Shown piece by piece: positions 1 through 64,000 of a stretch of DNA of 64,000 nt. The stretch is from Verrucomicrobiia bacterium. GTDB taxonomy: Bacteria > Verrucomicrobiota > Verrucomicrobiia > Limisphaerales > CAIMTB01. The notes under the pieces are model-generated. The model saw only the letters and a list, made by a program, of their open reading frames with translations, ran no database searches and was not told the DNA's origin. The stretch is taken from the NCBI GenBank assembly GCA_019634625.1, contig JAHCBA010000004.1, positions 62,001 through 126,000 of the forward strand, given 5' to 3'. Every line of letters begins with the position of its first letter. Within the stretch, counting starts at the first letter, position 1. Made by a program: the position numbers and the translations under genes.

Positions 1-804
1 GTGCGCCAGAAACCAGACTGCGACCGCGGCGAGCAGATAGGGGAGCAGACCGGCCCGCCGCAACTGTAACGAAAGCAATACCGCGCAGATCGCCCCCAGG
101 GAGAGGATGCTGGAAACCTGGTTCGGCCCGTAACCCCCGGACGCATGCACCGCGGATCCTCCCGAGAAGTCTGAGGTATCCAACTCGCGGACGCCCATGA
201 GCACGATGGTCGCGATGGTAACCACCCCTAATACCAGCCAGACCTGCAAGCGCTGCAGGGATGATTCATCCATCCTAAGCCGGCTGAAGTACCAACCGCA
301 GACCGCCAGGCTTAGCGGTCCGGAGAGGTAGAATCGGATTGTTTCACTGGCAAACTGCGGAGAAAAATTGATGAAGGTGGGCACGACCCCGGGCAGCAGC
401 AGCCCAAAGTATGCCCAAGGCAGCCAGGACGACCGCCCACCGGGCATTCTTGATCCAGCGATGACCAACACGAACGCCAGGGCGTACTTTCCGAATTCCC
501 ACGGGACGGGGGCCTTGGTCATTCGCCAGAATATCTCCATCCCCACCACATAAGCTGCCCAAGCCGCCAATCGGAAGGGCCGACGATCCGTAAAAGCCCA
601 GAAAAGGCCCACCCCAAGCGTCAGCAACGCGTGCCCCCCGGACACCAGCGCACTCGACTTGCCCGCCACGCCCAACCCCACATGCACCAGCAAGCCGACC
701 ACGAACCACCGTGTGTGGATCGGAGCCGTCCCCGTCGCCGGCACTCGACGCACCGGCGCCCCCCTCCGTCGCCCCACCCCATTCCCAAATGCCATCTCTC
801 CCAT
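1..804 (-). CDS. O-antigen ligase/polymerase-like membrane protein (C-terminus beyond window)
   Basis: This open frame runs on the minus strand from an ATG at 804 off the left edge with no stop, giving 268 visible residues. It reads as a polytopic membrane protein with several hydrophobic segments, for example FVVGLLVHVGLGVAG, LLTLGVGLFWAF and LQVWLVLGVVTIATIVLMG. Between helices lies a loop containing GGYGPNQVSSILSLGA, which resembles the loop before the Wzy_C domain in O-antigen ligase/polymerase proteins, a family that joins or polymerises lipid-linked oligosaccharides at the membrane. The nearby glycosyltransferases and export genes on the same strand fit a polysaccharide polymerase. A second ATG at 795 is an alternative start. 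The membrane character is clear; the family call is inferred from a partial sequence. Confidence 0.72.
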   Translation of the reverse strand, partial: MGEMAFGNGVGRRRGAPVRRVPATGTAPIHTRWFVVGLLVHVGLGVAGKSSALVSGGHALLTLGVGLFWAFTDRRPFRLAAWAAYVVGMEIFWRMTKAPVPWEFGKYALAFVLVIAGSRMPGGRSSWLPWAYFGLLLPGVVPTFINFSPQFASETIRFYLSGPLSLAVCGWYFSRLRMDESSLQRLQVWLVLGVVTIATIVLMGVRELDTSDFSGGSAVHASGGYGPNQVSSILSLGAICAVLLSLQLRRAGLLPYLLAAVAVWFLAH

Positions 805-1270
805 CGCAGTCACGCATCATCGCCCCCCAGTCACCCCCTCGCCCGTCACCCCCCTCATGCCCCAGGTCTCAGGCCTCAGGCTTCAGGTCTCAGGTTTCAG
901 GCTTCAGGCCTCAGGCCTCAGGCCTCAGGCCCTCCTTCCCCACAGCTCCGCCCCGTCACGTCGCAACGGGGCCGAACAACGGGCCCCGCGAAGTGCTTCA
1001 TCCCCCAACGCCCTACCATCGGCACCGCAGGCCCGCTCCTAAAGCCCGATCCCCGCCCTCTCGGGCTCCCCCTACGCAAATGTCCCAATCCCATATTTCT
1101 ACTTTCTGCTTTCCAGTTTCTGCTTTTCCCCCTCCCCCTAGCCCTTCCAACCCAGCGAATTTAAAGGGAGGAAAAAGAGCCCAATTCCCATTCATTTCCG
1201 CTGGACCCATCCGATAGAACCCTCCATAGGCTGCTTGGCCGACCGGCCCTGCCGCTGCCCGGAACCTCCG
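805..1270. other. Divergent intergenic region with heptamer tract
   Basis: This 466-bp gap separates the divergent polymerase-like and heparinase-like genes. It holds the ten-unit CAGGYYT tract listed separately and a pyrimidine-rich stretch with repeated TTTCTGCTTT-like words around 1097-1135. Short frames on both strands here have no credible start or composition and are not annotated. Promoters for both flanking genes should lie here, but no convincing -35/-10 pair was found. Confidence 0.5.
863..932. repeat. Heptamer tandem repeat (CAGGYYT)10
   Basis: Ten consecutive 7-bp units start with CAGG and end in T, except the last, which ends in C. They vary at the two pyrimidine positions: CAGGTCT, CAGGCCT, CAGGCTT, CAGGTTT. 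Shorter tracts with the same design occur at 14574 and 27244. The tract is intergenic and does not keep a sensible coding frame. Confidence 0.9.
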
Positions 1271-4200
1271 ATGAACACCCCAAATCTCCACCTTCTGCGG
1301 CGATCCCTTCTCCCAGCCCTTGTGGGTCTCGCCCTTCTCTCCCCGCCGGCCGTACGGGCGGCCAACGTTCTGAGCCAAGCCAACTTCCACAACGGCCCGG
1401 GCCTCTACACCGGCTTCGACGGCAGCGCCCAAACCCGGGTCAACCACTTGCTGACCCGGTACGACGGATGCTTCCTCGAAGCCGGGAGCCTGGCGGGAAT
1501 CCCCGCAGCGTCTCGGATCGCCTCCGACACTGGCCGCATCCGCAACTGGATCCACGAGCACACCTGGACCACCGTCACGGCCCCCGCCGTCCGCCTGGCG
1601 GCCGACGGAGCCCGGATTCCCCTCCGCTTCGAGAATCTCCAGCCCGGTGTCTATTTCGTCCGCCTCGTGGGCCGGGTGGACAACGCGCCGACCCCCCGCA
1701 TCCGCCGTCCCCTGTACGTGCATCTTCGGATCAATGACGGCCCGGCCGGGGAGGTGAACGAGTACCGGATGCGTGTGCTGTACTCGGAAAACTACGAGGA
1801 AACCGGCCGTATCTTTTTCTACGCGCTCAACCCGAACAACACCCTCGACGCGGAACTGTTCGTCGGCCCGGGCAGCCAGGAGGCGCTGATCCTGCATCGA
1901 ATCGACTTTTTTGACGCCCTTGCCGGAACCGATCGCCGGGCCAACAAGACGGCCGCCTACACATTCACCCCGGAGGAACGCCAGTTGGTGCGGGCGCAAG
2001 CCCAGATGATTGCAGCCAAAGGCCCCTTCGAAAAGGACGAGAATGGAGCCAACTACAGAGACAACTACATCTGGCGATGGATCAACAACAACTCTCCCTC
2101 GATTCCCCAGAACCCGACCGTCTCGGAGCGTGCCCAGCGCGATACCATCCTTTGGCATGCCATGCCGCCGTTGAACGCCATGCACCTGGGATCGAAGACA
2201 GACAACAAACTGTATGACCCGCCGGCGACTTCCGAGGGAACCTGGGTCATCCACCCGGCCACCACGGTTTCGCACACCTTTCTCCACAATTTCGCCCATC
2301 CCTTCCAGCTCACCAATGCGACACTCCAGGCGTCCTATTCCTGGGAAGATCTCCGGGCCAACCGCCCCCTGCCGGGTTCCCTTCCCGACGACGGACTGGG
2401 TCTCTGGGTTCCTGGAGCGGGAGAGGCCTGGAACAGCCCGGGCAGCTATTATTTCATCATCGGCAATCAGGTGACCCGAAAGTTCTACGACCAGTTTTAC
2501 CAGATTCTCAGCGGGGAACACTCCGGGCCGGCCCATTGCCTCCCGGAACGCTACCATGTCACCGGACAAGCCGCCGCGGCATGGGACGCGGCCATCATGC
2601 TGGCCCGCCTGGCTCTGCAGTGGCCTGCCATGCAACTGGAGGCTCAGGAACTCTCCCTCAACGCCGCCAACCCCGATCTCGCCTACAACTCCGAATGGCG
2701 ATGGGAAGCCCGGCGGGTGGGCAAGCATGTCTATAACGCCTGGTCGGGAGCCATGCAGACCCGGCTATTTTCGGCCTACGACCAGCTCTTCGATTTCATC
2801 CAGGGCAATCAACCGCTCGCCGATGCCATAGGCCGCTTCATTCCTTGGATCCAAACGCCAACCGACCTCATCGCCTTCTTCGACAACCACCTGGTCCAGT
2901 CGTCCATGATGGACAACCGGACAGCACGCATTAGCAACAGTGAGCCCATGTACCTGGGCCTGGTGCATGGCCCGGGCGATCTTGGGACCGAATTCATGGA
3001 CTTTTCCCGCGCGACCGTGTCCGTTCATCCGCTCGGGTTCCGCACCCTCAAATCCCACTACCACAATTCGTTCAGTCAGGACGGGATGAACTACATCGGC
3101 TCCACCATGTACGCATCAGGCCAGTCGGCCTTGTTCCTGGATGCCGCTGATCTCACCCGGCGCTTCAAACAAACCGGCGGTGCACCGACCTACGATCTGA
3201 CCGACGTGGTTGCCTATCCCAAGATCGGGGCCTTTGCCCGTTTCCTGATGAATTCCACCGTGGCGGGCGGATATACGTTCAGTGTGGGAGACGCCTCGCA
3301 CACTACTTACTCGAACCGGGGCTATTTCGCTGCGGTCAATCAGGAAACGACCCGCAGGATCTGGCGCCTCACCGGCCACCCGAACGCCGCCTGGCTCCTT
3401 CGCCATGCCTGGGGCGGACGCAGCAGCGAAACCGACGCCGAATGGCAGTCCATCCTGGCGACCAGCGAAGGCATGCGGGATCCGCGCCTGAGTTCCACAT
3501 CCCGCCTGTTCCCCGGCTTCGGGGTCGGACTCCTCGAGTCGGGCGTCGAACAGGACGACTTCCGAAAGAAGCGCGCGGTCATGATCCGCACTGGCACGGG
3601 CATTGGCCACGCCCACCACGACGCCCTCGACCTCAACCTGTTCGCCCTGGGCCTCCGGATGGCCAACGACTTTGGGCAGCGCAACGAAGGCAGCACCCTG
3701 TTTACGGTCCCGCCCGACTCGGCCACCTACACCCACAACACCGTCGAGATCGATGGCTATCACCATCATACCAAGGCGGAGAGCGGGTGGCCGGCAGGCA
3801 GTTTCACCCAGCAGGATGCCTGGTTCGAGGCCTTCAAACCCATGCCCGGCGCCCAGTTCCTCGCCGCTTCGGGCCGCTCCATGCAGCATCCGGGCGTCCA
3901 GATCTATCGCCGGGACGTCGCCCTGGTGGACCTGGGTGACGACCATTCCTACGTCTTCGATGTCTTCCGTGTGCGGGGGGGCAAGTGGCACACCTGGAGC
4001 TTTCACGGCGCCGACACCAGCGGCGAGGAGGGGGGCTTGACGGTCAACACCTCGATGAACCCACCGCCAACCGGTTCGATCAGCGCTCATTACCTCCGCA
4101 AACATGCCTCGACCACTCTCCGGGAAGGCACCACTCCCGGCGTCCTCGAGGCGACCTGGCGCCTGGGGCGCACCTCGACCACCCAGAATCTGACCAACGG

Positions 4201-5914
4201 GGACGGAACTGCGCTGACTGTTACCACTGTGGCCGCGGAACCCAACATGCTCGGCTCCCTCTATGATCCGGCCTCGCCCCGGAAGTACACCCAGGTCACA
4301 CTCTTCGATCGGGCCGGTGACACCGTGATGGCCGGCAATCTGTACTCGGCGGCCTACAAACTCAATGTGCCGAACCTGTTCGTGCAGTCGCGTCAACCGG
4401 TCAGCACCTACGCCGAGATGGCGACTCGCGAGAACGTGTTCCCGGCCCTGATCGAGGCCTTTGCCGGTCAGTCCCGCATCGCGGCCAAGGTGTCCCTCCC
4501 CATCGTCAACAACGAATCCGACGCCTTGAAGGCCGTTGCCCTCCGCGTCACCACCGTGGACGGTCGGACCGACCATCTGTTCTCCGACGGGCGCGATGTC
4601 CGCCGGGTCATCGATGGCGGGCAACTGGTGGCCCAAGGTCGCTTTGCCCTCTGGTCCGAGCAGTCGGGCGCCTTTCAGGCCCTGCATCTGGTCGGCGGCC
4701 GAGAACTCGCCCGGGGATCGATCGCAGTCCGCCCGGCCCATTCCCTGCACCAGGCGACCATTGCCGAAGTGGATTTCCGGAACCGCCGCATCGTGACGAC
4801 CGAACGTCTGCCCGCCACCCCGGCCACGTCCCAGGCATTCCACATCCGCAATGCCGATCACCATGCCACCTATACCGTAACGTCCGTGGTCGATCACGGC
4901 GCAGGCAGTCTCCTGACCTTCGAGAACCCGGCGGACATCGGCGCCTTCGCCATCAAATCCATCTCGGGAAACACCTTCATTTCCGATGACACGCTGACTG
5001 CCGATTTTCATGCAAACCGGCATCGTGGACTGACCGCCGCCAACGAGTCTCTCACCCGCTTCTGGAAGATCCACAAGGTCTCCCCGCTGGATCGACGCAC
5101 CGATGTCTCCTACCAACTCGTGGGCCCGGCAGTCGCTCCCGGTGATTTCACCGATGCCGACGGGGACGGCTTGGTCTCGGTGATGATCTTTGACTTCGGT
5201 CCCGGCGATGTCCTCGAAGCTCCTTCGGGGGTCCGTCTGACTGCCTCCGGCAGTCACTACCTGATGGCGGCGGATGTCGATCTCGCCGTCACCCTCCCAG
5301 GCACTGGCATCATTCAGCTCCAGTCCCCGGGAGGCTCTTGGACCAGCCTCACCACAACCCTGGCCAGCAGCGGAAGTGTGACTGCCTGGGTCCCGAGAAG
5401 TCTCGACCCCGCTCTCAACCGGGCCCTGCGGGTGGTCACCTCCACGGACCTGCCTCCCGTCCAGATGGCTCTCGGCGCCTCCTCGATGCTGTACCAGCTT
5501 CCGGTGGAAGCCCACGCGGATGTCAGCGCCTCGACCGGGACGTACCTGACCTCTCCCAGCGCCGGACGGGGAACCGCCACCGTGGAGTTCGAGGTTCCCG
5601 TCGCCGGGCCTTACCTCGTCTGGACGCGGGTCCAGGCTGCCCCGGGGATCGCCGGACTGTTCCATGTCGCCTTGAACGGCGAACCCGAACAACCCTTCCT
5701 GCTGCCCGCGCCCGCGACGGCAGCCACCTGGGATTGGATTGCGCTCACGGGCACCGCTGGAACGGATCAACCGCGAATTCTTCTCCTCGGTGCCGGTCCC
5801 CAGCGATTGACATTCCGCTGGGACTCCGCCCACACCCGGTTGGACCAGGTGATGATCACCACCGATGCCGGCTTCCGGCCGCCTCAGGCCCCCCGCGGCC
5901 TGACCCGGCGCTGA
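1271..5914 (+). CDS. Secreted heparinase II/III-like protein (putative polysaccharide lyase)
   Basis: The ATG at 1271 gives 1547 residues beginning with a clear signal peptide (MNTPNLHLLRRSLLPALVGLALL, cleavage near AVRA). An earlier in-frame ATG at 1235 would only add a non-secretory extension. An alpha/alpha-toroid-like region (about residues 250-650) is followed by a heparinase II/III-type block with H780-A-H-H-D784 and a downstream YTHNTVEIDGYHHH segment. The last ~130 residues look like a beta-sandwich carbohydrate-binding module (VEFEVPVAGPYLVWTRVQ). Family members cleave uronic-acid polysaccharides by beta-elimination, so a secreted role on acidic glycans or on the product of the adjacent exopolysaccharide locus is inferred. 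The 3' end overlaps the convergent glycosyltransferase gene by 59 bp. At ~1550 residues it is longer than typical lyases of this family because of C-terminal beta domains. Confidence 0.78.
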   Translation: MNTPNLHLLRRSLLPALVGLALLSPPAVRAANVLSQANFHNGPGLYTGFDGSAQTRVNHLLTRYDGCFLEAGSLAGIPAASRIASDTGRIRNWIHEHTWTTVTAPAVRLAADGARIPLRFENLQPGVYFVRLVGRVDNAPTPRIRRPLYVHLRINDGPAGEVNEYRMRVLYSENYEETGRIFFYALNPNNTLDAELFVGPGSQEALILHRIDFFDALAGTDRRANKTAAYTFTPEERQLVRAQAQMIAAKGPFEKDENGANYRDNYIWRWINNNSPSIPQNPTVSERAQRDTILWHAMPPLNAMHLGSKTDNKLYDPPATSEGTWVIHPATTVSHTFLHNFAHPFQLTNATLQASYSWEDLRANRPLPGSLPDDGLGLWVPGAGEAWNSPGSYYFIIGNQVTRKFYDQFYQILSGEHSGPAHCLPERYHVTGQAAAAWDAAIMLARLALQWPAMQLEAQELSLNAANPDLAYNSEWRWEARRVGKHVYNAWSGAMQTRLFSAYDQLFDFIQGNQPLADAIGRFIPWIQTPTDLIAFFDNHLVQSSMMDNRTARISNSEPMYLGLVHGPGDLGTEFMDFSRATVSVHPLGFRTLKSHYHNSFSQDGMNYIGSTMYASGQSALFLDAADLTRRFKQTGGAPTYDLTDVVAYPKIGAFARFLMNSTVAGGYTFSVGDASHTTYSNRGYFAAVNQETTRRIWRLTGHPNAAWLLRHAWGGRSSETDAEWQSILATSEGMRDPRLSSTSRLFPGFGVGLLESGVEQDDFRKKRAVMIRTGTGIGHAHHDALDLNLFALGLRMANDFGQRNEGSTLFTVPPDSATYTHNTVEIDGYHHHTKAESGWPAGSFTQQDAWFEAFKPMPGAQFLAASGRSMQHPGVQIYRRDVALVDLGDDHSYVFDVFRVRGGKWHTWSFHGADTSGEEGGLTVNTSMNPPPTGSISAHYLRKHASTTLREGTTPGVLEATWRLGRTSTTQNLTNGDGTALTVTTVAAEPNMLGSLYDPASPRKYTQVTLFDRAGDTVMAGNLYSAAYKLNVPNLFVQSRQPVSTYAEMATRENVFPALIEAFAGQSRIAAKVSLPIVNNESDALKAVALRVTTVDGRTDHLFSDGRDVRRVIDGGQLVAQGRFALWSEQSGAFQALHLVGGRELARGSIAVRPAHSLHQATIAEVDFRNRRIVTTERLPATPATSQAFHIRNADHHATYTVTSVVDHGAGSLLTFENPADIGAFAIKSISGNTFISDDTLTADFHANRHRGLTAANESLTRFWKIHKVSPLDRRTDVSYQLVGPAVAPGDFTDADGDGLVSVMIFDFGPGDVLEAPSGVRLTASGSHYLMAADVDLAVTLPGTGIIQLQSPGGSWTSLTTTLASSGSVTAWVPRSLDPALNRALRVVTSTDLPPVQMALGASSMLYQLPVEAHADVSASTGTYLTSPSAGRGTATVEFEVPVAGPYLVWTRVQAAPGIAGLFHVALNGEPEQPFLLPAPATAATWDWIALTGTAGTDQPRILLLGAGPQRLTFRWDSAHTRLDQVMITTDAGFRPPQAPRGLTRR

Positions 5915-7079
5915 AGTGTCGGTGTCCTTCCATGGACTGGACACCAGACGGCAACTCAAGAATCTCGCGCACCCGCTCCAAATGGCGCTCATAGGTGAAT
6001 TGACCGGCGGCGAGGGCCGCCCGCCGGGACTGGTCCTCCCATCCGTCGGGATGCGCCACCAGGAGACTGAGCCTCCGGACGAATCCGTCCAAGTCACGCA
6101 CCTCCACAGCTTCACCCGTCCCGAATTGTTCCAGGTACGGACCGATGCAACCGACCCGCCCAGCCAGCGGCACCACCCCGAAGGCCATGGCCTCACTCAA
6201 CACCTTGGGCCATCCCTCGCTTAGCGACGGGAGCAGTGCCACATGGGTCCGTTCGTAACAAAGGTCCAAATCCGTTCGGCCCAGCCAACCGTGAAAGCGC
6301 ACGGAAGCCCCCAGCCCCATGTCCCGCGCCGTCGCCTCGTAGCGACCCCGATTGGGGCCATCGCCCACCAAATCGAGAACAGCTTTTCCACCCGTCGCTT
6401 GGAACCGGCGGAGGATCTCCAGGCAACGACCCACCCCCTTGGCCTCCTCCAACCGGCCGACAAACAACAGCCGGAGGGGTTCCGTCAGCACCTTCCTGGC
6501 CGCGACCGACCGGGCGTGGTCAAGCTCGGCCTGAGTGAGACAAGGGTTGTAAAAGGACCGGACATGCCGGGGCTGGCCGGGCCACTCTCCATTGACGGTC
6601 ACGACGCCACCATGCCAGCCGCGCTCAAGCCAGGCTCGTTGGAGTCGGTAGCTGAGGGGTTCCGCACCGTCGGGACGCCAGTTGCCGGCATACTTGATCC
6701 AACGTCGCCTGGGTTTCCGAGAAAATCCCAACAGGCAGGCCGCCAATAGACTCAGATTGGCCGGGCATCGGACGTGAACCGCATCCGCATGTCGAAATCC
6801 CCTGCGGATGGCCCATGCATACCCCGGGTACCGTAGCAGAATGCAAGCCTTGGCCGCCCATCCCCTTCCCCCGGCGGGCCGCACCGGCTCGACACGGACA
6901 TTTCGTGCCTGGTAGGGGAGCGCACTGGCCGGCGCCGCTTCTTCATAGGCCGGGGCGAGATGGACCACCTCCGCGAACAGGGTCGCCAAGGCGTCGACCT
7001 CCCGTACCGTCGCTCCCCAGGCCGCCCAACCGGTCCCGATCCGGTAATGCGGGGTATGGGATACGATGAAGAGGCGCAT
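5856..7079 (-). CDS. GT4-family glycosyltransferase
   Basis: A 407-residue GT-B glycosyltransferase. The N-terminal acceptor half begins MRLFIVSHTPHYRIGTGWA. The donor half carries LRLLFVGRLEEAKG (about 202-215), LVGDGPN (237-243) and the E-x7-E motif SEGWPKVLSE with E288 and E296, the usual nucleotide-sugar site of the family. The ATG at 7079 is chosen because GGAG lies just upstream and it falls 19 bp after the previous stop; an upstream start at 7142 would overlap that gene. It is the last gene of a tight run of five glycosyltransferases and should add one sugar to the exopolysaccharide repeat unit at the cytoplasmic membrane face. Donor and acceptor cannot be predicted. Its tail overlaps the convergent heparinase-like gene. 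Confidence 0.85.
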   Translation of the reverse strand: MRLFIVSHTPHYRIGTGWAAWGATVREVDALATLFAEVVHLAPAYEEAAPASALPYQARNVRVEPVRPAGGRGWAAKACILLRYPGYAWAIRRGFRHADAVHVRCPANLSLLAACLLGFSRKPRRRWIKYAGNWRPDGAEPLSYRLQRAWLERGWHGGVVTVNGEWPGQPRHVRSFYNPCLTQAELDHARSVAARKVLTEPLRLLFVGRLEEAKGVGRCLEILRRFQATGGKAVLDLVGDGPNRGRYEATARDMGLGASVRFHGWLGRTDLDLCYERTHVALLPSLSEGWPKVLSEAMAFGVVPLAGRVGCIGPYLEQFGTGEAVEVRDLDGFVRRLSLLVAHPDGWEDQSRRAALAAGQFTYERHLERVREILELPSGVQSMEGHRHFSAGSGRGGPEAAGSRHRW

Positions 7080-7098
7080 GATCTCCGGCGCTGAGTCG

Positions 7099-8298
7099 TC
7101 ACCGAATCCCGGCAACCGGGTGGGCTCCGGGAGCGGGCTCAACCCCGAGGGGTGACTCCACCAGCGGCTTCAGCACCTGATCGAACCGCTGCACACACTG
7201 CTCCCACGTCTGCTCGTTCAGGGCCCGTTCCCGCGCCCGCATCCCCATCCGCTCCCGCAGCACCGCATCGTCCAGCAGGCGCAGGATGACCGAAGCGGTC
7301 GCAGGTGGATCATTTTCCGGCGCGGTCAGTCCCGTTTCCCCGGGAAGAATGGCTTCCACCAACCCGGACCCCTCCGAGACCACGGAGGGCCGGCCGCTGA
7401 GCGCCGCTTCGACCGCGACAATACCGAACCCCTCGGAGTCCCCACTCGCCGTGGTGCGACTCGTCACCACAAAGACCTCGCAGACCTGATACCAGGCACG
7501 AAGGTCCGCGGCGTCGGCGATGCCCTCGAAGCGCACATGCCCCTCCACGCCCAGTTCGCGGGCCACCGTCAGGAAGGCGTCGCGGCGGGTGGGCATCCCG
7601 ACCATCACATACACGACCTCCGGGTGGCGCCGCACGATGGCCGGCAAGGCCCGAATCACCACCTCCTGCCCCTTGCGATCGGTCACGTTGCCGACCGTCA
7701 GGAGTATCCGCGCTCCTGTTACCCCCTTGCGCTCGCGAAACGCCTGACGTTCCGCCTCCGGCATCGGCTCGAACGCTCCGGGGTCGGCACCGTTGGGTAT
7801 CACCTCCTCGGCCCTCGGTCGTATGCCCGCCGATCGCATCAACCCCCGCGTGAAACGGCTGACACAGACCACGGTGGACGCCTTCTGAAACGCCCAACGC
7901 GTCAGGCTCGATCCCACCCTCCCCCGCACCCGAAACTCAGTGGCATGGCCGATGGCCACCCACGGCAGGGTCTTCGGCGCAGTCGCTGCCGCGATCCAGA
8001 CGGACTTCATCCCGGTCGCCAGAACCACATCCGGCCGCGTCTCACCGAGCATCCGGCCGACGTGGCGCCACCGCCGCCAACCGGTCACGGCCGGATGGCT
8101 GGCCCGCGGGAGTCGCACCAGGCGGAAGGGCTGACCATGGCCGAATGCGACGGCCTCCGCGTCGGAGACGTAGTCCTGGGCCGCCAGCACCGTGACCTCC
8201 CAACCCCATCGGGGCAGATGCCGCGCCAGTTGCCAGGCATGCGTGCCTATCCCACCGGGACCCGGAGGAAACTCGGAAGCGACCAGCAGCGCCTTCAT
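7099..8298 (-). CDS. GT4-family glycosyltransferase
   Basis: A 399-residue GT-B enzyme. It opens with MKALLVASEFPPGPGGIGTH, the glycine-rich loop typical of GT4 acceptor domains. The C-terminal half has ILLTVGNVTDRKGQEVVIRA (about 198-217) and the E-x7-E pair E289/E297 in SEGFGIVAVE. It resembles PimB/WcaC-type mannosyl- or related transferases, but substrate is not predictable. The start overlaps the end of the upstream GT2 gene by 4 nt, which suggests translational coupling. It belongs to the minus-strand exopolysaccharide operon. Confidence 0.87.
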   Translation of the reverse strand: MKALLVASEFPPGPGGIGTHAWQLARHLPRWGWEVTVLAAQDYVSDAEAVAFGHGQPFRLVRLPRASHPAVTGWRRWRHVGRMLGETRPDVVLATGMKSVWIAAATAPKTLPWVAIGHATEFRVRGRVGSSLTRWAFQKASTVVCVSRFTRGLMRSAGIRPRAEEVIPNGADPGAFEPMPEAERQAFRERKGVTGARILLTVGNVTDRKGQEVVIRALPAIVRRHPEVVYVMVGMPTRRDAFLTVARELGVEGHVRFEGIADAADLRAWYQVCEVFVVTSRTTASGDSEGFGIVAVEAALSGRPSVVSEGSGLVEAILPGETGLTAPENDPPATASVILRLLDDAVLRERMGMRARERALNEQTWEQCVQRFDQVLKPLVESPLGVEPAPGAHPVAGIR

Positions 8299-10001
8299 TC
8301 CTCCCTCTCACCGGTCTGGGGAATCTGCGGAAATCTCCCCAGCATGTCGTTCGCTTCCGTCCAGCGCCGATGCAGCACCCAGACGGTGTGGGGCAGAGAC
8401 ACCAGGGCCAGAACCATCCTCAAGGCACGCCGCCAGCCTCCCCCCTCGCCACTCAGGGTTCCCACCGCGTTGATCCACAGCATTTCCCGAACCTCGTTCC
8501 TCGGAAAATACCGGAGTCCCCGGTAGATGTCCCACACACTGGCCAGGTGTCTCTGGAACAGCCGGCGGCGACTCCCGGCACGGGTCACCACGCGGGCGCC
8601 GTGCGTGCGCAATCCTCCCGCCGGCGCGTGGTGGTGCAGAACCGAGATGGTCGGGTCCAGCAGCATCTTTGCCCCGCTCAGATAGAGCCGCATCCCGAGA
8701 TCCCCATCGGCCCGTTGCCCTCGATCGTAGGCCAGGTCGAACAACCCGCTTCGTTCGAGCACCTCCCGCCGGATCATGGTGTTGTTGGTCGGGAAGACAT
8801 CGCTCATCCGCGCCAACCGAAACTCCGGGGGAAGCGGTCCAGCGCCTACTTCATCGGCGACGCCACACGAAACCCCGGCTCCGGTCCGATCAAGGTGCCT
8901 CAGGTGCCGCTCCACAAGGTCAGGCCCCACCTCGTCATCGTCATCCAGGAACAGGACCATCTCCCCCGTCGCCATTCGCAGCCCCCGGTTGCGCGAGGAG
9001 CACTGACCGGGCACTTCCAATGTCACCACCCGCAATGGCAGTTCCGGAAACGCTTCCACCCAGGAGGTCTCCCTCCGCTCAACGCGGGTCTGATCGACCA
9101 CCACCACCTCCTTCACGGGAAGGGTCTGTTTTCCCAACTGCCCGAGCAACACTTTCAGATAGGGATAACGGTCCACCGTGGGAATCAGGACAGTCACCCC
9201 CCTCCCGGGGACATCGGGGACGCCCTGCTCCGGCACGGATTCGCATTGGGCGGGTTGCCTCAGAGGCGGGGGCGCAGGCACGGATGGCTCGCGTCGCACC
9301 CGCCACCAGGCGCGCAACCATTTCCTGAACGGCGCCTGTCGCGTCCAAACCGCCCGGAAGGCGGCCCAACCCAGCCATCGACGCCCATGGCGCCGCCGAA
9401 CGAAGCGCAAGGCATCCTCGACCTCCCCTTCGTTTGCCGCCCCCACCCCGTTCCCGGAAATCTCCCCGGCCACCCGGCTCGGAGGAGCGGCATCCGAAGG
9501 GCCGAGCAGCCCCGGCACATGCCGCATCCGTGCTCCGTGGCGAATCCACCGATGCCCCATTTCCAGGCCGGCGATCTCAAGGGTCCGAAAGCCCGATGGA
9601 AGCCCGCCCAACCGCATCACCACCTCCCGTCGCACCAGGCACGCCCGCAGGGACAACCGCCAGGATGTCGCCTCCACCTCGGGATTCGGATCCGCCTGCA
9701 GCATCCATGTCGGGGTGACCGAAGCCAGGATGTGCGGACGCCCCCCCATCCCCAGGCGAAGGCCCGCATGCCAGACATCCCACCCTGTGGCCAGCAGTTC
9801 GCCAATGAGTTGCAGGCCCGGAGGACGCCCCAAGGTCGCATCCCAGCAGAGCGCAGCCGGCTCGGATCCCGACGCTCCCCAATCGTCGAGGGCCGACCGG
9901 ACCGACGCGAGATTGCCCCCGACCGTCACCACCTGCCCGGCTCCCCAGTCGAGGGAATCCCCGCCACCGTCCAGAAGGATGAGCCTTACGCCTTCCATCA
10001 C
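8295..10001 (-). CDS. GT2-family glycosyltransferase with degenerate N-terminal GT2-like half
   Basis: 568 residues. A canonical GT-A/GT2 domain starts near residue 268 with VTVLIPTVDRYPYLK, followed by VVVVDQTR, CSSRNRGLRMATG and the metal-binding acidic cluster FLDDDDE. The acceptor-side RADGDLGMRLYLSG follows. The first ~230 residues contain SLRACLVRREVVMRLGG and a following RTLEIAGLEMGHRWIRHG, which resemble the second half of another GT2 domain without a recognisable DXD, so a decayed or non-catalytic duplicated domain is possible. The gene begins GTG-ATG at 10001/9998 and overlaps the upstream stop (TGA 10000-9998); either codon may start it. It ends by overlapping the next gene by 4 nt. 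The role is inferred as one transfer step in exopolysaccharide assembly. Confidence 0.82.
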   Translation of the reverse strand: MMEGVRLILLDGGGDSLDWGAGQVVTVGGNLASVRSALDDWGASGSEPAALCWDATLGRPPGLQLIGELLATGWDVWHAGLRLGMGGRPHILASVTPTWMLQADPNPEVEATSWRLSLRACLVRREVVMRLGGLPSGFRTLEIAGLEMGHRWIRHGARMRHVPGLLGPSDAAPPSRVAGEISGNGVGAANEGEVEDALRFVRRRHGRRWLGWAAFRAVWTRQAPFRKWLRAWWRVRREPSVPAPPPLRQPAQCESVPEQGVPDVPGRGVTVLIPTVDRYPYLKVLLGQLGKQTLPVKEVVVVDQTRVERRETSWVEAFPELPLRVVTLEVPGQCSSRNRGLRMATGEMVLFLDDDDEVGPDLVERHLRHLDRTGAGVSCGVADEVGAGPLPPEFRLARMSDVFPTNNTMIRREVLERSGLFDLAYDRGQRADGDLGMRLYLSGAKMLLDPTISVLHHHAPAGGLRTHGARVVTRAGSRRRLFQRHLASVWDIYRGLRYFPRNEVREMLWINAVGTLSGEGGGWRRALRMVLALVSLPHTVWVLHRRWTEANDMLGRFPQIPQTGEREE

Positions 10002-11269
10002 GAAGGGTGAACGCTCCCACCGTAATCATCGACCCGTGCACGCAATCCCTCTTCTCCTGCGGGCCCCCGATGGAACCGGTCGAAGGCTTCCAATTGATCC
10101 TCGATGCGAAAGCGCTGCTCCACCCGTGTCCGCCCGGCCCGCCCCATCCTCAAGCGCAAGTCCGGATCCTCAGCCAGACGTCGGACGGCCTCCGCCATGG
10201 CGCCCGGATCCCGACGCGGAAGGACGAACCCCGTCTCTCCGTCGGCCACGTTTTCACCCAGCCCATCCGCATCGCTGCACACGACGGGCAACCGCATCGC
10301 CTGCGCCTCGATCGCTCCGTTGCAGAAGCCCTCGGACACCGCCCCGTGCAGGAAGACATCGGCCCAGACCAGTTCCCGCCGCACGCGTTCTGCCGGCTGG
10401 GGACCAAGCAGGGTCACCTCCGAATCCAGATTCATCTGCTTTCGCTCGAAAGCCACAGCCTCGAGGTGACTGCCCCCGCCCACGATCCGGTACTCGCAGG
10501 CCAGCCCGGCTCGCACCAGTCGATGCACCACCTCGAGATTGAACTCATAGCCCTTCTTCCACTCAAGCCGTCCGACACTCAGCAGGCGTATCGGACGTTC
10601 CCGGGTTCCAAGTCGTTCCCCGCCCCGGTCGTCCGGCGGGGTCCAGATGCCCGGGTCGAGTGCCGGGGGGATGAGAACGTGCGGTTTCGCCGGCGGGCAA
10701 CCCCGGTGCAGGGCCCGGTGCCACAGGTCCTGCCCCAGGCAATGAATGGCATCCACCTCCCGCCACACCGCATCGTAGTACCCGGGCACCTCCAACCCGG
10801 AGAAATTGAGATCGTACCCTCGAAAACTGCACGTCAACCGCACCCCGAGCTGACGCCGAAGGTGCGTGCGGCCCACCGCGAGTGCGCCGAACTCGAAATG
10901 GACCGAGTCAGGACCGAGCCCGATGAGCGTGGAATCCAGGTAGGCGTTTCGCAGCCGACTCAACGCATCCGCCCCGCGGCCACGCCGGACATACCGCGAC
11001 AACCGCATGGGATGCCTCGCCGCACCCAGCAGCGCCATCGGCCAGCGCAGCGGCATCAGCCACCTGGGATCGGTCCGCCACACCCGGTGCACCCGGCGCC
11101 TCGCCTCGTCGTGGCCCTGCAATGCCGGAAACCGACCCCACTCCCGCGCCTCCGACTGATGGCACACCACATGGACATCCCAGCCCCTGTCCAGCAGTCC
11201 GAGAAACTTCGAGACAATGAAGCTCTCCGACAGCCTCGGAAACGCCGGGACGACAAGCACCAATCGCAT
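9998..11269 (-). CDS. GT4-family glycosyltransferase (colanic-acid WcaL-like)
   Basis: A 423-residue GT-B glycosyltransferase. The start MRLVLVVPAFPRLSESFIVSK matches the PxxSETF-like opening seen in WcaL/ExpC-type enzymes. Further motifs are SFRGYDLNFSG (148-158), RLLSVGRLEWKKGYEFNLE (228-246) and the E-x7-E pair E313/E321 in SEGFCNGAIE. The gene starts 3 bp after the upstream glycosyltransferase and overlaps the following GT2 gene by up to 4 nt, so it sits inside one polycistronic unit. The expected function is transfer of a hexose onto the lipid-linked oligosaccharide in the cytoplasm; the sugar is unknown. Confidence 0.86.
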   Translation of the reverse strand: MRLVLVVPAFPRLSESFIVSKFLGLLDRGWDVHVVCHQSEAREWGRFPALQGHDEARRRVHRVWRTDPRWLMPLRWPMALLGAARHPMRLSRYVRRGRGADALSRLRNAYLDSTLIGLGPDSVHFEFGALAVGRTHLRRQLGVRLTCSFRGYDLNFSGLEVPGYYDAVWREVDAIHCLGQDLWHRALHRGCPPAKPHVLIPPALDPGIWTPPDDRGGERLGTRERPIRLLSVGRLEWKKGYEFNLEVVHRLVRAGLACEYRIVGGGSHLEAVAFERKQMNLDSEVTLLGPQPAERVRRELVWADVFLHGAVSEGFCNGAIEAQAMRLPVVCSDADGLGENVADGETGFVLPRRDPGAMAEAVRRLAEDPDLRLRMGRAGRTRVEQRFRIEDQLEAFDRFHRGPAGEEGLRARVDDYGGSVHPS

Positions 11270-11272
11270 GCT

Positions 11273-12616
11273 CTATTCCCTCCTGCCCGCCACCTCACGG
11301 AACAGCGCCGCGAACCTTTGAACCTGGTCCTCCAGCCGGAAATCGCGCTCCACCCGGGCCCGGCCGGCCGCTCCCATCCGGCGCGCCGCCTCGGGGCTCT
11401 GAATCAGCTCTTCGATGGCCTCCGCCATGGCCAGCGGATCCCGCGCCGGAACCACGCGCCCCTCGACCCCATCGGTCACCGCCTCGCGCACCCCTCCGCA
11501 GTCGGTGGTGACCACCGGCAGTCCGCAGGCCATCGCTTCGAGCACGGCATTCGGCAACCCTTCGCTCAGGCTCGAAAACACGAAACAATCCGCTCCCTGC
11601 AACCGCTCCCTCACCTCCCGCGGGGAACGGCGCCCCAGAATCTCCACGCGGTCACCGAGACCGAGATCCTGCACCGTATAGACCAGCCTCTCCCGCTCCG
11701 GACCCTCCCCGATGATCGCAAGCCGGACCGGCAGACCCCGATCCGCCAACCGGCGCAGCGCGAGCAGCAGGTACTCATATCCCTTGCGCCAGATCAGCGC
11801 GCCCGTGGTGACCAACTGAACACCGGCAGCGGACGGGGGACGGGTGGCAGCCGGCACAAATCGAACCGGATCCACCGCAGGCCGGATCACCCGTGCCTTG
11901 GCTGCATCCAGTCCCAACCGGCTGGCCTCCTGTAGAATGTCATCACTCACACAATGCACGGCGGCCGCCCTTCGAAACGTCTCCTTCAACCCGGCCACCA
12001 GGTCGCGTCGGGCTGGATTGCTCGGGGCGACATTCACCTGACTCCCCCGGCAGCTCACCACCACCGGCGTCCCCAACTCGAAGACCGGCAGGTGCGCCAC
12101 CGCCGCCGAGTTCCACGGAAAATAGATCACATCCCAACGGCCCAGGCAGAACGGCAATCCGCGGTGAAGCATGGACATTCGCCGCGTAAACCCTCGCGCC
12201 TGCCAGCTCGTCCGAACCAGCTTGCCAAGCTCGCGTCGGGACCTCAGGAACGCCATGGCCAGCCATCCGGCCCCTTCCAACCAGCGCATGGGGTGACCCG
12301 AACTCCAACCCGGCATCCGGACGGCGCTCAACCCCTGGCGACGCGCACCCCGGATGGCGTCCGCCGTCGGCAACCCCAACGTCACCTCGCAACCGGCCTG
12401 GTCCAACCCGACCACCAGCCTTTGCAGAAACGTCTCGGGCGGCCATGAAATGCCCGCCACCAGAACGCGGACCGCTGCCGATCCTCCCGAAGCCGGGCAC
12501 GCCAAAATCCTGCCGCTCCCCGGTTCGGACCGACCGGCACCGCGCTCCGTGGCTCGACCCAACAGACAGGTTGTCGTCGTCATGCCCACCCCGAACTCAC
12601 TCCACGCGGCCGTCAT
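11273..12616 (-). CDS. GT4-family glycosyltransferase
   Basis: A 447-residue product is obtained with the ATG at 12616, which forms an ATGA overlap with the stop of the exosortase gene. The open frame extends further upstream to 13372, but that part only shadows the exosortase. An ATG at 12583 is another possible start, since the first ~45 residues are poorly conserved in character. The core starts at VRVLVAGISWPPETF (about 49). Donor-side motifs are LVTTGALIWRKGYEYLLLAL (268-287), IIGEGPERE and E352/E360 in SEGLPNAVLE. It is the first of five glycosyltransferases after the exosortase. The tight coupling ties sugar assembly to the protein-sorting gene. Confidence 0.84.
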   Translation of the reverse strand: MTAAWSEFGVGMTTTTCLLGRATERGAGRSEPGSGRILACPASGGSAAVRVLVAGISWPPETFLQRLVVGLDQAGCEVTLGLPTADAIRGARRQGLSAVRMPGWSSGHPMRWLEGAGWLAMAFLRSRRELGKLVRTSWQARGFTRRMSMLHRGLPFCLGRWDVIYFPWNSAAVAHLPVFELGTPVVVSCRGSQVNVAPSNPARRDLVAGLKETFRRAAAVHCVSDDILQEASRLGLDAAKARVIRPAVDPVRFVPAATRPPSAAGVQLVTTGALIWRKGYEYLLLALRRLADRGLPVRLAIIGEGPERERLVYTVQDLGLGDRVEILGRRSPREVRERLQGADCFVFSSLSEGLPNAVLEAMACGLPVVTTDCGGVREAVTDGVEGRVVPARDPLAMAEAIEELIQSPEAARRMGAAGRARVERDFRLEDQVQRFAALFREVAGRRE

Positions 12617-14178
12617 GGAACAACGTCGGGCCGTTGCACCTCGACCAGTCCCGGCAATTCGCGCCGGACCGACTCCGTCGCCTCGGCCAGACTGGGGTAT
12701 CCCGCCAGAATGAGCTGAAAGGTCTGCTGGCCGATCAGGCGCCTGCCCTGGATGGCCAGACGAAACCGTTCCCCGTACTTGCTCCCCAGCCCACCCTGCC
12801 GGTCCATGCCATCCTCCCAGAGACAAAAGAAGACATGCAGAACGGCTTCGTCCCGCCCGAATGTGTATCTGCGGAACGGAATGGTGACCCCATCCGCCTC
12901 GAACCCCTCCACTCCGGCATCCTCCACAATGCGAAACCCCGACCCGGGCAGGCATCGGTCCGGCCGATGCACGCGGCCCAGGGACGAATGGCCCGCCGTG
13001 CGCGGATCCCAGCGAAAGAAGAACGCGGTCCATGCCCGGCCGTCCAAAGTCCGCCACGCCCCCGCCGTGCCGTGATCGTACTTGAGTTGGCGGAGGATGC
13101 TGTCGCCGACCTCGACGGGACCATAGCCCGGCGCGTCTTGTGGTGCCTGAAAGGCCCAGCGTGTGGACTCCTTCCAACTCGTATCCCTGGATCGGTACCA
13201 GACCTCGTTGCCCAGGAAAATCAGGACCATCCAGATGGCGAATCCGATGGCCGGGGCGCGACGCAAGCCTCCGACAGGCGGACACGACGCCTTGGGCTCG
13301 ATCGGCGGCGCCTTGGCCAGACGCCCGGCCATCAGCCACAGACCGATGAAACACCCGATCACGATGCTCCACCCGGCGCCATCATGATACTTGTCGATGG
13401 CCTCAACCCCCTGAGCCGAAGCCTGCCAGGTAAGAAACAGCGCCCTCCCCACATTGAGAGCAAAGGCGAAGAGGAGTCCGCCCAGTACCAACAGGATCCG
13501 CCGGGACCAGAGCAGGCGGAAATGCTCCCCCAGGAACAGCCCGATCATCAAGGTCGTCTGGAACGACCGGATCCCACTGCACGCCTCGTCCACCCCAACC
13601 ACCCCCGACCCGATTTCAATCAGATTGCCACGTTGCAGGGCGGGGATGTTGAACAATCCCAGAATCTCGACCGAGATCGCCGCCACAATGTGCATGAGTC
13701 CCTGGGTGAGCCCGTGTTCGATCCGGAACGGCCAGCGGACCGCGGTGAGGATGAAGGCGATCGGAAAGGCGAAATGACGCACCCACGCCCATCCACCCAC
13801 GCGATGGATCGCGTACAGGGTCAGCACCACCGTCAGCACGGCTGTGAGCCAGTTCATCAGCGGCCAGGTGCGGTTGACCTCGGCCACGATGCGAATCGGC
13901 AGCAGGGCCAGCACGAGCACGCCCATGCCGATCTTCAGGGCCCACGGGTCGCGACCTGGCACAGGATCGGGCCGGGTCCCCCAGTTGCGCAGCAGCAGGC
14001 CGGCCGCCAGCAGGGGCACGAACCAGCCATACTCGTACTGCTCACTGGTCGCCCAGGTGAAACTGAGTTGCCGCAGCAAATCCAGCCACAGCAACCCAAA
14101 GGCCAGCACCCAGACCCAGAGGGTCACCCGATCCGGCCTCACGTCAGCCGCCGCCATGATACCCGTTGTGGAACTCAC
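12613..14178 (-). CDS. Exosortase with fused EpsI-like C-terminal domain
   Basis: 521 residues. About eight membrane helices span residues 18-290 and hold the exosortase catalytic triad in the expected order: Cys200 in GVDEACSGIRS, Arg245 in ALNVGRALF and His265 in DKYHDGAG. Exosortases are membrane transpeptidases that recognise PEP-CTERM-type tails at the cell envelope. The last ~200 residues form a soluble domain like EpsI, a protein often encoded beside or fused to exosortases in exopolysaccharide loci. The GTG start at 14178 has GAGAG upstream; an ATG at 14157 is a plausible alternative. The PEP-CTERM protein at 20561 is a candidate substrate. Subclass of the exosortase could not be assigned by eye. 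Confidence 0.9.
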   Translation of the reverse strand: MSSTTGIMAAADVRPDRVTLWVWVLAFGLLWLDLLRQLSFTWATSEQYEYGWFVPLLAAGLLLRNWGTRPDPVPGRDPWALKIGMGVLVLALLPIRIVAEVNRTWPLMNWLTAVLTVVLTLYAIHRVGGWAWVRHFAFPIAFILTAVRWPFRIEHGLTQGLMHIVAAISVEILGLFNIPALQRGNLIEIGSGVVGVDEACSGIRSFQTTLMIGLFLGEHFRLLWSRRILLVLGGLLFAFALNVGRALFLTWQASAQGVEAIDKYHDGAGWSIVIGCFIGLWLMAGRLAKAPPIEPKASCPPVGGLRRAPAIGFAIWMVLIFLGNEVWYRSRDTSWKESTRWAFQAPQDAPGYGPVEVGDSILRQLKYDHGTAGAWRTLDGRAWTAFFFRWDPRTAGHSSLGRVHRPDRCLPGSGFRIVEDAGVEGFEADGVTIPFRRYTFGRDEAVLHVFFCLWEDGMDRQGGLGSKYGERFRLAIQGRRLIGQQTFQLILAGYPSLAEATESVRRELPGLVEVQRPDVVP

Positions 14179-14618
14179 AAGTCTCTCACATGTTTCGACA
14201 CTTCGTGCCGGTCGGTTCGCAGCCCCTTTCCGGTCCGGCCACGACCTTTTGCTCCATCACTTCCTTGCCCCGCCGTTCTCGAAGGGGCCGTGACGCCGCA
14301 CCGAGAGTCGCCGCTGGCTCATTCCATCGCATCGCCACGCGCTCCGTTCCTCAGGTCGCAACGCTCTGTCCCCGGCACCCGTGGATTTACGCGCAAATCC
14401 CCACCCGCCGTGTCCTGTCTCACTCCCGCGAGGAGAATCAGCCTGGGTCACCCCGGGTACCCGCCTCCACCACCGGACCGCCCTCCCCTCGCCAGACATC
14501 CTGTCCGATAGTCGACCATTCCCCAGTCCTCCCGTCCTCAGCCATCAAGTGTCATCCCTCCGTCTTCCGTCTTCAGGTCTCAGGTTTCAGGCTTCAGGTT
14601 TCAGCCTTCATTCTCCCC
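14179..14618. other. Intergenic gap inside the EPS locus
   Basis: A 440-bp interruption between the BY-kinase stop and the exosortase start. It carries an imperfect GTGGATTT...AAATCCCCAC stem near 14381-14404, a GGGTACCC palindrome near 14454-14461 and a five-unit heptamer tract at 14574-14608. No T-rich Rho-independent terminator is visible on the minus strand. The gap may hold a second promoter for the exosortase-glycosyltransferase half. Short frames here look non-coding. Confidence 0.5.
14574..14608. repeat. Heptamer tandem repeat (CAGGYTT-like, 5 units)
   Basis: Units CAGGTCT, CAGGTTT, CAGGCTT, CAGGTTT and CAGCCTT follow one another without gaps. This is the same unit design as the tract at 863-932. 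It lies 10 bp beyond the BY-kinase stop codon. Confidence 0.85.
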
Positions 14619-16901
14619 TCACGCCGCCACAGGCGGAACTCCGCGATAATAGTCAGCGTACTTGTAGTAGTGGTAGGAGCGCAGCGAGGCGTTGGCGCGG
14701 TTGAACACCATGCCGAGAATGCGGGCCTGCCGCTGCTGGAGAACTTCGATGGCTTCCGTCACCTGCGCCGCACGCGAGAATCCCCGCCGCACCACCAGCA
14801 GAGCCCCGTCCAGGCGCGGCGCCATGGTCGCCGAATCGTCCGCGGCGAAAATCGGACTGCTGTCGAACAGGACGTAGTCGTACTGCTCGCGCAGCAGGCG
14901 GAGCAGGCGCTCGAACTTGGGTCCCGTCAGGAGATCCCCCGGGTTTGCGGCCCCCTTTCCCCGCGCGATGAATCCCAGGTTGGGAAGGAGGTCGGCCTGG
15001 ATGAAGTCGGCGAGCCGATCCGGGTTCCTCAGGGCCTCCGTAAGCCCCGGTTCCTTGGCAGCACCCAGCAACTCGTGCAGGTGTCCCTTGCGCATGTCCG
15101 CGTCGATGAGGACCACTTTGGCCCCCCCGAATGCAATGGCCCGCGCGAGGTTGGAGGCCACGGTCGATTTGCCTTCCCCAGGGATGGCGCTGGTCACCAG
15201 CAGGGAGCGAGGCGCACGGTCGTCCCGGACCAGGTAGAGCAGGGCGGAACGCAGGCTGCGATAGGCCTCGGCGAACATGTACCGCGGATCGTCCAGGGCC
15301 AGGAGGGGGAGGGTCTTCTCGGATCGCCCCAGCGGCATGTCGGGAACGTGTCCGACCACCCCGCCACCCAACGTCTCGACCAGTTCGGCCGGGGTCTGAA
15401 AACGGTCATCCCGGAAGGCGAGGAGGGCCAATATCCCAATCCCGAAGCATAACCCGCCCACCGCGGAGGCGCCGAACATGGCCAGTTCCTTCCGTCGGGT
15501 GCGCTCCGCCACTGAAGCAGGTTCGAGGACCGCCATGGTGTCCTGTTCGATGTTGCGGCTGATGCCGACGTTCTGGACCAACAGCATCAGGCGGTCATGA
15601 ACGGACTGCGCACGCTGCACGTGAACGCGCAACCGTTCCGCCTCGGAAATCCGGGTATTGGCCTCGACGACCTTCGACTCCCATTCCCGGATGGAGTCCC
15701 GCACGCTGGCCATCTTGAGACCCAACGCAGCGAGGGCCGCGTCGATCCGGCGCTGTTCCTGAGTGCCGTAAATCTCAAGCATCCGATCCACCCGGGCAAT
15801 GTCGTCCGACAGGCGCACCATCTTGGGATGTTTCGGGCGGAGATACTGGCTCAACCGGTCGCGCTGCGCCTCCAACATGGCGCGCTCGCGGAGCACGCCC
15901 TGAATCTCGGGCGGAATCGTCGCCAGGTAGGCCAGCTCCGCATCCGGGCCCGAAGGAGCGGCCACTTCGCCCCCGCCGGCTTCGGCGAGCGGCGCGGGCG
16001 TCGGAGCAGATACCAACGGGGGGTCCGGCCAGCCGTCGGCAGCCGCTTCCGCCTGGGGCCAGTCCCCCGCTGGGACATCCGGGGTGGCGGCGGCCGGGCC
16101 AGCCTGCGCCAGCGGCCCGGGGAGTGCGGAAGCCACGGGAGTGGGTCGGCGTCCCGAGCGGAGGATCTGGGCTTCGAGTTCGAGATCGGCCAGTTGGGTC
16201 CGCAGCCTGGCGAGATAGCCGCCGGCGATGGTTCCCTCCTCCTGCAGAATCGCCAGGTTGTTGCTCCGCTGGAAGGTGGAGAAGATGTCCTGAGCCATCG
16301 TCAGGTCGCGTTCCGCCCGCTGCACCTGCTCGGTGATTGAGGTCAGGGTCTCGCTGCTGGCCAGTTTCCTCATGGTTCGCTTGAACTCGAGGTAGGCGTC
16401 CATCAGGGCATTGAGATACGCCTGGGTGTAGCGGGCGTCGGATCCCGTGGCCTGAAGGACAAACACCGAACTCTTGGGGACGGGTGCCATCCGCACACTC
16501 ACCCGTTCCGGCTGTCCGTCCGGCCCCGTGGGAATCCGAACGCCCCCGACAGCCCGAAGACGCTCCATGGCCAGGTCCCGAATCGGACCCGCCTGCAGGA
16601 GGGCGGACTGGGTCCCGAGAAAGTTCTGAAGATCCTCCGAGAACAGTCCGCCCTCCGGCAGCCGCACCCGGATCGGTTCATGCATGCGGGCGTTCGAGAC
16701 GTACGTCGGCTCCGCAGTCCAGTAGAGGTAGGCGCCCCCCCCTGCCCCGAGAAGCAACGTCAGCACCGGCAGCCACCAGAATCGCCGCAGCGCCAGCAGC
16801 AGTTTCCGAAGAAACCGAAGGGCAGCCGGCGACCCGGACTCGTCGATCGGCTCGACGTCCAGATAGGCGGGCTCGGGGCTGCGTTGGGCGGGAAGACTCA
16901 T
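14619..16901 (-). CDS. Wzz/GNVR chain-length regulator fused to BY-kinase (CpsD-like)
   Basis: 760 residues. A Wzz-type N-terminal transmembrane helix (FWWLPVLTLLLGAGGGAYLYW, about 41-61) leads into a long periplasmic region with coiled-coil segments (about 190-440, interrupted by a Pro/Ala-rich linker). A second transmembrane helix lies near 480. The cytoplasmic BY-kinase has Walker A IPGEGKST (573-580), Walker A' VVLIDADMRKG (about 596-606), Walker B YVLFDSSPI (about 676-684) and a C-terminal Tyr cluster YHYYKYADYY that would be autophosphorylated. These proteins set polymer length and couple polymerisation to export through the outer-membrane Wza channel. The gene begins 3 bp after the export-protein gene, so the two are co-transcribed. 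Confidence 0.92.
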   Translation of the reverse strand: MSLPAQRSPEPAYLDVEPIDESGSPAALRFLRKLLLALRRFWWLPVLTLLLGAGGGAYLYWTAEPTYVSNARMHEPIRVRLPEGGLFSEDLQNFLGTQSALLQAGPIRDLAMERLRAVGGVRIPTGPDGQPERVSVRMAPVPKSSVFVLQATGSDARYTQAYLNALMDAYLEFKRTMRKLASSETLTSITEQVQRAERDLTMAQDIFSTFQRSNNLAILQEEGTIAGGYLARLRTQLADLELEAQILRSGRRPTPVASALPGPLAQAGPAAATPDVPAGDWPQAEAAADGWPDPPLVSAPTPAPLAEAGGGEVAAPSGPDAELAYLATIPPEIQGVLRERAMLEAQRDRLSQYLRPKHPKMVRLSDDIARVDRMLEIYGTQEQRRIDAALAALGLKMASVRDSIREWESKVVEANTRISEAERLRVHVQRAQSVHDRLMLLVQNVGISRNIEQDTMAVLEPASVAERTRRKELAMFGASAVGGLCFGIGILALLAFRDDRFQTPAELVETLGGGVVGHVPDMPLGRSEKTLPLLALDDPRYMFAEAYRSLRSALLYLVRDDRAPRSLLVTSAIPGEGKSTVASNLARAIAFGGAKVVLIDADMRKGHLHELLGAAKEPGLTEALRNPDRLADFIQADLLPNLGFIARGKGAANPGDLLTGPKFERLLRLLREQYDYVLFDSSPIFAADDSATMAPRLDGALLVVRRGFSRAAQVTEAIEVLQQRQARILGMVFNRANASLRSYHYYKYADYYRGVPPVAA

Positions 16902-16904
16902 GCT

Positions 16905-17684
16905 CTAAAAGCGAATCAACCGGTCCGGGACGTAGATCATGTCGCCCGGCTCGAGGACCATGTCGTTCTGGGTGCGGCCCCGCTCGATGATTTCGCCGAC
17001 ATTCACGGTGAACGTGGTGTCGGGGCCGCCGTCGGTGGCCCGCCGGGTGATGCGAACGTTGCGTTTGTCGGCGGCGTCGGTGAAGCCGCCGGCGCGAAGG
17101 ATGGCCTTGCTGACCGTATAGACCTCGTCGCTGGGGATTTCCTGGGGGCCGGGCAGCCGCACCGGGCCGACCAGCCAGACCCGGCCCCGGCTGCGGGCCA
17201 TCAGATCGACGGCGACGATGACGGTGGCCTGGTAATAGTACTCCTTCTCGAGTTCCTGCTTCAGCTCGACGGCGAGTTCGCGACATGTCTTGCCGCGGGC
17301 GGCGAACCGCCCGATGTAGGGCACATCCAGCTCCCCGGAATCGGTGACCACCAGGGGGCGGGGCACCTCTTCGTCCTCGATGATGCGGAAGCTCAGTCGA
17401 TCCCCCACGACCAGTCGATGCTTGTCGTCCAGGGCATCCATGCTGGCCGGCAACGGAACGGTGGGCACGGCAGAACCTTCAACCGGTGGCGGGGGCAGAA
17501 CCGACGACACCGCGGCATTGGTCAGCCCAGCCAATGGCGAGGCAAAGCCGGATCCCGGAACCGGATTCTGGGCTGCCGAACCGATCGTCCATACCACGGC
17601 CATGACAAGGAGGCCCAGCGTGCGCCCCGCCGACCAGGTGCGCCTCGCAGCCCTCGCAGGGCGGTTGGGAATCCATGCGTTCAC
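16905..17684 (-). CDS. Wza-type polysaccharide export protein (Poly_export/SLBB)
   Basis: 259 residues with an N-terminal export signal (LGLLVMAVVWTIGSAA). The Poly_export domain follows (HRLVVGDRLSFRIIEDEE, DSGELDVPYIGRFAARGKTC), then a SLBB-like segment (RGRVWLVGPVRLPGPQEI) and the closing VLEPGDMIYVPDRLIRF. The family forms the periplasmic/outer-membrane exit channel for capsular and exopolysaccharide. No lipobox cysteine is visible at the predicted cleavage site, unlike Wza of Escherichia coli. The gene overlaps the upstream beta-barrel gene by 4 nt and is followed after 3 bp by the BY-kinase, forming an export trio. Confidence 0.9.
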   Translation of the reverse strand: MNAWIPNRPARAARRTWSAGRTLGLLVMAVVWTIGSAAQNPVPGSGFASPLAGLTNAAVSSVLPPPPVEGSAVPTVPLPASMDALDDKHRLVVGDRLSFRIIEDEEVPRPLVVTDSGELDVPYIGRFAARGKTCRELAVELKQELEKEYYYQATVIVAVDLMARSRGRVWLVGPVRLPGPQEIPSDEVYTVSKAILRAGGFTDAADKRNVRITRRATDGGPDTTFTVNVGEIIERGRTQNDMVLEPGDMIYVPDRLIRF

Positions 17685-18934
17685 TGGAAGGAGTAACTGG
17701 CCAGCAGGCCGATCCGGTTCTGGGTGTAGCCGCGATCGGGTTCGCTGGAGTCCCGAAATGTCAGCCGGTAACTCAAACTCAACCGAAGCTTCTCGGTCAG
17801 GGACCCGGTCACCGTCAATTCCGGGCCATACCAGTCATAGGTCTCGGCGACCGCGCGCCCGGATCGAACCCTGCCTGCCGCCTTGCCGTGTTCATAGAAG
17901 AATCCCGGCCGCACACTGATACGCCGCACCATCGCCCAGTTCACCGTCAGCCGGGCCGAGGTCGCCTTGACGGAATCCGATTGCAGACCGAGCCGCAGTT
18001 CGTGCCCCACACTCAGGTTGTAGCCGATGGCCTCCCGCGGCTGGTGGGCGAACGCAAGGCTGCCGTAAAACGCCTCCACGTCCTGGGCCACCGTGAACAG
18101 ACTGGTCTGGCGGAAATCGTAGGCGCTGTACCCAAACCTCGGCTGCAGACTCATGACCGTCCCCGGACGCCAGTCGGCGTAGATCCCGCCGCCGTAGCCC
18201 ACGTTGTCGTTCAGGACCGGCAGATCGTACGACGTGAAGGTCAGGGGGCTCTCCACCCCGACCTGGAGTTGCGGATGAACTTGCAGGCCGGCCCGCATCG
18301 ACACGATATCGGTCGTCCGGTCCTGGTAGTTGAGGGGATCCGCGATGGAAATGGCGTACTGGCGGTCGTAGCCAGCGGAGAGGGTCACGTCCCCCAGATG
18401 CCATTGGGCCAGGATCCCCGTGGTGTTGTTCAGCGTCCCCTGTTCCGCCGTTCCCGCCACCTCGCCCCGTTCCGCCGAGTCCCGGGAGTAACTGACCCGG
18501 TTGTGCAGGTTGATCAGGACGTCCTTGATCATCATGTCGAAGGACAGCGCCGAGTCGGAGGTCAGCCGCCACGTGCTCAGTTCGCTATGCTCGAAATAGT
18601 GGTCGTAGCCGAAACCCACGTTGAGCCGGAGCAGGTTCTTCTGGGTGAGCGGGTAACTGGCGGTCAGCCGCAGCAGCGGGCGCAGGATGAAATCGTCCCT
18701 AGGATCCGAACGGGAGGTGTTGATGTTGTCGTTCCAGTCGATTCCCAGCGACGGCGAGATCAGCAGGCGGAAATCCCCCTGCCGGATCGTGTACGGCGCT
18801 TCAGGCAATTGCGCCATCCGGGTCTCGAAGCTCTCCGACTGCCCCATGGCCGCAGTCCCGGACAGCGCCAGCCCTGCACCCGCTGCCATCGGAGCCAAGC
18901 GGAACGGCCAGGAGATTTCGGGGTGGGAAGACAT
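17681..18934 (-). CDS. Outer-membrane beta-barrel protein of EPS locus
   Basis: The ATG at 18934 gives 417 residues with a signal peptide ending near SGTAAMGQ. The open frame reaches 19078, but that extension overlaps the AraC gene and lacks secretion character. The mature protein has alternating amphipathic beta-strands rich in Tyr, Arg and Asn (LLISPSLGIDWNDNINT, LRLNVGFGYDHYFE, LSLSYRLTFRDSS) and ends in GLLASYSFQ with a terminal aromatic pair typical of barrel proteins. Similar barrels occur in many exosortase-linked exopolysaccharide loci and probably guide the polymer through the outer membrane. It is encoded immediately before the export protein, with a 4-nt overlap. Confidence 0.82.
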   Translation of the reverse strand: MSSHPEISWPFRLAPMAAGAGLALSGTAAMGQSESFETRMAQLPEAPYTIRQGDFRLLISPSLGIDWNDNINTSRSDPRDDFILRPLLRLTASYPLTQKNLLRLNVGFGYDHYFEHSELSTWRLTSDSALSFDMMIKDVLINLHNRVSYSRDSAERGEVAGTAEQGTLNNTTGILAQWHLGDVTLSAGYDRQYAISIADPLNYQDRTTDIVSMRAGLQVHPQLQVGVESPLTFTSYDLPVLNDNVGYGGGIYADWRPGTVMSLQPRFGYSAYDFRQTSLFTVAQDVEAFYGSLAFAHQPREAIGYNLSVGHELRLGLQSDSVKATSARLTVNWAMVRRISVRPGFFYEHGKAAGRVRSGRAVAETYDWYGPELTVTGSLTEKLRLSLSYRLTFRDSSEPDRGYTQNRIGLLASYSFQ

Positions 18935-18983
18935 GCCTGGTGGGGAAACGGGTGCGGAGTTCTGCGCCTTGGGACCGTCGCGA

Positions 18984-19949
18984 TCAGGCGGCAGCCTGCC
19001 TGGGTGCCTCGGAATCCGCCAGCCCGGAAGTGCCTGCTCCAACCCCCGCATTCCAAGGCGTCGCGCCACCGGATCCATTGGAACCGTGGCCTGGAAACGG
19101 CGTGCCTGTCTTCGACTTGGCCGGGGCCAGCGGTTCCGATTCGGACCGCTTCCGCCAACGGCCCGGACTGTCGCCGAACCGCCGCTTGAAGCAGGAATTG
19201 AACTGGCTCAGGTGCGCGAACCCGCAATCCCCGGCCACCTGGATGACCTTGGCCCGCGGATCCCGCAGGAGAGACTCCGCCTTGCGCAACCGCATCTCCA
19301 TGCGCATCGCCGCCAGCGAATCGCCCGTGTACTGGTGGAACAGCCGGTTCAAGTGGCGCCGGCTGCAACCGAACCGCGCGGCGAGTTCCTCGACGGGCAG
19401 GTGAATCAAGTCCTCCTCCGAAATGGCCGCCAGGATCTTCCTGAAATGGACCTCCGCCCGGTCCGGCCGGGTCATGCCCGACGCCCGCGCGCTCTCGATC
19501 TCCGGTGTGAGCATCGCCGCCACCACCCGCAACAGCCGGGACCGATGCTCCAGGTTGGGCGCCTCGGGAAGCCCCAGCACCTCGGACTCCATGACCCTCC
19601 CAAGGTGCGACCCAATCCCGTGCCGGCGCGGCGCATCGAAGCCGCTGGCCACGTACTGCAACAGCGCCAGCTCCGCACTCGCGAACAAGGGAAACAACTG
19701 CTCGATCTGCACCGTGAACCACCCCATCTCCAGCGCCGCACCGGGCCCGGCCCACATCCGGATACCCTCTCCCCCATGCGTCACCAGCACTTCACCCGGC
19801 TGAAACCGCTCAGCCTCCGACCCGGACTGGCAACGCCCCTCCCCGCTCGAAATCCAGCCGATCCACAGGGCATCCCGGCGATAAAACCACGCCTCCCCTG
19901 CCTCCAGCCTAAGGCGGTGCAGGACCAGATTATCGAGGATCTCGTTCAT
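18984..19949 (-). CDS. AraC-family transcriptional regulator
   Basis: 321 residues. An N-terminal cupin-like sensing half (FQPGEVLVTHGGEG, about 50-63) is followed by two helix-turn-helix units in the C-terminal half: LPVEELAARFGCSRRHLNRLF and the later VIQVAGDCGFAHLSQFNSCFKRRFG, the classic AraC signature. A ~45-residue low-complexity tail follows. The gene stands at the head of the minus-strand exopolysaccharide genes, 49 bp before the barrel gene, so it is the likely local activator. The effector is unknown. Two 15-bp direct repeats with 21-bp period lie 62-97 bp upstream of its start and may be its own sites. Confidence 0.92.
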   Translation of the reverse strand: MNEILDNLVLHRLRLEAGEAWFYRRDALWIGWISSGEGRCQSGSEAERFQPGEVLVTHGGEGIRMWAGPGAALEMGWFTVQIEQLFPLFASAELALLQYVASGFDAPRRHGIGSHLGRVMESEVLGLPEAPNLEHRSRLLRVVAAMLTPEIESARASGMTRPDRAEVHFRKILAAISEEDLIHLPVEELAARFGCSRRHLNRLFHQYTGDSLAAMRMEMRLRKAESLLRDPRAKVIQVAGDCGFAHLSQFNSCFKRRFGDSPGRWRKRSESEPLAPAKSKTGTPFPGHGSNGSGGATPWNAGVGAGTSGLADSEAPRQAAA

Positions 19950-20560
19950 ATGCGATTCCCGTACGCCAATGCGATAGGAGAATCGCTTTAGGGCATTTGA
20001 TTAGTCAAACCATTTTTGTGCCGCAGGCCGACATTTTTGCGCCGCAAGGGCTTACTGCCCGTCCGGAACCACCAGAATACGCCCCGATCCACCCAGTTTT
20101 CGGACCGCTTTCTTACGCTGCGAGGCGATCCGCGAGTCGGTGCGATGGCGCTTGCTCTCTCCCAACCGAACGCTTCCCGTTTTTGGGAACACGAAGGTCG
20201 TGGCACACGGGGCGCGGACAGCCCTGTCCACGGGTCTCGCGAAAAGGGCCTGGGCGTGTGCGGACAACCCGTGCACCCAAGGTCCCAAAATTGGCTATAG
20301 AAGCGTCCCTGCTCAGTTGAACTACCCCGCTGGTACATGCGAAAAACGCTTAGTCAATTCGTTTAGCCAGAACCAAACCGGCGGACGTTCGAGTGGGCGC
20401 CAGTGTCGAGGAGGGAGGCGAGGCGGGTTGATCGCCGCGGATTCAGTGGACAGACGCGCAGGTCATCAGACCTGCCGGTCCGTCACAGGTGTCCGAGGTC
20501 CTGCAGCAAAGAATCAACGCAACCAAGGAGAGATCAAGTCCCTCCCACCCAGACACGATC
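19950..20560. other. Divergent regulatory region between AraC and PEP-CTERM genes
   Basis: A 611-bp region without a credible gene. It contains the AraC-site-like direct repeats (20011-20046), a TTAGTCAA word at 20001 repeated at 20351, and a GGACAG-CC-CTGTCC hairpin at 20216-20229. Promoters for both the exopolysaccharide operon and the PEP-CTERM gene should lie here. It is a natural place for coordinate control of exosortase and substrate. Confidence 0.55.
20011..20046 (-). promoter_or_regulatory. Putative AraC half-site pair (direct repeats, 21-bp period)
   Basis: Two nearly identical 15-mers, CATTTTTGTGCCGCA at 20011-20025 and CATTTTTGCGCCGCA at 20032-20046, differ at one base and start exactly 21 bp apart. 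Classical AraC I1/I2 half-sites have a similar two-helical-turn period. They lie just upstream of the AraC-family start at 19949, so autoregulation or operon activation is plausible. The functional claim is inference. Confidence 0.5.
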
Positions 20561-21301
20561 ATGAAGAAACTAACATTACTAACGCTCATCGCCGGGCTCG
20601 CGGGCAGCATCGCTGCGCATGGGGCATTCCCGGGCCCATTTGACGGTGAGGTGAGAATTGACCCGACACCTAGCGGTGCCGGCGGAGCAAATGGCGGCGG
20701 AGCCTTTCTGGCGACCGTGGTCTCTGGCCTCGGGAACGTCGTGAGTGATCCAGGTGGGTCCTTCCTCACGTTCTGTATCGAACGTAATGAGTACATCTCG
20801 TTTCCAAGCAATCCTGCGAATCGGGTGTACGACGTGAACCTGGCCAATTCTTCCAGCCGCGGTGGCATTGCCGGCGGTTCTCCAGACCCAATCTCCCTCG
20901 CCACGGCTTGGCTCTATTCCAAGTTTCGCGACGGTTCCCTAATCGGCGTTGGCGGGTTCACCGGAAACAGTGCTTCCCACAGTGCACTCCAAAACGCGAT
21001 CTGGTATTTGGAGCAGGAACTTGGCGTGTCGGGTGCCCCTGCCTTCTCCACTGCGGCAACTAGCCTGGTACAAGCAGCTATTGATGACTTGGGATTGACT
21101 TGGGCGAATGTCCAATCGACGCCCGCGAATGGCGAATTCAATGTTCGCGTTATGAGGCTGTACAACGGTCCCAGCGCCGATGCTGAGGGCTACAATCAAG
21201 ACATGCTCGCCATCGTCCCCGAGCCCTCGACCTACATCGCGGGCGGCCTCGCGCTGCTGCCGCTTCTCTTCGGCCTGCGCGCGCGCTGGCAGAAGAAGTA
21301 A
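20561..21301 (+). CDS. PEP-CTERM sorting-domain protein
   Basis: 246 residues from the ATG at 20561. A signal peptide (MKKLTLLTLIAGLAGSIAAHG) begins the protein. The C-terminus has the sorting tail: VPEPSTYIAG, a hydrophobic helix (LALLPLLFGL) and a basic end (RARWQKK). Exosortase cleaves such tails and the protein is delivered to the envelope or matrix. The middle is Ser/Asn/Gly-rich, and no enzymatic motif was found. An upstream frame start at 20489 is unlikely because it would hide the signal peptide. AAGGAG lies about 30 bp upstream, too far to be a normal Shine-Dalgarno. A strong terminator follows, so this is a single-gene unit. It is the probable client of the exosortase at 12613-14178. 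Confidence 0.9.
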   Translation: MKKLTLLTLIAGLAGSIAAHGAFPGPFDGEVRIDPTPSGAGGANGGGAFLATVVSGLGNVVSDPGGSFLTFCIERNEYISFPSNPANRVYDVNLANSSSRGGIAGGSPDPISLATAWLYSKFRDGSLIGVGGFTGNSASHSALQNAIWYLEQELGVSGAPAFSTAATSLVQAAIDDLGLTWANVQSTPANGEFNVRVMRLYNGPSADAEGYNQDMLAIVPEPSTYIAGGLALLPLLFGLRARWQKK

Positions 21302-21326
21302 CGGATTCCGGATACCCCTTTGCACC

Positions 21327-21372
21327 GCCCCGGGAGCCCACGGCCCCGGGGCGTTTTGTTTCTTCCCTTTCT
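21327..21372 (+). terminator. Rho-independent terminator after PEP-CTERM gene
   Basis: GCCCCGGG (21327-21334) pairs perfectly with CCCGGGGC (21345-21352) around a 10-nt loop. It is followed by GTTTTGTTTCTT, a T-rich tract. It begins 25 bp after the stop codon. Confidence 0.85.
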
Positions 21373-21440
21373 CACCCGCAGGCGACGACCTACGGACGCG
21401 AACCCCAGGTGCGAGACGAGTGGCGAATGGCGAACCCTGG

Positions 21441-21528
21441 GCCCCTCACGGCCCCGCCCCGCCAAGACTGTTCGGTGTACACGCTTCAGCGTGAGCCTCC
21501 CAGTCCACCCCGACACGCTAAAGCGTCT
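21441..21528 (+). repeat. Isolated BIME-like unit (same family as array at 21846)
   Basis: This copy shares the GGTGTACACGCTTCAGCGTG core and the following ACACGCTAAAGCGT palindrome with the downstream array. It is separated from the array by the large inverted repeat. Its 3' end diverges after AAAGCGT. Confidence 0.85.
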
Positions 21529-21555
21529 CGAGTTTGGCCATTTGGCTGGCGAACC

Positions 21556-21800
21556 GGGGTGGCCCCAAAGGGGCCGAATGAGATAGCCCAGGGCAACGCC
21601 CTGGGTACCCGCAATGTGAAATCATCCGAGCCCTGAAGGGGCGCGACCTGCCCAAACCCACCCCGACCGTTCCTAGAACAACCCGGAGCATTTTTGCGCC
21701 GAGGTGGCGCCCCTTCAGGGCTTGCCCGATATTTTACCCGCCACATCCCAGGGCTCGGTCGCCCTGGGCTATCTCATCTGGCCCCTTTGGGGCTTTGGCG
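21556..21800. repeat. Large inverted repeat of nested hairpins
   Basis: The left arm (about 21556-21648) carries GGCCCCAAAGGGGCC, GAGATAGCCCAGGGC-aac-GCCCTGGG and GAGCCCTGAAGGGGCGC. The right arm (about 21700-21800) carries the same three blocks in reverse complement: GGCGCCCCTTCAGGGC, CCCAGGGC...GCCCTGGGCTATCTC and GGCCCCTTTGGGGC. Each arm can fold into its own hairpins, and the two arms can also pair with each other. Confidence 0.85.
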
Positions 21801-21845
21801 AAGCTCGACTTGGGTTGCAACCCCGGCTGGCCACGACCCACCCTC

Positions 21846-22405
21846 TGCACCCCCTCACATCCCCGCCCTGCCAAGACCGTTCGGTGTACACGCTTCAGCG
21901 TGAGCCTCCCAAACCACCCCGACACGCTAAAGCGTGCACTCCAAACCTGGCGCGACCAGCCCTGTGCACCCCCTCACGGCCCCGCCCTGCCAAGACCGTT
22001 CGGTGTACACGCTTCAGCGTGAGCCTCCCAAACCACCCCGACACGCTAAAGCGTGCACACCAAACCTGGCCCGACCAACCTTCTGCACCCCCTCACGGCC
22101 CCGCCCCGCCAAGACCGTTCGGTGTACACGCTTCAGCGTGAGCCTCCCAGTCCACCCCGACACGCTAAAGCGTGCACACCAAACCTGGCCCGACCAACCT
22201 TCTGCACCCCCCTCACGGCCCCGCCCCGCCAAGACCGTTCGGTGTACACGCTTCAGCGTGAGCCTCCCAGTCCACCCCGACACGCTAAAGCGTGCACTCC
22301 AAACCTGGCGCGACCAACCCTCTGCACCCCGTCACGTCCCCTCCCTGCCAAGACCGATCGGTGTACACGCTTCAGCGTGAGCCTCCCAGTCCACCCCGAC
22401 ATGCC
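21846..22405 (+). repeat. 119-bp tandem array, five BIME-like units
   Basis: Units begin at 21846, 21965, 22084, 22203 and 22323 (periods 119, 119, 119 and 120), and the last is truncated. Each contains two short perfect palindromes in opposed context: CACGCT-TC-AGCGTG preceded by GGTGTA, and CACGCT-AA-AGCGTG followed by CAC. Read on opposite strands, each looks like a REP hairpin with a GTAC or GTGC foot, so one unit resembles a bacterial interspersed mosaic element. Confidence 0.88.
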
Positions 22406-22526
22406 GGGAGAGACACCGCTTCATCCAGGTTTCATCCAGTTGGCAAAGACCATCCGGCCAGGCTCATCGAAAGTCCGGTCTTCAGCAGAAAAACCGGGCA
22501 CCGGGTCCGTTCCGCGGCGAGTCCCA

Positions 22527-24545
22527 TCACCGTTCCAGCACCCATCGATCCAGGAATTTGGCCCCGCCCGGCACAAAGTCCGGGCTGTGCAGATCGCGCA
22601 CCCGGGCAAATCGGAAATCCCCCAATTCGATCCCGCCGTTTTCCACGGTCCCGCCCGTCACGGCGATCGCGCACGCAGCCCAGTGCCCGGCATCCGCCGC
22701 CGCCTTCAACCGTATCCGGCGCGGCGCGTTCTCGTGGTGGCGCACAAACGCCAGGGCAGTCAGCAGATCGTGCACCCGCTGCTGAAAGACCGTGTGGTTG
22801 TATCCAAACGTGTACGCCGCCGCCTCCCGCGGATTCGCCACCCGCCGCGTCCGCTCCAGCGGCTGCCCGTCGGCCAGCGATTCCCCCTGGTACAGCAAAT
22901 CCAGCCCCACCACGGTCTCTCCGTTCGCCACCATCGTCCTGATCTCCGGCCGAAGCGTCCCGTCCGCCGCGTACAACCCCGCCTTACCGGTCGCTGTCGG
23001 CACGATCGTCGTGATCCCCCGCGGCCCACGCGGGTGCAGGAACACCGCCGGCACGGCCTCCCCGTGGTTTCCCGCCTTCAGCAGTCCCGCCATCTCGACA
23101 TATCCGTCCCGTTCGTTCTTCACGGTCATCTCCCAGGCCACCGGCCCGACCTCGGACAACGTCCGGCCCACCGTGATATCGATCCCCGGCTGAATGACCG
23201 CCCGCCATCCCGCCTCGCTCTTCGCCGCCTCGGCCAGTTGAGCGTTGGCGTCGAACGTCCACCAGCGTACCAGATCCCGCTCGAAATCGTCCCCGCCTCG
23301 TGGCGCCGGATGCAACTCGTCCCAGACCGTCAGGTCCTCCCGGGTCAACCGCCGGAAATCCTCCTCGACAATCGGCTCCGGCAACCCCAGCCCGAGGTGC
23401 CGGTTGAGCCACGCATACATCGAGGCGCGACTGACGTAGTTGTAGTTGTGCCCGAAATGCGGCAGGTGCCGCAGCATCACCTTGTCCCTGGCCCCCAGCA
23501 ATTCGTACAGGCGCTGCAATTCAGGAAACCCCTTCGCCGGCATCTCCAGCGTCCAGTCGTTGGCGCTGGTCAGTCCCTGCGGCCTCGGCGCGAACAGTGC
23601 CGCAAACTCGACATTGCCCGTCCCCACCCGCAACCCCGAGGCGTTCTCGCAGGTGCACCCGCCCTGCATCGCCGTGGACACCATCACCGCCGGAAACACC
23701 ACCGCCGGCCGCGGATCGATCGCCCCAAGGATGAAGGTCTGCGTTCCACCCCCGCTCGCACCCGTCACTGCCAGCCGCGTCGCATCCACCTCGGGCAACC
23801 CCTCGAGGAAATCCAGCGCCCGGATCGAATTCCACGTCTGCAACCCCATCACGCTCTGGAAATGCCCCTCCGCCTGCGGACTGTACAACCCCCACCGCTC
23901 CGGATCGTTCATCTCCGGCCGCTGCCGCGCAAACCCGTGGGTCAACCCCATCGACAACTGCTGGCTGTCCGCGTACCCCGGCATGTCGTACTGGAACACC
24001 ACGCACCCCATCCGGGCCAGCGTCACGCACCGCGCCTGGATCACATCCCGTCCCCCTTCCTCAAACCGCTCCGCCCCCGCCACGATCTCCCGCCGCACCG
24101 TCGCCAGCCCCTGATCCATGAATCGACCGTTGGCCCAGTGCCCATGCGGCGCCAGCACTCCGGGCACCCGGTCCGTCTTCCCCACCGGACGATACAACGT
24201 CCCGGTCACGTAAAACCCCGGCGCGCTCTGGAAATAAACCTTCTCCACCGTGTAATCCCCCATGTCCCGACGCCCGTGGATCACCGGGTTCAAGGCGAAC
24301 CGCGTCGGCATCGGCCACAACCCCAGCGTCACCAGGATCTGCCGACGCACCCGTTCCGACCGCACCGCCCACTCCTCCCGCCGTTCCGGTACCCGGAACG
24401 GAAAATAGCCGTCCAGATCCAGCAGCGGTCCCAACCGCACATCCTCCATCACCTGCCCCTCCGGCAGCGCCCGGGGCCCCATCCCCAACGCCGGACCCGC
24501 CCAGCCAATCAGCAACGCGACGACAACCGTGAACCGGGGTGACAT
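22527..24545 (-). CDS. Secreted acetyl-xylan-esterase-like alpha/beta hydrolase, two-domain
   Basis: 672 residues from the ATG at 24545 (an upstream start at 24581 would precede the signal peptide). The signal peptide is MSPRFTVVVALLIGWAGPALG. The N-terminal hydrolase has an oxyanion-side GVLAPHGHW and the nucleophile elbow VTGASGGGTQTF with Ser264. It also has the GGCTCENASGLR block common in large esterases of the acetyl-xylan-esterase-related group, and HFGHNYN, which may supply the catalytic His. The second half (from about residue 460) again looks like an alpha/beta hydrolase fold, but its elbow region reads VTGGTVENG without a clear Ser, so it may be inactive. A role in removing acyl groups from polysaccharides is inferred. 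The 3' end faces the repeat array. Confidence 0.78.
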   Translation of the reverse strand: MSPRFTVVVALLIGWAGPALGMGPRALPEGQVMEDVRLGPLLDLDGYFPFRVPERREEWAVRSERVRRQILVTLGLWPMPTRFALNPVIHGRRDMGDYTVEKVYFQSAPGFYVTGTLYRPVGKTDRVPGVLAPHGHWANGRFMDQGLATVRREIVAGAERFEEGGRDVIQARCVTLARMGCVVFQYDMPGYADSQQLSMGLTHGFARQRPEMNDPERWGLYSPQAEGHFQSVMGLQTWNSIRALDFLEGLPEVDATRLAVTGASGGGTQTFILGAIDPRPAVVFPAVMVSTAMQGGCTCENASGLRVGTGNVEFAALFAPRPQGLTSANDWTLEMPAKGFPELQRLYELLGARDKVMLRHLPHFGHNYNYVSRASMYAWLNRHLGLGLPEPIVEEDFRRLTREDLTVWDELHPAPRGGDDFERDLVRWWTFDANAQLAEAAKSEAGWRAVIQPGIDITVGRTLSEVGPVAWEMTVKNERDGYVEMAGLLKAGNHGEAVPAVFLHPRGPRGITTIVPTATGKAGLYAADGTLRPEIRTMVANGETVVGLDLLYQGESLADGQPLERTRRVANPREAAAYTFGYNHTVFQQRVHDLLTALAFVRHHENAPRRIRLKAAADAGHWAACAIAVTGGTVENGGIELGDFRFARVRDLHSPDFVPGGAKFLDRWVLER

Positions 24546-24663
24546 GACCCGCTTATAGGCAATCCCCGCCCCGTTGTGCAAGGCGCCGCAAACCCGGAAC
24601 CTCCACTCCCCTCAAACTTCAAACTTGGAAGCCCTGCCACCCGCTGCCTACCGTGACCTCCGC

Positions 24664-27228
24664 ATGGCAAAGAAGGCCCGTCCGGAGCCCCCGCTGGCCC
24701 CACGCCGAGCCGACTGGATCGGTCTCGTCCTGGTGGTCGTATCCGTGGTCTGGCTGCTCGCGCTGGTATCCTACGACCGGCTCGACCTGCCCAACAACGC
24801 CGCCCGTCCGAACCAACCCGCCCACAATTGGATCGGCCCCGTCGGGGCGCGCTGGGCCGACCTCACCCTGCTCCTGTTCGGCTCGGCCTCGTTCCTCCTC
24901 CCCCTCACCCTCCTCGTCTTTGCCCTCGGCTGCCTCGCCGAGCCCTTCGCCTTCGCCCGCCGCCGCTGGCCCTGGCTCCTCGGTCTCTCCCTCGTCACCG
25001 CCGCCGCCTTCGACCTCAATGCCCATCTCGTCCGCCAATGGTTCGGCGGGGACCTTGCCGGCGGACTCGTCGGCGATCTCCTCAACCGCTACGGCTTCCG
25101 CCTGATCGGCTACGCGGGCTCGATGATCGCCTTCTTCCTCCTCTACCTCCTTACCCTCCTCGCCCTCTCCGACTTCCAGCTCTTCGACTGGATCCGCGAC
25201 GCGTGGCGCGAACGCCAGGCCCGCCTCGAAGCCGGTCTCGATGAGGAACTCCGCCTCCAGCGCAAGGCCCAGCAACTCGAACGCGAAGCCCGCCGCCTCC
25301 AGGAACAGATGGACCGCGATCGCACCGTCCACTCCGGCGCCGCCGCCAAAGCAGGTGTCGCCGGGGTCGGACCCGACCTCCGCCCCGTCCCTGAACCCAC
25401 CGTCCGCGACCTCAGCGTGCCCCAGACCAAGCCCGCCGCGAAAGGTTCCCGCCCCTCGTCGGCCGGTCCCGACGAACCCGAAATCCAGGTCATCACCGCC
25501 GGCGAAATCCACGGCTACCCCGGCTCCCCGAAATCCGCCGAAGCCGATCCCGATCCCACCCCCGCCGAAGACGTGGACGACAATGAACCCTCCCTCCCCC
25601 TTCCCGTCCGCGGCCGCCTGATGTCCCCCCGTCGCCGCCTCTCCGTCGCCTCCGCCCCCAGCATTGGCAATTACAAGCTCCCCCCCCTCTCCCTCCTCCA
25701 ATCCCCCGACCTCACGGTCCATCCGACCGAATCCAGGGAGGAACTCATCGCCAACGCCCGCCTCATGCAACAAACCCTCGCCCAGTTCGGCATCGAGGTG
25801 GCCCTGGGCGACATCACCAAAGGCCCCACCATCACCCGTTACGAACTCCACCCCGCCCCGGGCGTGAAACTCGAACGGATCACCAACCTCACCAACAACA
25901 TCGCCGCCGCCCTCCGCGCCGAACGCATCCACATCCTCGCCCCCGTCCCCGGCAAAAGCTCCGTCGGCATCGAGGTCCCCAATTCGGTCAAGACCAAGGT
26001 CATCATGCGCGACCTCCTCGAATCCGAAGCCTGGGCCCGCTCCAAATGCCGCGTCCCCCTCGCCCTCGGCAAGGACGTCTATGGCCAGCCCATGATCGCC
26101 GACCTCGCCGACATGCCCCACCTCCTCATCGCCGGCAGCACCGGCTCGGGCAAGTCCGTCTGCATCAACTGCATCATCGCCTCCCTCCTCTACCGCTTCC
26201 CCCCGGACCAGCTCCGTTTCGTCATGATCGACCCCAAGGTGGTCGAACTCCAGCAGTACAACGTCCTCCCCCACCTCGTCGTCCCCGTCGTCACCGACCC
26301 CAAGAAGGTCGTCCTCGCCCTCCGCTGGGTCGTCAACGAAATGGAGAAACGCTACCAGATCTTTGCCAAGGTCGGCGTCCGCAATATCAAGGCCTTCAAC
26401 GACCGCCCAAAAGCCCCACCCCCGCCACCCCCCCCCGAAACGCCCGCCCGCGACAAGGTCGAGTCCAGCTCCGAAGGCTTCGCCGTCGAACTCGACCAGG
26501 CCATGGTCACCAACCAGGACGAAGACATCGTCATCCCCGACAAGCTCAGCTACATCGTCGTCATCATCGACGAACTCGCCGACCTCATGCTCGTCGCCCC
26601 TGCCGATGTCGAAATGGCCATCGCCCGCATCACCCAGATGGCCCGCGCCGCCGGCATCCACTGCATCGTCGCCACCCAGCGCCCCTCCGTCGATGTCATC
26701 ACCGGCGTCATCAAGGCCAACATCCCCGCCCGCATCGCCTTCCAGGTCGCCAGCAAGGTCGATTCCCGCACCATCCTCGACCAGATGGGCGCCGATAAAC
26801 TCCTCGGCAAGGGCGACATGCTCTATCTCCCCCCGGGCTCCGGCCGCCTCATCCGTGCCCAGGGCGCCCTGGTCACCGATGAGGAAATCCAGTCCCTCGT
26901 CGATTTCATCGCCCAGCAGGGCAAGCCCAGCTACGAACTCGACATCCACCAGCAGCTCCAGAAATCCGTCCGCGACCTCGACGACGACGCCAGCGAAGAG
27001 GACGAGGAACTCATCGAAGACTCCATCGAGATCATCCGCAGCGAAGGAAAGGCCAGCACCTCCCTCCTCCAGCGCCGCCTCAAAATCGGTTACGGCCGCG
27101 CCGCCCGCATGATGGATGTCCTCGAAGAACGCGGCATCATCGGCCCCGCCCGCGGCGCCGAACCGCGCGAAATCCTCATCGACCTCGATGGCCGCGGCCA
27201 CGACGGCGGCAAACAGCAACTCGTCTAA
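24664..27228 (+). CDS. ftsK: DNA translocase FtsK/SpoIIIE
   Basis: 854 residues from the ATG at 24664 (codons upstream lack family similarity). Four transmembrane helices fill residues ~18-185. A charged linker (190-340) is followed by the alpha/beta RecA-like motor: TKGPTITRYELHPAPGVKL, Walker A GSTGSGKS at 491-498, Walker B YIVVIIDELADLM, and RAAGIHCIVATQRPSVDVITG. The C-terminal gamma winged helix (about 795-854, LLQRRLKIGYGRAARMMDVL) would read polarity sequences. FtsK resolves chromosomes at the division septum. A Pro-rich insertion (PKAPPPPPPPETPARDK and beyond) lies between the RYQIFAKVGVRNIKAFN block and Walker B, where many FtsKs have only a short loop. The gene is divergent from the esterase. 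Confidence 0.96.
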   Translation: MAKKARPEPPLAPRRADWIGLVLVVVSVVWLLALVSYDRLDLPNNAARPNQPAHNWIGPVGARWADLTLLLFGSASFLLPLTLLVFALGCLAEPFAFARRRWPWLLGLSLVTAAAFDLNAHLVRQWFGGDLAGGLVGDLLNRYGFRLIGYAGSMIAFFLLYLLTLLALSDFQLFDWIRDAWRERQARLEAGLDEELRLQRKAQQLEREARRLQEQMDRDRTVHSGAAAKAGVAGVGPDLRPVPEPTVRDLSVPQTKPAAKGSRPSSAGPDEPEIQVITAGEIHGYPGSPKSAEADPDPTPAEDVDDNEPSLPLPVRGRLMSPRRRLSVASAPSIGNYKLPPLSLLQSPDLTVHPTESREELIANARLMQQTLAQFGIEVALGDITKGPTITRYELHPAPGVKLERITNLTNNIAAALRAERIHILAPVPGKSSVGIEVPNSVKTKVIMRDLLESEAWARSKCRVPLALGKDVYGQPMIADLADMPHLLIAGSTGSGKSVCINCIIASLLYRFPPDQLRFVMIDPKVVELQQYNVLPHLVVPVVTDPKKVVLALRWVVNEMEKRYQIFAKVGVRNIKAFNDRPKAPPPPPPPETPARDKVESSSEGFAVELDQAMVTNQDEDIVIPDKLSYIVVIIDELADLMLVAPADVEMAIARITQMARAAGIHCIVATQRPSVDVITGVIKANIPARIAFQVASKVDSRTILDQMGADKLLGKGDMLYLPPGSGRLIRAQGALVTDEEIQSLVDFIAQQGKPSYELDIHQQLQKSVRDLDDDASEEDEELIEDSIEIIRSEGKASTSLLQRRLKIGYGRAARMMDVLEERGIIGPARGAEPREILIDLDGRGHDGGKQQLV

Positions 27229-27243
27229 CCCCCAACCCTCCCT

Positions 27244-27278
27244 CAGCCCTCAGCCTTCAGCCTTCAGCCCTCAGCCCT
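27244..27278. repeat. Heptamer tandem repeat (CAGCYYT)5
   Basis: Five 7-bp units, CAGCCCT or CAGCCTT, lie 15 bp after the ftsK stop. They follow the same scheme as the CAGGYYT tracts at 863 and 14574, with C in place of G at position four. Confidence 0.85.
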
Positions 27279-27294
27279 CTGTCCTCCGCTCCCC

Positions 27295-28290
27295 GTGTCC
27301 TCCCCCGCCTTCGACCGGGACCGCCTTCGGCACCTCGCCAGGGCTGCCGCCCGCCATGGCGTCTTCGTGGGAACCTCGTCCTGGAAGTATCCCGGCTGGA
27401 TCGGCCAGCTCTACACCCGCGACCGTTACCTTTACCGCGGCGCCTTCTCCGAAACGCGCTTCGAACGCGACTGCCTCACCGAATACGCCGAGGTGTTCTC
27501 CACCGTCAGCGTGGACGCCACCTACTACCGGTTCCCCGACGAACGTCTCCTCAACAGCCTCCTGGCCGCCGTCCCCGCCGGGTTCCGGTTCACCTTCAAA
27601 GTCACCGACACCATCACCGTCCGCACCTACCCACGCCTGCCCCGCTACGGCGACAGGGCTGGTCAACCCAATCCCCATTTCCTCGACGCCGACCGCTTTG
27701 CTGCCGATTTCCTCGCCCCCTGCGCCATCCTGGGCGAACACGCCGGCGTCCTGATCTTCGAGTTCTCCCGATTTCACCCCTCCGACTTCGCGCGCGGACG
27801 CGACTTCGTGGCTGCCCTCGACACCTTCCTCGCCCGACTCCCCGCCGGCTGGCGTTACGGCGTGGAAATCCGCAACCGCAACCTCCTGCACGCCGATTAC
27901 TTCGCCACCCTGGCCCGGCACGGAGCGGCCCATGTCTTCACCAGTTGGGAAGCCATGCCTCCCCTTGCCGATCAACTCGCCCACCCCGGCGCCTTCAGCA
28001 GCGCTTCCTTCACCGCCGCCCGGCTCCTCCTCAAACCCGGACGCGCCTACGCCGACGCCGTGCGTCGATTCGCACCCTACGATCGCCTGATCGAACCCTA
28101 CCCCGAAGGTCGCACCGCCGCCGTCTCCCTCCTCATCTCCAGACAGACGCACCCGGTCCAACCACCCCGCCCGGTCCATCTCTTCGTCAACAACCGCTTC
28201 GAGGGCAACGCCCTCCTCACCCTCGACTCCCTCCTCGCCGCCGCCTTCTCCAACGCCCTCCCCGATCAGGGCGACCCGCCGGTCGGGTAA
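27295..28290 (+). CDS. DUF72 (YecE-like) TIM-barrel protein
   Basis: 331 residues with a GTG start at 27295. Features of the DUF72 family are FVGTSSWKYPGWIGQLYT near the start, FSTVSVDATYYRFPDE, RFTFKVTDTITV, YGVEIRNRNLL and the late HLFVNNRFEGNA motif. The fold is a TIM barrel and the biochemical function is unknown; a nucleic-acid link has been suggested for relatives. It begins 66 bp after ftsK on the same strand, with only the heptamer tract between. It may be co-transcribed, though no functional link is evident. Confidence 0.88.
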   Translation: MSSPAFDRDRLRHLARAAARHGVFVGTSSWKYPGWIGQLYTRDRYLYRGAFSETRFERDCLTEYAEVFSTVSVDATYYRFPDERLLNSLLAAVPAGFRFTFKVTDTITVRTYPRLPRYGDRAGQPNPHFLDADRFAADFLAPCAILGEHAGVLIFEFSRFHPSDFARGRDFVAALDTFLARLPAGWRYGVEIRNRNLLHADYFATLARHGAAHVFTSWEAMPPLADQLAHPGAFSSASFTAARLLLKPGRAYADAVRRFAPYDRLIEPYPEGRTAAVSLLISRQTHPVQPPRPVHLFVNNRFEGNALLTLDSLLAAAFSNALPDQGDPPVG

Positions 28291-28305
28291 ATAATTAAGA
28301 TAGTA

Positions 28306-28364
28306 GGTCAGGCTCTATGTTGCTTACGCTTCAAAACATATGGTCAGGCTACTTATTTGTTGAC
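28306..28364 (+). repeat. 20-bp motif family, two copies (GGTCAGGCT...TTTGTTGAC)
   Basis: A complete copy lies at 28342-28364 (GGTCAGGCTACTTATTTGTTGAC). A degenerate copy at 28306-28326 keeps the GGTCAGGCT half. The same motif recurs at 38281-38395 and 50241-50405. Confidence 0.7.
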
Positions 28365-28494
28365 GCCAAAAACCCAATCGGGCCCGTAGGGCCGCGGTGG
28401 GGACGACCTCGTCGCCGGTTGGTCAATAGGTATGCTGCCTGTCTTTTTATCTGCACTCGCCGACGTTTCGTTTCGGACTTCGGGGACGCGATTG

Positions 28495-28655
28495 GTGCAT
28501 CCCGGAGTTGGGGGAGGAGGCAGCGCATCGAAGGGACGAGCTCCGTGAGTCCTCAACCCAACGCCACACACCGTTGCGGCCTCGTGGAACTCGGCCCTCC
28601 GAAGCGCCGCCCAGCGGAGTTCGCACCTCTCCCCACAACGCCGGGAGGGATGCAC
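28495..28655 (+). repeat. MITE-like palindromic element, copy 1 (161 bp)
   Basis: The termini GTGCATCCC and GGGATGCAC are inverted. The whole element is an imperfect long hairpin: the left arm AAGGGACGAGCTCCGTGAGTCC is matched in reverse complement by GGCCTCGTGGAACTCGGCCC in the right arm. Related copies lie at 50569, 58451 and 60445, with fragments at 63340 and 63865. Confidence 0.85.
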
Positions 28656-28781
28656 GGGGATGCGATCGAGCCCAAAGTGGATTCTTGCTGAATGCCCCGG
28701 ATTCCCTGCACTCTCTTCCCGATTCCACACCCCCGGCAGCGCCCGTCGCGCTGCCCTCTAGACGCCAAGCCCCATTGACCC

Positions 28782-29696
28782 ATGCACTCTCAGCCTCCCA
28801 CTCCGGCCCCTCCGGCCCGACCTCCGGCTCGACCGGCGCCTCCGCACCCCGCCCCGGCCTTCACCCTCATCGAACTCCTGGTGGTCATCGCGATCATTGC
28901 GATCCTGGCCAGCATGCTCCTCCCCGCCCTCGCCAAGGCCAAAACCAAGGCCCAGGGCATCGGCTGCCTCAGCAACAACAAGCAACTCGTCCTCGGCTGG
29001 CAGCTCTATGCCGGCGATTTCGAGGACCGCTGCGCCAACAACTTCACCATCCCCGGCACCGAGGAAGCCATCAACTCCCGCCGCTTCAATAACTGGGTCA
29101 ACAACATCATGACTTGGGGCGCCGGTAGTGGAATCCACGACCGCAGTGTGACCAACGTGGAGTGGGTCCGGAACGGAGTCCTCGGCCCCTACACCGCCGG
29201 AGCCGTCGGCATCTACCAATGTCCCGCCGACATCTATGTCAGCCCCGCCCAACGCCGGGCCGGCTGGTCCCGACGTCTCCGCAGCATGTCGATGAACGCG
29301 CTCTTCGGCCGTTCCAACAATGATCCCGGCGACAACACCGCCCGAGGGGCAAGCTGGGCTTTCGGCGGACAATACCGGCAGTTCATCAAGCTCGGCGATG
29401 TGCCCCAGCCGTCGATGACCTACCTCACCCTCGACGAGCATCCCGACTCCATCAACGACGCCTTCTACATCACGGATCCCAATGTCAACCACTGGCAGGA
29501 TCTCCCCGCCTCCTACCACAATGGCGCCTGTGGCTTCTCCTTCGCCGATGGCCACGCCGAGATCCGCAAATGGCTCAGCGCCGCCTCCAAGTACCCCGTC
29601 AAGTTCAGCTACGGCCCCGTGAAACAGTTCGATGACGCCGGCCGGCGCGACATGGCGTGGTACCGCGAACGTATCCAGCTCATCCCCTACCGCTGA
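28782..29696 (+). CDS. Type II secretion-like pseudopilin (prepilin N-methylation motif)
   Basis: 304 residues. After a Pro/Ala-rich 26-residue leader comes the prepilin signature [20 protein letters not shown] with the conserved Glu at +5; the residue before the cleavage site is Ala rather than the usual Gly. The rest is the globular form common in Verrucomicrobiota and Planctomycetota: [29 protein letters not shown], and [21 protein letters not shown] near the end. Such proteins are expressed in large paralogous sets with type II secretion-like systems; a role in a surface fibre or secretion is inferred. The last 10 bp overlap the convergent UnbV gene. Confidence 0.88.
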
Positions 29697-32248
29697 GCCT
29701 CCGACACCGCCCCCGACACCGCCTCCGACACCCCTTCCCCCCGCGGGGGCGTGCCAACCTCATGGTACCGCTGCATCGCGGGGGCCATCAGGGTGGTCCT
29801 CCGCCGACCGCTCCCCGGCCATCGGATCACCACTCTCTCCACCTCCGTCGCCGACCCCAGCCCGAAATGCAGCGTCGATGGATGTTGCGAACGGTATCCG
29901 TCCCCCGTCACCACGGTCCCCACCGCCACACGTCCCTCCGCATGCACCTCGACCCGGACCCCCACCGGTGAACCGCCCTCCCGCGATTCCCTAAACCGGA
30001 ACCCGATCCAGCTTCCCGCCCCCTCCACCCGCGACCGAAGAATGCGAAGCCGGTGACGCGATCCCGGCCACGCCTCGAACCCCAGCGTCACCAGATCCAC
30101 CCGCCCGTCGAGATCCAGATCCGTCGCCACCACATGGCGCCCGTCCTCCTGCCACCCCAACCCCAGCAGGTGCCCCATTTCCACAAACCCCGCCGCCCCG
30201 CGATGGGCAAGGAACCGGTTCAACTCATATCCCCCGTACGACTGCCCCCGCCCTCGTGTCCTTCCAAACTTCCCCATGAAGTACACATAGGCGGCCGGGT
30301 CCGGCTCCGACCCCGCCATGTGGGCGTCGTAAAGCCAGTAGTGGGATTCGTAATCCTCCACCGTGTCGCGGCTCTCCAAACCCGTCATCACCACCACCTC
30401 CAGAAGCCCGTCGTTGTCCGCATCCAGGGCCGCGCATCCCCACGACCAGCCCGTGTCGGCAATCCCCAGCATCCCCGACACCTCCCAGAATCGCTCCCCC
30501 TCCCCTGCCCGGTACAGCCGGTTGCCATGCGCCATTTGCGACCGCATCGGCCGGTCCTCGACAGCCATCTCGGGATGCCATAACCCAAGATGCTCGAGCC
30601 GGCTCACCGTCGGCGACGTCATCCCCATCATCAGCAGATCCAACCTCCCGCCGCGGTCGAAGTCCGCCAGCACATGCGCCATCCCAAACGCATGCGGGGC
30701 CTCAATCCAATCCCGGGTCCGGTCGGTGAAGCGTCCCCGCCCGTCATTCTCATACACATCGATCCCTGCAAAATCGCTCACCACCACCAGGTCCAGCGCC
30801 CCGTTCCCCTTCAGATCCACCAGCGACGCACTGTACGTGCGCCGGTGCCGCTTGCCGCCCAACCCCGCCGCTACCGTGCCGTCCGTCAATCGTCCGGTCC
30901 CGTCGTTCAACAGCAGATACGCCGGATGCCCGTCGTTGGCATCATGGAACGGCGTCGGCATCGACCCGGCCTCGTACGGCACCCGGTACTGGCCCAGAAA
31001 CACGTCCAGATCCCCGTCCCCATCCACATCGCCACAGGTCAGCACCATGGGATACACCAGCTCACGCGGTGCCGGGAAAACCAGTCGCCCCGGCACATCG
31101 AAGGTCCCCCCAGGCGACCCCGCCAGCAGAACCACCCCCTCATGGCGCGTGACCAGCAGGTCCACCACCCCGTCCCCGTCGAAGTCCCCCAGGACCGCCG
31201 CCGAAATCAACCCCACCTCCGCCCGTCCCAACGGCCCCCCCCGGTAGGTCCCATCGTCCTGCCTCCGATACACCCAACCCTTGCCCGCCAGTATCACCTC
31301 CGGATGGCCATCCCCGTCCAGATCATGGACCAGCAGCGGATCCACCGAATGCGCATTGACCGGCGGGGAAAGGTCGTCCTCCAGGATCACCTCGAATGGT
31401 CCTCCGCCTGTCCGTCGATCCCAGGTCATCCGCCCAACCGACACCCGCTTCAACCCGGTTCGATCCCCCTCCCCCCATTCCACCTCCACCTCCCCATCCA
31501 GCGCCGCCGCCTCCAGGCGCCCCTCATGCGTCAAGTGCACCGTCACCCGCCACCGGCTCGTGGCCGGACGCCCAGTCTCCTCCGGCGTGTACGCCCGGTG
31601 ACGCAATTCCATCCGGTCGATCCGCCATCCCCCCTCCCCGAACCCGGCAACCCAGCCCGGCCATCCGTCGCCCCGTAGAACCCTTTCCACCCCGCCGGCC
31701 CAACGCCGCGTCGCCCCAAACGGCAGCGCTTCGGCATCCGACCAACCGGGCAACGCCACCTCGTCAACAGGCAATCGGGCCAACACTTCCCATCGCCGGT
31801 CCGGACCTGCGGCATTCACGGCATCCCACCAGTCATGCACCGGGCGGGCACGGGCCTGCGCCGCCAACTCCGGCGCCCAGACCGTCTCCCCCCACATCCG
31901 CTCCCGCCCCTCCAGGACCGCCATCTGCGCCGCCAGTTCGCGACTCATTCCCCGCCCCACCGGCCTGCCCAAAGCTCCATCCGTTCCATCCGCACCGCCC
32001 GGATCGACCGGCCACAGCCAACGCCCAATCCAAAACAGAAGGCCGCCCCCAACCAGGAGCGCAACCCATCCTCCAACTCTCGATACTCGACCAGTGGGAA
32101 AATCCACGGGATGACTCCCCCCATCCTCTCTCCCTGCTCCCGCCTTCGAGATGGCGCCGTCCGTGCGGAAGCTTCGGGAAAACCATTGCCTCTGTGAGGT
32201 GCGGATTCCTAGATTGGCCCGGCGATTCCGATCCCGCATCCCCGGCAT
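29687..32248 (-). CDS. FG-GAP/VCBS repeat protein with ASPIC/UnbV C-terminal domain
   Basis: 853 residues from the ATG at 32248, chosen because GGAGG stands 6 bp upstream; a GTG at 32266 is less likely. A single membrane helix ([18 protein letters not shown], about 58-75) anchors or exports the protein. A region with several FG-GAP blade motifs follows ([53 protein letters not shown]), each with the Ca-binding DxDxDG pattern and suggesting a seven-blade propeller. The last ~100 residues are the ASPIC/UnbV domain ([25 protein letters not shown]). The protein probably sits outside the membrane; its ligand is unknown. Its 3' end overlaps the pseudopilin gene. Confidence 0.85.
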
Positions 32249-32294
32249 GAGAAACCTCCGTCCCACCGCGCCAAGGCCCCCATGCGCGGCAGGC

Positions 32295-32561
32295 TCAACG
32301 CCCGGCGAGCACTCCGGTCATCACCCCAAAGACGAGGAAAATAAACGCCACCACCAGCCCGATCGCGGCCAGCACCGTGGCCACGATCCCGAGAATGTGG
32401 CCCGCCTGCGTCAATCCGCGCCCCGTGGGATCCATGGACCCGGCGTCGATCTCCCTCAGATCGCCCTGACCCAACACCCACGCGACAATTCCACACGGGA
32501 AACACACCACCAACCCCAGGATCCCCAGCACAAGGATGAGAGCGCCTCGATGAGGTTTCAT
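32295..32561 (-). CDS. DUF4190-containing small membrane protein
   Basis: 88 residues from the ATG at 32561. Two hydrophobic helices (LILVLGILGLVVCFPCGIVA and ILGIVATVLAAIGLVVAFIF) flank the loop WVLGQGDLREIDAGSMDPTGRG, a pattern typical of DUF4190. Function is unknown. It lies 46 bp upstream of the UnbV gene on the same strand and could be co-transcribed. It is divergent from sucC across a 62-bp spacer. Confidence 0.85.
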   Translation of the reverse strand: MKPHRGALILVLGILGLVVCFPCGIVAWVLGQGDLREIDAGSMDPTGRGLTQAGHILGIVATVLAAIGLVVAFIFLVFGVMTGVLAGR

Positions 32562-32623
32562 GATCGGAACTGCTCCGATCTTCTCGCCGAAATCCACCGG
32601 GGCCACAAGGAGTTTTACGCCGA

Positions 32624-33829
32624 ATGAACCTGCACGAGTACCAAGCCAAGCAGTTGTTGGAACGTCACGGCGTCGCCGTCCCCAAAGGAGACGTCTGCGA
32701 CACTGGCGAGGCCGCCCGCGCCGCCGCCGATCGCCTCTTCGCCGCTGGCGAACAACGCGTCGTGGTCAAATCCCAAATCCACGCCGGCGGTCGCGGCAAG
32801 GGCACCTTCAAGAACGGATTCCAAGGTGGCGTCAAGCTCTGCCGCTCCGCCCAGGAGGTCTATGACCGCGCCTGCTCGATGCTCGGCCAGGTCCTTGTGA
32901 CCAAGCAGACCGGACCCGACGGCCGCGTCGTCCGCAGACTCCTCGTCGCCGCCGCCCCCGACATCCTCAAGGAACTCTACCTCGCCGTCCTCCTCGACCG
33001 GGAGTCCGGACAACCCATGCTCATGGCCAGCGCCGAGGGCGGCGTGGACATTGAGGAGGTCGCCGCCACCCACCCGGAGAAGATCATCCGCGAACGCATC
33101 GATCCCGCCGTCGGCTTCCAGCCCTGGCAGGGCCGCAAGGTGGCCGTGGCCCTCGATCTCCGTGGCGAACTCCTCAACCAGGCGGTCAGGTTCTTCCGCG
33201 GCGTCTTCGAGACCTGGTGGAACAGCGACGCCTCCATGCTCGAGATCAATCCCCTCTGCATCGTCGCCGACCGCGACGGCAAGCGCCAGTTGCTCGCCGT
33301 GGACGCCAAGATGAGCATCGACGACAACGCCCTCTACCGGCACCCCGATATCGTCGCCATGCGCGACATGGCCGAGGAGGCGCCCCTCGAAATCGAGGCC
33401 AGCAAGCATGCCCTCAACTACATCAAACTCGACGGCAGCATCGCCTGCCTCGTCAACGGTGCCGGACTCGCCATGGCCACCATGGACATCATCAAGCACT
33501 TCGGCGGAGAACCCGCCAATTTCCTCGACGTCGGCGGCGGAGCCAGCCGCGACCAGGTCACCGCAGCGTTCCGAATCATTCTCGACGACCCCCACGTCCG
33601 CGGCATCCTGGTCAACATCTTCGGCGGCATCATGGACTGCAACGTGATCGCCTCCGGCATCGTGGACGCCGTCCGCGAAACCCGGCTCAACCTGCCCCTC
33701 GTCGTCCGTCTCGAAGGCAACAATGTCGAAGCGGGCAAGAAGACCCTTGCCGAATCCGGACTCACCATCGTCAGCGCCACCTCCATGGCCGACGCAGCCC
33801 AGAAGGTCGTCCACGCCGTCGCAGCCTGA
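32624..33829 (+). CDS. sucC: Succinyl-CoA ligase beta subunit
   Basis: 401 residues, close to the usual ~390. The ATP-grasp start [20 protein letters not shown] is family-diagnostic. [27 protein letters not shown] and the nucleotide/CoA-ligase block [10 protein letters not shown] with [14 protein letters not shown] follow. The enzyme makes ATP or GTP from succinyl-CoA in the TCA cycle with SucD. AAGGAG lies 11 bp before the ATG. sucD follows after 51 bp. No other TCA genes are nearby. Confidence 0.96.
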
Positions 33830-33880
33830 ACCCAGCCCCCCCCCGCCTCTTCCCCCCCCAATTCACTCCGCTCCCGCCCC

Positions 33881-34780
33881 ATGGCCATTCTCGTCACCCC
33901 GGAAACCAGGCTTCTCGTCCAAGGCATCACCGGCAGCTTCGGCGCCCGGCACACCCAACTCTCTCTGGCCTACGGCACACGCGTGGTCGCCGGAGTCACC
34001 CCGGGCAAGGGTGGCCAGATGTTCTCTCAGGAAGGTTATGCCGTTCCCGTCTTCGACACGGTCGCAGAAGCCGTGCGCGCCACCGGCGCCACCGCCAGCG
34101 CCATCTTCGTCCCGCCCCCCTTCGCCGCAGACGCCATCCTCGAAGGCGTGGATGCCGGCCTCGAACTCGTGGTCTGCATCACCGAAGGCATCCCCGTCGT
34201 GGACATGATCCAGGTCAAGCGCGCGATGCGCGGTTCGTCCACCCGGCTGATCGGGCCCAATTGCCCGGGCGTCGTCACTCCGGGCGACGGACCCGATTCC
34301 ACGGGCGGCTGCCGCATCGGCATCTCCCCGGGATACATCCACCGAAAGGGTCATGTCGGAGTGGTCTCCCGCTCCGGAACACTGACCTACGAAGCCGTCT
34401 GGCAACTCACCTGCCGGGGCGTCGGCCAAAGCACCTGCGTCGGCATCGGCGGTGACCCCGTCAACGGGACCTCCCACCTCGATGTCATCCGCATGTTCAT
34501 GGCCGATCCCGACACCCACGGGATCATCATGATCGGGGAAATCGGAGGCTCCGCGGAAGAAGAAGCCGCCGAGTGGATCCGCGCTCACGGCTCCAAGCCC
34601 GTCGCCGGCTTCATCGCCGGAGCCACGGCTCCCCCGGGACGCCGCATGGGCCACGCCGGCGCCATCGTTTCCGGTGGCAAGGGAACTGCCGCCGCCAAGA
34701 TCAACGCCTTCCGCGATGCCGGCATCGGTATCGCCACCACCCCGTCGGATATGGCCGACACCCTCCTGAAAATGATGTAG
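33881..34780 (+). CDS. sucD: Succinyl-CoA ligase alpha subunit
   Basis: 299 residues. The CoA-binding Rossmann part has [21 protein letters not shown], followed by [11 protein letters not shown]. The phospho-histidine loop is [19 protein letters not shown], which contains the catalytic His. It pairs with SucC in the TCA cycle. No strong ribosome-binding site is visible before the ATG, so coupling to sucC is possible. The small 34926-35153 gene lies convergent downstream. Confidence 0.96.
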
Positions 34781-34925
34781 CAGGCGCCGAACCCGGGCAC
34801 CTCGGCGGGGCGACGCGCATGCCCCTTGCGCCCTGAAGACGCCTTCGCCACGACGGATTCCTCAGCGCCGGCCGCAGGGCCCAGCCATCGCCGACGTTCC
34901 CCCCCGCCGCCCACCGATCCTTGGA

Positions 34926-35153
34926 TCACGGAACGACTGCGGTTCGAACCGGCGCCAGCGCGGCGTCCCGATGATGCACCGCCAGGGCTTCCTCCCGCGC
35001 CCGATCGAGGGCCTCTTCCGCGGAACCGGAGGGCGTGGACACCACCCCGGAACGACCGCTTCCCTCCTCCAGCCATTCCCCCAGCCACCCCTGACGGCTC
35101 CGAAACGCGGCCAGGCGGTAGGTCGTTCCGTCGATGGTGATGTCGGTATTCAT
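34926..35153 (-). CDS. Small hypothetical protein
   Basis: 75 residues (starting MNTDITIDGTTYRLAAFRSR) with an amphipathic beginning and a helical middle (SAEEALDRAREEALAVHH). Composition is protein-like and the gene sits 59 bp after the sigma factor on the same strand, which favours a real short gene. No family is recognised. Confidence 0.5.
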   Translation of the reverse strand: MNTDITIDGTTYRLAAFRSRQGWLGEWLEEGSGRSGVVSTPSGSAEEALDRAREEALAVHHRDAALAPVRTAVVP

Positions 35154-35212
35154 GAAAAAGATGTTCCGGACGCCAACCCCGCGCCGCCTATTCGAGAGAT
35201 CTCCCTACCGCC

Positions 35213-36244
35213 TCAATTCGCCACGGAGAACAGCCCGGCCCGCCGCAACCCGGGGTTCCTCGGCAGTCCGCTCGCCCGGTTGCGCCCCGCCCCCAGTCCG
35301 CCCACGCGACGGCCCACACGCGCCTTCGACGGGATGCCAGCGCCCGCCACCCGACCGCTCCACGGGTCGCCAGGCACCTCTTCGTCCGGCGCAAAAAGCG
35401 CCCGGAGTGCCAGCACCGCCTGGCCGTGAATCTGGCAGATCCGCGACTCGGTAAGCCCAAACACCTCCGCAATCTCCCGCAAGGTCAGATCCTCGTAGTA
35501 ATACAGCGCGAGCACCTTCTGCTGCACCTCCGGCAGACTCGCAATGCGCTCCGCCAGCAGATTGACATCCTCCCGGAGGGCCGTCGCCTGATCCGGCTCC
35601 AGCACGCTCTCGTCCGGCAGCACCTCGCCCTGGTAACCCCCATCCTCACTCTCCATGCTCCTGACGGAGTCGAGGCAGACGTAGGTCGCCGGTCGCACCT
35701 CCAGCAGCAGTTGCCGGTAGTCCTTCAAGGTCATCGCCAGCTTCGCCGCCACCTCCTCCTCCGTCGGGAACCGACCGAGTTCCTGCTCCAGCCCGCGAAG
35801 CACCTGCTGCAGGCGGTCGGCCTTCTCATGCACCGACCGCGGCACCCAGTCCAGCCGCCGCAACTCGTCCATCACCGCCCCGCGAATCCGAAGCCGGGCG
35901 TATGTCTCGAACGCCGCCCCGCAATGGGGATTGAAGCGCCGGATCGCGTTGAGCAACCCCACGCGCCCCACGCTGTGAAGATCGTCAGTGTCCACATGGG
36001 CCGGCAAGGACAACGCAATCCGCCCCACCACGATCCGTACCAGATGGAGGTGGCGCCCCAGAATCTCCCCTTCTTCGACGCTGCCCTGCCCGTTCTCGGC
36101 ATAACCCCGCCACAAGGCCTCCATCGGGTCCGCCTCGGTGGGCTTGGCGCTCTCGGTCCCAAAACCGTCACCCGGGGATCCCGGGCAGGCCTGGGAAACA
36201 GCAGCTTCGGACGTACTTGGAATACTGGCATCGGCGGTCATCAT
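35213..36244 (-). CDS. Sigma-70 family factor, FliA/WhiG class
   Basis: 343 residues from the ATG at 36244 (CCAGGAGTC precedes it; frame codons further upstream lack protein character). Region 2 includes HLHLVRIVVGRIALSLPAHVD and DLHSVGRVGLLNAIRRFNP. FETYARLRIRGAVMDELRRLDWVPRSV is the FliA/WhiG signature. Region 3 (FPTEEEVAAKLAMTLKDY) and region 4 (VLALYYYEDLTLREIAEVFGLTESRICQIHGQAV) complete the domain order. A ~65-residue low-complexity tail follows region 4. The class serves motility, development or stress genes; no flagellar genes are near. An anti-sigma factor gene was not found nearby. Confidence 0.92.
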   Translation of the reverse strand: MMTADASIPSTSEAAVSQACPGSPGDGFGTESAKPTEADPMEALWRGYAENGQGSVEEGEILGRHLHLVRIVVGRIALSLPAHVDTDDLHSVGRVGLLNAIRRFNPHCGAAFETYARLRIRGAVMDELRRLDWVPRSVHEKADRLQQVLRGLEQELGRFPTEEEVAAKLAMTLKDYRQLLLEVRPATYVCLDSVRSMESEDGGYQGEVLPDESVLEPDQATALREDVNLLAERIASLPEVQQKVLALYYYEDLTLREIAEVFGLTESRICQIHGQAVLALRALFAPDEEVPGDPWSGRVAGAGIPSKARVGRRVGGLGAGRNRASGLPRNPGLRRAGLFSVAN

Positions 36245-36631
36245 GACTCCTGGAGAGAAACGGATTTCGGTTGTTGTTGGCTGAACACGGACACACACGT
36301 CCTGTGCGGTTCCCGCGTCGAAGCCCAACCCCCGGACCCATCCCCCGATCTGAAGCCCGCCTGCCCTCGTCCGCTCGCACCCATGCGACGGACCGCGGAC
36401 GGTTCGCCACCTGTTGGCCGGTACCGTCCCCCACTCCCAAAGCTTCAATCCGACTTTCGACTCTTGCACCACATGTACGACATCCCCCTTAAAGCATACG
36501 CGATGCCAGCTTTGGCACTCCCACCCGATCCCTGATCATCAACCCCTTGGCGCATTTCCCCCGGATGCCCGGACGACGGGGAACCTTTCCCTGCCCAGTC
36601 AGCCCGGCAATTCCTGCCCCCTTACCCCCCC
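36245..36631. other. Intergenic region upstream of the sigma factor
   Basis: A 387-bp gap between the sigma factor start and the xylulokinase stop, with no credible gene. It has the sigma-54-like match at 36493-36508 on the minus strand. The remaining sequence shows no clear hairpin terminator for the upstream kinase. Confidence 0.45.
36493..36508 (-). promoter_or_regulatory. Possible sigma-54 promoter
   Basis: On the minus strand the sequence reads TGGCATCGCGTATGCT. GG and GC fall at the correct -24/-12 spacing, compared with the consensus TGGCAC-N5-TTGCW. Two positions differ from consensus. It is ~250 bp upstream of the sigma factor start. A chance match is possible. Confidence 0.25.
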
Positions 36632-38155
36632 TCACGACACCAGACGCCGATGCGCGCTGAACACCTCCCGCAGGGAGCGGCTCATCCCGTCCTGCACCCC
36701 CTGCAACTCCCGATAGCGCTCGACGTTCTCCGCCACCGGCAACGCTGTCTCCCTGGACGCCACCTTCACAAAGGCATCCGTAATCTCCTCCATCCGCACC
36801 TTCTCCCCCTTGGACAGCCTCCAGCACCACAGTGCCTGCAACGCCGCCCCGTAAGCCGCCCCTTCGGCAATCCGGAGCGTCACCACCTCGGCATCGAAAA
36901 CGTCCGCCATGATCTGCCGCCACAGCTTCGAACGCGCCCCCCCGCCGGTGACCCGCACCTGCCGGGCCCGCACCCCCAACTCCGCCAACCGCCGCATGCC
37001 GTAGTTCATCCCCAGCGTGACCCCCTCCATCGTTGCCCGTGCGAAATGCCGCGCCGTGAACGTCCCCGGACGGACCCCCAGATACACCCCCGTTCCGTCC
37101 GGGACATTCGGTGTCCGTTCGCCTTCCAGGTACGGCAGCAGGATCAACCCCTCGCAACCCGGCGGCGCCTTGGCCGCCATCCGTTCGAACCCTGCGTGGT
37201 CCAGCTCGAAATCCCGCCGCACCATTTCGGTGGCCACCGTGACATTCATCGTGCAGAGCAACGGCAGCCAGCGGTTGGTCGAGTCGCAGAACGCCGCAAT
37301 CTCCCCCCGCGAATCCACCACCGGTCGCTCCGAACACGCATAGATCGTTCCGCTGGTCCCAAGGCTCGCCGTCACCACCCCGGCCCGCGTGTTCCCCGTC
37401 CCGATCGCCCCCATCATGTTGTCGCCGCCCCCGGCACTCACCAACACCCCCGCCGGCAATCCCAGCGCCTCGCCCGCCGCTGCCGTCAACGTCCCGGCCG
37501 GTTCGTCGCTCGCCGACAACGCCGGCAGTTTGCCGGTCAGCTCGGGATCGATCGCCGCCACCGCCGCCTCGCACCAGCGCCGTCGCCGCACATCCATCAG
37601 CGCCGTCCCCGAGGCATCTCCATACTCCATGAACGCCCTCCCCGTCAGCCACCAGTTCAAATAGTCGTGTGGCAGCAGCACGGTCGCCAGCCGGGCGTAA
37701 TTCCGCGGCTCCCGCTTCTTCAACCACAGGATCTTCCCGGCGGTAAATCCGGGAAGCACCGCATTGCCCAGCGCCCGGATCGTCGCCTTCGCCCCCCCCA
37801 GCGCCGCGGTGATCTCCTCGCACTCCGCCGCCGTGCTGGTGTCGCACCACAACTTGGCCGGCCGGATCACCCGTCCCTGCCCGTCCAGCGGAACAAACCC
37901 ATGCTGCTGCCCGCTCACCCCCATCGTCACCACCTCCCCCGCCCGCGCCCGCGCCGCCTTCAGCGCCGTACCCACGGAGGCCTTCAAGGCATCGATCCAC
38001 ACGGCTGGATCCTGCTCCTTGTGACCGGCCGCCAGCCCAGGCAGCAGATCGTACGCGGCCGAACCTTCCCCCAACACGCGCCCCGAACGTGTGTCCACCA
38101 CCAGGGCCTTTGTCGATTGCGTGCCCGAATCAATTCCGATCGCCAGCGTTCTCAT
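36632..38155 (-). CDS. xylB: Xylulokinase (FGGY carbohydrate kinase)
   Basis: 507 residues from the ATG at 38155, where the FGGY opening LAIGIDSGTQSTKALVVD begins; the frame upstream to 38290 is not protein-like. Further motifs are MGVSGQQHGFVPLDG (the QQHG typical of xylulokinase), LLPHDYLNWWLTG, YGDASGTALMDV, SAGGGDNMMGAIG, LGTSGTIYA and the C-terminal VRVTGGGARSKLWRQIMADV. The enzyme phosphorylates D-xylulose for the pentose phosphate pathway; a related pentulose substrate cannot be excluded. No xylose isomerase or transporter is nearby. Confidence 0.88.
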   Translation of the reverse strand: MRTLAIGIDSGTQSTKALVVDTRSGRVLGEGSAAYDLLPGLAAGHKEQDPAVWIDALKASVGTALKAARARAGEVVTMGVSGQQHGFVPLDGQGRVIRPAKLWCDTSTAAECEEITAALGGAKATIRALGNAVLPGFTAGKILWLKKREPRNYARLATVLLPHDYLNWWLTGRAFMEYGDASGTALMDVRRRRWCEAAVAAIDPELTGKLPALSASDEPAGTLTAAAGEALGLPAGVLVSAGGGDNMMGAIGTGNTRAGVVTASLGTSGTIYACSERPVVDSRGEIAAFCDSTNRWLPLLCTMNVTVATEMVRRDFELDHAGFERMAAKAPPGCEGLILLPYLEGERTPNVPDGTGVYLGVRPGTFTARHFARATMEGVTLGMNYGMRRLAELGVRARQVRVTGGGARSKLWRQIMADVFDAEVVTLRIAEGAAYGAALQALWCWRLSKGEKVRMEEITDAFVKVASRETALPVAENVERYRELQGVQDGMSRSLREVFSAHRRLVS

Positions 38156-38713
38156 GGATTGGGAAAGCCCGGAGTCTCCGCCGCTCCCCCCCTTCCCGCC
38201 AAGCCCGTTCAGTCCCCTCCCACCACCCGCACGACCGATCCATCGGAGCAACTTGGGCCGGAATGCCTGGTAAAGCATTAAGCCAGACATAATTTGTTGA
38301 CGTGACTTTCATTTAAAGTGCCATGCGTTTTAATTTTAATTAATTGATCAAATGCAATATGCCTGACATTACTTGTTGACTTGTTATTTGTTGACTGGAC
38401 TTATTTGAAAAGGGCCAGTCTGTAACATATTTATATCGATGTTGCCTTCCCCGCAGCAAGGCCATCCATAGCGCCACGTCCGGATGGGTTTCGGGAGGAT
38501 GGGAACGTGCCGGTTGTGTCAGCACGCGTCAGCATTATATCGCCTGACCTATTATTCCGGAGACGATCCAACGATCCAACCGGAAGCGCATCGTGCTCTC
38601 GCCAGGAGTCCCCAGGAATCCCGGCCCGGGTCATCCCCTTGAAGCGGCCGGTCTTGCGAGTCTCCATCCCCGCTTCGACACCCGCGGAGGGTGCCCAGCG
38701 GACCGACACGGAT
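38156..38713. other. AT-rich intergenic island
   Basis: A 558-bp gap between the kinase start and the gcvP stop. Much of 38270-38430 is strikingly AT-rich (TTTTAATTTTAATTAATTGATC) in an otherwise GC-rich window. It carries several copies of the 20-bp motif (38281-38395) and a degenerate one near 38542-38558. No coding frame is convincing. Confidence 0.65.
38281..38395 (+). repeat. 20-bp motif family, AT-rich island copies
   Basis: Copies at 38281-38301 (AGCCAGACATAATTTGTTGAC) and 38361-38380 (GCCTGACATTACTTGTTGAC). An extra TTGTTATTTGTTGAC half follows at 38381-38395. All are on the same strand as the copies at 28342 and 50355. Confidence 0.75.
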
Positions 38714-41596
<2,883 letters not shown>

Positions 41597-41614
41597 ATCG
41601 AAAATCGTCGAACC

Positions 41615-42235
41615 TCAAACCGCCGCCAACCGGACGACCCGCTCCTGGATCTGCTCGGTCCAGCGCGCCACGTAGCTGAGGACCCGGTAGATCTCCTCCA
41701 ACCGCCCCAGAGGCAGACAACCTGCCCGTCCCGAAGCGCCCTCCGCCGGCGCCCCTTCCCATGCGGCATTCATTCCCCTCAACTCCTCCTCCAAACCCGC
41801 GCCCTTCGCCCGCACCGTCTCCTGAAGCGCCCTCAACCGCTCCACCCACTCCATCCCGCGCTCGAACATCCGCACCTTCAATACCGGCGACGTCACCGCG
41901 TCCCGCTCCGTCAGAAAACCGTCCACGTCCCGACAGCACTGCCCCACCTCGACAAACAGGTCCATGGTCCCCGGCGGAATCCGCTGGATGTCCGCCGGCC
42001 TCCGGCCGGTCTCCAGCTCCAGCAGATGCAGCAACCGCGCCCGAGGCTCGCTCAGGATCCCATGGGCCGCATTGATCTCCATCGCCCGGCGCCCCGCCTC
42101 CAACCGTTCTGTTTCCGGCGCCCCATGAAACCGATCGGGATGGGACGCCGCAGACAACGCCAGGTACCGCGCCTTCAAGGCGTCCGCGTCCAGCCAGGGC
42201 CTCCGGGATTCCCCCAGCACCGCATACGCATCCAT
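41615..42235 (-). CDS. hscB: HscB-like J-domain co-chaperone
   Basis: 206 residues from the ATG at 42235. An N-terminal J domain carries the HPD tripeptide in LSAASHPDRFHG and AINAAHGILSEPRARLLHLLEL-like helices; the C-terminal part is the HscB oligomerisation helical domain. HscB delivers the IscU scaffold to the Hsp70 HscA during Fe-S cluster transfer. The gene lies 49 bp downstream of iscA on the same strand and 18 bp before gcvP. hscA is not in the window. The HPD motif is clear; the specific HscB assignment rests on domain length and context. Confidence 0.82.
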   Translation of the reverse strand: MDAYAVLGESRRPWLDADALKARYLALSAASHPDRFHGAPETERLEAGRRAMEINAAHGILSEPRARLLHLLELETGRRPADIQRIPPGTMDLFVEVGQCCRDVDGFLTERDAVTSPVLKVRMFERGMEWVERLRALQETVRAKGAGLEEELRGMNAAWEGAPAEGASGRAGCLPLGRLEEIYRVLSYVARWTEQIQERVVRLAAV

Positions 42236-42284
42236 TAGGCATCCATTCCCACGCCAGTCGTTTGCCGCCGGACCAGGCCCGCCC

Positions 42285-42680
42285 CTAGGCGCTGAAGCTC
42301 TCCCCGCATGAGCAACTCGTCGCCGCATTCGGGTTCTTCACCTTGAACCCCCCCTCCTGCAGCGCATCCACAAAGTCCAGCTCCGAACCCGTCACGTACA
42401 ACGCGCTCTTCGGATCCACCACCACCTGAACCCCTGCCGAATCCACCACAATGTCCCGGTTCTGCGGCCGGTCCTGCAAATCCATCTTGTACTGCAGTCC
42501 GGAACATCCCCCACCCACCACCGCCACCCGCAGCACCCCCGTCGGTCGCCCCTGCCTCTGTAGCAAAGACCGCACCTTCTCCCCCGCCGCCGCCGACAAT
42601 CGAATCAGACGCTCGTCCCCGCGACGCGTCGAGGGAGGCACCGTGGTGGCCGAAGGAGCAGCGGACGTACCGGCTATCAT
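42285..42680 (-). CDS. IscA/ErpA-type iron-sulfur cluster assembly protein
   Basis: 131 residues with an extended N-terminus (~22 residues). The HesB/IscA core is IRLSAAAGEKVRSLL, then LRVAVVGGGCSGLQYKMDL with the first cysteine and NPNAATSCSCGESF with the C-x-C pair. The three cysteines bind Fe-S. A-type carriers pass clusters to apo-proteins. It leads a run with hscB and gcvP. ErpA, IscA and SufA cannot be separated by eye. Confidence 0.92.
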   Translation of the reverse strand: MIAGTSAAPSATTVPPSTRRGDERLIRLSAAAGEKVRSLLQRQGRPTGVLRVAVVGGGCSGLQYKMDLQDRPQNRDIVVDSAGVQVVVDPKSALYVTGSELDFVDALQEGGFKVKNPNAATSCSCGESFSA

Positions 42681-42968
42681 GCGCGGTCAACCTAGTGAGC
42701 CCACCCCAAAGCGTCAACGCAACCGTACCCACCCCCTCATCAACGAGGAACCCCGGAACCTCCCAAGAGGTCCCGGGGCGTGCCCTTGCTGCGCTCCGTG
42801 GGCCCCATCACGGTCTTGTGCGCAGCGCCACCTCCCTTCTCCTCTCCCCTCCCCAAAACGTCAACGGGAAGCCCTCACCCTCCCTTGTCATCGCCCCGCC
42901 AATCGCGTCCCCCTCGACAAACCCCCTGTAACCATATCAGCCTCACCCCCGTCCACCCACACCAGCTC

Positions 42969-44753
42969 GTGTTGCCCGTTCAGCCGCCCCTCCGCCAACT
43001 CCGACGCGCCGCCCCCGGCGCGCTCTTTTTTCCTGCCCTGCTCATCGCCTTCCTCGGCGTGCTGCTCGGCTCCGGTTGCTCCGCCAAACGCTACGAACGC
43101 GCCGCCGACCGCGAGGTGTACCGCATCATCGAGGAGGCCGAAAACCGCATCTTCGGTCGCACCAACCTCTTCTCCATAGCCACCCCGTACTCGGACCGCG
43201 ACCCGGCCTCCATTCACCCCGACGAGATCTTCGCGGAGCGTACCGCCCCGCAACGCCGGTTCATCCGCCTCGAGGAGGCCCTGGACCTCGCCGTCCGTCA
43301 CAGCCGCGAGTACCAGACCCAGAAGGAACAGCTCTACCTCGCCGCCCTGACTCTCACCGGCTCCCGGTACCAGTTCTCCCCCCAGTTCTTTGCCGGCTCC
43401 ACCGCCCAGGTCAGCGGCAGCCCGGCCGGCAGCGACATCGGCACCGTCCGTTCCCAGGTCGGCGTGAGCCAGTACCTCCGCACCGGCGGCCGTCTCAGCG
43501 CCGCCCTCGCCAACGACCTTCTTCGCTACTTCACCAGCTGGAGCGCCGGCTCGGGTCAGGGCCCCCGCGAAACCGCCGTCAGCCTCATCTCCGTCCAGCT
43601 CACCCAACCCCTCCTCCGTGGCTTCGGACGCAACGACCCGACCGTCGAAAATCTCACCCAGGCCGAACGCAACGTCGTGTATGCCATCCGCACCTACACG
43701 CAGTTCCAGCACCAGTTCGCCGTCAACGTGGTCAACGACTACTTCAGCCTCCTGGCCCTCAAGGATGTCGTCCGCAACAACCACATGGACTACCTCCGCC
43801 GCGTCGATATCACCCGCTACCTCGAGGCCCGGGCCGTGGACCGCGAACAGCAAAGCGCCGTCGATGACGCCCGCACCGCCGAACTCACCGCCCGCATCGG
43901 CTACATCAATTCCGTGGCCTCCTACCTCAACCAGATGGCCGCCTTCAAACTCACCCTGGGCGTCCCCATCCCCGAGGAGATCCACCTCGACGACGCCGAC
44001 CTCGACGATCTCATTGCCAAAGGCCTCCAGCCCATCCAGATCGCCAGCGAGGCGGGCTTCCGTCTGGCGGTCGATCAACACATGGACATCCTCAACGCCA
44101 TCGACCGCTTCGAGGACAGCCAACGCCGCCTTCGCGTCGCCGCCGACCAGTTGAAGGCCGACCTCGGCCTGTTCAGCACCGCCTCCCTCCAGTCCGAGGC
44201 CCCCACGGACTACGCCCGCTTCGACCTCGACGACCTCCGCTACTCGGTCGGACTCTCCCTCGACCTCCCCATCGACCGCCTCCGCGAACGCAACGCCTAC
44301 CGCGCCGCCCAGGTCTCCTTCGAATCCCAGGTCCGCTCCCTCGCCCTCACCCTCGACACCTTCAAGGATCGCATCGACCGCGGCCTCCGCACCCTCGAGC
44401 AGCGCCGTCTCAACTACCTCAACAGTCAGGCCTCCCTCGAAGTCGCCCGCCGCCGCGTCGAGTTCAATGCCCTCCGCCTCGAGGCCGGCCGCGTTCAGGT
44501 CCGCGATCTCCGCGAAGCCCAGGACTCCCTCATCGCCGCCCAAAACCAGGTCAATTCCACCCTCGTCACCTACCTCCAGTCCCGACTCCAACTGCTCCTC
44601 GACCTCGGTGTCCCCCGCTCCGAACAACCCGCCTTCTGGCTCGAAGATCCCCTCTCCGCCCGCCTTACCCCGGACCAGTTGGGGGAACCTCCGCTGCGAA
44701 TGCCCGATGGCGATGTCCTCCCTCCAGACTACTTTCTTGAACCGCGCCCATGA
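42969..44753 (+). CDS. TolC-like outer-membrane efflux lipoprotein
   Basis: 594 residues with a GTG start at 42969, chosen because it leads directly into a lipoprotein signal peptide (FFPALLIAFLGVLLGSGC, lipobox Cys37). The open frame extends upstream to 42780 but is Pro-rich and not signal-like. The mature part has the repeated helical OEP pattern (LEEALDLAVRHSREYQTQKEQ, RNVVYAIRTYTQFQHQFAVN, LEAGRVQVRDLREAQDSLIA) seen in TolC. It would form the outer-membrane exit duct. The stop overlaps the adaptor start as ATGA at 44750, so the operon is translationally coupled. Confidence 0.87.
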   Translation: MLPVQPPLRQLRRAAPGALFFPALLIAFLGVLLGSGCSAKRYERAADREVYRIIEEAENRIFGRTNLFSIATPYSDRDPASIHPDEIFAERTAPQRRFIRLEEALDLAVRHSREYQTQKEQLYLAALTLTGSRYQFSPQFFAGSTAQVSGSPAGSDIGTVRSQVGVSQYLRTGGRLSAALANDLLRYFTSWSAGSGQGPRETAVSLISVQLTQPLLRGFGRNDPTVENLTQAERNVVYAIRTYTQFQHQFAVNVVNDYFSLLALKDVVRNNHMDYLRRVDITRYLEARAVDREQQSAVDDARTAELTARIGYINSVASYLNQMAAFKLTLGVPIPEEIHLDDADLDDLIAKGLQPIQIASEAGFRLAVDQHMDILNAIDRFEDSQRRLRVAADQLKADLGLFSTASLQSEAPTDYARFDLDDLRYSVGLSLDLPIDRLRERNAYRAAQVSFESQVRSLALTLDTFKDRIDRGLRTLEQRRLNYLNSQASLEVARRRVEFNALRLEAGRVQVRDLREAQDSLIAAQNQVNSTLVTYLQSRLQLLLDLGVPRSEQPAFWLEDPLSARLTPDQLGEPPLRMPDGDVLPPDYFLEPRP

Positions 44754-46870
44754 ACCTCAAGTCCATCACCCACCGCCTTCCGGCCTCCCCGGGCCGCCGC
44801 TACGTCCTCCTTGGCGTCGCCGCCCTCCTCCTCATCGTCCTCATTGTCGCCGTCGCCACCCCCCGCGACTCCGCCGCGTCCACCGGCTTTCATGAGGTCC
44901 GCCGCGGCACCTTCACCGTCTCCATCGTCGAGGCCGGCAACCTCGCCGCCGTCAGCGAGGTCAGCATCCGCAGCGAGGTCGAAGGCACCGCCCGCATCAT
45001 CTACATCGTCCCCGAAGGCAGCTTCGTCCATCGCGGCGACATGATCGTCGAACTCGACTCCGCCCAGGCCGAGGACCAGGTCAACCAACAGCTCATCAAC
45101 TTCGAAAAAGCCCAGTTCGGCCTCATCCAGGCCCAGGAACAACTCTCCATTCAGAGAAGCGCCACCCAAAGCGACATCAGCGCCGCCGAACTCAAGGTCC
45201 GCTTCGCCGATCTCGACCTCGAGAAGTTCTTCCAGGGCCAGCGCGACGTGGATCTCATCGAGTCCAGCAATCGCGTCGTCCAGGCCGAAAACCAGCTCGC
45301 CATCGCCCTCGAAAACTACAACTGGACCACCAACCTCGCCGCCAAGGGCTACGAAACCCAGCAGAAGGTCGATAGCGACCGCCTCGCCGTCCTTAATCAG
45401 CGCAACGCCCTCATCGTCGCCACCAACACCCTCTGGCTCCTCCAGCAGTTCGATCTTCGCAAACTCCAGGAACAGTACGAGTCGAGTCTCGACGAAGCCC
45501 GCAAGGAACTCGACCGCGTCGTCGCCCAATCCCGCGCCCGCATCGCCCAGTCCCAGGCCGACCTCCTCACCCAGTCCAACACCCTCATCCTCAATCAACG
45601 CAAACTCGAACGCGACCGCCGCAACCTCGAAGCCACCAAGATCCACGCTCCCCAGGACGGCCTCGTCGTCTATGCCGTCAGCGAAAACCGCTTCTCCAGC
45701 GAGTCCCTCATCGAGGAAGGCGCCGTCGTCCGCAACCGCCAGGAAATCATCAAGCTCCCCGACACCTCCCGCATGAAGGTCACCGTCAAGGTGCACGAAT
45801 CCCACATCAACATGATCCGTGCCGGACTCCCCGCCTTCGTCATTCTCGACTCCATGCCCGATACCCGGTTCGCCGCCTACGTCGAGCGCGTCGGCCTCCT
45901 CCCCGACACCCAGAGCCGCTGGGGCAACCCCAACCTCAAGGTCTACAACACCGACGTCCATATCACCGATCCCCTCCCCGATGTGAAACCCGGCGTCTCC
46001 GCCCGGGCCGAAATCATCGTCACCAACATCGCCAACGCCCTCTCCGTCCCCATCCAGTCCGTCACCACCCACCGCGGTCGCCAGGTCGTCTATGTCCTCA
46101 ACCGCGGCACCCCCGAACCCCGCCCCGTCGAACCCGGCATGTACAACACCCGGTTCATCCAGATCCTCTCCGGCCTGAATGAGGGCGACCGCGTCCTCCT
46201 CGCCCCGCCCTTCGATTCCCAGGAACGTGACCTCGAAGGCTCGGTCCTCACCCCCGACGAACGAGCCGCTCTCACCAATGCCCCCGCCCGACCGGATTCC
46301 CGCCCCCGTCCCGCCCCCGGTGAATCCACCGCCATCCCCGGCGCCCCCGGCAGCAGCCTCGCCGCCCGGCCCGGAATTCCCGGCGCAAATCCCGGCGCCC
46401 CCACCACCCCCGGAGCAGCCGGTCCCGGCGCCCCAGGCGCCCCAGGCGCTCCCGGCGGTGCCGATTTCCAGGCCCTGATCCGACAGTACGACCGCGATGG
46501 CGACGGCCAGCTCAATGACGAGGAACGCGAGGCCATGCGCGCCGCCATGGCCGCCCGGTTCGCCGGCCAGGCCCAGCCCCGCGGCGCGGATGCCCAGGCC
46601 GCCCAAGGCCCGGGCTCGGCGCAGGGCCCGGGCGCAGGCCAGGGCGGCCCCCGCTTCAATCGCGAGGAAATGCTCCGCCAGTTCGACAAGGACGGCGATG
46701 GCGAACTGAACGAAGAGGAGCGCGCCGCCATGCGCCAGGCCCTCGGCGGCGGGCGTAACCGTGAGGGCGGTGGCGGTGGCGGTGGCGGTTTCGGCGGCGG
46801 AGGAGCCGGTCCCCGGGAGGGCGGCGGGGGTGGACGTCCAGGAGGACGCGCTGAACGCCCCCCCGAATAG
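44750..46870 (+). CDS. MacA/HlyD-type periplasmic adaptor with C-terminal EF-hands
   Basis: 706 residues. An N-terminal membrane anchor (YVLLGVAALLLIVLIVAVATP, about 18-38) precedes the membrane-fusion core: lipoyl-like VSIRSEVEGTARIIYIVPEG, a long coiled-coil hairpin (about 115-290) and IHAPQDGLVVYAV, then beta-barrel KVTVKVHESHINMIRAG. Up to about residue 505 it is a MacA-like adaptor. Beyond this is a ~190-residue Pro/Gly/Ala-rich tail with two EF-hand loops, DRDGDGQLNDEE (about 581-592) and DKDGDGELNEEE (about 646-657), and a final poly-Gly stretch. The EF-hand tail is unusual for adaptors and may sense or bind Ca in the periplasm. The gene bridges TolC-like and ABC transporter genes. Confidence 0.87.
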   Translation: MNLKSITHRLPASPGRRYVLLGVAALLLIVLIVAVATPRDSAASTGFHEVRRGTFTVSIVEAGNLAAVSEVSIRSEVEGTARIIYIVPEGSFVHRGDMIVELDSAQAEDQVNQQLINFEKAQFGLIQAQEQLSIQRSATQSDISAAELKVRFADLDLEKFFQGQRDVDLIESSNRVVQAENQLAIALENYNWTTNLAAKGYETQQKVDSDRLAVLNQRNALIVATNTLWLLQQFDLRKLQEQYESSLDEARKELDRVVAQSRARIAQSQADLLTQSNTLILNQRKLERDRRNLEATKIHAPQDGLVVYAVSENRFSSESLIEEGAVVRNRQEIIKLPDTSRMKVTVKVHESHINMIRAGLPAFVILDSMPDTRFAAYVERVGLLPDTQSRWGNPNLKVYNTDVHITDPLPDVKPGVSARAEIIVTNIANALSVPIQSVTTHRGRQVVYVLNRGTPEPRPVEPGMYNTRFIQILSGLNEGDRVLLAPPFDSQERDLEGSVLTPDERAALTNAPARPDSRPRPAPGESTAIPGAPGSSLAARPGIPGANPGAPTTPGAAGPGAPGAPGAPGGADFQALIRQYDRDGDGQLNDEEREAMRAAMAARFAGQAQPRGADAQAAQGPGSAQGPGAGQGGPRFNREEMLRQFDKDGDGELNEEERAAMRQALGGGRNREGGGGGGGGFGGGGAGPREGGGGGRPGGRAERPPE

Positions 46871-46929
46871 GCTCATCCAGGCTCATCCGAACCCACTCCC
46901 CACCCCGCCTCTTTCCCCATCCATCCCCC

Positions 46930-47670
46930 ATGTCCGCGGACTCCGCCATCATCCGCATCCAGGGCGTCGAGAAACGCTACGTCCTCGGCGGCGAAGCCGA
47001 CGTCCTCGCCCTCCGGGGTGTCCACCTCAGCATCGAGGAGGGCTCCTACGTCGCCATCATGGGCCCCTCCGGCTCCGGCAAGTCCACCATGCTCAACATC
47101 CTCGGCTGCCTCGACCGCCCCACCGCCGGCAGCTACTGGCTGGGCGGGGAGGATGTCTCGATCATGCCCGACGACGAACTCTCCGAGGCCCGCGGACGCA
47201 TGATCGGATTCATCTTCCAGTCCTACAACCTCATCGCCCAGCTGACCGTCATCGAGAACATCCAGGTCCCCCTCCTCTACCAGGGAGCCGACCTGCGCCA
47301 GTTCCAGGATCGCTGCATCGAACTCGCCCGCCTCGTCGGCCTCGGCGACCGCCTCCATCACCGCCCCAATCAGCTTTCCGGAGGTCAGCAGCAGCGCGTC
47401 GCCATCGCCCGATCCCTGGTGAATGACCCCGTCATGATCCTCGCCGACGAACCCACCGGCAACCTCGACTCCCGTACCGGCAAGGAGGTCCTCGACCTCA
47501 TCGACCAGCTCAACGCCAGCGGAAAAACCATCGTCCTCGTGACCCACGACGAACGCGTCGCCGCCCGCGCCCACCGCGTCATCCACATGAAGGACGGCCT
47601 CATCGATCGCGAGGTCCTCAATCGCCCCGTCCCCGGCTCTCCCGCCCCCCAACCGGTCCCCGTCGCCTGA
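46930..47670 (+). CDS. MacB/LolD-type ABC transporter ATP-binding protein
   Basis: 246 residues: Walker A IMGPSGSGKSTML, Q-loop FIFQSYNLIAQLT, signature LSGGQQQRVAIARS, Walker B VMILADEPTGNLDSR and H-loop VLVTHDERV. It matches the LolD/MacB ATPase group, in which ATP hydrolysis drives periplasmic mechanotransmission rather than transmembrane substrate transport. The partner permease follows after 55 bp. Together with the adaptor and the TolC-like protein it makes a tripartite pump; substrate unknown. Confidence 0.93.
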   Translation: MSADSAIIRIQGVEKRYVLGGEADVLALRGVHLSIEEGSYVAIMGPSGSGKSTMLNILGCLDRPTAGSYWLGGEDVSIMPDDELSEARGRMIGFIFQSYNLIAQLTVIENIQVPLLYQGADLRQFQDRCIELARLVGLGDRLHHRPNQLSGGQQQRVAIARSLVNDPVMILADEPTGNLDSRTGKEVLDLIDQLNASGKTIVLVTHDERVAARAHRVIHMKDGLIDREVLNRPVPGSPAPQPVPVA

Positions 47671-47725
47671 CCCTCCGGCGACCATCGCCCATTCCTGACT
47701 TCACGACTGCCAGCACCCCTTCTCC

Positions 47726-49030
47726 ATGGCCTCCCCGCTGAGCTTCCAGTTCGCCAGCATCGTCCGCCTCGGCATCAAGAGCCTCCTGCTCCACAAGCTG
47801 CGCTCCGGCCTGACCATGCTCGGCATCATCTTCGGCGTCTGCTCGGTGATCGCCATGCTGGCCATTGGCGAGGGCGCCTCGTTCGAAGCCCAGGAGGCCA
47901 TCAAACGCCTCGGCAGCAGCAACATCATCCTCCGCAGCATCAAGCCCCCCGAACAGGCCCGCCAGCAGTCCGGCGGAGGAGGGCCCCGCGGCATGCAGCT
48001 CAAGTACGGCCTCACCTACCAGGACGCCTCCCGCCTCCAGTCCACCATCCCGGGCGTGGTCCGCGTCGTCCCGATGCGCATCATCCGCGAAAACGTCCGC
48101 TACTCCCGCAACGAAATCCCCTGCCAGGTCATCGGCACCCTCCCCTCCTACACCGAGGTCGCCGGAGCCCGCATCGTCCGCGGCCGCTTCCTCGCCCACA
48201 TCGATGAGGTCCATCAGAACAATGTCTGCGTCATCACCACCGGACTCGCCCGCCGCCTCTTCCCCTCCGAGGATCCCATCGACAACACCATCAAGATCGA
48301 CGCCTTCTACTACCGGATCGTCGGGATCCTCGAGGAACAGAGCCAGCCTGAACAACGCACCCAGTCCGGCCGCATGGAGGGCGAACCCCTCGACAACAAC
48401 GTCTATATCCCCCTCTCCACCTCCCGCACCCGATTCGGCGAGGTCCTGATTCGCCGCACCGCCGGCAGCTTCGAAGCCGAGGAGGTCCAGCTCCACCAGA
48501 TCACCGTTCAAATGCAGGACACCGCGGCTGTCGAAACCGCCGATCCCCAGATCAAAGCCCTGCTCGACCGGTTCCATGACCAGCCGGACTTCGAGGTCAT
48601 TGTCCCCCTCCAACTCCTCCGCCAGGCCGAACAAACCAAGCGCATCTTCAATATCGTCCTCGGCTCCATCGCCGCCATCTCCCTCCTCGTCGGCGGCATC
48701 GGCATCATGAACATCATGCTCGCCAATGTGACCGAACGGACCCGCGAAATCGGCGTTCGCCGCGCCCTCGGCGCCAAGCGCCGCGACATCACCCGTCAGT
48801 TCCTTGTCGAAACCATTGTCCTCTCCGTCGGCGGCGGCCTCATCGGCGTGATCGTCGGTGTCCTCACCCCGGTCGTGGTCTCCCAGATCACCACCATGAA
48901 GACCATCGTCACCGTCTGGTCCGTCCTCATCGCCTTCGGCATCTCCGGCGCCATCGGCATCATCTTCGGCCTCTACCCCGCCCGCGCCGCCGCCCGCCTC
49001 GATCCCATCGACGCCCTCCGCCACGAATGA
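47726..49030 (+). CDS. MacB-like ABC transporter permease (FtsX domain)
   Basis: 434 residues. Helix 1 (LRSGLTMLGIIFGVCSVIAMLAIGEGA, about 28-54) is followed by a large MacB periplasmic domain (about 55-300). Three more helices with the FtsX motif follow: LGSIAAISLLVGGIGIMNIMLANVTERTREIGVRRALGAKRRDI, then GGGLIGVIVGVLTPVVV and the final GIIFGLYPARAAARLDPIDALRHE. It is the permease half for the ATPase at 46930. In MacAB-TolC systems such pumps expel macrolides, peptides or other periplasmic cargo. The operon ends here, before the RAYT gene on the opposite strand. Confidence 0.93.
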   Translation: MASPLSFQFASIVRLGIKSLLLHKLRSGLTMLGIIFGVCSVIAMLAIGEGASFEAQEAIKRLGSSNIILRSIKPPEQARQQSGGGGPRGMQLKYGLTYQDASRLQSTIPGVVRVVPMRIIRENVRYSRNEIPCQVIGTLPSYTEVAGARIVRGRFLAHIDEVHQNNVCVITTGLARRLFPSEDPIDNTIKIDAFYYRIVGILEEQSQPEQRTQSGRMEGEPLDNNVYIPLSTSRTRFGEVLIRRTAGSFEAEEVQLHQITVQMQDTAAVETADPQIKALLDRFHDQPDFEVIVPLQLLRQAEQTKRIFNIVLGSIAAISLLVGGIGIMNIMLANVTERTREIGVRRALGAKRRDITRQFLVETIVLSVGGGLIGVIVGVLTPVVVSQITTMKTIVTVWSVLIAFGISGAIGIIFGLYPARAAARLDPIDALRHE

Positions 49031-49097
49031 ACGAGTAGGTGCGCTCCAGCGCCGTCCGCTCCAGCGCCGTCCGGTCCCTGCCCCCCTCCATCCTTCC

Positions 49098-50078
49098 TCA
49101 CTCCACCGCCCGGACCCGGAGGTTCCGAAGCACCCTCAGCCCCGGCAGCTCCGCCCCCCGGATTGGTCGCGCCCCGCTCTTCCTGCGCCGGTCGAACTTT
49201 TCCCGGTGCCGCTCCCACATCGCATTCACAAAGGCCTCCGATCCCAGAAATACCCCGTCGGTCATGTGCCGAATCCTCCGCCGCAACAAGTCCGACACCG
49301 AGACCGGCGCCTCGGAGCCTGGCTCCTGCCCTGCGGCCTCCTTCCCGGCAGCCCCTCTCCCGGCCTTTCCCACGCCTCCCTCCGAAAACCCCATCAGCGC
49401 CCGGTACGCCGCCGCCGCCGCGGGCCAGTCCTTCGCCCCGAGCATCTCCGTCAGGCTCTTCCGCATCGCCCGGACACCGCCCAGCGCCGCCGCGTAACCC
49501 CCATAGGCATACTTTCCCGGATCCGCCACAAGCCCGGCACGCACCGGATTCAAGTCGATATAGGCCGCGATCAACCGCAAGACCTCGGGCGTGTCCTCAA
49601 CCATCACACTCCGAAACCGTTCGCCCCACAGAAATCCGTAGCGGTCGTGCCTCCTGTTGTACCAGCGCGTCACCCGCTGCTTGAACTCCGCCATAAACCC
49701 GGAAACCTCGCGCATCCGCGTGAGCACCCTCTCCCGGATCTTCTCCGGGATCGGTGCCCCCTCCTTCACCGCCGCCCGTGCCAGTTGGCTCGGCACGGCC
49801 TTGCGCCCATGAAACGCCTCGAGCTTGGCGACGATCTCCTCGTCGGTGAACGATTCCGCCGGCCGGCGTGTCGGCACCCGCACCAGCAGGTGAAAATGAT
49901 TGGGCATCATGCAGTAGGTGAGCACCTCCACCTCGCTGTACTCCCCCAATCGCCCCAGCAACCGAACCATTTCCCCCCTCGCCTCTTCATTGAGCATCGG
50001 CAGACCGCCCGCAACTCGGGACATGCAATGGTACACGCCGGCCTCGCCGACATCCGCCTTCAGCCTGGATAGTCTCAT
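49098..50078 (-). CDS. RAYT-type (REP-associated) Y1 HUH transposase
   Basis: 326 residues from the ATG at 50078 with AAAGGAG upstream; the frame further up to 50225 is not family-like. The HUH motif is MMPNHFHLLVRVP with H61 and H63. A WYNRRHDRYGFLWGERFRSV block follows, in which Tyr140 is the candidate nucleophile. The C-terminal AAYIDLNPVRAGLVADPGKYAYGGY is the hallmark of this Y1 family, related to IS200/IS605. RAYTs act on REP hairpins as single-copy domesticated genes. The length exceeds typical RAYTs (~150-230) because of an insertion and a ~100-residue C-terminal extension. No flanking IS ends are visible, but motif repeats lie immediately upstream. Confidence 0.87.
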   Translation of the reverse strand: MRLSRLKADVGEAGVYHCMSRVAGGLPMLNEEARGEMVRLLGRLGEYSEVEVLTYCMMPNHFHLLVRVPTRRPAESFTDEEIVAKLEAFHGRKAVPSQLARAAVKEGAPIPEKIRERVLTRMREVSGFMAEFKQRVTRWYNRRHDRYGFLWGERFRSVMVEDTPEVLRLIAAYIDLNPVRAGLVADPGKYAYGGYAAALGGVRAMRKSLTEMLGAKDWPAAAAAYRALMGFSEGGVGKAGRGAAGKEAAGQEPGSEAPVSVSDLLRRRIRHMTDGVFLGSEAFVNAMWERHREKFDRRRKSGARPIRGAELPGLRVLRNLRVRAVE

Positions 50079-50240
50079 CGGGTCTTCTCCTTTCAGTGCC
50101 CCATCCCTGAACCCGGGCCATCCTTCACCCCTGCCCCGCCCCAAGTCGAGCACGCTCCGCCCCCTCAAGTTGTCGCCGATCAACCCAACACGGACCACCC
50201 AGGGTCGAAACAGGGGGGTCAACATTCATCCATTTACCAA

Positions 50241-50405
50241 GCCTGACTGCTTTTGTTGACCGCCGATGCGGCGAAAGTTGGGCGCAGCGTCCTTCGCAAC
50301 AGAACATCGATGGGAATGCAGATGTGGGCATTGGATTGGAAGGCTATTTAGTTAGTCAGACTCTATTTGTTGACCCATATAGTGAGCCAGACCAATTTTG
50401 TTGAT
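50241..50405 (+). repeat. 20-bp motif family, three copies beside RAYT
   Basis: Copies at 50241-50260 (GCCTGACTGCTTTTGTTGAC), 50355-50374 (GTCAGACTCTATTTGTTGAC) and 50386-50405 (GCCAGACCAATTTTGTTGAT). The consensus GYCWGACYNNWTTTGTTGAC is shared with 28342 and 38281. The first copy is 163 bp upstream of the RAYT start. Confidence 0.78.
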
Positions 50406-50568
50406 CGCTCCAACGCCGCGAAATCAGGTCTCGACGAGGCATCATCCGTTCCAATGCGCCATCCAGCAGGCCGCTCTCGTCATCTCCAATGATCCTCGGC
50501 TGCAGCCCCACAGCCCCCCTCCAGCTTCCCTCGGTGGCTTTGTCGGTAGTCGTGCGGGGGACAATCCC

Positions 50569-50727
50569 GTGCACCCCGGAGTTGTGGGTGGAGGCGCGAA
50601 CTTCGCGAAGCGTCGCCTCGGAGGATCGAGTTCCACGAGGCCGCAACGGCGTGGAGCGTCGGGTCGAGGACTCGCGGAACTCGTCCCTCCGATTCGCTGC
50701 CCCCTCACCCACCACTCCGGGATGCAC
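50569..50727 (-). repeat. MITE-like palindromic element, copy 2 (159 bp)
   Basis: GTGCACCCCGGAGTTG at the left end and CCGGGATGCAC at the right are inverted. Internal GAGTTCCACGAGG and CTCGCGGAACTCGTCCCTCCG are reverse-complement arms. Orientation is opposite to the copy at 28495. Confidence 0.85.
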
Positions 50728-50807
50728 CCGGGGGAAACGCCGCCGTGCCCCTGGCATTGTCTTTCCCGCCCGGATTCGCCACCGTCCGCCGATTTTTCTC
50801 ACCGAAC

Positions 50808-53800
50808 GTGAACAAGACTAGGAGACTGCGGCACGGCTCGAAATGGATGGCGTGGATCTGGATGTGGACGTTCGCACTGGGAGCGTCCGCCGCGGCACCG
50901 CCGCATCTGGCGATCCGCCTGGACGCGGGCGGAGTGGAGTTGGAATGGGCCGCGGACGCGGGATCGTTCGTGCTGGAACAGACGTCGGCGCTGAGCGGCA
51001 CCCCGGCCTGGGCGCCGGCACCGGGTTCACCCCAACTGGCGGGCAACCGGGTCCGCTGGCGGCTGGCGCCATCGGGAAGCCCCCGATTCTACCGCCTGCG
51101 GGAAGGCGCCGGAGCGGGGGTGTCGGTCGCATCGAGTTCCCCCTATTCCGGGGAAACCGGCGTGTCCCTGACCCGGGAGACCATTCTGCGACTCAGCGGC
51201 CCAGTGGGCGCAGAGGTCGCGGAGTCCGATCTGCTGCAGGCGTGGTCCGGTGGGCGCCGGTTGCTCACCCGGACCGAGTGGTCGCGGGATCTGCGGACGG
51301 CGACGCTGTTCTACCTGGAACCGCTGCCGGCGGGCGCCCGGGTGGAGGTGATCCTGGACGGCCGGGACATCCAGGACGGGCTGGGACGACCCCTGGATCC
51401 GGACGGCGATGGGGTGCCGGGCGGAGAGTTCCGCCTTTCCTTCAGCACCGGTCGAATCGCCCCGGTGCCGGGCACGGTCGTGGTGGGCCGGGTGCTGGCC
51501 TCCGAACGGAACGCCGACGGCACCGATCGACCGTTGTCAGGAGTGATCGTCACCGTGGACGGTGCGGAGGAAACCTTGCGGGCGGTGACCGACGAGAACG
51601 GCGACTTCCAACTCGATCCGGCACCGGCAGGGCGATTCTTCGTCCACGTGGACGGCCGGCCGGCGGTGGGCAGCCAGTGGCCGACTGGCGGCTATTACCC
51701 CTTCATCGGCAAGGCGTGGGATGCGGTGGCGGGACGCGAGGATAATCCAGCGGGCGGGTCGGGGGTGGTGTACCTGCCCTTCATCCCCGGGGACGCCCTG
51801 CGGCCGGTGCATCCGACCGACATCACGGTGATCACCTTTCCGGAGGCGGTGGTGGCGGCGAACCCTGCCTTGGCGGGCGTGCGCCTGGAAATCCCTCCCA
51901 ACGGAGTGTTCAGCGACCAGGGGGTGCGGGGCGGAAGGGTGGGCATCGCGCCGGTGCCGCCAGACCGCTTGCCGGAACCGCTGCCGCCCGGGCTGAACCT
52001 GCCGTTGGTGATCACCGTCCAGACGGACGGCCCGGAGAACTTCGACCTGCCCGTGCCGGTGCGGTTTCCCAACCTGCCCGACCCCGTGACCGGCGAACGG
52101 TTGGGGCCGGGATCGAAGACAGTATTGTGGAGCTTCAATCATGACACCGGGCGATGGGAACCGCAGGGGCTGGCGACGGTGACCCCGGACGGGTTGTATG
52201 CCGCGACCGATCCCGGGGTGGGCCTGCGGCAGCCCGGATGGCACGGCCTGGCGCCCGGCACCGAAGGCGCTGGCCCGGAAGGCGATGGCAGCGATGAACC
52301 CGACTGCGGGGCCTACGCGGCGCGTTGCTGCGGAGACTGGGCGGAGAAAACCTCGCCCTGCCGGCCTGCCAGGGAGGCGGCCCTGGACAGCATCGGGGAC
52401 GTGGCGTTGGACAACGTCATCAACCTGGTCGCCGGGGATGCCGGATGCCCGATCGGAACGGCCCTGAGTGCCCAACGGGCGGCTCGCGATTGCGCGCGGG
52501 TGGGTCCGTTGACCGGTGCGTGTGTCGGCGTCCTCGACAGCGCCTACACCGGCGCACGGCTGGGCTGCCTGCCGGGAATCGGGAGCGCTCTGGGCCTGGC
52601 CTGGGGGTTGAAGGGCGCCATCGATGCGGCGATCGACTACCGGAGCTGCCTGGACACCGCGGCGGCGTCCTGCATCGGAGCGCCTGGACCGGCCCTGGCA
52701 GGCCTGGGTTCGACCACGGGCGACCCACGGTTGCTTCGGGCCCTGCGCCATCTCGAAATCCAGGAGCGCCTCATCCTTCGGGTCCAGGCCGCGCTGGGCA
52801 TCCTCCTCGGGCACTCCCGCTGGGCCGAGGTGTCGGACCCCGAACTCATGCCGGTGCATCGAGCCTTCATGACGCGGGTGCAGGAGGCCCTGAACCCGGC
52901 CGGACCGGGTGGGGCAGGTGTCACGACCGAAGAACGGACGGCGATTCTTGCGATGCCGCGTTGGAACGGAGCCACCGATGCGCAGGTCCTCGAATTTCTC
53001 GCCCGGCAGGAACAGGTGGCCCTGGGCACGGCGGACGCCACCGTGCGGGCGGAGTTGGCGGAGGGCTTCGACCGTCTGACCCTGGCAATCGCAGAAGTCG
53101 AGGCCGCGGGGTGGACCGGGTATTTCGACGGGTTGCACCGGGCCCTGGCGGAGTTCATGTCCATGCATCAACCGCGCCGGGGTGGATCCATCGGGTTCTC
53201 CGGAGCACGGCTTGCCCCGGCATCGGGAACCCCGGCCGCAGCCAGCCCGGCGGCGGGTCCGGCGGCATTCCCGGAGGCGCCCATGTTTTACGCCCTGCGC
53301 GATCTCAACAGCGGCTTCGTGACCCGCGGACGGCTCAACGCCAACGGCCGGTTCACGGAACTGTTCCTGCGCCCGAACGCCCACTACTCGGTCGCGTACT
53401 ACGATCCCACCACGGCGCGATTCGGCGTGACGGTGTTCCGCAGCGCGGAGGCGGGCATGCCAACCGTCGTCCCCACGGCGCCCCTTCGCTACAACGGACG
53501 TTCCTCCCCAGGCGGGGCGATGCTGGCCGACACCGACAACGATGGCTTGCCGGACGTCGTCGAGGCCGTGGTGGGAACCGACCCACGCAACCCGGACACC
53601 GACGGGGATGGCGTGTCGGACGGGGACGAGGTGCGGCTGGGGCTGGATCCTCTCGACGGGGCGGGGTTGCAAACGGGAGTGCTGGCGCGGGTGCCGACGC
53701 CCGGGCAAGCCTTCGAAGTGGCGGCGGGCAACGGGTGGCTGCTGGCGGCCTGCTCGACAGGCCTGGCGGTCGTGGACATCCGGGACTCATCCGAGCCGGT

Positions 53801-56800
53801 GGTGGCGCGGGTGGAACCGGGTCAGGTCAAGGCCGTGGCCCTTCGCGGTCGGGTGGGCGTGGCCCTGCAGGAAAACCGGGTCACAGGCTGGCTCCTGCGC
53901 GAAGGCGGTGTGGCCGACCTCACCTGGGAACGGACCGACCTGCCCCATCCAACCGCCGTGGCCATCGGGGGCGAGTCGGTGTGGCTGGGACATGGAAATC
54001 TCCTGCGGCGGCTGGACCCGGCAACGGGCCGTGACCTCATGGAACCTGTCACCTGGCCGGTGCGGATCGCACGGTTGATGGAGTCTGGAAACCGGATCCA
54101 CACCCTGGGGGATGGCCTTCTGGTTCATGGACCCATCCTGCGCCAGGGCGGCGTGCTGCCCGCGGGCCGCGTGCCCGCCCCGGGCAACGTGGGAGCGGGC
54201 CTTTCCGGATTGGAACGACAATGGGCGAGCCTCGACGATCAGCTCCTGGTGACCCATCAACAGGGTTACAGCCATTTCGATCTGAGCGATCCGGACCAGC
54301 CGCAATTGGTCCGGAATGTGAACACCGCCCAGGCCGGCTGGCGCCATCTCATGCCGCTGCAAAACGGCCGCGCGCTGGCCGTGGTGTCCGCCAACAGCAC
54401 CGACACGCGCGTGGACCTTTCCATCTTCCAATGGGCCCCGTCGGATGAGTCCCCAACCTTCCTGTCCCAGATCGCCACCCCGGGCACCGCCTTCTCCCTC
54501 GCCATGGCCGGCGGAATCGCCTACGTGGCGGACGGGCCCGGCGGCGTCACCGTGGTGCGTCCCTTCCCCGCCGACCTGTCCGGAGTGCCTCCCACGGCGG
54601 AACTGGTTCGCCATGGGCAGGGTCCGGACCGCGACCTGGTCGAGGCCGGTGACGCCTTGCGGCTCCAGGTGCGGGCGACCGACGACGTCGGGGTGCGGGA
54701 CGTGGTCTTTCTCATTGATGGCGTCGAGGTGTCGCGCACCGACCACCGGCCCTGGGAAGTCCTGCATCGCGTGCCTGCACGCGGGCCGGGCGGTTCGGAC
54801 TCGTTCGAGGCCCGGGCACGCGTCGTGGATGTCGGAGGCAACGTGCGGGAAACCGGCCCGGTGCGATACCGGGTGGTGGCGGACGCCTACCCGCCGGAGG
54901 TGTTGTCCGTGGAACCGATTGCCCTGAGCGCCATCGTGCCAGGCGTGCTCGGTGAGGTGAGCGTGCACTTCGACGAACCGGTGGTGAATCCGGCCACCCC
55001 GGACCTGCTGGGACTGGTGCACAAGGTGGACGAATCGCCTGTGCCCGGCGCCGTGGCGTGGAGTGAAGACCGTCGGCGACTGGTCTTCACCACCGCGGGC
55101 CCGATCGTGCAGGGGGAATATCGGGCGACCTTGTCGGCCGGACTGGCCGATGCCTCGGGGAACCAGCGCCCGGGCCCGTTGACCTGGGAATTCGCCACCG
55201 GCACCGAACCGCGGGCCATCGAATCCTTCCCCACCGGTGTCGGCACCCATGTGGCGGTGGGAGGTAGTCTGGAGGAGGCCTGGTATCGCTTTGACCAGCC
55301 CTTGCTCGCATCGTCCCTGGCGGCGGCGACCTTGACCGTGACCCGGCTTTCGGAGACCGGGCCTTTCGTTCCCTTCGGCCCGGTGGAACTGCGTGCCAGC
55401 GCCGATCGCCGCCTGCTCACCGTGCGGGCCGACCCATCGTTCCCTCCCGGCCGGTATCGGGTGCAGATCAACGCCCCCTTCACCCAGGCTGTCTTCCATG
55501 AGTTCCAGTTCCGGAATGTGGGCAATGCCTGGCTGCCGGGGCCTGCCGGGGGCGGCGTCTGGACCTTCCCTCCCGGACCGGCGCCCTGGGACGAGGTGCT
55601 CATCGACGCACCCGGGACCCTGCCGACCTTCACGGTCCTGCCATCCCTGGTGTCGCTGGTGGCGCGGTCGGGTCTGACCCTCGCCAACCAGACGCTGCAT
55701 GTCGAACGGCCCATTGAGGTGCACGGGCCGCTGGTCCTGAGCAGCGTGCGGTTCGGGGCGGGTGAAACCCGGGCCTGGGGATCGGCGCGGTTCTCGGGAA
55801 TCTTCGGGGGCAACTTCCTGATGGACCTCGGACCCCATTCGTTCCATGCCCACGGTGGCCTTCGCATCAGCGGGTTCGTCGAGTTCCGGCATCCCATGGG
55901 GCAGGTGGTGAATCACCCGGGAAGCCTGCTCGAGTTCGATCACGGCGCGACCGTGCAGCCTTTGGGTCAGGACCCCGCCGCCCTGGGGGCGGGAAGGATC
56001 CTGAACCTGGGGACCCTGCGAACCCTGGGCACCTCGACCAACCTGCCCATGCGCCTGGAGGGCGTGCGGTTCCGCAACGAGGGCCGCATGGAAGTGCCCA
56101 CCGGCGGGTTGCTCATGGTCAACCTGGAGCACCACGGCGAACTGGAAGTGGGCGACGAGGCCCGGCTGATCCTGGCGCACCGCCTCCGGGGCGGCGCCTC
56201 CTCGCGCATCACCGGGGCAGGCACCCTCGAGTTTGGCGAATACAACACCAGCACCCGGCGCGTGATTTACGACGCCGACACCGACTACCGCGGCACCCTC
56301 GAGACCACCGGCCCCCTGGTGGTGCAGGCTGGCCAGCTCACCCTCTGGCGGCCCCTGGTCCGGCCCGGGGGCAACGTGGACCTGCTCAACTCCAGCCGGC
56401 TTCATCTCCTCGCCCCCTCCCAACTGGGCCAGGTCCGGGTGAGCGGCGGGTTGCTGCACCTCAATGCCGACAGCGACCTGGCGGGGATCGAGGTGACCCT
56501 CAGTTCCAGGGTACGCGTCGATGGCGTCACCCGGGTCCATGGCGACAACCTCGTTCGAGGCATCGATCTTTCAGGATCGGGCCGGCTCGAGTTCACCGGG
56601 CTGAACACCCTGTCCAATGGCAACCAGCAGCTCGTTCTGCGGGTCGGAGGCCCGGCGCTCGTCAACCGCGGCACATTCCATTTCGCATCGGGCTCGGCCC
56701 AGGGCAGTCATCTGAGGGCCACCTTCGAAGGGCTCGGCACCTTCGAGAATCATGGGGAAATCGTCGGAACCACCCCGCGGCCCATCCAGTTCCTCCTCCC

Positions 56801-57377
56801 GCTCATCAATCACGGCCGCATCCGGTTCATCACGCAAACCGTCAGCTTCGACGCCCGCGACGGCTTCATTCCCCTCGGCGATGCGTATCGGCCGGCCCCC
56901 GGATCGGAACTGCTGCTTCAGAACACCACACTCGATCACAATCACGCCGGAACCCTGGACCTCGCCGCCGGCGTGCTCGCAGGCACGGGTTCTGTCACGG
57001 CCGTGAACAGCCTCATCGAGCCTCCGCCCCGCATCCTCAACCGCGCCCTCCTCCGCGTGGGCCATCCCACCGGCACCCTCACCCTGCGCGCCACCGGCGG
57101 ATTCGAGCAGACCGCCGAGGGGGAGATGGAGTTCACCCTGGGACCGGGCGATAACAGCCGGCTCACCCTCAACCAGACCGCCGCAACCCTGGCAGGTCGT
57201 CTGCGGGTCCGCCTGGCGGAAGGCTACCAACCCCCCGTGGGCACCACGGTCACCCTCCTCACCTGCTCGGGCCGGACCGGCGAATTCACCGAAGTCGTGG
57301 GCGATCCAGGCCCCGGCCGACGTTGGGAGGTGGTGTACGAACCCAATGCCGTATCCCTCCAGGTCCTGGCGCCCTGA
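50808..57377 (+). CDS. Giant secreted multidomain protein (Ig-like, TSP3, beta-helix)
   Basis: 2189 residues from the GTG at 50808, which yields the signal peptide ending FALGASAAA; an ATG at 50847 is also possible. Domain order by eye: an SbsA/Big_5-like Ig domain ([22 protein letters not shown], about 105-215), a carboxypeptidase-regulatory-like beta domain ([10 protein letters not shown] to ~290), a Cys-containing helical middle (about 490-620), thrombospondin type-3-like DTDNDGLPD and DTDGDGVSD Ca loops (about 905-945), LVIVD-like beta-propeller segments (about 960-1250), a second Ig-like and Big_5 pair (1260-1465), and a long beta-helix-like C-terminal half. It should be surface-exposed or secreted, for adhesion or matrix, but the role is unknown. 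No PEP-CTERM tail is present. Confidence 0.8.
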
Positions 57378-57516
57378 CCGACGAAGCACGACGGAAGCCG
57401 GCAACGGAATCCCCCGGGCGCACCCGGCACGTTCGGGTGAAGCCCCGTTCATGACGAATACCCAAGAAGCACGGCCCCCCTTTACGGGCCCGTTGCCGGG
57501 ACGGTAGCGTTGGATC

Positions 57517-58389
57517 ATGCAAGCCATGCAGCGAAGGATGACAGGCCTGCTGGTGATTCTCGGATTCCTTGCGTTCGGTCAGCCCGCCTCCGTCGGGGCT
57601 GAGGCACGGCCGACGGGATCGTCAATCGGGCGCGTGGCCATCGTCGGGGCGTCTCTCAGCCAGGGTTTCGGGGCCCCGCCAGGATGGAAGGCAGCCGTCG
57701 TGGCGAGTCGCAGGGAACCCCTGGAGAACCCCATCGAGCACACGTCGCTGTTCTTCTTCGTGCGCCCCGTCGCACACGGGACAGCCCTCGTCTCGAAAAC
57801 CGAGGTGTTGAAACCGTCCCTGGTCGTGGCGCTCGATTTCCTTTTCTGGTTTGGCTACGGAAACGTCGATGCGGCGGGTGCACCCATGACCTCCGAAAAT
57901 GACCGGTTCACGTTGCTGGACCGTGGAACGGCGCTCCTCGAGCAGTTTGATTGTCCGGTTGTCATTGGCGACTTTCCGGACATGTCCGCGGCGGTGGGCA
58001 GGATACTTGCGCCCGGACAGGTGCCGCAGCCGGCAACCCTGGCCGCGCTGAACCAACGGTTGCGAACCTGGGCCTCTTCCCGGACCACCATCGTTCTGGT
58101 GTCCCTCGCGCAATGGATGGACCGGATCCAGGCCGGCCAGCCGATCCGGATCGGGGAACACGTCTTTGACAACGATTCCACCGCGAAATGGCTTCAAGAG
58201 GATCGGTTGCATCCCAGCCCTGAGGGGCTCGTGGCCCTGGCGATGCTCGTCAACGAAAGGCTCATCGACCGTGGATTCCTGGATCCGGACGCGACGGTGA
58301 ATTCGCTCCCTGAGATTGCGCGCAAGATGGAGATCGCAACCCTTCCCGAGACCCCGACGCAGGGGGACGACAACCGTCAGGAGCGTTGA
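57517..58389 (+). CDS. SGNH/GDSL-like hydrolase, secreted
   Basis: 290 residues with an N-terminal signal (LLVILGFLAFGQPASVGAEA). The SGNH elements are VAIVGASLSQGFG (block I with Ser, in place of GDS), ALDFLFWFGYGN (about block II/III) and DRLHPSPEGLVALA (block V with Asp/His). An oxyanion Asn is not certain. Relatives hydrolyse acyl esters on carbohydrates or lipids. A second ATG nine codons in is an alternative start. The gene follows the giant protein after 139 bp. Confidence 0.68.
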   Translation: MQAMQRRMTGLLVILGFLAFGQPASVGAEARPTGSSIGRVAIVGASLSQGFGAPPGWKAAVVASRREPLENPIEHTSLFFFVRPVAHGTALVSKTEVLKPSLVVALDFLFWFGYGNVDAAGAPMTSENDRFTLLDRGTALLEQFDCPVVIGDFPDMSAAVGRILAPGQVPQPATLAALNQRLRTWASSRTTIVLVSLAQWMDRIQAGQPIRIGEHVFDNDSTAKWLQEDRLHPSPEGLVALAMLVNERLIDRGFLDPDATVNSLPEIARKMEIATLPETPTQGDDNRQER

Positions 58390-58697
58390 AGCGTGAGCGG
58401 AACCGCAAGGAGCTCTCAGCCAGCACCGTGGAAATCGCACCCGAACGACGGTGCATCCCCAGGTTGTGGGTGGGCAGGCAGCGAATCGGAGAGCATATCG
58501 GAGGGACGAGCTCCGCGAGTCCTCAAGCCAATGCACCCCACCGTAGCGGCCCCGCCGAACTCGGCCCTCCGAGGTGTTCCGTCGCGAAGTTCGCTCCCCT
58601 CCCCACGACTCCGGGAATGCACCGCGGTGCGGATAAGTCCCAACTTTGCACTTGCCGCCATCTCCGACCCGCCGATAACAGGGGCCCTTATTCTCCC
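58390..58697. other. Intergenic region occupied by MITE-like copy 3
   Basis: A 308-bp gap, over half of which is the 58451-58622 palindromic element. It ends just before the lipoprotein gene start. No separate gene seen. Confidence 0.65.
58451..58622 (+). repeat. MITE-like palindromic element, copy 3 (172 bp)
   Basis: GTGCATCCCC at the left and CCGGGAATGCAC at the right are inverted. The CGGAGGGACGAGCTCCGCGAGT core and the opposed CCGAACTCGGCCCTCCGAG arm are present. Confidence 0.85.
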
Positions 58698-59039
58698 ATG
58701 ATCACCCCCCGGGCCATTCTTGTGGCGCTGCTTCTCGCCGCCGCCGGCTGCATCCAAACGAAGGAAACCGTCTATCGCGACGAGGAACGCCTCGCCGTCG
58801 AGTTCGAGACCGACCTTGCCGCCCGCACTTTCTACGAAACCCTGAGCCGCCTGCCGGACCGCGGCCACCAGCACGAGAGCCAGACCCGGGTCAACCTGCC
58901 CATCCTGCTCGATCACGAACGCAAAGTCGTCCGCGGCCAGAACCTCGCCTTCAACGAAGCCGTCCGCCGGTGCGATACCAACCGCGACGGACGCATCACC
59001 GAGATGGAAGCCCGGATCTTCTCGGATCAGATCCGCTGA
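58698..59039 (+). CDS. EF-hand lipoprotein
   Basis: 113 residues. The lipobox is LLLAAAGC (Cys18), so it should be lipid-anchored. A C-terminal EF-hand loop DTNRDGRITEME (about 93-104) suggests Ca binding. The middle has no recognised family. The last 13 bp overlap the convergent 59027-60334 gene. Its neighbours give no functional hint. Confidence 0.72.
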   Translation: MITPRAILVALLLAAAGCIQTKETVYRDEERLAVEFETDLAARTFYETLSRLPDRGHQHESQTRVNLPILLDHERKVVRGQNLAFNEAVRRCDTNRDGRITEMEARIFSDQIR

Positions 59040-60334
59040 TTTCCGTCGCCCGCCAGGTCGGCGTGCAGCATCTCGAGCGTGAGCACCATGTAGGCGGTCA
59101 CCAGCACCGGGTCCGTCTCCCACCATCGCGGGTTCTCGTTCACCCACGATCCATCCGGCCGCTGGAGATCCAACAGACGTCTTGCCACGTCGTCGCGCCA
59201 CGCCACTGCCCGCCCGCCGCCACCAGCCGCCCCGGACGTTGTGTCCGGCCCGGCCTCCCCGGACACGCGAAGGGTCCCCACCCGGGCGGCCGTCAGCGCC
59301 TTGGTCATGAGATGCAGATAATAATAAAGCCCCTGCTGCCCCATCCCCGGATTCTCATCGAGCGTGTAGTTCCCCTCCAACCATTCGAGAACCGCCGTCA
59401 CCCGCGGATCGTCCCGCTCCAGCTTCGCGTACATGAAACTCAACAATCCCGCATAGCTGATGCTCCCGTACGACCGCAACGCCACCCTGCCCGTCACGGT
59501 ATTGGTCACACCCCCGGCCATGCTGTGGCCCGGGTAATACACAAAGCCTCCACGATCCTCCTTCGAGTCGGACACCCACTCCGCCGGGTTCGATTCCTTC
59601 CGGTTCTGGCAGTTCTGCAGGAAGTGCACCACCGCCTCCCAGTTGAGATCCGACTCCAGCCTCTGTCCCGACGCCACATCCCGCGGCAACGCCGCTTCCG
59701 ACCAGCGCATGGCCTCGATGGCGACCAGCGTGTTGTTCATGTCGGAATGCTGGTACTTGCTTCCGTACCCGACCCCGCCATCGAACGGCGTGTCCAGGAC
59801 GCCCGGTTCCCCGAAGTCCACCTGCGTGCCCGCCAGGTACGCCCGCGCATTCCGAATCACAGGCAGAAAATTGGGATCGTTGGCCGTACTCAGCGCCAGC
59901 AGGCTCAGAGCCGTGTTGTAGTTCGCCAGTCCAACCCGGTAGATGCTCCCGTCCGGTCGCACGCTGCTCAACAGGAAATCGTAGGCCTGGTTCAATTCCG
60001 ACGGACGGCTCTGAAGAAAGCGCCCCGTCGGTTCGCGATTCAACGCGGTCAGCACCATCGCCGTGACCGCGGGTTGTTCGGAGGTGGACCACCAACCGTT
60101 CGAATTCTGCTGCTGCAACAGCCACGTCACCCCCCGCTCGATCGCCGCCGCCAACCGCGCCCGATCCACCCTTCCCGCCCCCGCTGCCCCCGCTGCCTCC
60201 GCTGCCTCCGCCGCCCAAAGCCCCTGGCCCCATCCAAGTCCCACCACCGCCAACCCCCACCCAAACGCCCGTCGCCACCGTCGCCAAACCTCTCCGCCAG
60301 AGTTCAGGACCCAGTTCGTGCCAGGAATTTCCAT
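59027..60334 (-). CDS. Secreted prenyltransferase/squalene-cyclase repeat protein
   Basis: 435 residues from the ATG at 60334 with a signal-like hydrophobic stretch (AFGWGLAVVGLGWGQGLWA). It carries QW-like repeats: GVTWLLQQQNSNGWWS, DFLLSSVRPDGSIYRVG, LLDLQRPDGSWVNENPRWWETD and others, the alpha/alpha-barrel of terpenoid cyclases and prenyltransferases. No DXDD or related acid motif of squalene cyclases was seen, so it is more likely a non-catalytic or carbohydrate/protein-interacting barrel. The 3' end overlaps the lipoprotein gene by 13 bp. Confidence 0.8.
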   Translation of the reverse strand: MEIPGTNWVLNSGGEVWRRWRRAFGWGLAVVGLGWGQGLWAAEAAEAAGAAGAGRVDRARLAAAIERGVTWLLQQQNSNGWWSTSEQPAVTAMVLTALNREPTGRFLQSRPSELNQAYDFLLSSVRPDGSIYRVGLANYNTALSLLALSTANDPNFLPVIRNARAYLAGTQVDFGEPGVLDTPFDGGVGYGSKYQHSDMNNTLVAIEAMRWSEAALPRDVASGQRLESDLNWEAVVHFLQNCQNRKESNPAEWVSDSKEDRGGFVYYPGHSMAGGVTNTVTGRVALRSYGSISYAGLLSFMYAKLERDDPRVTAVLEWLEGNYTLDENPGMGQQGLYYYLHLMTKALTAARVGTLRVSGEAGPDTTSGAAGGGGRAVAWRDDVARRLLDLQRPDGSWVNENPRWWETDPVLVTAYMVLTLEMLHADLAGDGNQRI

Positions 60335-60662
60335 AAGCTTCTTGGACCCGGACCCGACCCGATCGTTCGGTCCCGACCCCTTCCAAGCATGAAAGCTTTT
60401 CTCTGACCCGGCCACCCTGAAATCTGGGCTCCACTCCTGTCCGGGGCATCCCGGAGTTGTAGGCGAGGAGGCAGCGAATCGGAGGGACCAGCTCCGCGAG
60501 TTCTCAACCCAACGCTCCACTCCGTTGCGGCCTCGTGGAACTCTGCCCTCCGCCCTCCGCCCTGTCCCTTTTCGCGGCGAACGGATATTCCATGGCAGGA
60601 TTAGGTCTTCCCAAGGCGGGATTCCATGAAACCACCCCGGACGGACCCGGTCGCGGGGTCGC
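60335..60662. other. Intergenic region with MITE-like copy 4
   Basis: A 328-bp gap between divergent genes. It contains the 3'-truncated palindromic element at 60445-60560. No further gene seen. Confidence 0.6.
60445..60560 (+). repeat. MITE-like palindromic element, copy 4 (right arm truncated)
   Basis: The left arm GGGGCATCCCGGAGTTG and the core CGGAGGGACCAGCTCCGCGAG are intact. The right arm continues to GGCCTCGTGGAACTCTGCCCTCCG and then diverges before the terminal GGGATGCAC. Confidence 0.8.
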
Positions 60663-62102
60663 GTGCCGAATCGCGTTGCCCGCAGGCCTGTCCCCCTGCA
60701 CAACTCCGTCGTGCGCCTCCCCGCCGTGTTTCTCCTCGGCCACGCCGTTCTCACCCTGCATGCGGGCGACTGGCCCGCGTTCCTGGGTCCATACGGCGAC
60801 GCCACCTCGTCCGAAACGGGACTGATCGATCGCTTTCCCCCCGAAGGCCCACCCGTGGTCTGGTCCCGCCCCGTGGGCACCGGCTACAGCGCACCCTCCC
60901 TCCTCGACGGCCAGCTTGTCCTTCACCACCGCATCGGCGACGAGGAACGCATCGAGGCCTTCGACGCCCATACCGGCCAGCCCCGCTGGCATCACGCTTC
61001 GCCCACCTCGTTCCAGGATCCCTTCGGATACAACAACGGTCCCCGCGCCTCCCCCCTCCTCACCTCCAACCGCGTGTACACCTTCGGCGCCGAAGGCCGG
61101 CTCCTCGCCCTCGATCGCGCCACCGGAACACCCGTCTGGGAGCGCGACACCGCCAGCGACTTCACCGTCCCCGAAGCCTTCTTCGGCGTCGGCAGTTCCC
61201 CCGTCCTCGACACCGGCCACCTCATCGTCATCGTCGGCGGCCAGCCCGACAGCGGGGTCGTCGCCTTCGACCCCGATACCGGCGCCACCCGCTGGGAGAG
61301 CGTCGGCGAGGCCAGCTGGTCAGGACTCCCCATGATCGGCTGGCCCGGCACCCCGCCCGTCGTCTGGCGCCGTTGGGACAAACAGGCCAGCTACGCCTCG
61401 CCCGTCCCTGCCACCTTCCACGGCCAGCGCCACACCCTCTGCCTCACCCGCCAGGGCCTCGTCTCCCTCAATCCCACCAACGGCGCCGTCCGCTTCAGCT
61501 TCTGGTTCCGCGCCCGCGTCAACGAATCCGTCAACGCCGCCAATCCCGTCGTCCACGACGATCTCATCCTCCTCAGTGCCGCCTACTACCGCGTCGGATC
61601 GGTCCTCCTTCGCGTCCGACCCGACGGCCAGGGCGTGGACGAGGTGTGGCGCAACACCAGCCTCGAAATGCACTGGGCCACCCCCCTCCTCGTCGGGGAT
61701 CACCTCTACGGCTTCAGCGGCCGCAACGAGCCCGACGCCGCCTTCCGCTCGGTCGGGTTCCACACCGGCTCCCTCGCCTGGCAGCGCGACGACCGCTGGC
61801 CCCCGCGATCCTCCCGCCAGCCCCCCGTCTTCGGCCGCGGTTCCCTCATCCACGCCGACGGCAAACTCATCGCCCTCGGCGAAGGCGGTCTCCTCGGCCT
61901 GTTCCAGCCGGATCCGAACCGCTGCATCGAACTCGGCCGATGGCAGGTGCCCGACCTCGCCTACCCCTGCTGGGCCGGTCCCGTGCTCGCCAACGGCCGC
62001 CTCTACCTCCGCAGCGAAGACCGCCTTGTCTGCCTGGATCTCCGAACCCAACCCACTTCCCCCGGGTCCCCGGGCGCCGCCATCGACAGCGCCCCCCGAT
62101 AA
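60663..62102 (+). CDS. PQQ-binding-like beta-propeller protein, secreted
   Basis: 479 residues from a GTG at 60663; a GTG at 60711 would give a tighter signal peptide (RLPAVFLLGHAVLTLHA). It begins GDWPAFLGPYGDATSS, the usual opening of this family. Blade motifs include APSLLDGQLVLHH, SPLLTSNRVYTFGAEGRLLALDRATG and SSPVLDTGHLIVIVGG. These outer-membrane or periplasmic propellers bind pyrroloquinoline-like cofactors only in some members; here cofactor residues are not evident. It is co-directional with ychF, which starts 60 bp later, but the functional link is unclear. Confidence 0.85.
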   Translation: MPNRVARRPVPLHNSVVRLPAVFLLGHAVLTLHAGDWPAFLGPYGDATSSETGLIDRFPPEGPPVVWSRPVGTGYSAPSLLDGQLVLHHRIGDEERIEAFDAHTGQPRWHHASPTSFQDPFGYNNGPRASPLLTSNRVYTFGAEGRLLALDRATGTPVWERDTASDFTVPEAFFGVGSSPVLDTGHLIVIVGGQPDSGVVAFDPDTGATRWESVGEASWSGLPMIGWPGTPPVVWRRWDKQASYASPVPATFHGQRHTLCLTRQGLVSLNPTNGAVRFSFWFRARVNESVNAANPVVHDDLILLSAAYYRVGSVLLRVRPDGQGVDEVWRNTSLEMHWATPLLVGDHLYGFSGRNEPDAAFRSVGFHTGSLAWQRDDRWPPRSSRQPPVFGRGSLIHADGKLIALGEGGLLGLFQPDPNRCIELGRWQVPDLAYPCWAGPVLANGRLYLRSEDRLVCLDLRTQPTSPGSPGAAIDSAPR

Positions 62103-62161
62103 CAACCCCCCGATAACAACCCTTGCCGGATTGTCCCCGGCCCGCTTCCCTACCCGGCTCT

Positions 62162-63265
62162 ATGCTTCGTGCCGGAATCGTCGGTCTCCCCAACGTCGGG
62201 AAATCCACCCTCTTCAATGCCGTCACCCGCACCCGCAAGGCGGAGGCGGCCAACTACCCCTTCTGCACCATCGACCCCAATGTCGGCGTGGTCACCGTCC
62301 CCGATGACCGCCTCGAACCCCTCTCCCGCATCGCCAAAACCCAGACCATCATCCCCGCCGCCATCGAATTCGTGGACATCGCCGGCCTCGTGAAGGGCGC
62401 CTCCCAGGGCGAGGGCCTCGGCAACAAGTTCCTCAGCCACATCCGCGAAGTCGATGCCATCATCCAGGTCGTCCGCTGCTTCGAGGATCCCGACATCCAT
62501 CACGTCGCCGGCGCCATCGACCCCGTCCGCGACATCGAGACCATCTACACCGAACTCATCCTCGCCGACCTCGACAGCGTCCGTAAACGCCGCGAACGCC
62601 TCGCCAAGGATGTGAAGCGCGGCGACAAGGCCGCCGCCACCGAGGACGCCGTCCTCGCCAAACTCGAACCCCACCTCGACTCCGGCAAACTCGCCCTCAC
62701 CTGCCCCCTCACCCCGGAGGAAAAAGCCATCGACCGCGGCCTCTGGCTCCTCACCGACAAACCCACCATCTTCGCCGCCAACGTCCGCGAGTCCGACCTC
62801 GCCAACGCCGACGCCAATCCCCACGTCCAGAAAGTCCGCCACTACGCCGAATCCCACATCGGCTGCGAAACCTCCGTCATCAGCGCCCAGATCGAAAGCG
62901 ACCTCATCGACCTCGCCCCCGAGGAGGCCGCCCAGTTCCTCGCCGAACTCGGCGTCAAGGAATCCGGCGTCGGCCAGTTGATCCGCGCCACCTACCACCT
63001 CCTCGGCCTCCGCACCTACTTCACCGCCGGCGAAAAGGAAGTCCGCGCCTGGACCATCCGTGCCGGCGATACCGCCCCCAAGGCCGCCGGCGTCATCCAC
63101 ACCGACTTCGAACGCGGCTTCATCAAGGCCGAAACCGTCGCCTACGACGACCTCCTCCAATGCGGCTCCGTCGCCGCCGCCCGCGAAAAGGGCCTCTACC
63201 GCATGGAAGGCAAGGACTACGTCGTCCAGGACGGCGATGTCCTCCTCTTCAAGTTCAACGTGTAG
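62162..63265 (+). CDS. ychF: Redox-regulated ATPase YchF (Obg family)
   Basis: 367 residues from the ATG at 62162 (upstream in-frame codons to 62123 are not family-like). G1 is [15 protein letters not shown], switch [13 protein letters not shown], and G3 [20 protein letters not shown]. The C-terminal TGS domain is [15 protein letters not shown] to [11 protein letters not shown]. YchF is a universal Obg-type ATPase linked to ribosomes and oxidative stress. No regulatory site stands out upstream. Confidence 0.96.
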
Positions 63266-63339
63266 GCGGCGCCCCCGCCCGGGAAAGGCCCGAACTCCAG
63301 ACCCCTTCGGCGCGATCCCTCTAGGTGAGCCAACCCCTT

Positions 63340-63400
63340 TCGGAGGGACGAGCTCCGCGAGTCCTCAACCCCTTGCCCCTCACCTCTTCCCCCTCCCAGG
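63340..63400 (+). repeat. MITE-like fragment 5
   Basis: TCGGAGGGACGAGCTCCGCG plus AGTCCTCAACCC is shared with the full elements. GCCCCTCACCTCTTCCCCCTCC follows and is also found at 63865, defining a shared ~65-bp subfamily. Confidence 0.7.
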
Positions 63401-63424
63401 GACTCGTACTCAGCCCGAAGGGCG

Positions 63425-63448
63425 GTACTCGTCCTCGTCCTCGTCCTC
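63425..63448. repeat. Hexamer mini-array (GTMCTC)4
   Basis: GTACTC followed by three GTCCTC. In reverse complement this is GAGGAC x3 then GAGTAC, which matches the unit type of the array at 63524. The two arrays could pair in part as an inverted repeat. Confidence 0.7.
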
Positions 63449-63523
63449 GATCCCGCAGACACACCCTTTCGATCCTCGCCTTGCCGCTGGCCCGATGGGT
63501 TCAGGAGGGCGAAGGGGAAGGGC

Positions 63524-63589
63524 GATTACGATTACGATTACGATTACGATTACGATTACGAGTACGAGTACGAGTACGATTACGAGTAC
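63524..63589. repeat. Hexanucleotide tandem repeat (GATTAC/GAGTAC)11
   Basis: Six GATTAC units, three GAGTAC, one GATTAC and one GAGTAC are contiguous. Frames through it read as alternating Ile-Thr or Asp-Tyr repeats, which is consistent with microsatellite DNA, not a gene. Confidence 0.9.
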
Positions 63590-63726
63590 GAGGCCGAGGC
63601 CTGCTGCAAGACCCTGAGGTGCACCCTCTCGAAGAGGGGGGGGTGGTGGAGCGCACCAAGGCGGATCACCGCGGAGCTCCCAGGGATCCCAGGGATCCTG
63701 CGAGCTTCACCTTCGATCGGGTCCCA

Positions 63727-63829
63727 GAAACCCGCAGGGTTTCCAGAGATTAGCCGGGGGTCGAGCCCGGCTCCGCGGGTTCGACCCCCGGTCAGAAGTC
63801 CCACCCCGCTCACGACCCCGCCAGGGGTC
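63727..63829. repeat. Cluster of three perfect hairpins
   Basis: Hairpin 1: GAAACCC-gca-GGGTTTC (63727-63743). Hairpin 2: a 16-bp stem, CCGGGGGTCGAGCCCG (63754-63769) with CGGGTTCGACCCCCGG (63776-63791), one G-T pair and a 6-nt loop. Hairpin 3: GACCCC-gcca-GGGGTC (63814-63829). No T-tract follows hairpin 2. Confidence 0.8.
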
Positions 63830-63864
63830 GCACAACCTATCCCTCGATCCCGCAAGCACACCCT

Positions 63865-63965
63865 TTCGGAGGGACGAGCTCCGCGAGTCCTCAACCCACG
63901 GCCCCTCACCTCTTCCCCCTCCGGGATACTCGCCCCTCCAACGCCACGCTCCGCGAAGTTCACTC
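63865..63965 (+). repeat. MITE-like fragment 6
   Basis: It carries the same TTTCGGAGGGACGAGCTCCG and AGTCCTCAACCC block as 63340 with its GCCCCTCACCTCTTCCCCCTCC follower. After this it keeps GGGATACTCG and CGCGAAGTTCACTCC, remnants of a right arm. Confidence 0.7.
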
Positions 63966-64000
63966 CTCTGAGGTTTTCCCACGACAGTCCACGGTCCGGC

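Follow-up and report, generated by a model that had tools for sequence, protein, structure and literature searches.

A MacA-type adaptor of a verrucomicrobial tripartite exporter carries a C-terminal tail with predicted calcium-binding EF-hands

The periplasmic adaptor of a predicted MacB-like exporter from a Verrucomicrobiia bacterium ends in a low-complexity tail, in which we could confirm two complete predicted calcium-binding EF-hands; comparable tails recur throughout a large clade of orthologues. The gene lies in a stretch of 64,000 nucleotides (contig JAHCBA010000004.1, positions 62,001 to 126,000), which we refer to as the window and whose first letter is position 1 for all coordinates given below. 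A normal adaptor core followed by a tail with two EF-hands had been described in a sequence-only reading of this DNA, as had the unusual nature of such loops for MacA/HlyD adaptors, and both descriptions hold in the light of the Pfam, loop and AlphaFold2 results presented here.

The adaptor gene (44750..46870, forward strand; 706 aa, assigned as MacA-type by Pfam, TIGR01730 and its PDB relatives) runs from an ATG at 44750 to a stop at 46870, exactly where it had been placed before, and is the second gene in an operon-like run of four on the forward strand. Its start overlaps the 3' end of gene 1, encoding a TolC-like outer membrane efflux protein (42780..44753; Pfam OEP, 1.2e-17), and it is followed by gene 3 for an ABC transporter ATPase of the MacB/LolD type (46930..47670; Pfam ABC_tran, 7.7e-32, with a MacB model as the best NCBIfam match) and gene 4 for a MacB-like permease (47726..49030; Pfam MacB_PCD, 1.5e-39, and FtsX, 4.1e-21). 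Judged by these matches, the four genes are predicted to encode an ABC-type tripartite exporter composed of a TolC-like channel, a MacA-type adaptor, a separate ATPase and a MacB-like permease. The partners of a MacA-like adaptor, a MacB-type transporter and a TolC-type channel, are thus encoded in the same run, and they are conserved in relatives with and without EF-hands, where the gene order is the same wherever the flanking sequence suffices. A 715-aa antisense ORF over the adaptor gene was set aside as a presumed high-GC artefact. Directly downstream of the operon, on the reverse strand, lies an ORF (49098-50225) that by eye resembles a REP-associated tyrosine transposase.

Over its first ~500 residues, where the normal core ends, the protein is a member of the periplasmic adaptor (membrane fusion protein) family, with HlyD-type domains above the curated Pfam cut-offs (HlyD_D23, 3.6e-10, 39.9 bits against 30; HlyD_3, 3e-7, 31.6 bits against 22.2) and a score of 113 bits for TIGR01730, the NCBI RND_mfp subfamily model, whose cut-off is 94.9. 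It is not a MacA in the strict sense, reaching 69.4 bits for the NCBI equivalog NF008606 against a cut-off of 342; its closest PDB sequence relatives in a phmmer search are the MacA structures 4dk1, 4dk0, 9qgy and 5nik. MacA-like adaptors form hexamers with a glutamine gate ring in their lipoyl domains (PMC13328181). AlphaFold2, for which the alignment was shallow (eight sequences), placed a helix at residues 15-36 (44792..44857, forward strand), which together with the hydrophobic sequence of this segment suggests an N-terminal membrane helix. It further predicted a long alpha-hairpin at residues 105-296 (45062..45637, forward strand) with helices at 105-198 and 204-296 and a block pLDDT of mostly 87-96. 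At 1.5 Å per residue, these helices of ~93 residues each would measure roughly 140 Å, which is comparable with the 127 Å coiled coil of EmrA, even though the adaptor's partner is a MacB-like transporter; the top Foldseek match of the adaptor was likewise EmrA (4tko).

The tail comprises approximately residues 497-706 (46238..46867, forward strand) and is rich in Gly, Pro and Ala, with a Gly-rich end and a pLDDT mostly below 35 outside its two EF units. Unit 1 spans residues 571-605 (46460..46564, forward strand) with the loop DRDGDGQLNDEE at residues 581-592 (46490-46525), and unit 2 spans residues 636-667 (46655..46750, forward strand) with the loop DKDGDGELNEEE at residues 646-657 (46685-46720); both were delineated by Pfam, AlphaFold2 and the loop motif. 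Pfam EF-hand_1 (PF00036) matched two stretches of the adaptor (4.2e-7, 29.5 bits against a cut-off of 25.4), and the EF-hand pair model PF13499 yielded 23.7 against a cut-off of 30. Ligand residues are present at positions 1, 3, 5, 9 and 12 of both loops, which agree with the first 12 positions of the PROSITE PS00018 pattern and depart from the full pattern in having Arg rather than a hydrophobic residue at position 13. When the 211-residue tail was shuffled 100,000 times, at least one loop arose in 54 cases and two loops never did. Structure prediction, which had been suggested as a check, returned helix-loop-helix elements at both loops (residues 571-605 and 638-665, block pLDDT mostly 74-89) within an overall poor model; when the tail was modelled by itself, the same elements reappeared on an unstructured linker, without confident packing of the EF-hands (pTM 0.31). 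The two loops are separated by 65 residues, and the models show no packing of one against the other. A Foldseek search with the tail gave no significant match, EF-hand proteins being found only among the non-significant ones, while phmmer matched calmodulins to approximately residues 568-672 of the adaptor with E-values of 4e-4 to 1e-2.

The nearest records belong to Verrucomicrobia, with subdivision 3 and Pedosphaerales genomes among them, which agrees with an assignment to Verrucomicrobiota. A search with the core covered 196 genomes of the order and found an orthologue at E<=1e-100 in 66 of them. EF loops were found in 40 of the 69 orthologue ORFs (window protein included), 27 having one loop and 13 having two. 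The protein L040 from Phycisphaerales was matched by EF units only and was rejected as a multi-EF protein that is not an adaptor. Using an anchor of D at position 1, G at position 6, a hydrophobic residue at position 8 and another one before D1, with positions 3, 5, 9 and 12 ignored, we collected 53 loops of the family. All 53 fit calcium, with N/D at position 3, D/N at position 5, D/N/S at position 9 and E at position 12 (D1 being part of the anchor), and 42 of them have R at position 13. They reside in a recurring unit, FNREEMLKQFDKDGDGELxEEERAAMRQAF, amid strongly divergent linkers that are conserved neither in sequence nor in length. For the two closest pairs (L007/L067 and L011/L078), dN/dS was 0.03 and 0.01 in the EF units, 0.03 and 0.03 in the core, and 0.24 and 0.19 in the linker, where the EF-unit values derive from few codons (60 and 30); most less closely related pairs show saturation at the synonymous sites of the EF units. 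Ligand conservation and dN/dS together point to selection for the calcium site itself, and in combination with the shuffles they rule out the EF loops as a product of chance or composition. As the EF-hands were kept intact while the linker changed freely, these comparisons suggest that the conserved EF-hand knob serves a genuine function, one that standard adaptors dispense with.

In a midpoint-rooted IQ-TREE phylogeny, the distribution of the EF tail entailed 3 state changes compared to 21.8 in shuffles, and in a tree with orthologues from outside the order as outgroups all EF-bearing rows fell into one clade of 43 (FastTree local support 0.999), within which core identity goes down to ~43%. 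Two origins, as left open by midpoint rooting, are not needed once the outgroups are added, and the simplest reading of these trees is one gain in a large clade of the order with few losses. Within this clade, 40 of the 43 rows have EF loops, so that the possibility of a tail confined to this protein, or of loops absent from close relatives, does not apply, and with EF tails in 40 orthologues of the order a tail unique to the window protein is ruled out. The three exceptions are a broken ORF fragment, the orthologue L081 with a loopless helix pair, and a weakly placed protein without a tail that comes from a different order of the class. In the sister clade, most orthologues lack both the EF and the helix unit, indicating that the pump can do without them.

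Helix pairs without an EF loop, for example RKRFESMTPEEREAMGRRM, were found in nine orthologue tails outside the order and in L081, L094 and L098 within it. Aligned with the EF version, the loopless form reads REEMRKRF-ESMTPE-ERESMRARFGG against REEMLRQF-DKDGDGELNEE-ERAAMRQALGG, and it occupies a comparable membrane-proximal, G-rich segment of the adaptors. Outside the order, the tails of L152-L157, L160-L162 and L164 contain helix pairs or repeats like RRRFENMSAEEREAMRKRFESMTPEEREAM that are weakly DUF3106-like (L162 by eye). In a second family of MacA-type adaptors, a G-rich segment is inserted into the C-terminal domain, flanked by VPNAALRFRP and VYVL; it harbours an EF-hand in one genome (L173/L188) and loopless units, such as NREEMRKRFESMTPEERESMRARFGGG, in many others; L173 (G023:C3:103000-107000), the same gene as L188, encodes a 505-aa MacA-type adaptor with a single EF-hand in a Gly/Arg-rich loop. 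We built a profile from the two helices on either side of the EF loops in the window family, on which the top eight loopless units scored 26-46 compared to a mean of 49 for EF units, where the inter-helix gap was picked for the best score and thus flatters the loopless units somewhat; the weaker ones fell to chance level. Non-adaptor EF-hands of the same genomes mostly stayed at or below 24, a single quinoprotein-like protein reaching 37.7. The best loopless units likely share descent with the EF-flanking helices, convergence on an amphipathic hairpin being possible, and the calcium loop seems to be one form that a more general hairpin of tethered helices can take. That two MacA-type families of the phylum share a tethered helix pair at their membrane-proximal end, with a turn formed by a short S/T-P-E in some cases and by a calcium loop of 12 residues in others, is a tentative and somewhat doubtful reading; if true, it would offer a living example of EF-hand gain or loss by loop insertion or deletion between fixed helices, as well as a calcium-dependent clasp in a tripartite pump. 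The exchange of EF-hand and loopless forms at a comparable place would provide a natural series for how calcium sites arise or vanish.

Within the same order, EF units with Gly-rich linkers are likewise present in a number of unrelated protein types. Six predicted secreted proteins that by eye are CotH-like (L176, L181, L183, L185, L186 and L187) carry them, among them L181 from the window's own genome, and three predicted secreted enzymes (L174, L177 and L178), by eye similar to copper-dependent monooxygenases and with a CxxCH motif, have a single terminal EF unit; their presence in CotH-like and other predicted secreted proteins marks the EF module as mobile. A survey of the Dx[DN]xDG calcium motif found a bias towards secreted, surface and periplasmic proteins and probably many convergent origins (PMC3123361), with which the adaptor tail fits. 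In the window itself, a 2210-aa predicted surface protein (50745-57377) contains a DTDNDGLPD stretch that by eye resembles bacterial thrombospondin type 3 calcium repeats. The EF-hand that had been noted in a lipoprotein at 58698 was recovered as one EF-like loop, DTNRDGRITEME, in a predicted lipoprotein (~58950-59009), where it stays below the Pfam cut-off; we found no link between this lipoprotein and the pump.

In MacAB-TolC, MacA has its last domain oriented towards the inner membrane and MacB. Given this orientation and the predicted N-terminal membrane helix, the tail should hang in the periplasm near MacB. The best explanation of the EF tail, to which we would assign an even chance, is a constitutive calcium-stabilised docking or clasp module. 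In the calcium-rich periplasm, canonical loops would be loaded with calcium most of the time, and the bound calcium would keep the short helix pair folded, forming a knob on a string. Such knobs could dock on a partner, MacB or another protein, or on each other, with a structural job being most likely, and it is plausible that the tail attaches to a partner. Two-loop tails may pair in cis, while single loops would pair, if at all, in trans between neighbouring protomers; for EF pairing in trans, a precedent exists in a synthetic single-EF peptide that forms a two-site homodimer (1cta) and was among the weak structural matches of the tail. Docking of this kind would help to hold the adaptor ring or to capture MacB, and related adaptors would use their similar loopless helix pairs for this purpose, with no need for calcium.

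The sequence-only reading had raised the possibility that calcium gates the pump, which would mean that its binding and release switch the coupling between adaptor and MacB and that export follows envelope calcium. Canonical loops with an invariant Glu12 suit calcium, and the tail emerges from the domain which in MacA of MacAB-TolC is established to contact MacB; however, calcium sensors usually use paired EF-hands, whereas 27 of the 40 tails have one loop. Moreover, related adaptors have a loopless hairpin at a comparable place, so the element can exist without calcium, or, as in most sister orthologues, they have no unit at all, which makes gating less likely than docking. In a 2026 adaptor review, calcium and EF-hands go unmentioned, and calcium control with them (PMC13328181). 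We therefore do not favour gating and regard it as very unlikely.

Contact with the envelope would be another way to employ such a tail, if the calcium knob and a basic linker bound peptidoglycan, lipid head groups or another secreted calcium-binding protein and thereby positioned the pump in the envelope. The linker without its EF units is indeed net positive in the ten tails computed (+1 to +7), and similar EF units are found in other predicted exported proteins, such as the CotH-like and quinoprotein-like ones, but the lack of conservation in linker sequence and length argues against anchoring, and we consider it unlikely. The occurrence of Gly-linked EF units in unrelated protein types, and the fast drift of the flanking linker, would also agree with a promiscuous secreted module of little pump-specific function that spread and was kept because it folds and is harmless. 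This seems quite unlikely to us, given that the EF units are under purifying selection of the same strength as the core and that 40 of the 43 clade rows have kept them over deep divergence. Lastly, the tail could bind a cation substrate for export, as the adaptors CusB and ZneB bind exported metals, and ZneB (3lnn) was among the structural matches; yet the transporter is a MacB-type ABC pair and not a heavy-metal RND pump, and calcium is not a known substrate of MacB-type pumps, making this explanation exceedingly improbable.

While tripartite-pump adaptors are usually treated as a standard domain set, a conserved and selected calcium-binding module on one of them would represent a new means by which pumps are assembled or tuned. 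Our literature search for EF-hand, MacA and MacB together returned nothing, and searches for EF-hand with HlyD or with periplasmic adaptor returned titles on other subjects only; in the literature searched, we found no paper that links an EF-hand to a MacA-type adaptor.

The closest known counterpart is MacA of MacAB-TolC (E. coli 5nik and 9qgy; A. actinomycetemcomitans 4dk0), with which the adaptor shares the HlyD-type architecture, the N-terminal membrane helix, and the adjoining MacB-like permease and TolC-like channel. It differs from MacA by the additional EF-hand tail of ~200 residues, by alpha-hairpin helices of ~93 residues each, and by an ATPase and a permease encoded in separate genes. 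The long alpha-hairpin is reminiscent of the EmrA and HlyD adaptors (4tko, 5c21), which have long coiled coils but different partner transporters and for which, to our knowledge, no EF-hand tail has been described. The resemblance to DUF3106 (PF11304) is weak and belongs to the loopless units of sister adaptors, which scored 18-20 bits, below the cut-off of 24.3; in the window protein, EF loops take their place. Bucl8-type outer membrane factors provide another case of a tripartite-pump component with an added low-complexity region at its C-terminus, although Bucl8 is the outer-membrane component and the part of it that is described has a collagen-like region and no EF-hands (PMC8277102). With canonical EF-hand proteins, such as calmodulin and polcalcins, the adaptor units have the loop residues and the predicted helix-loop-helix in common, but they are tethered on an unstructured linker, often comprise a single loop, and carry Arg rather than a hydrophobic residue at position 13.
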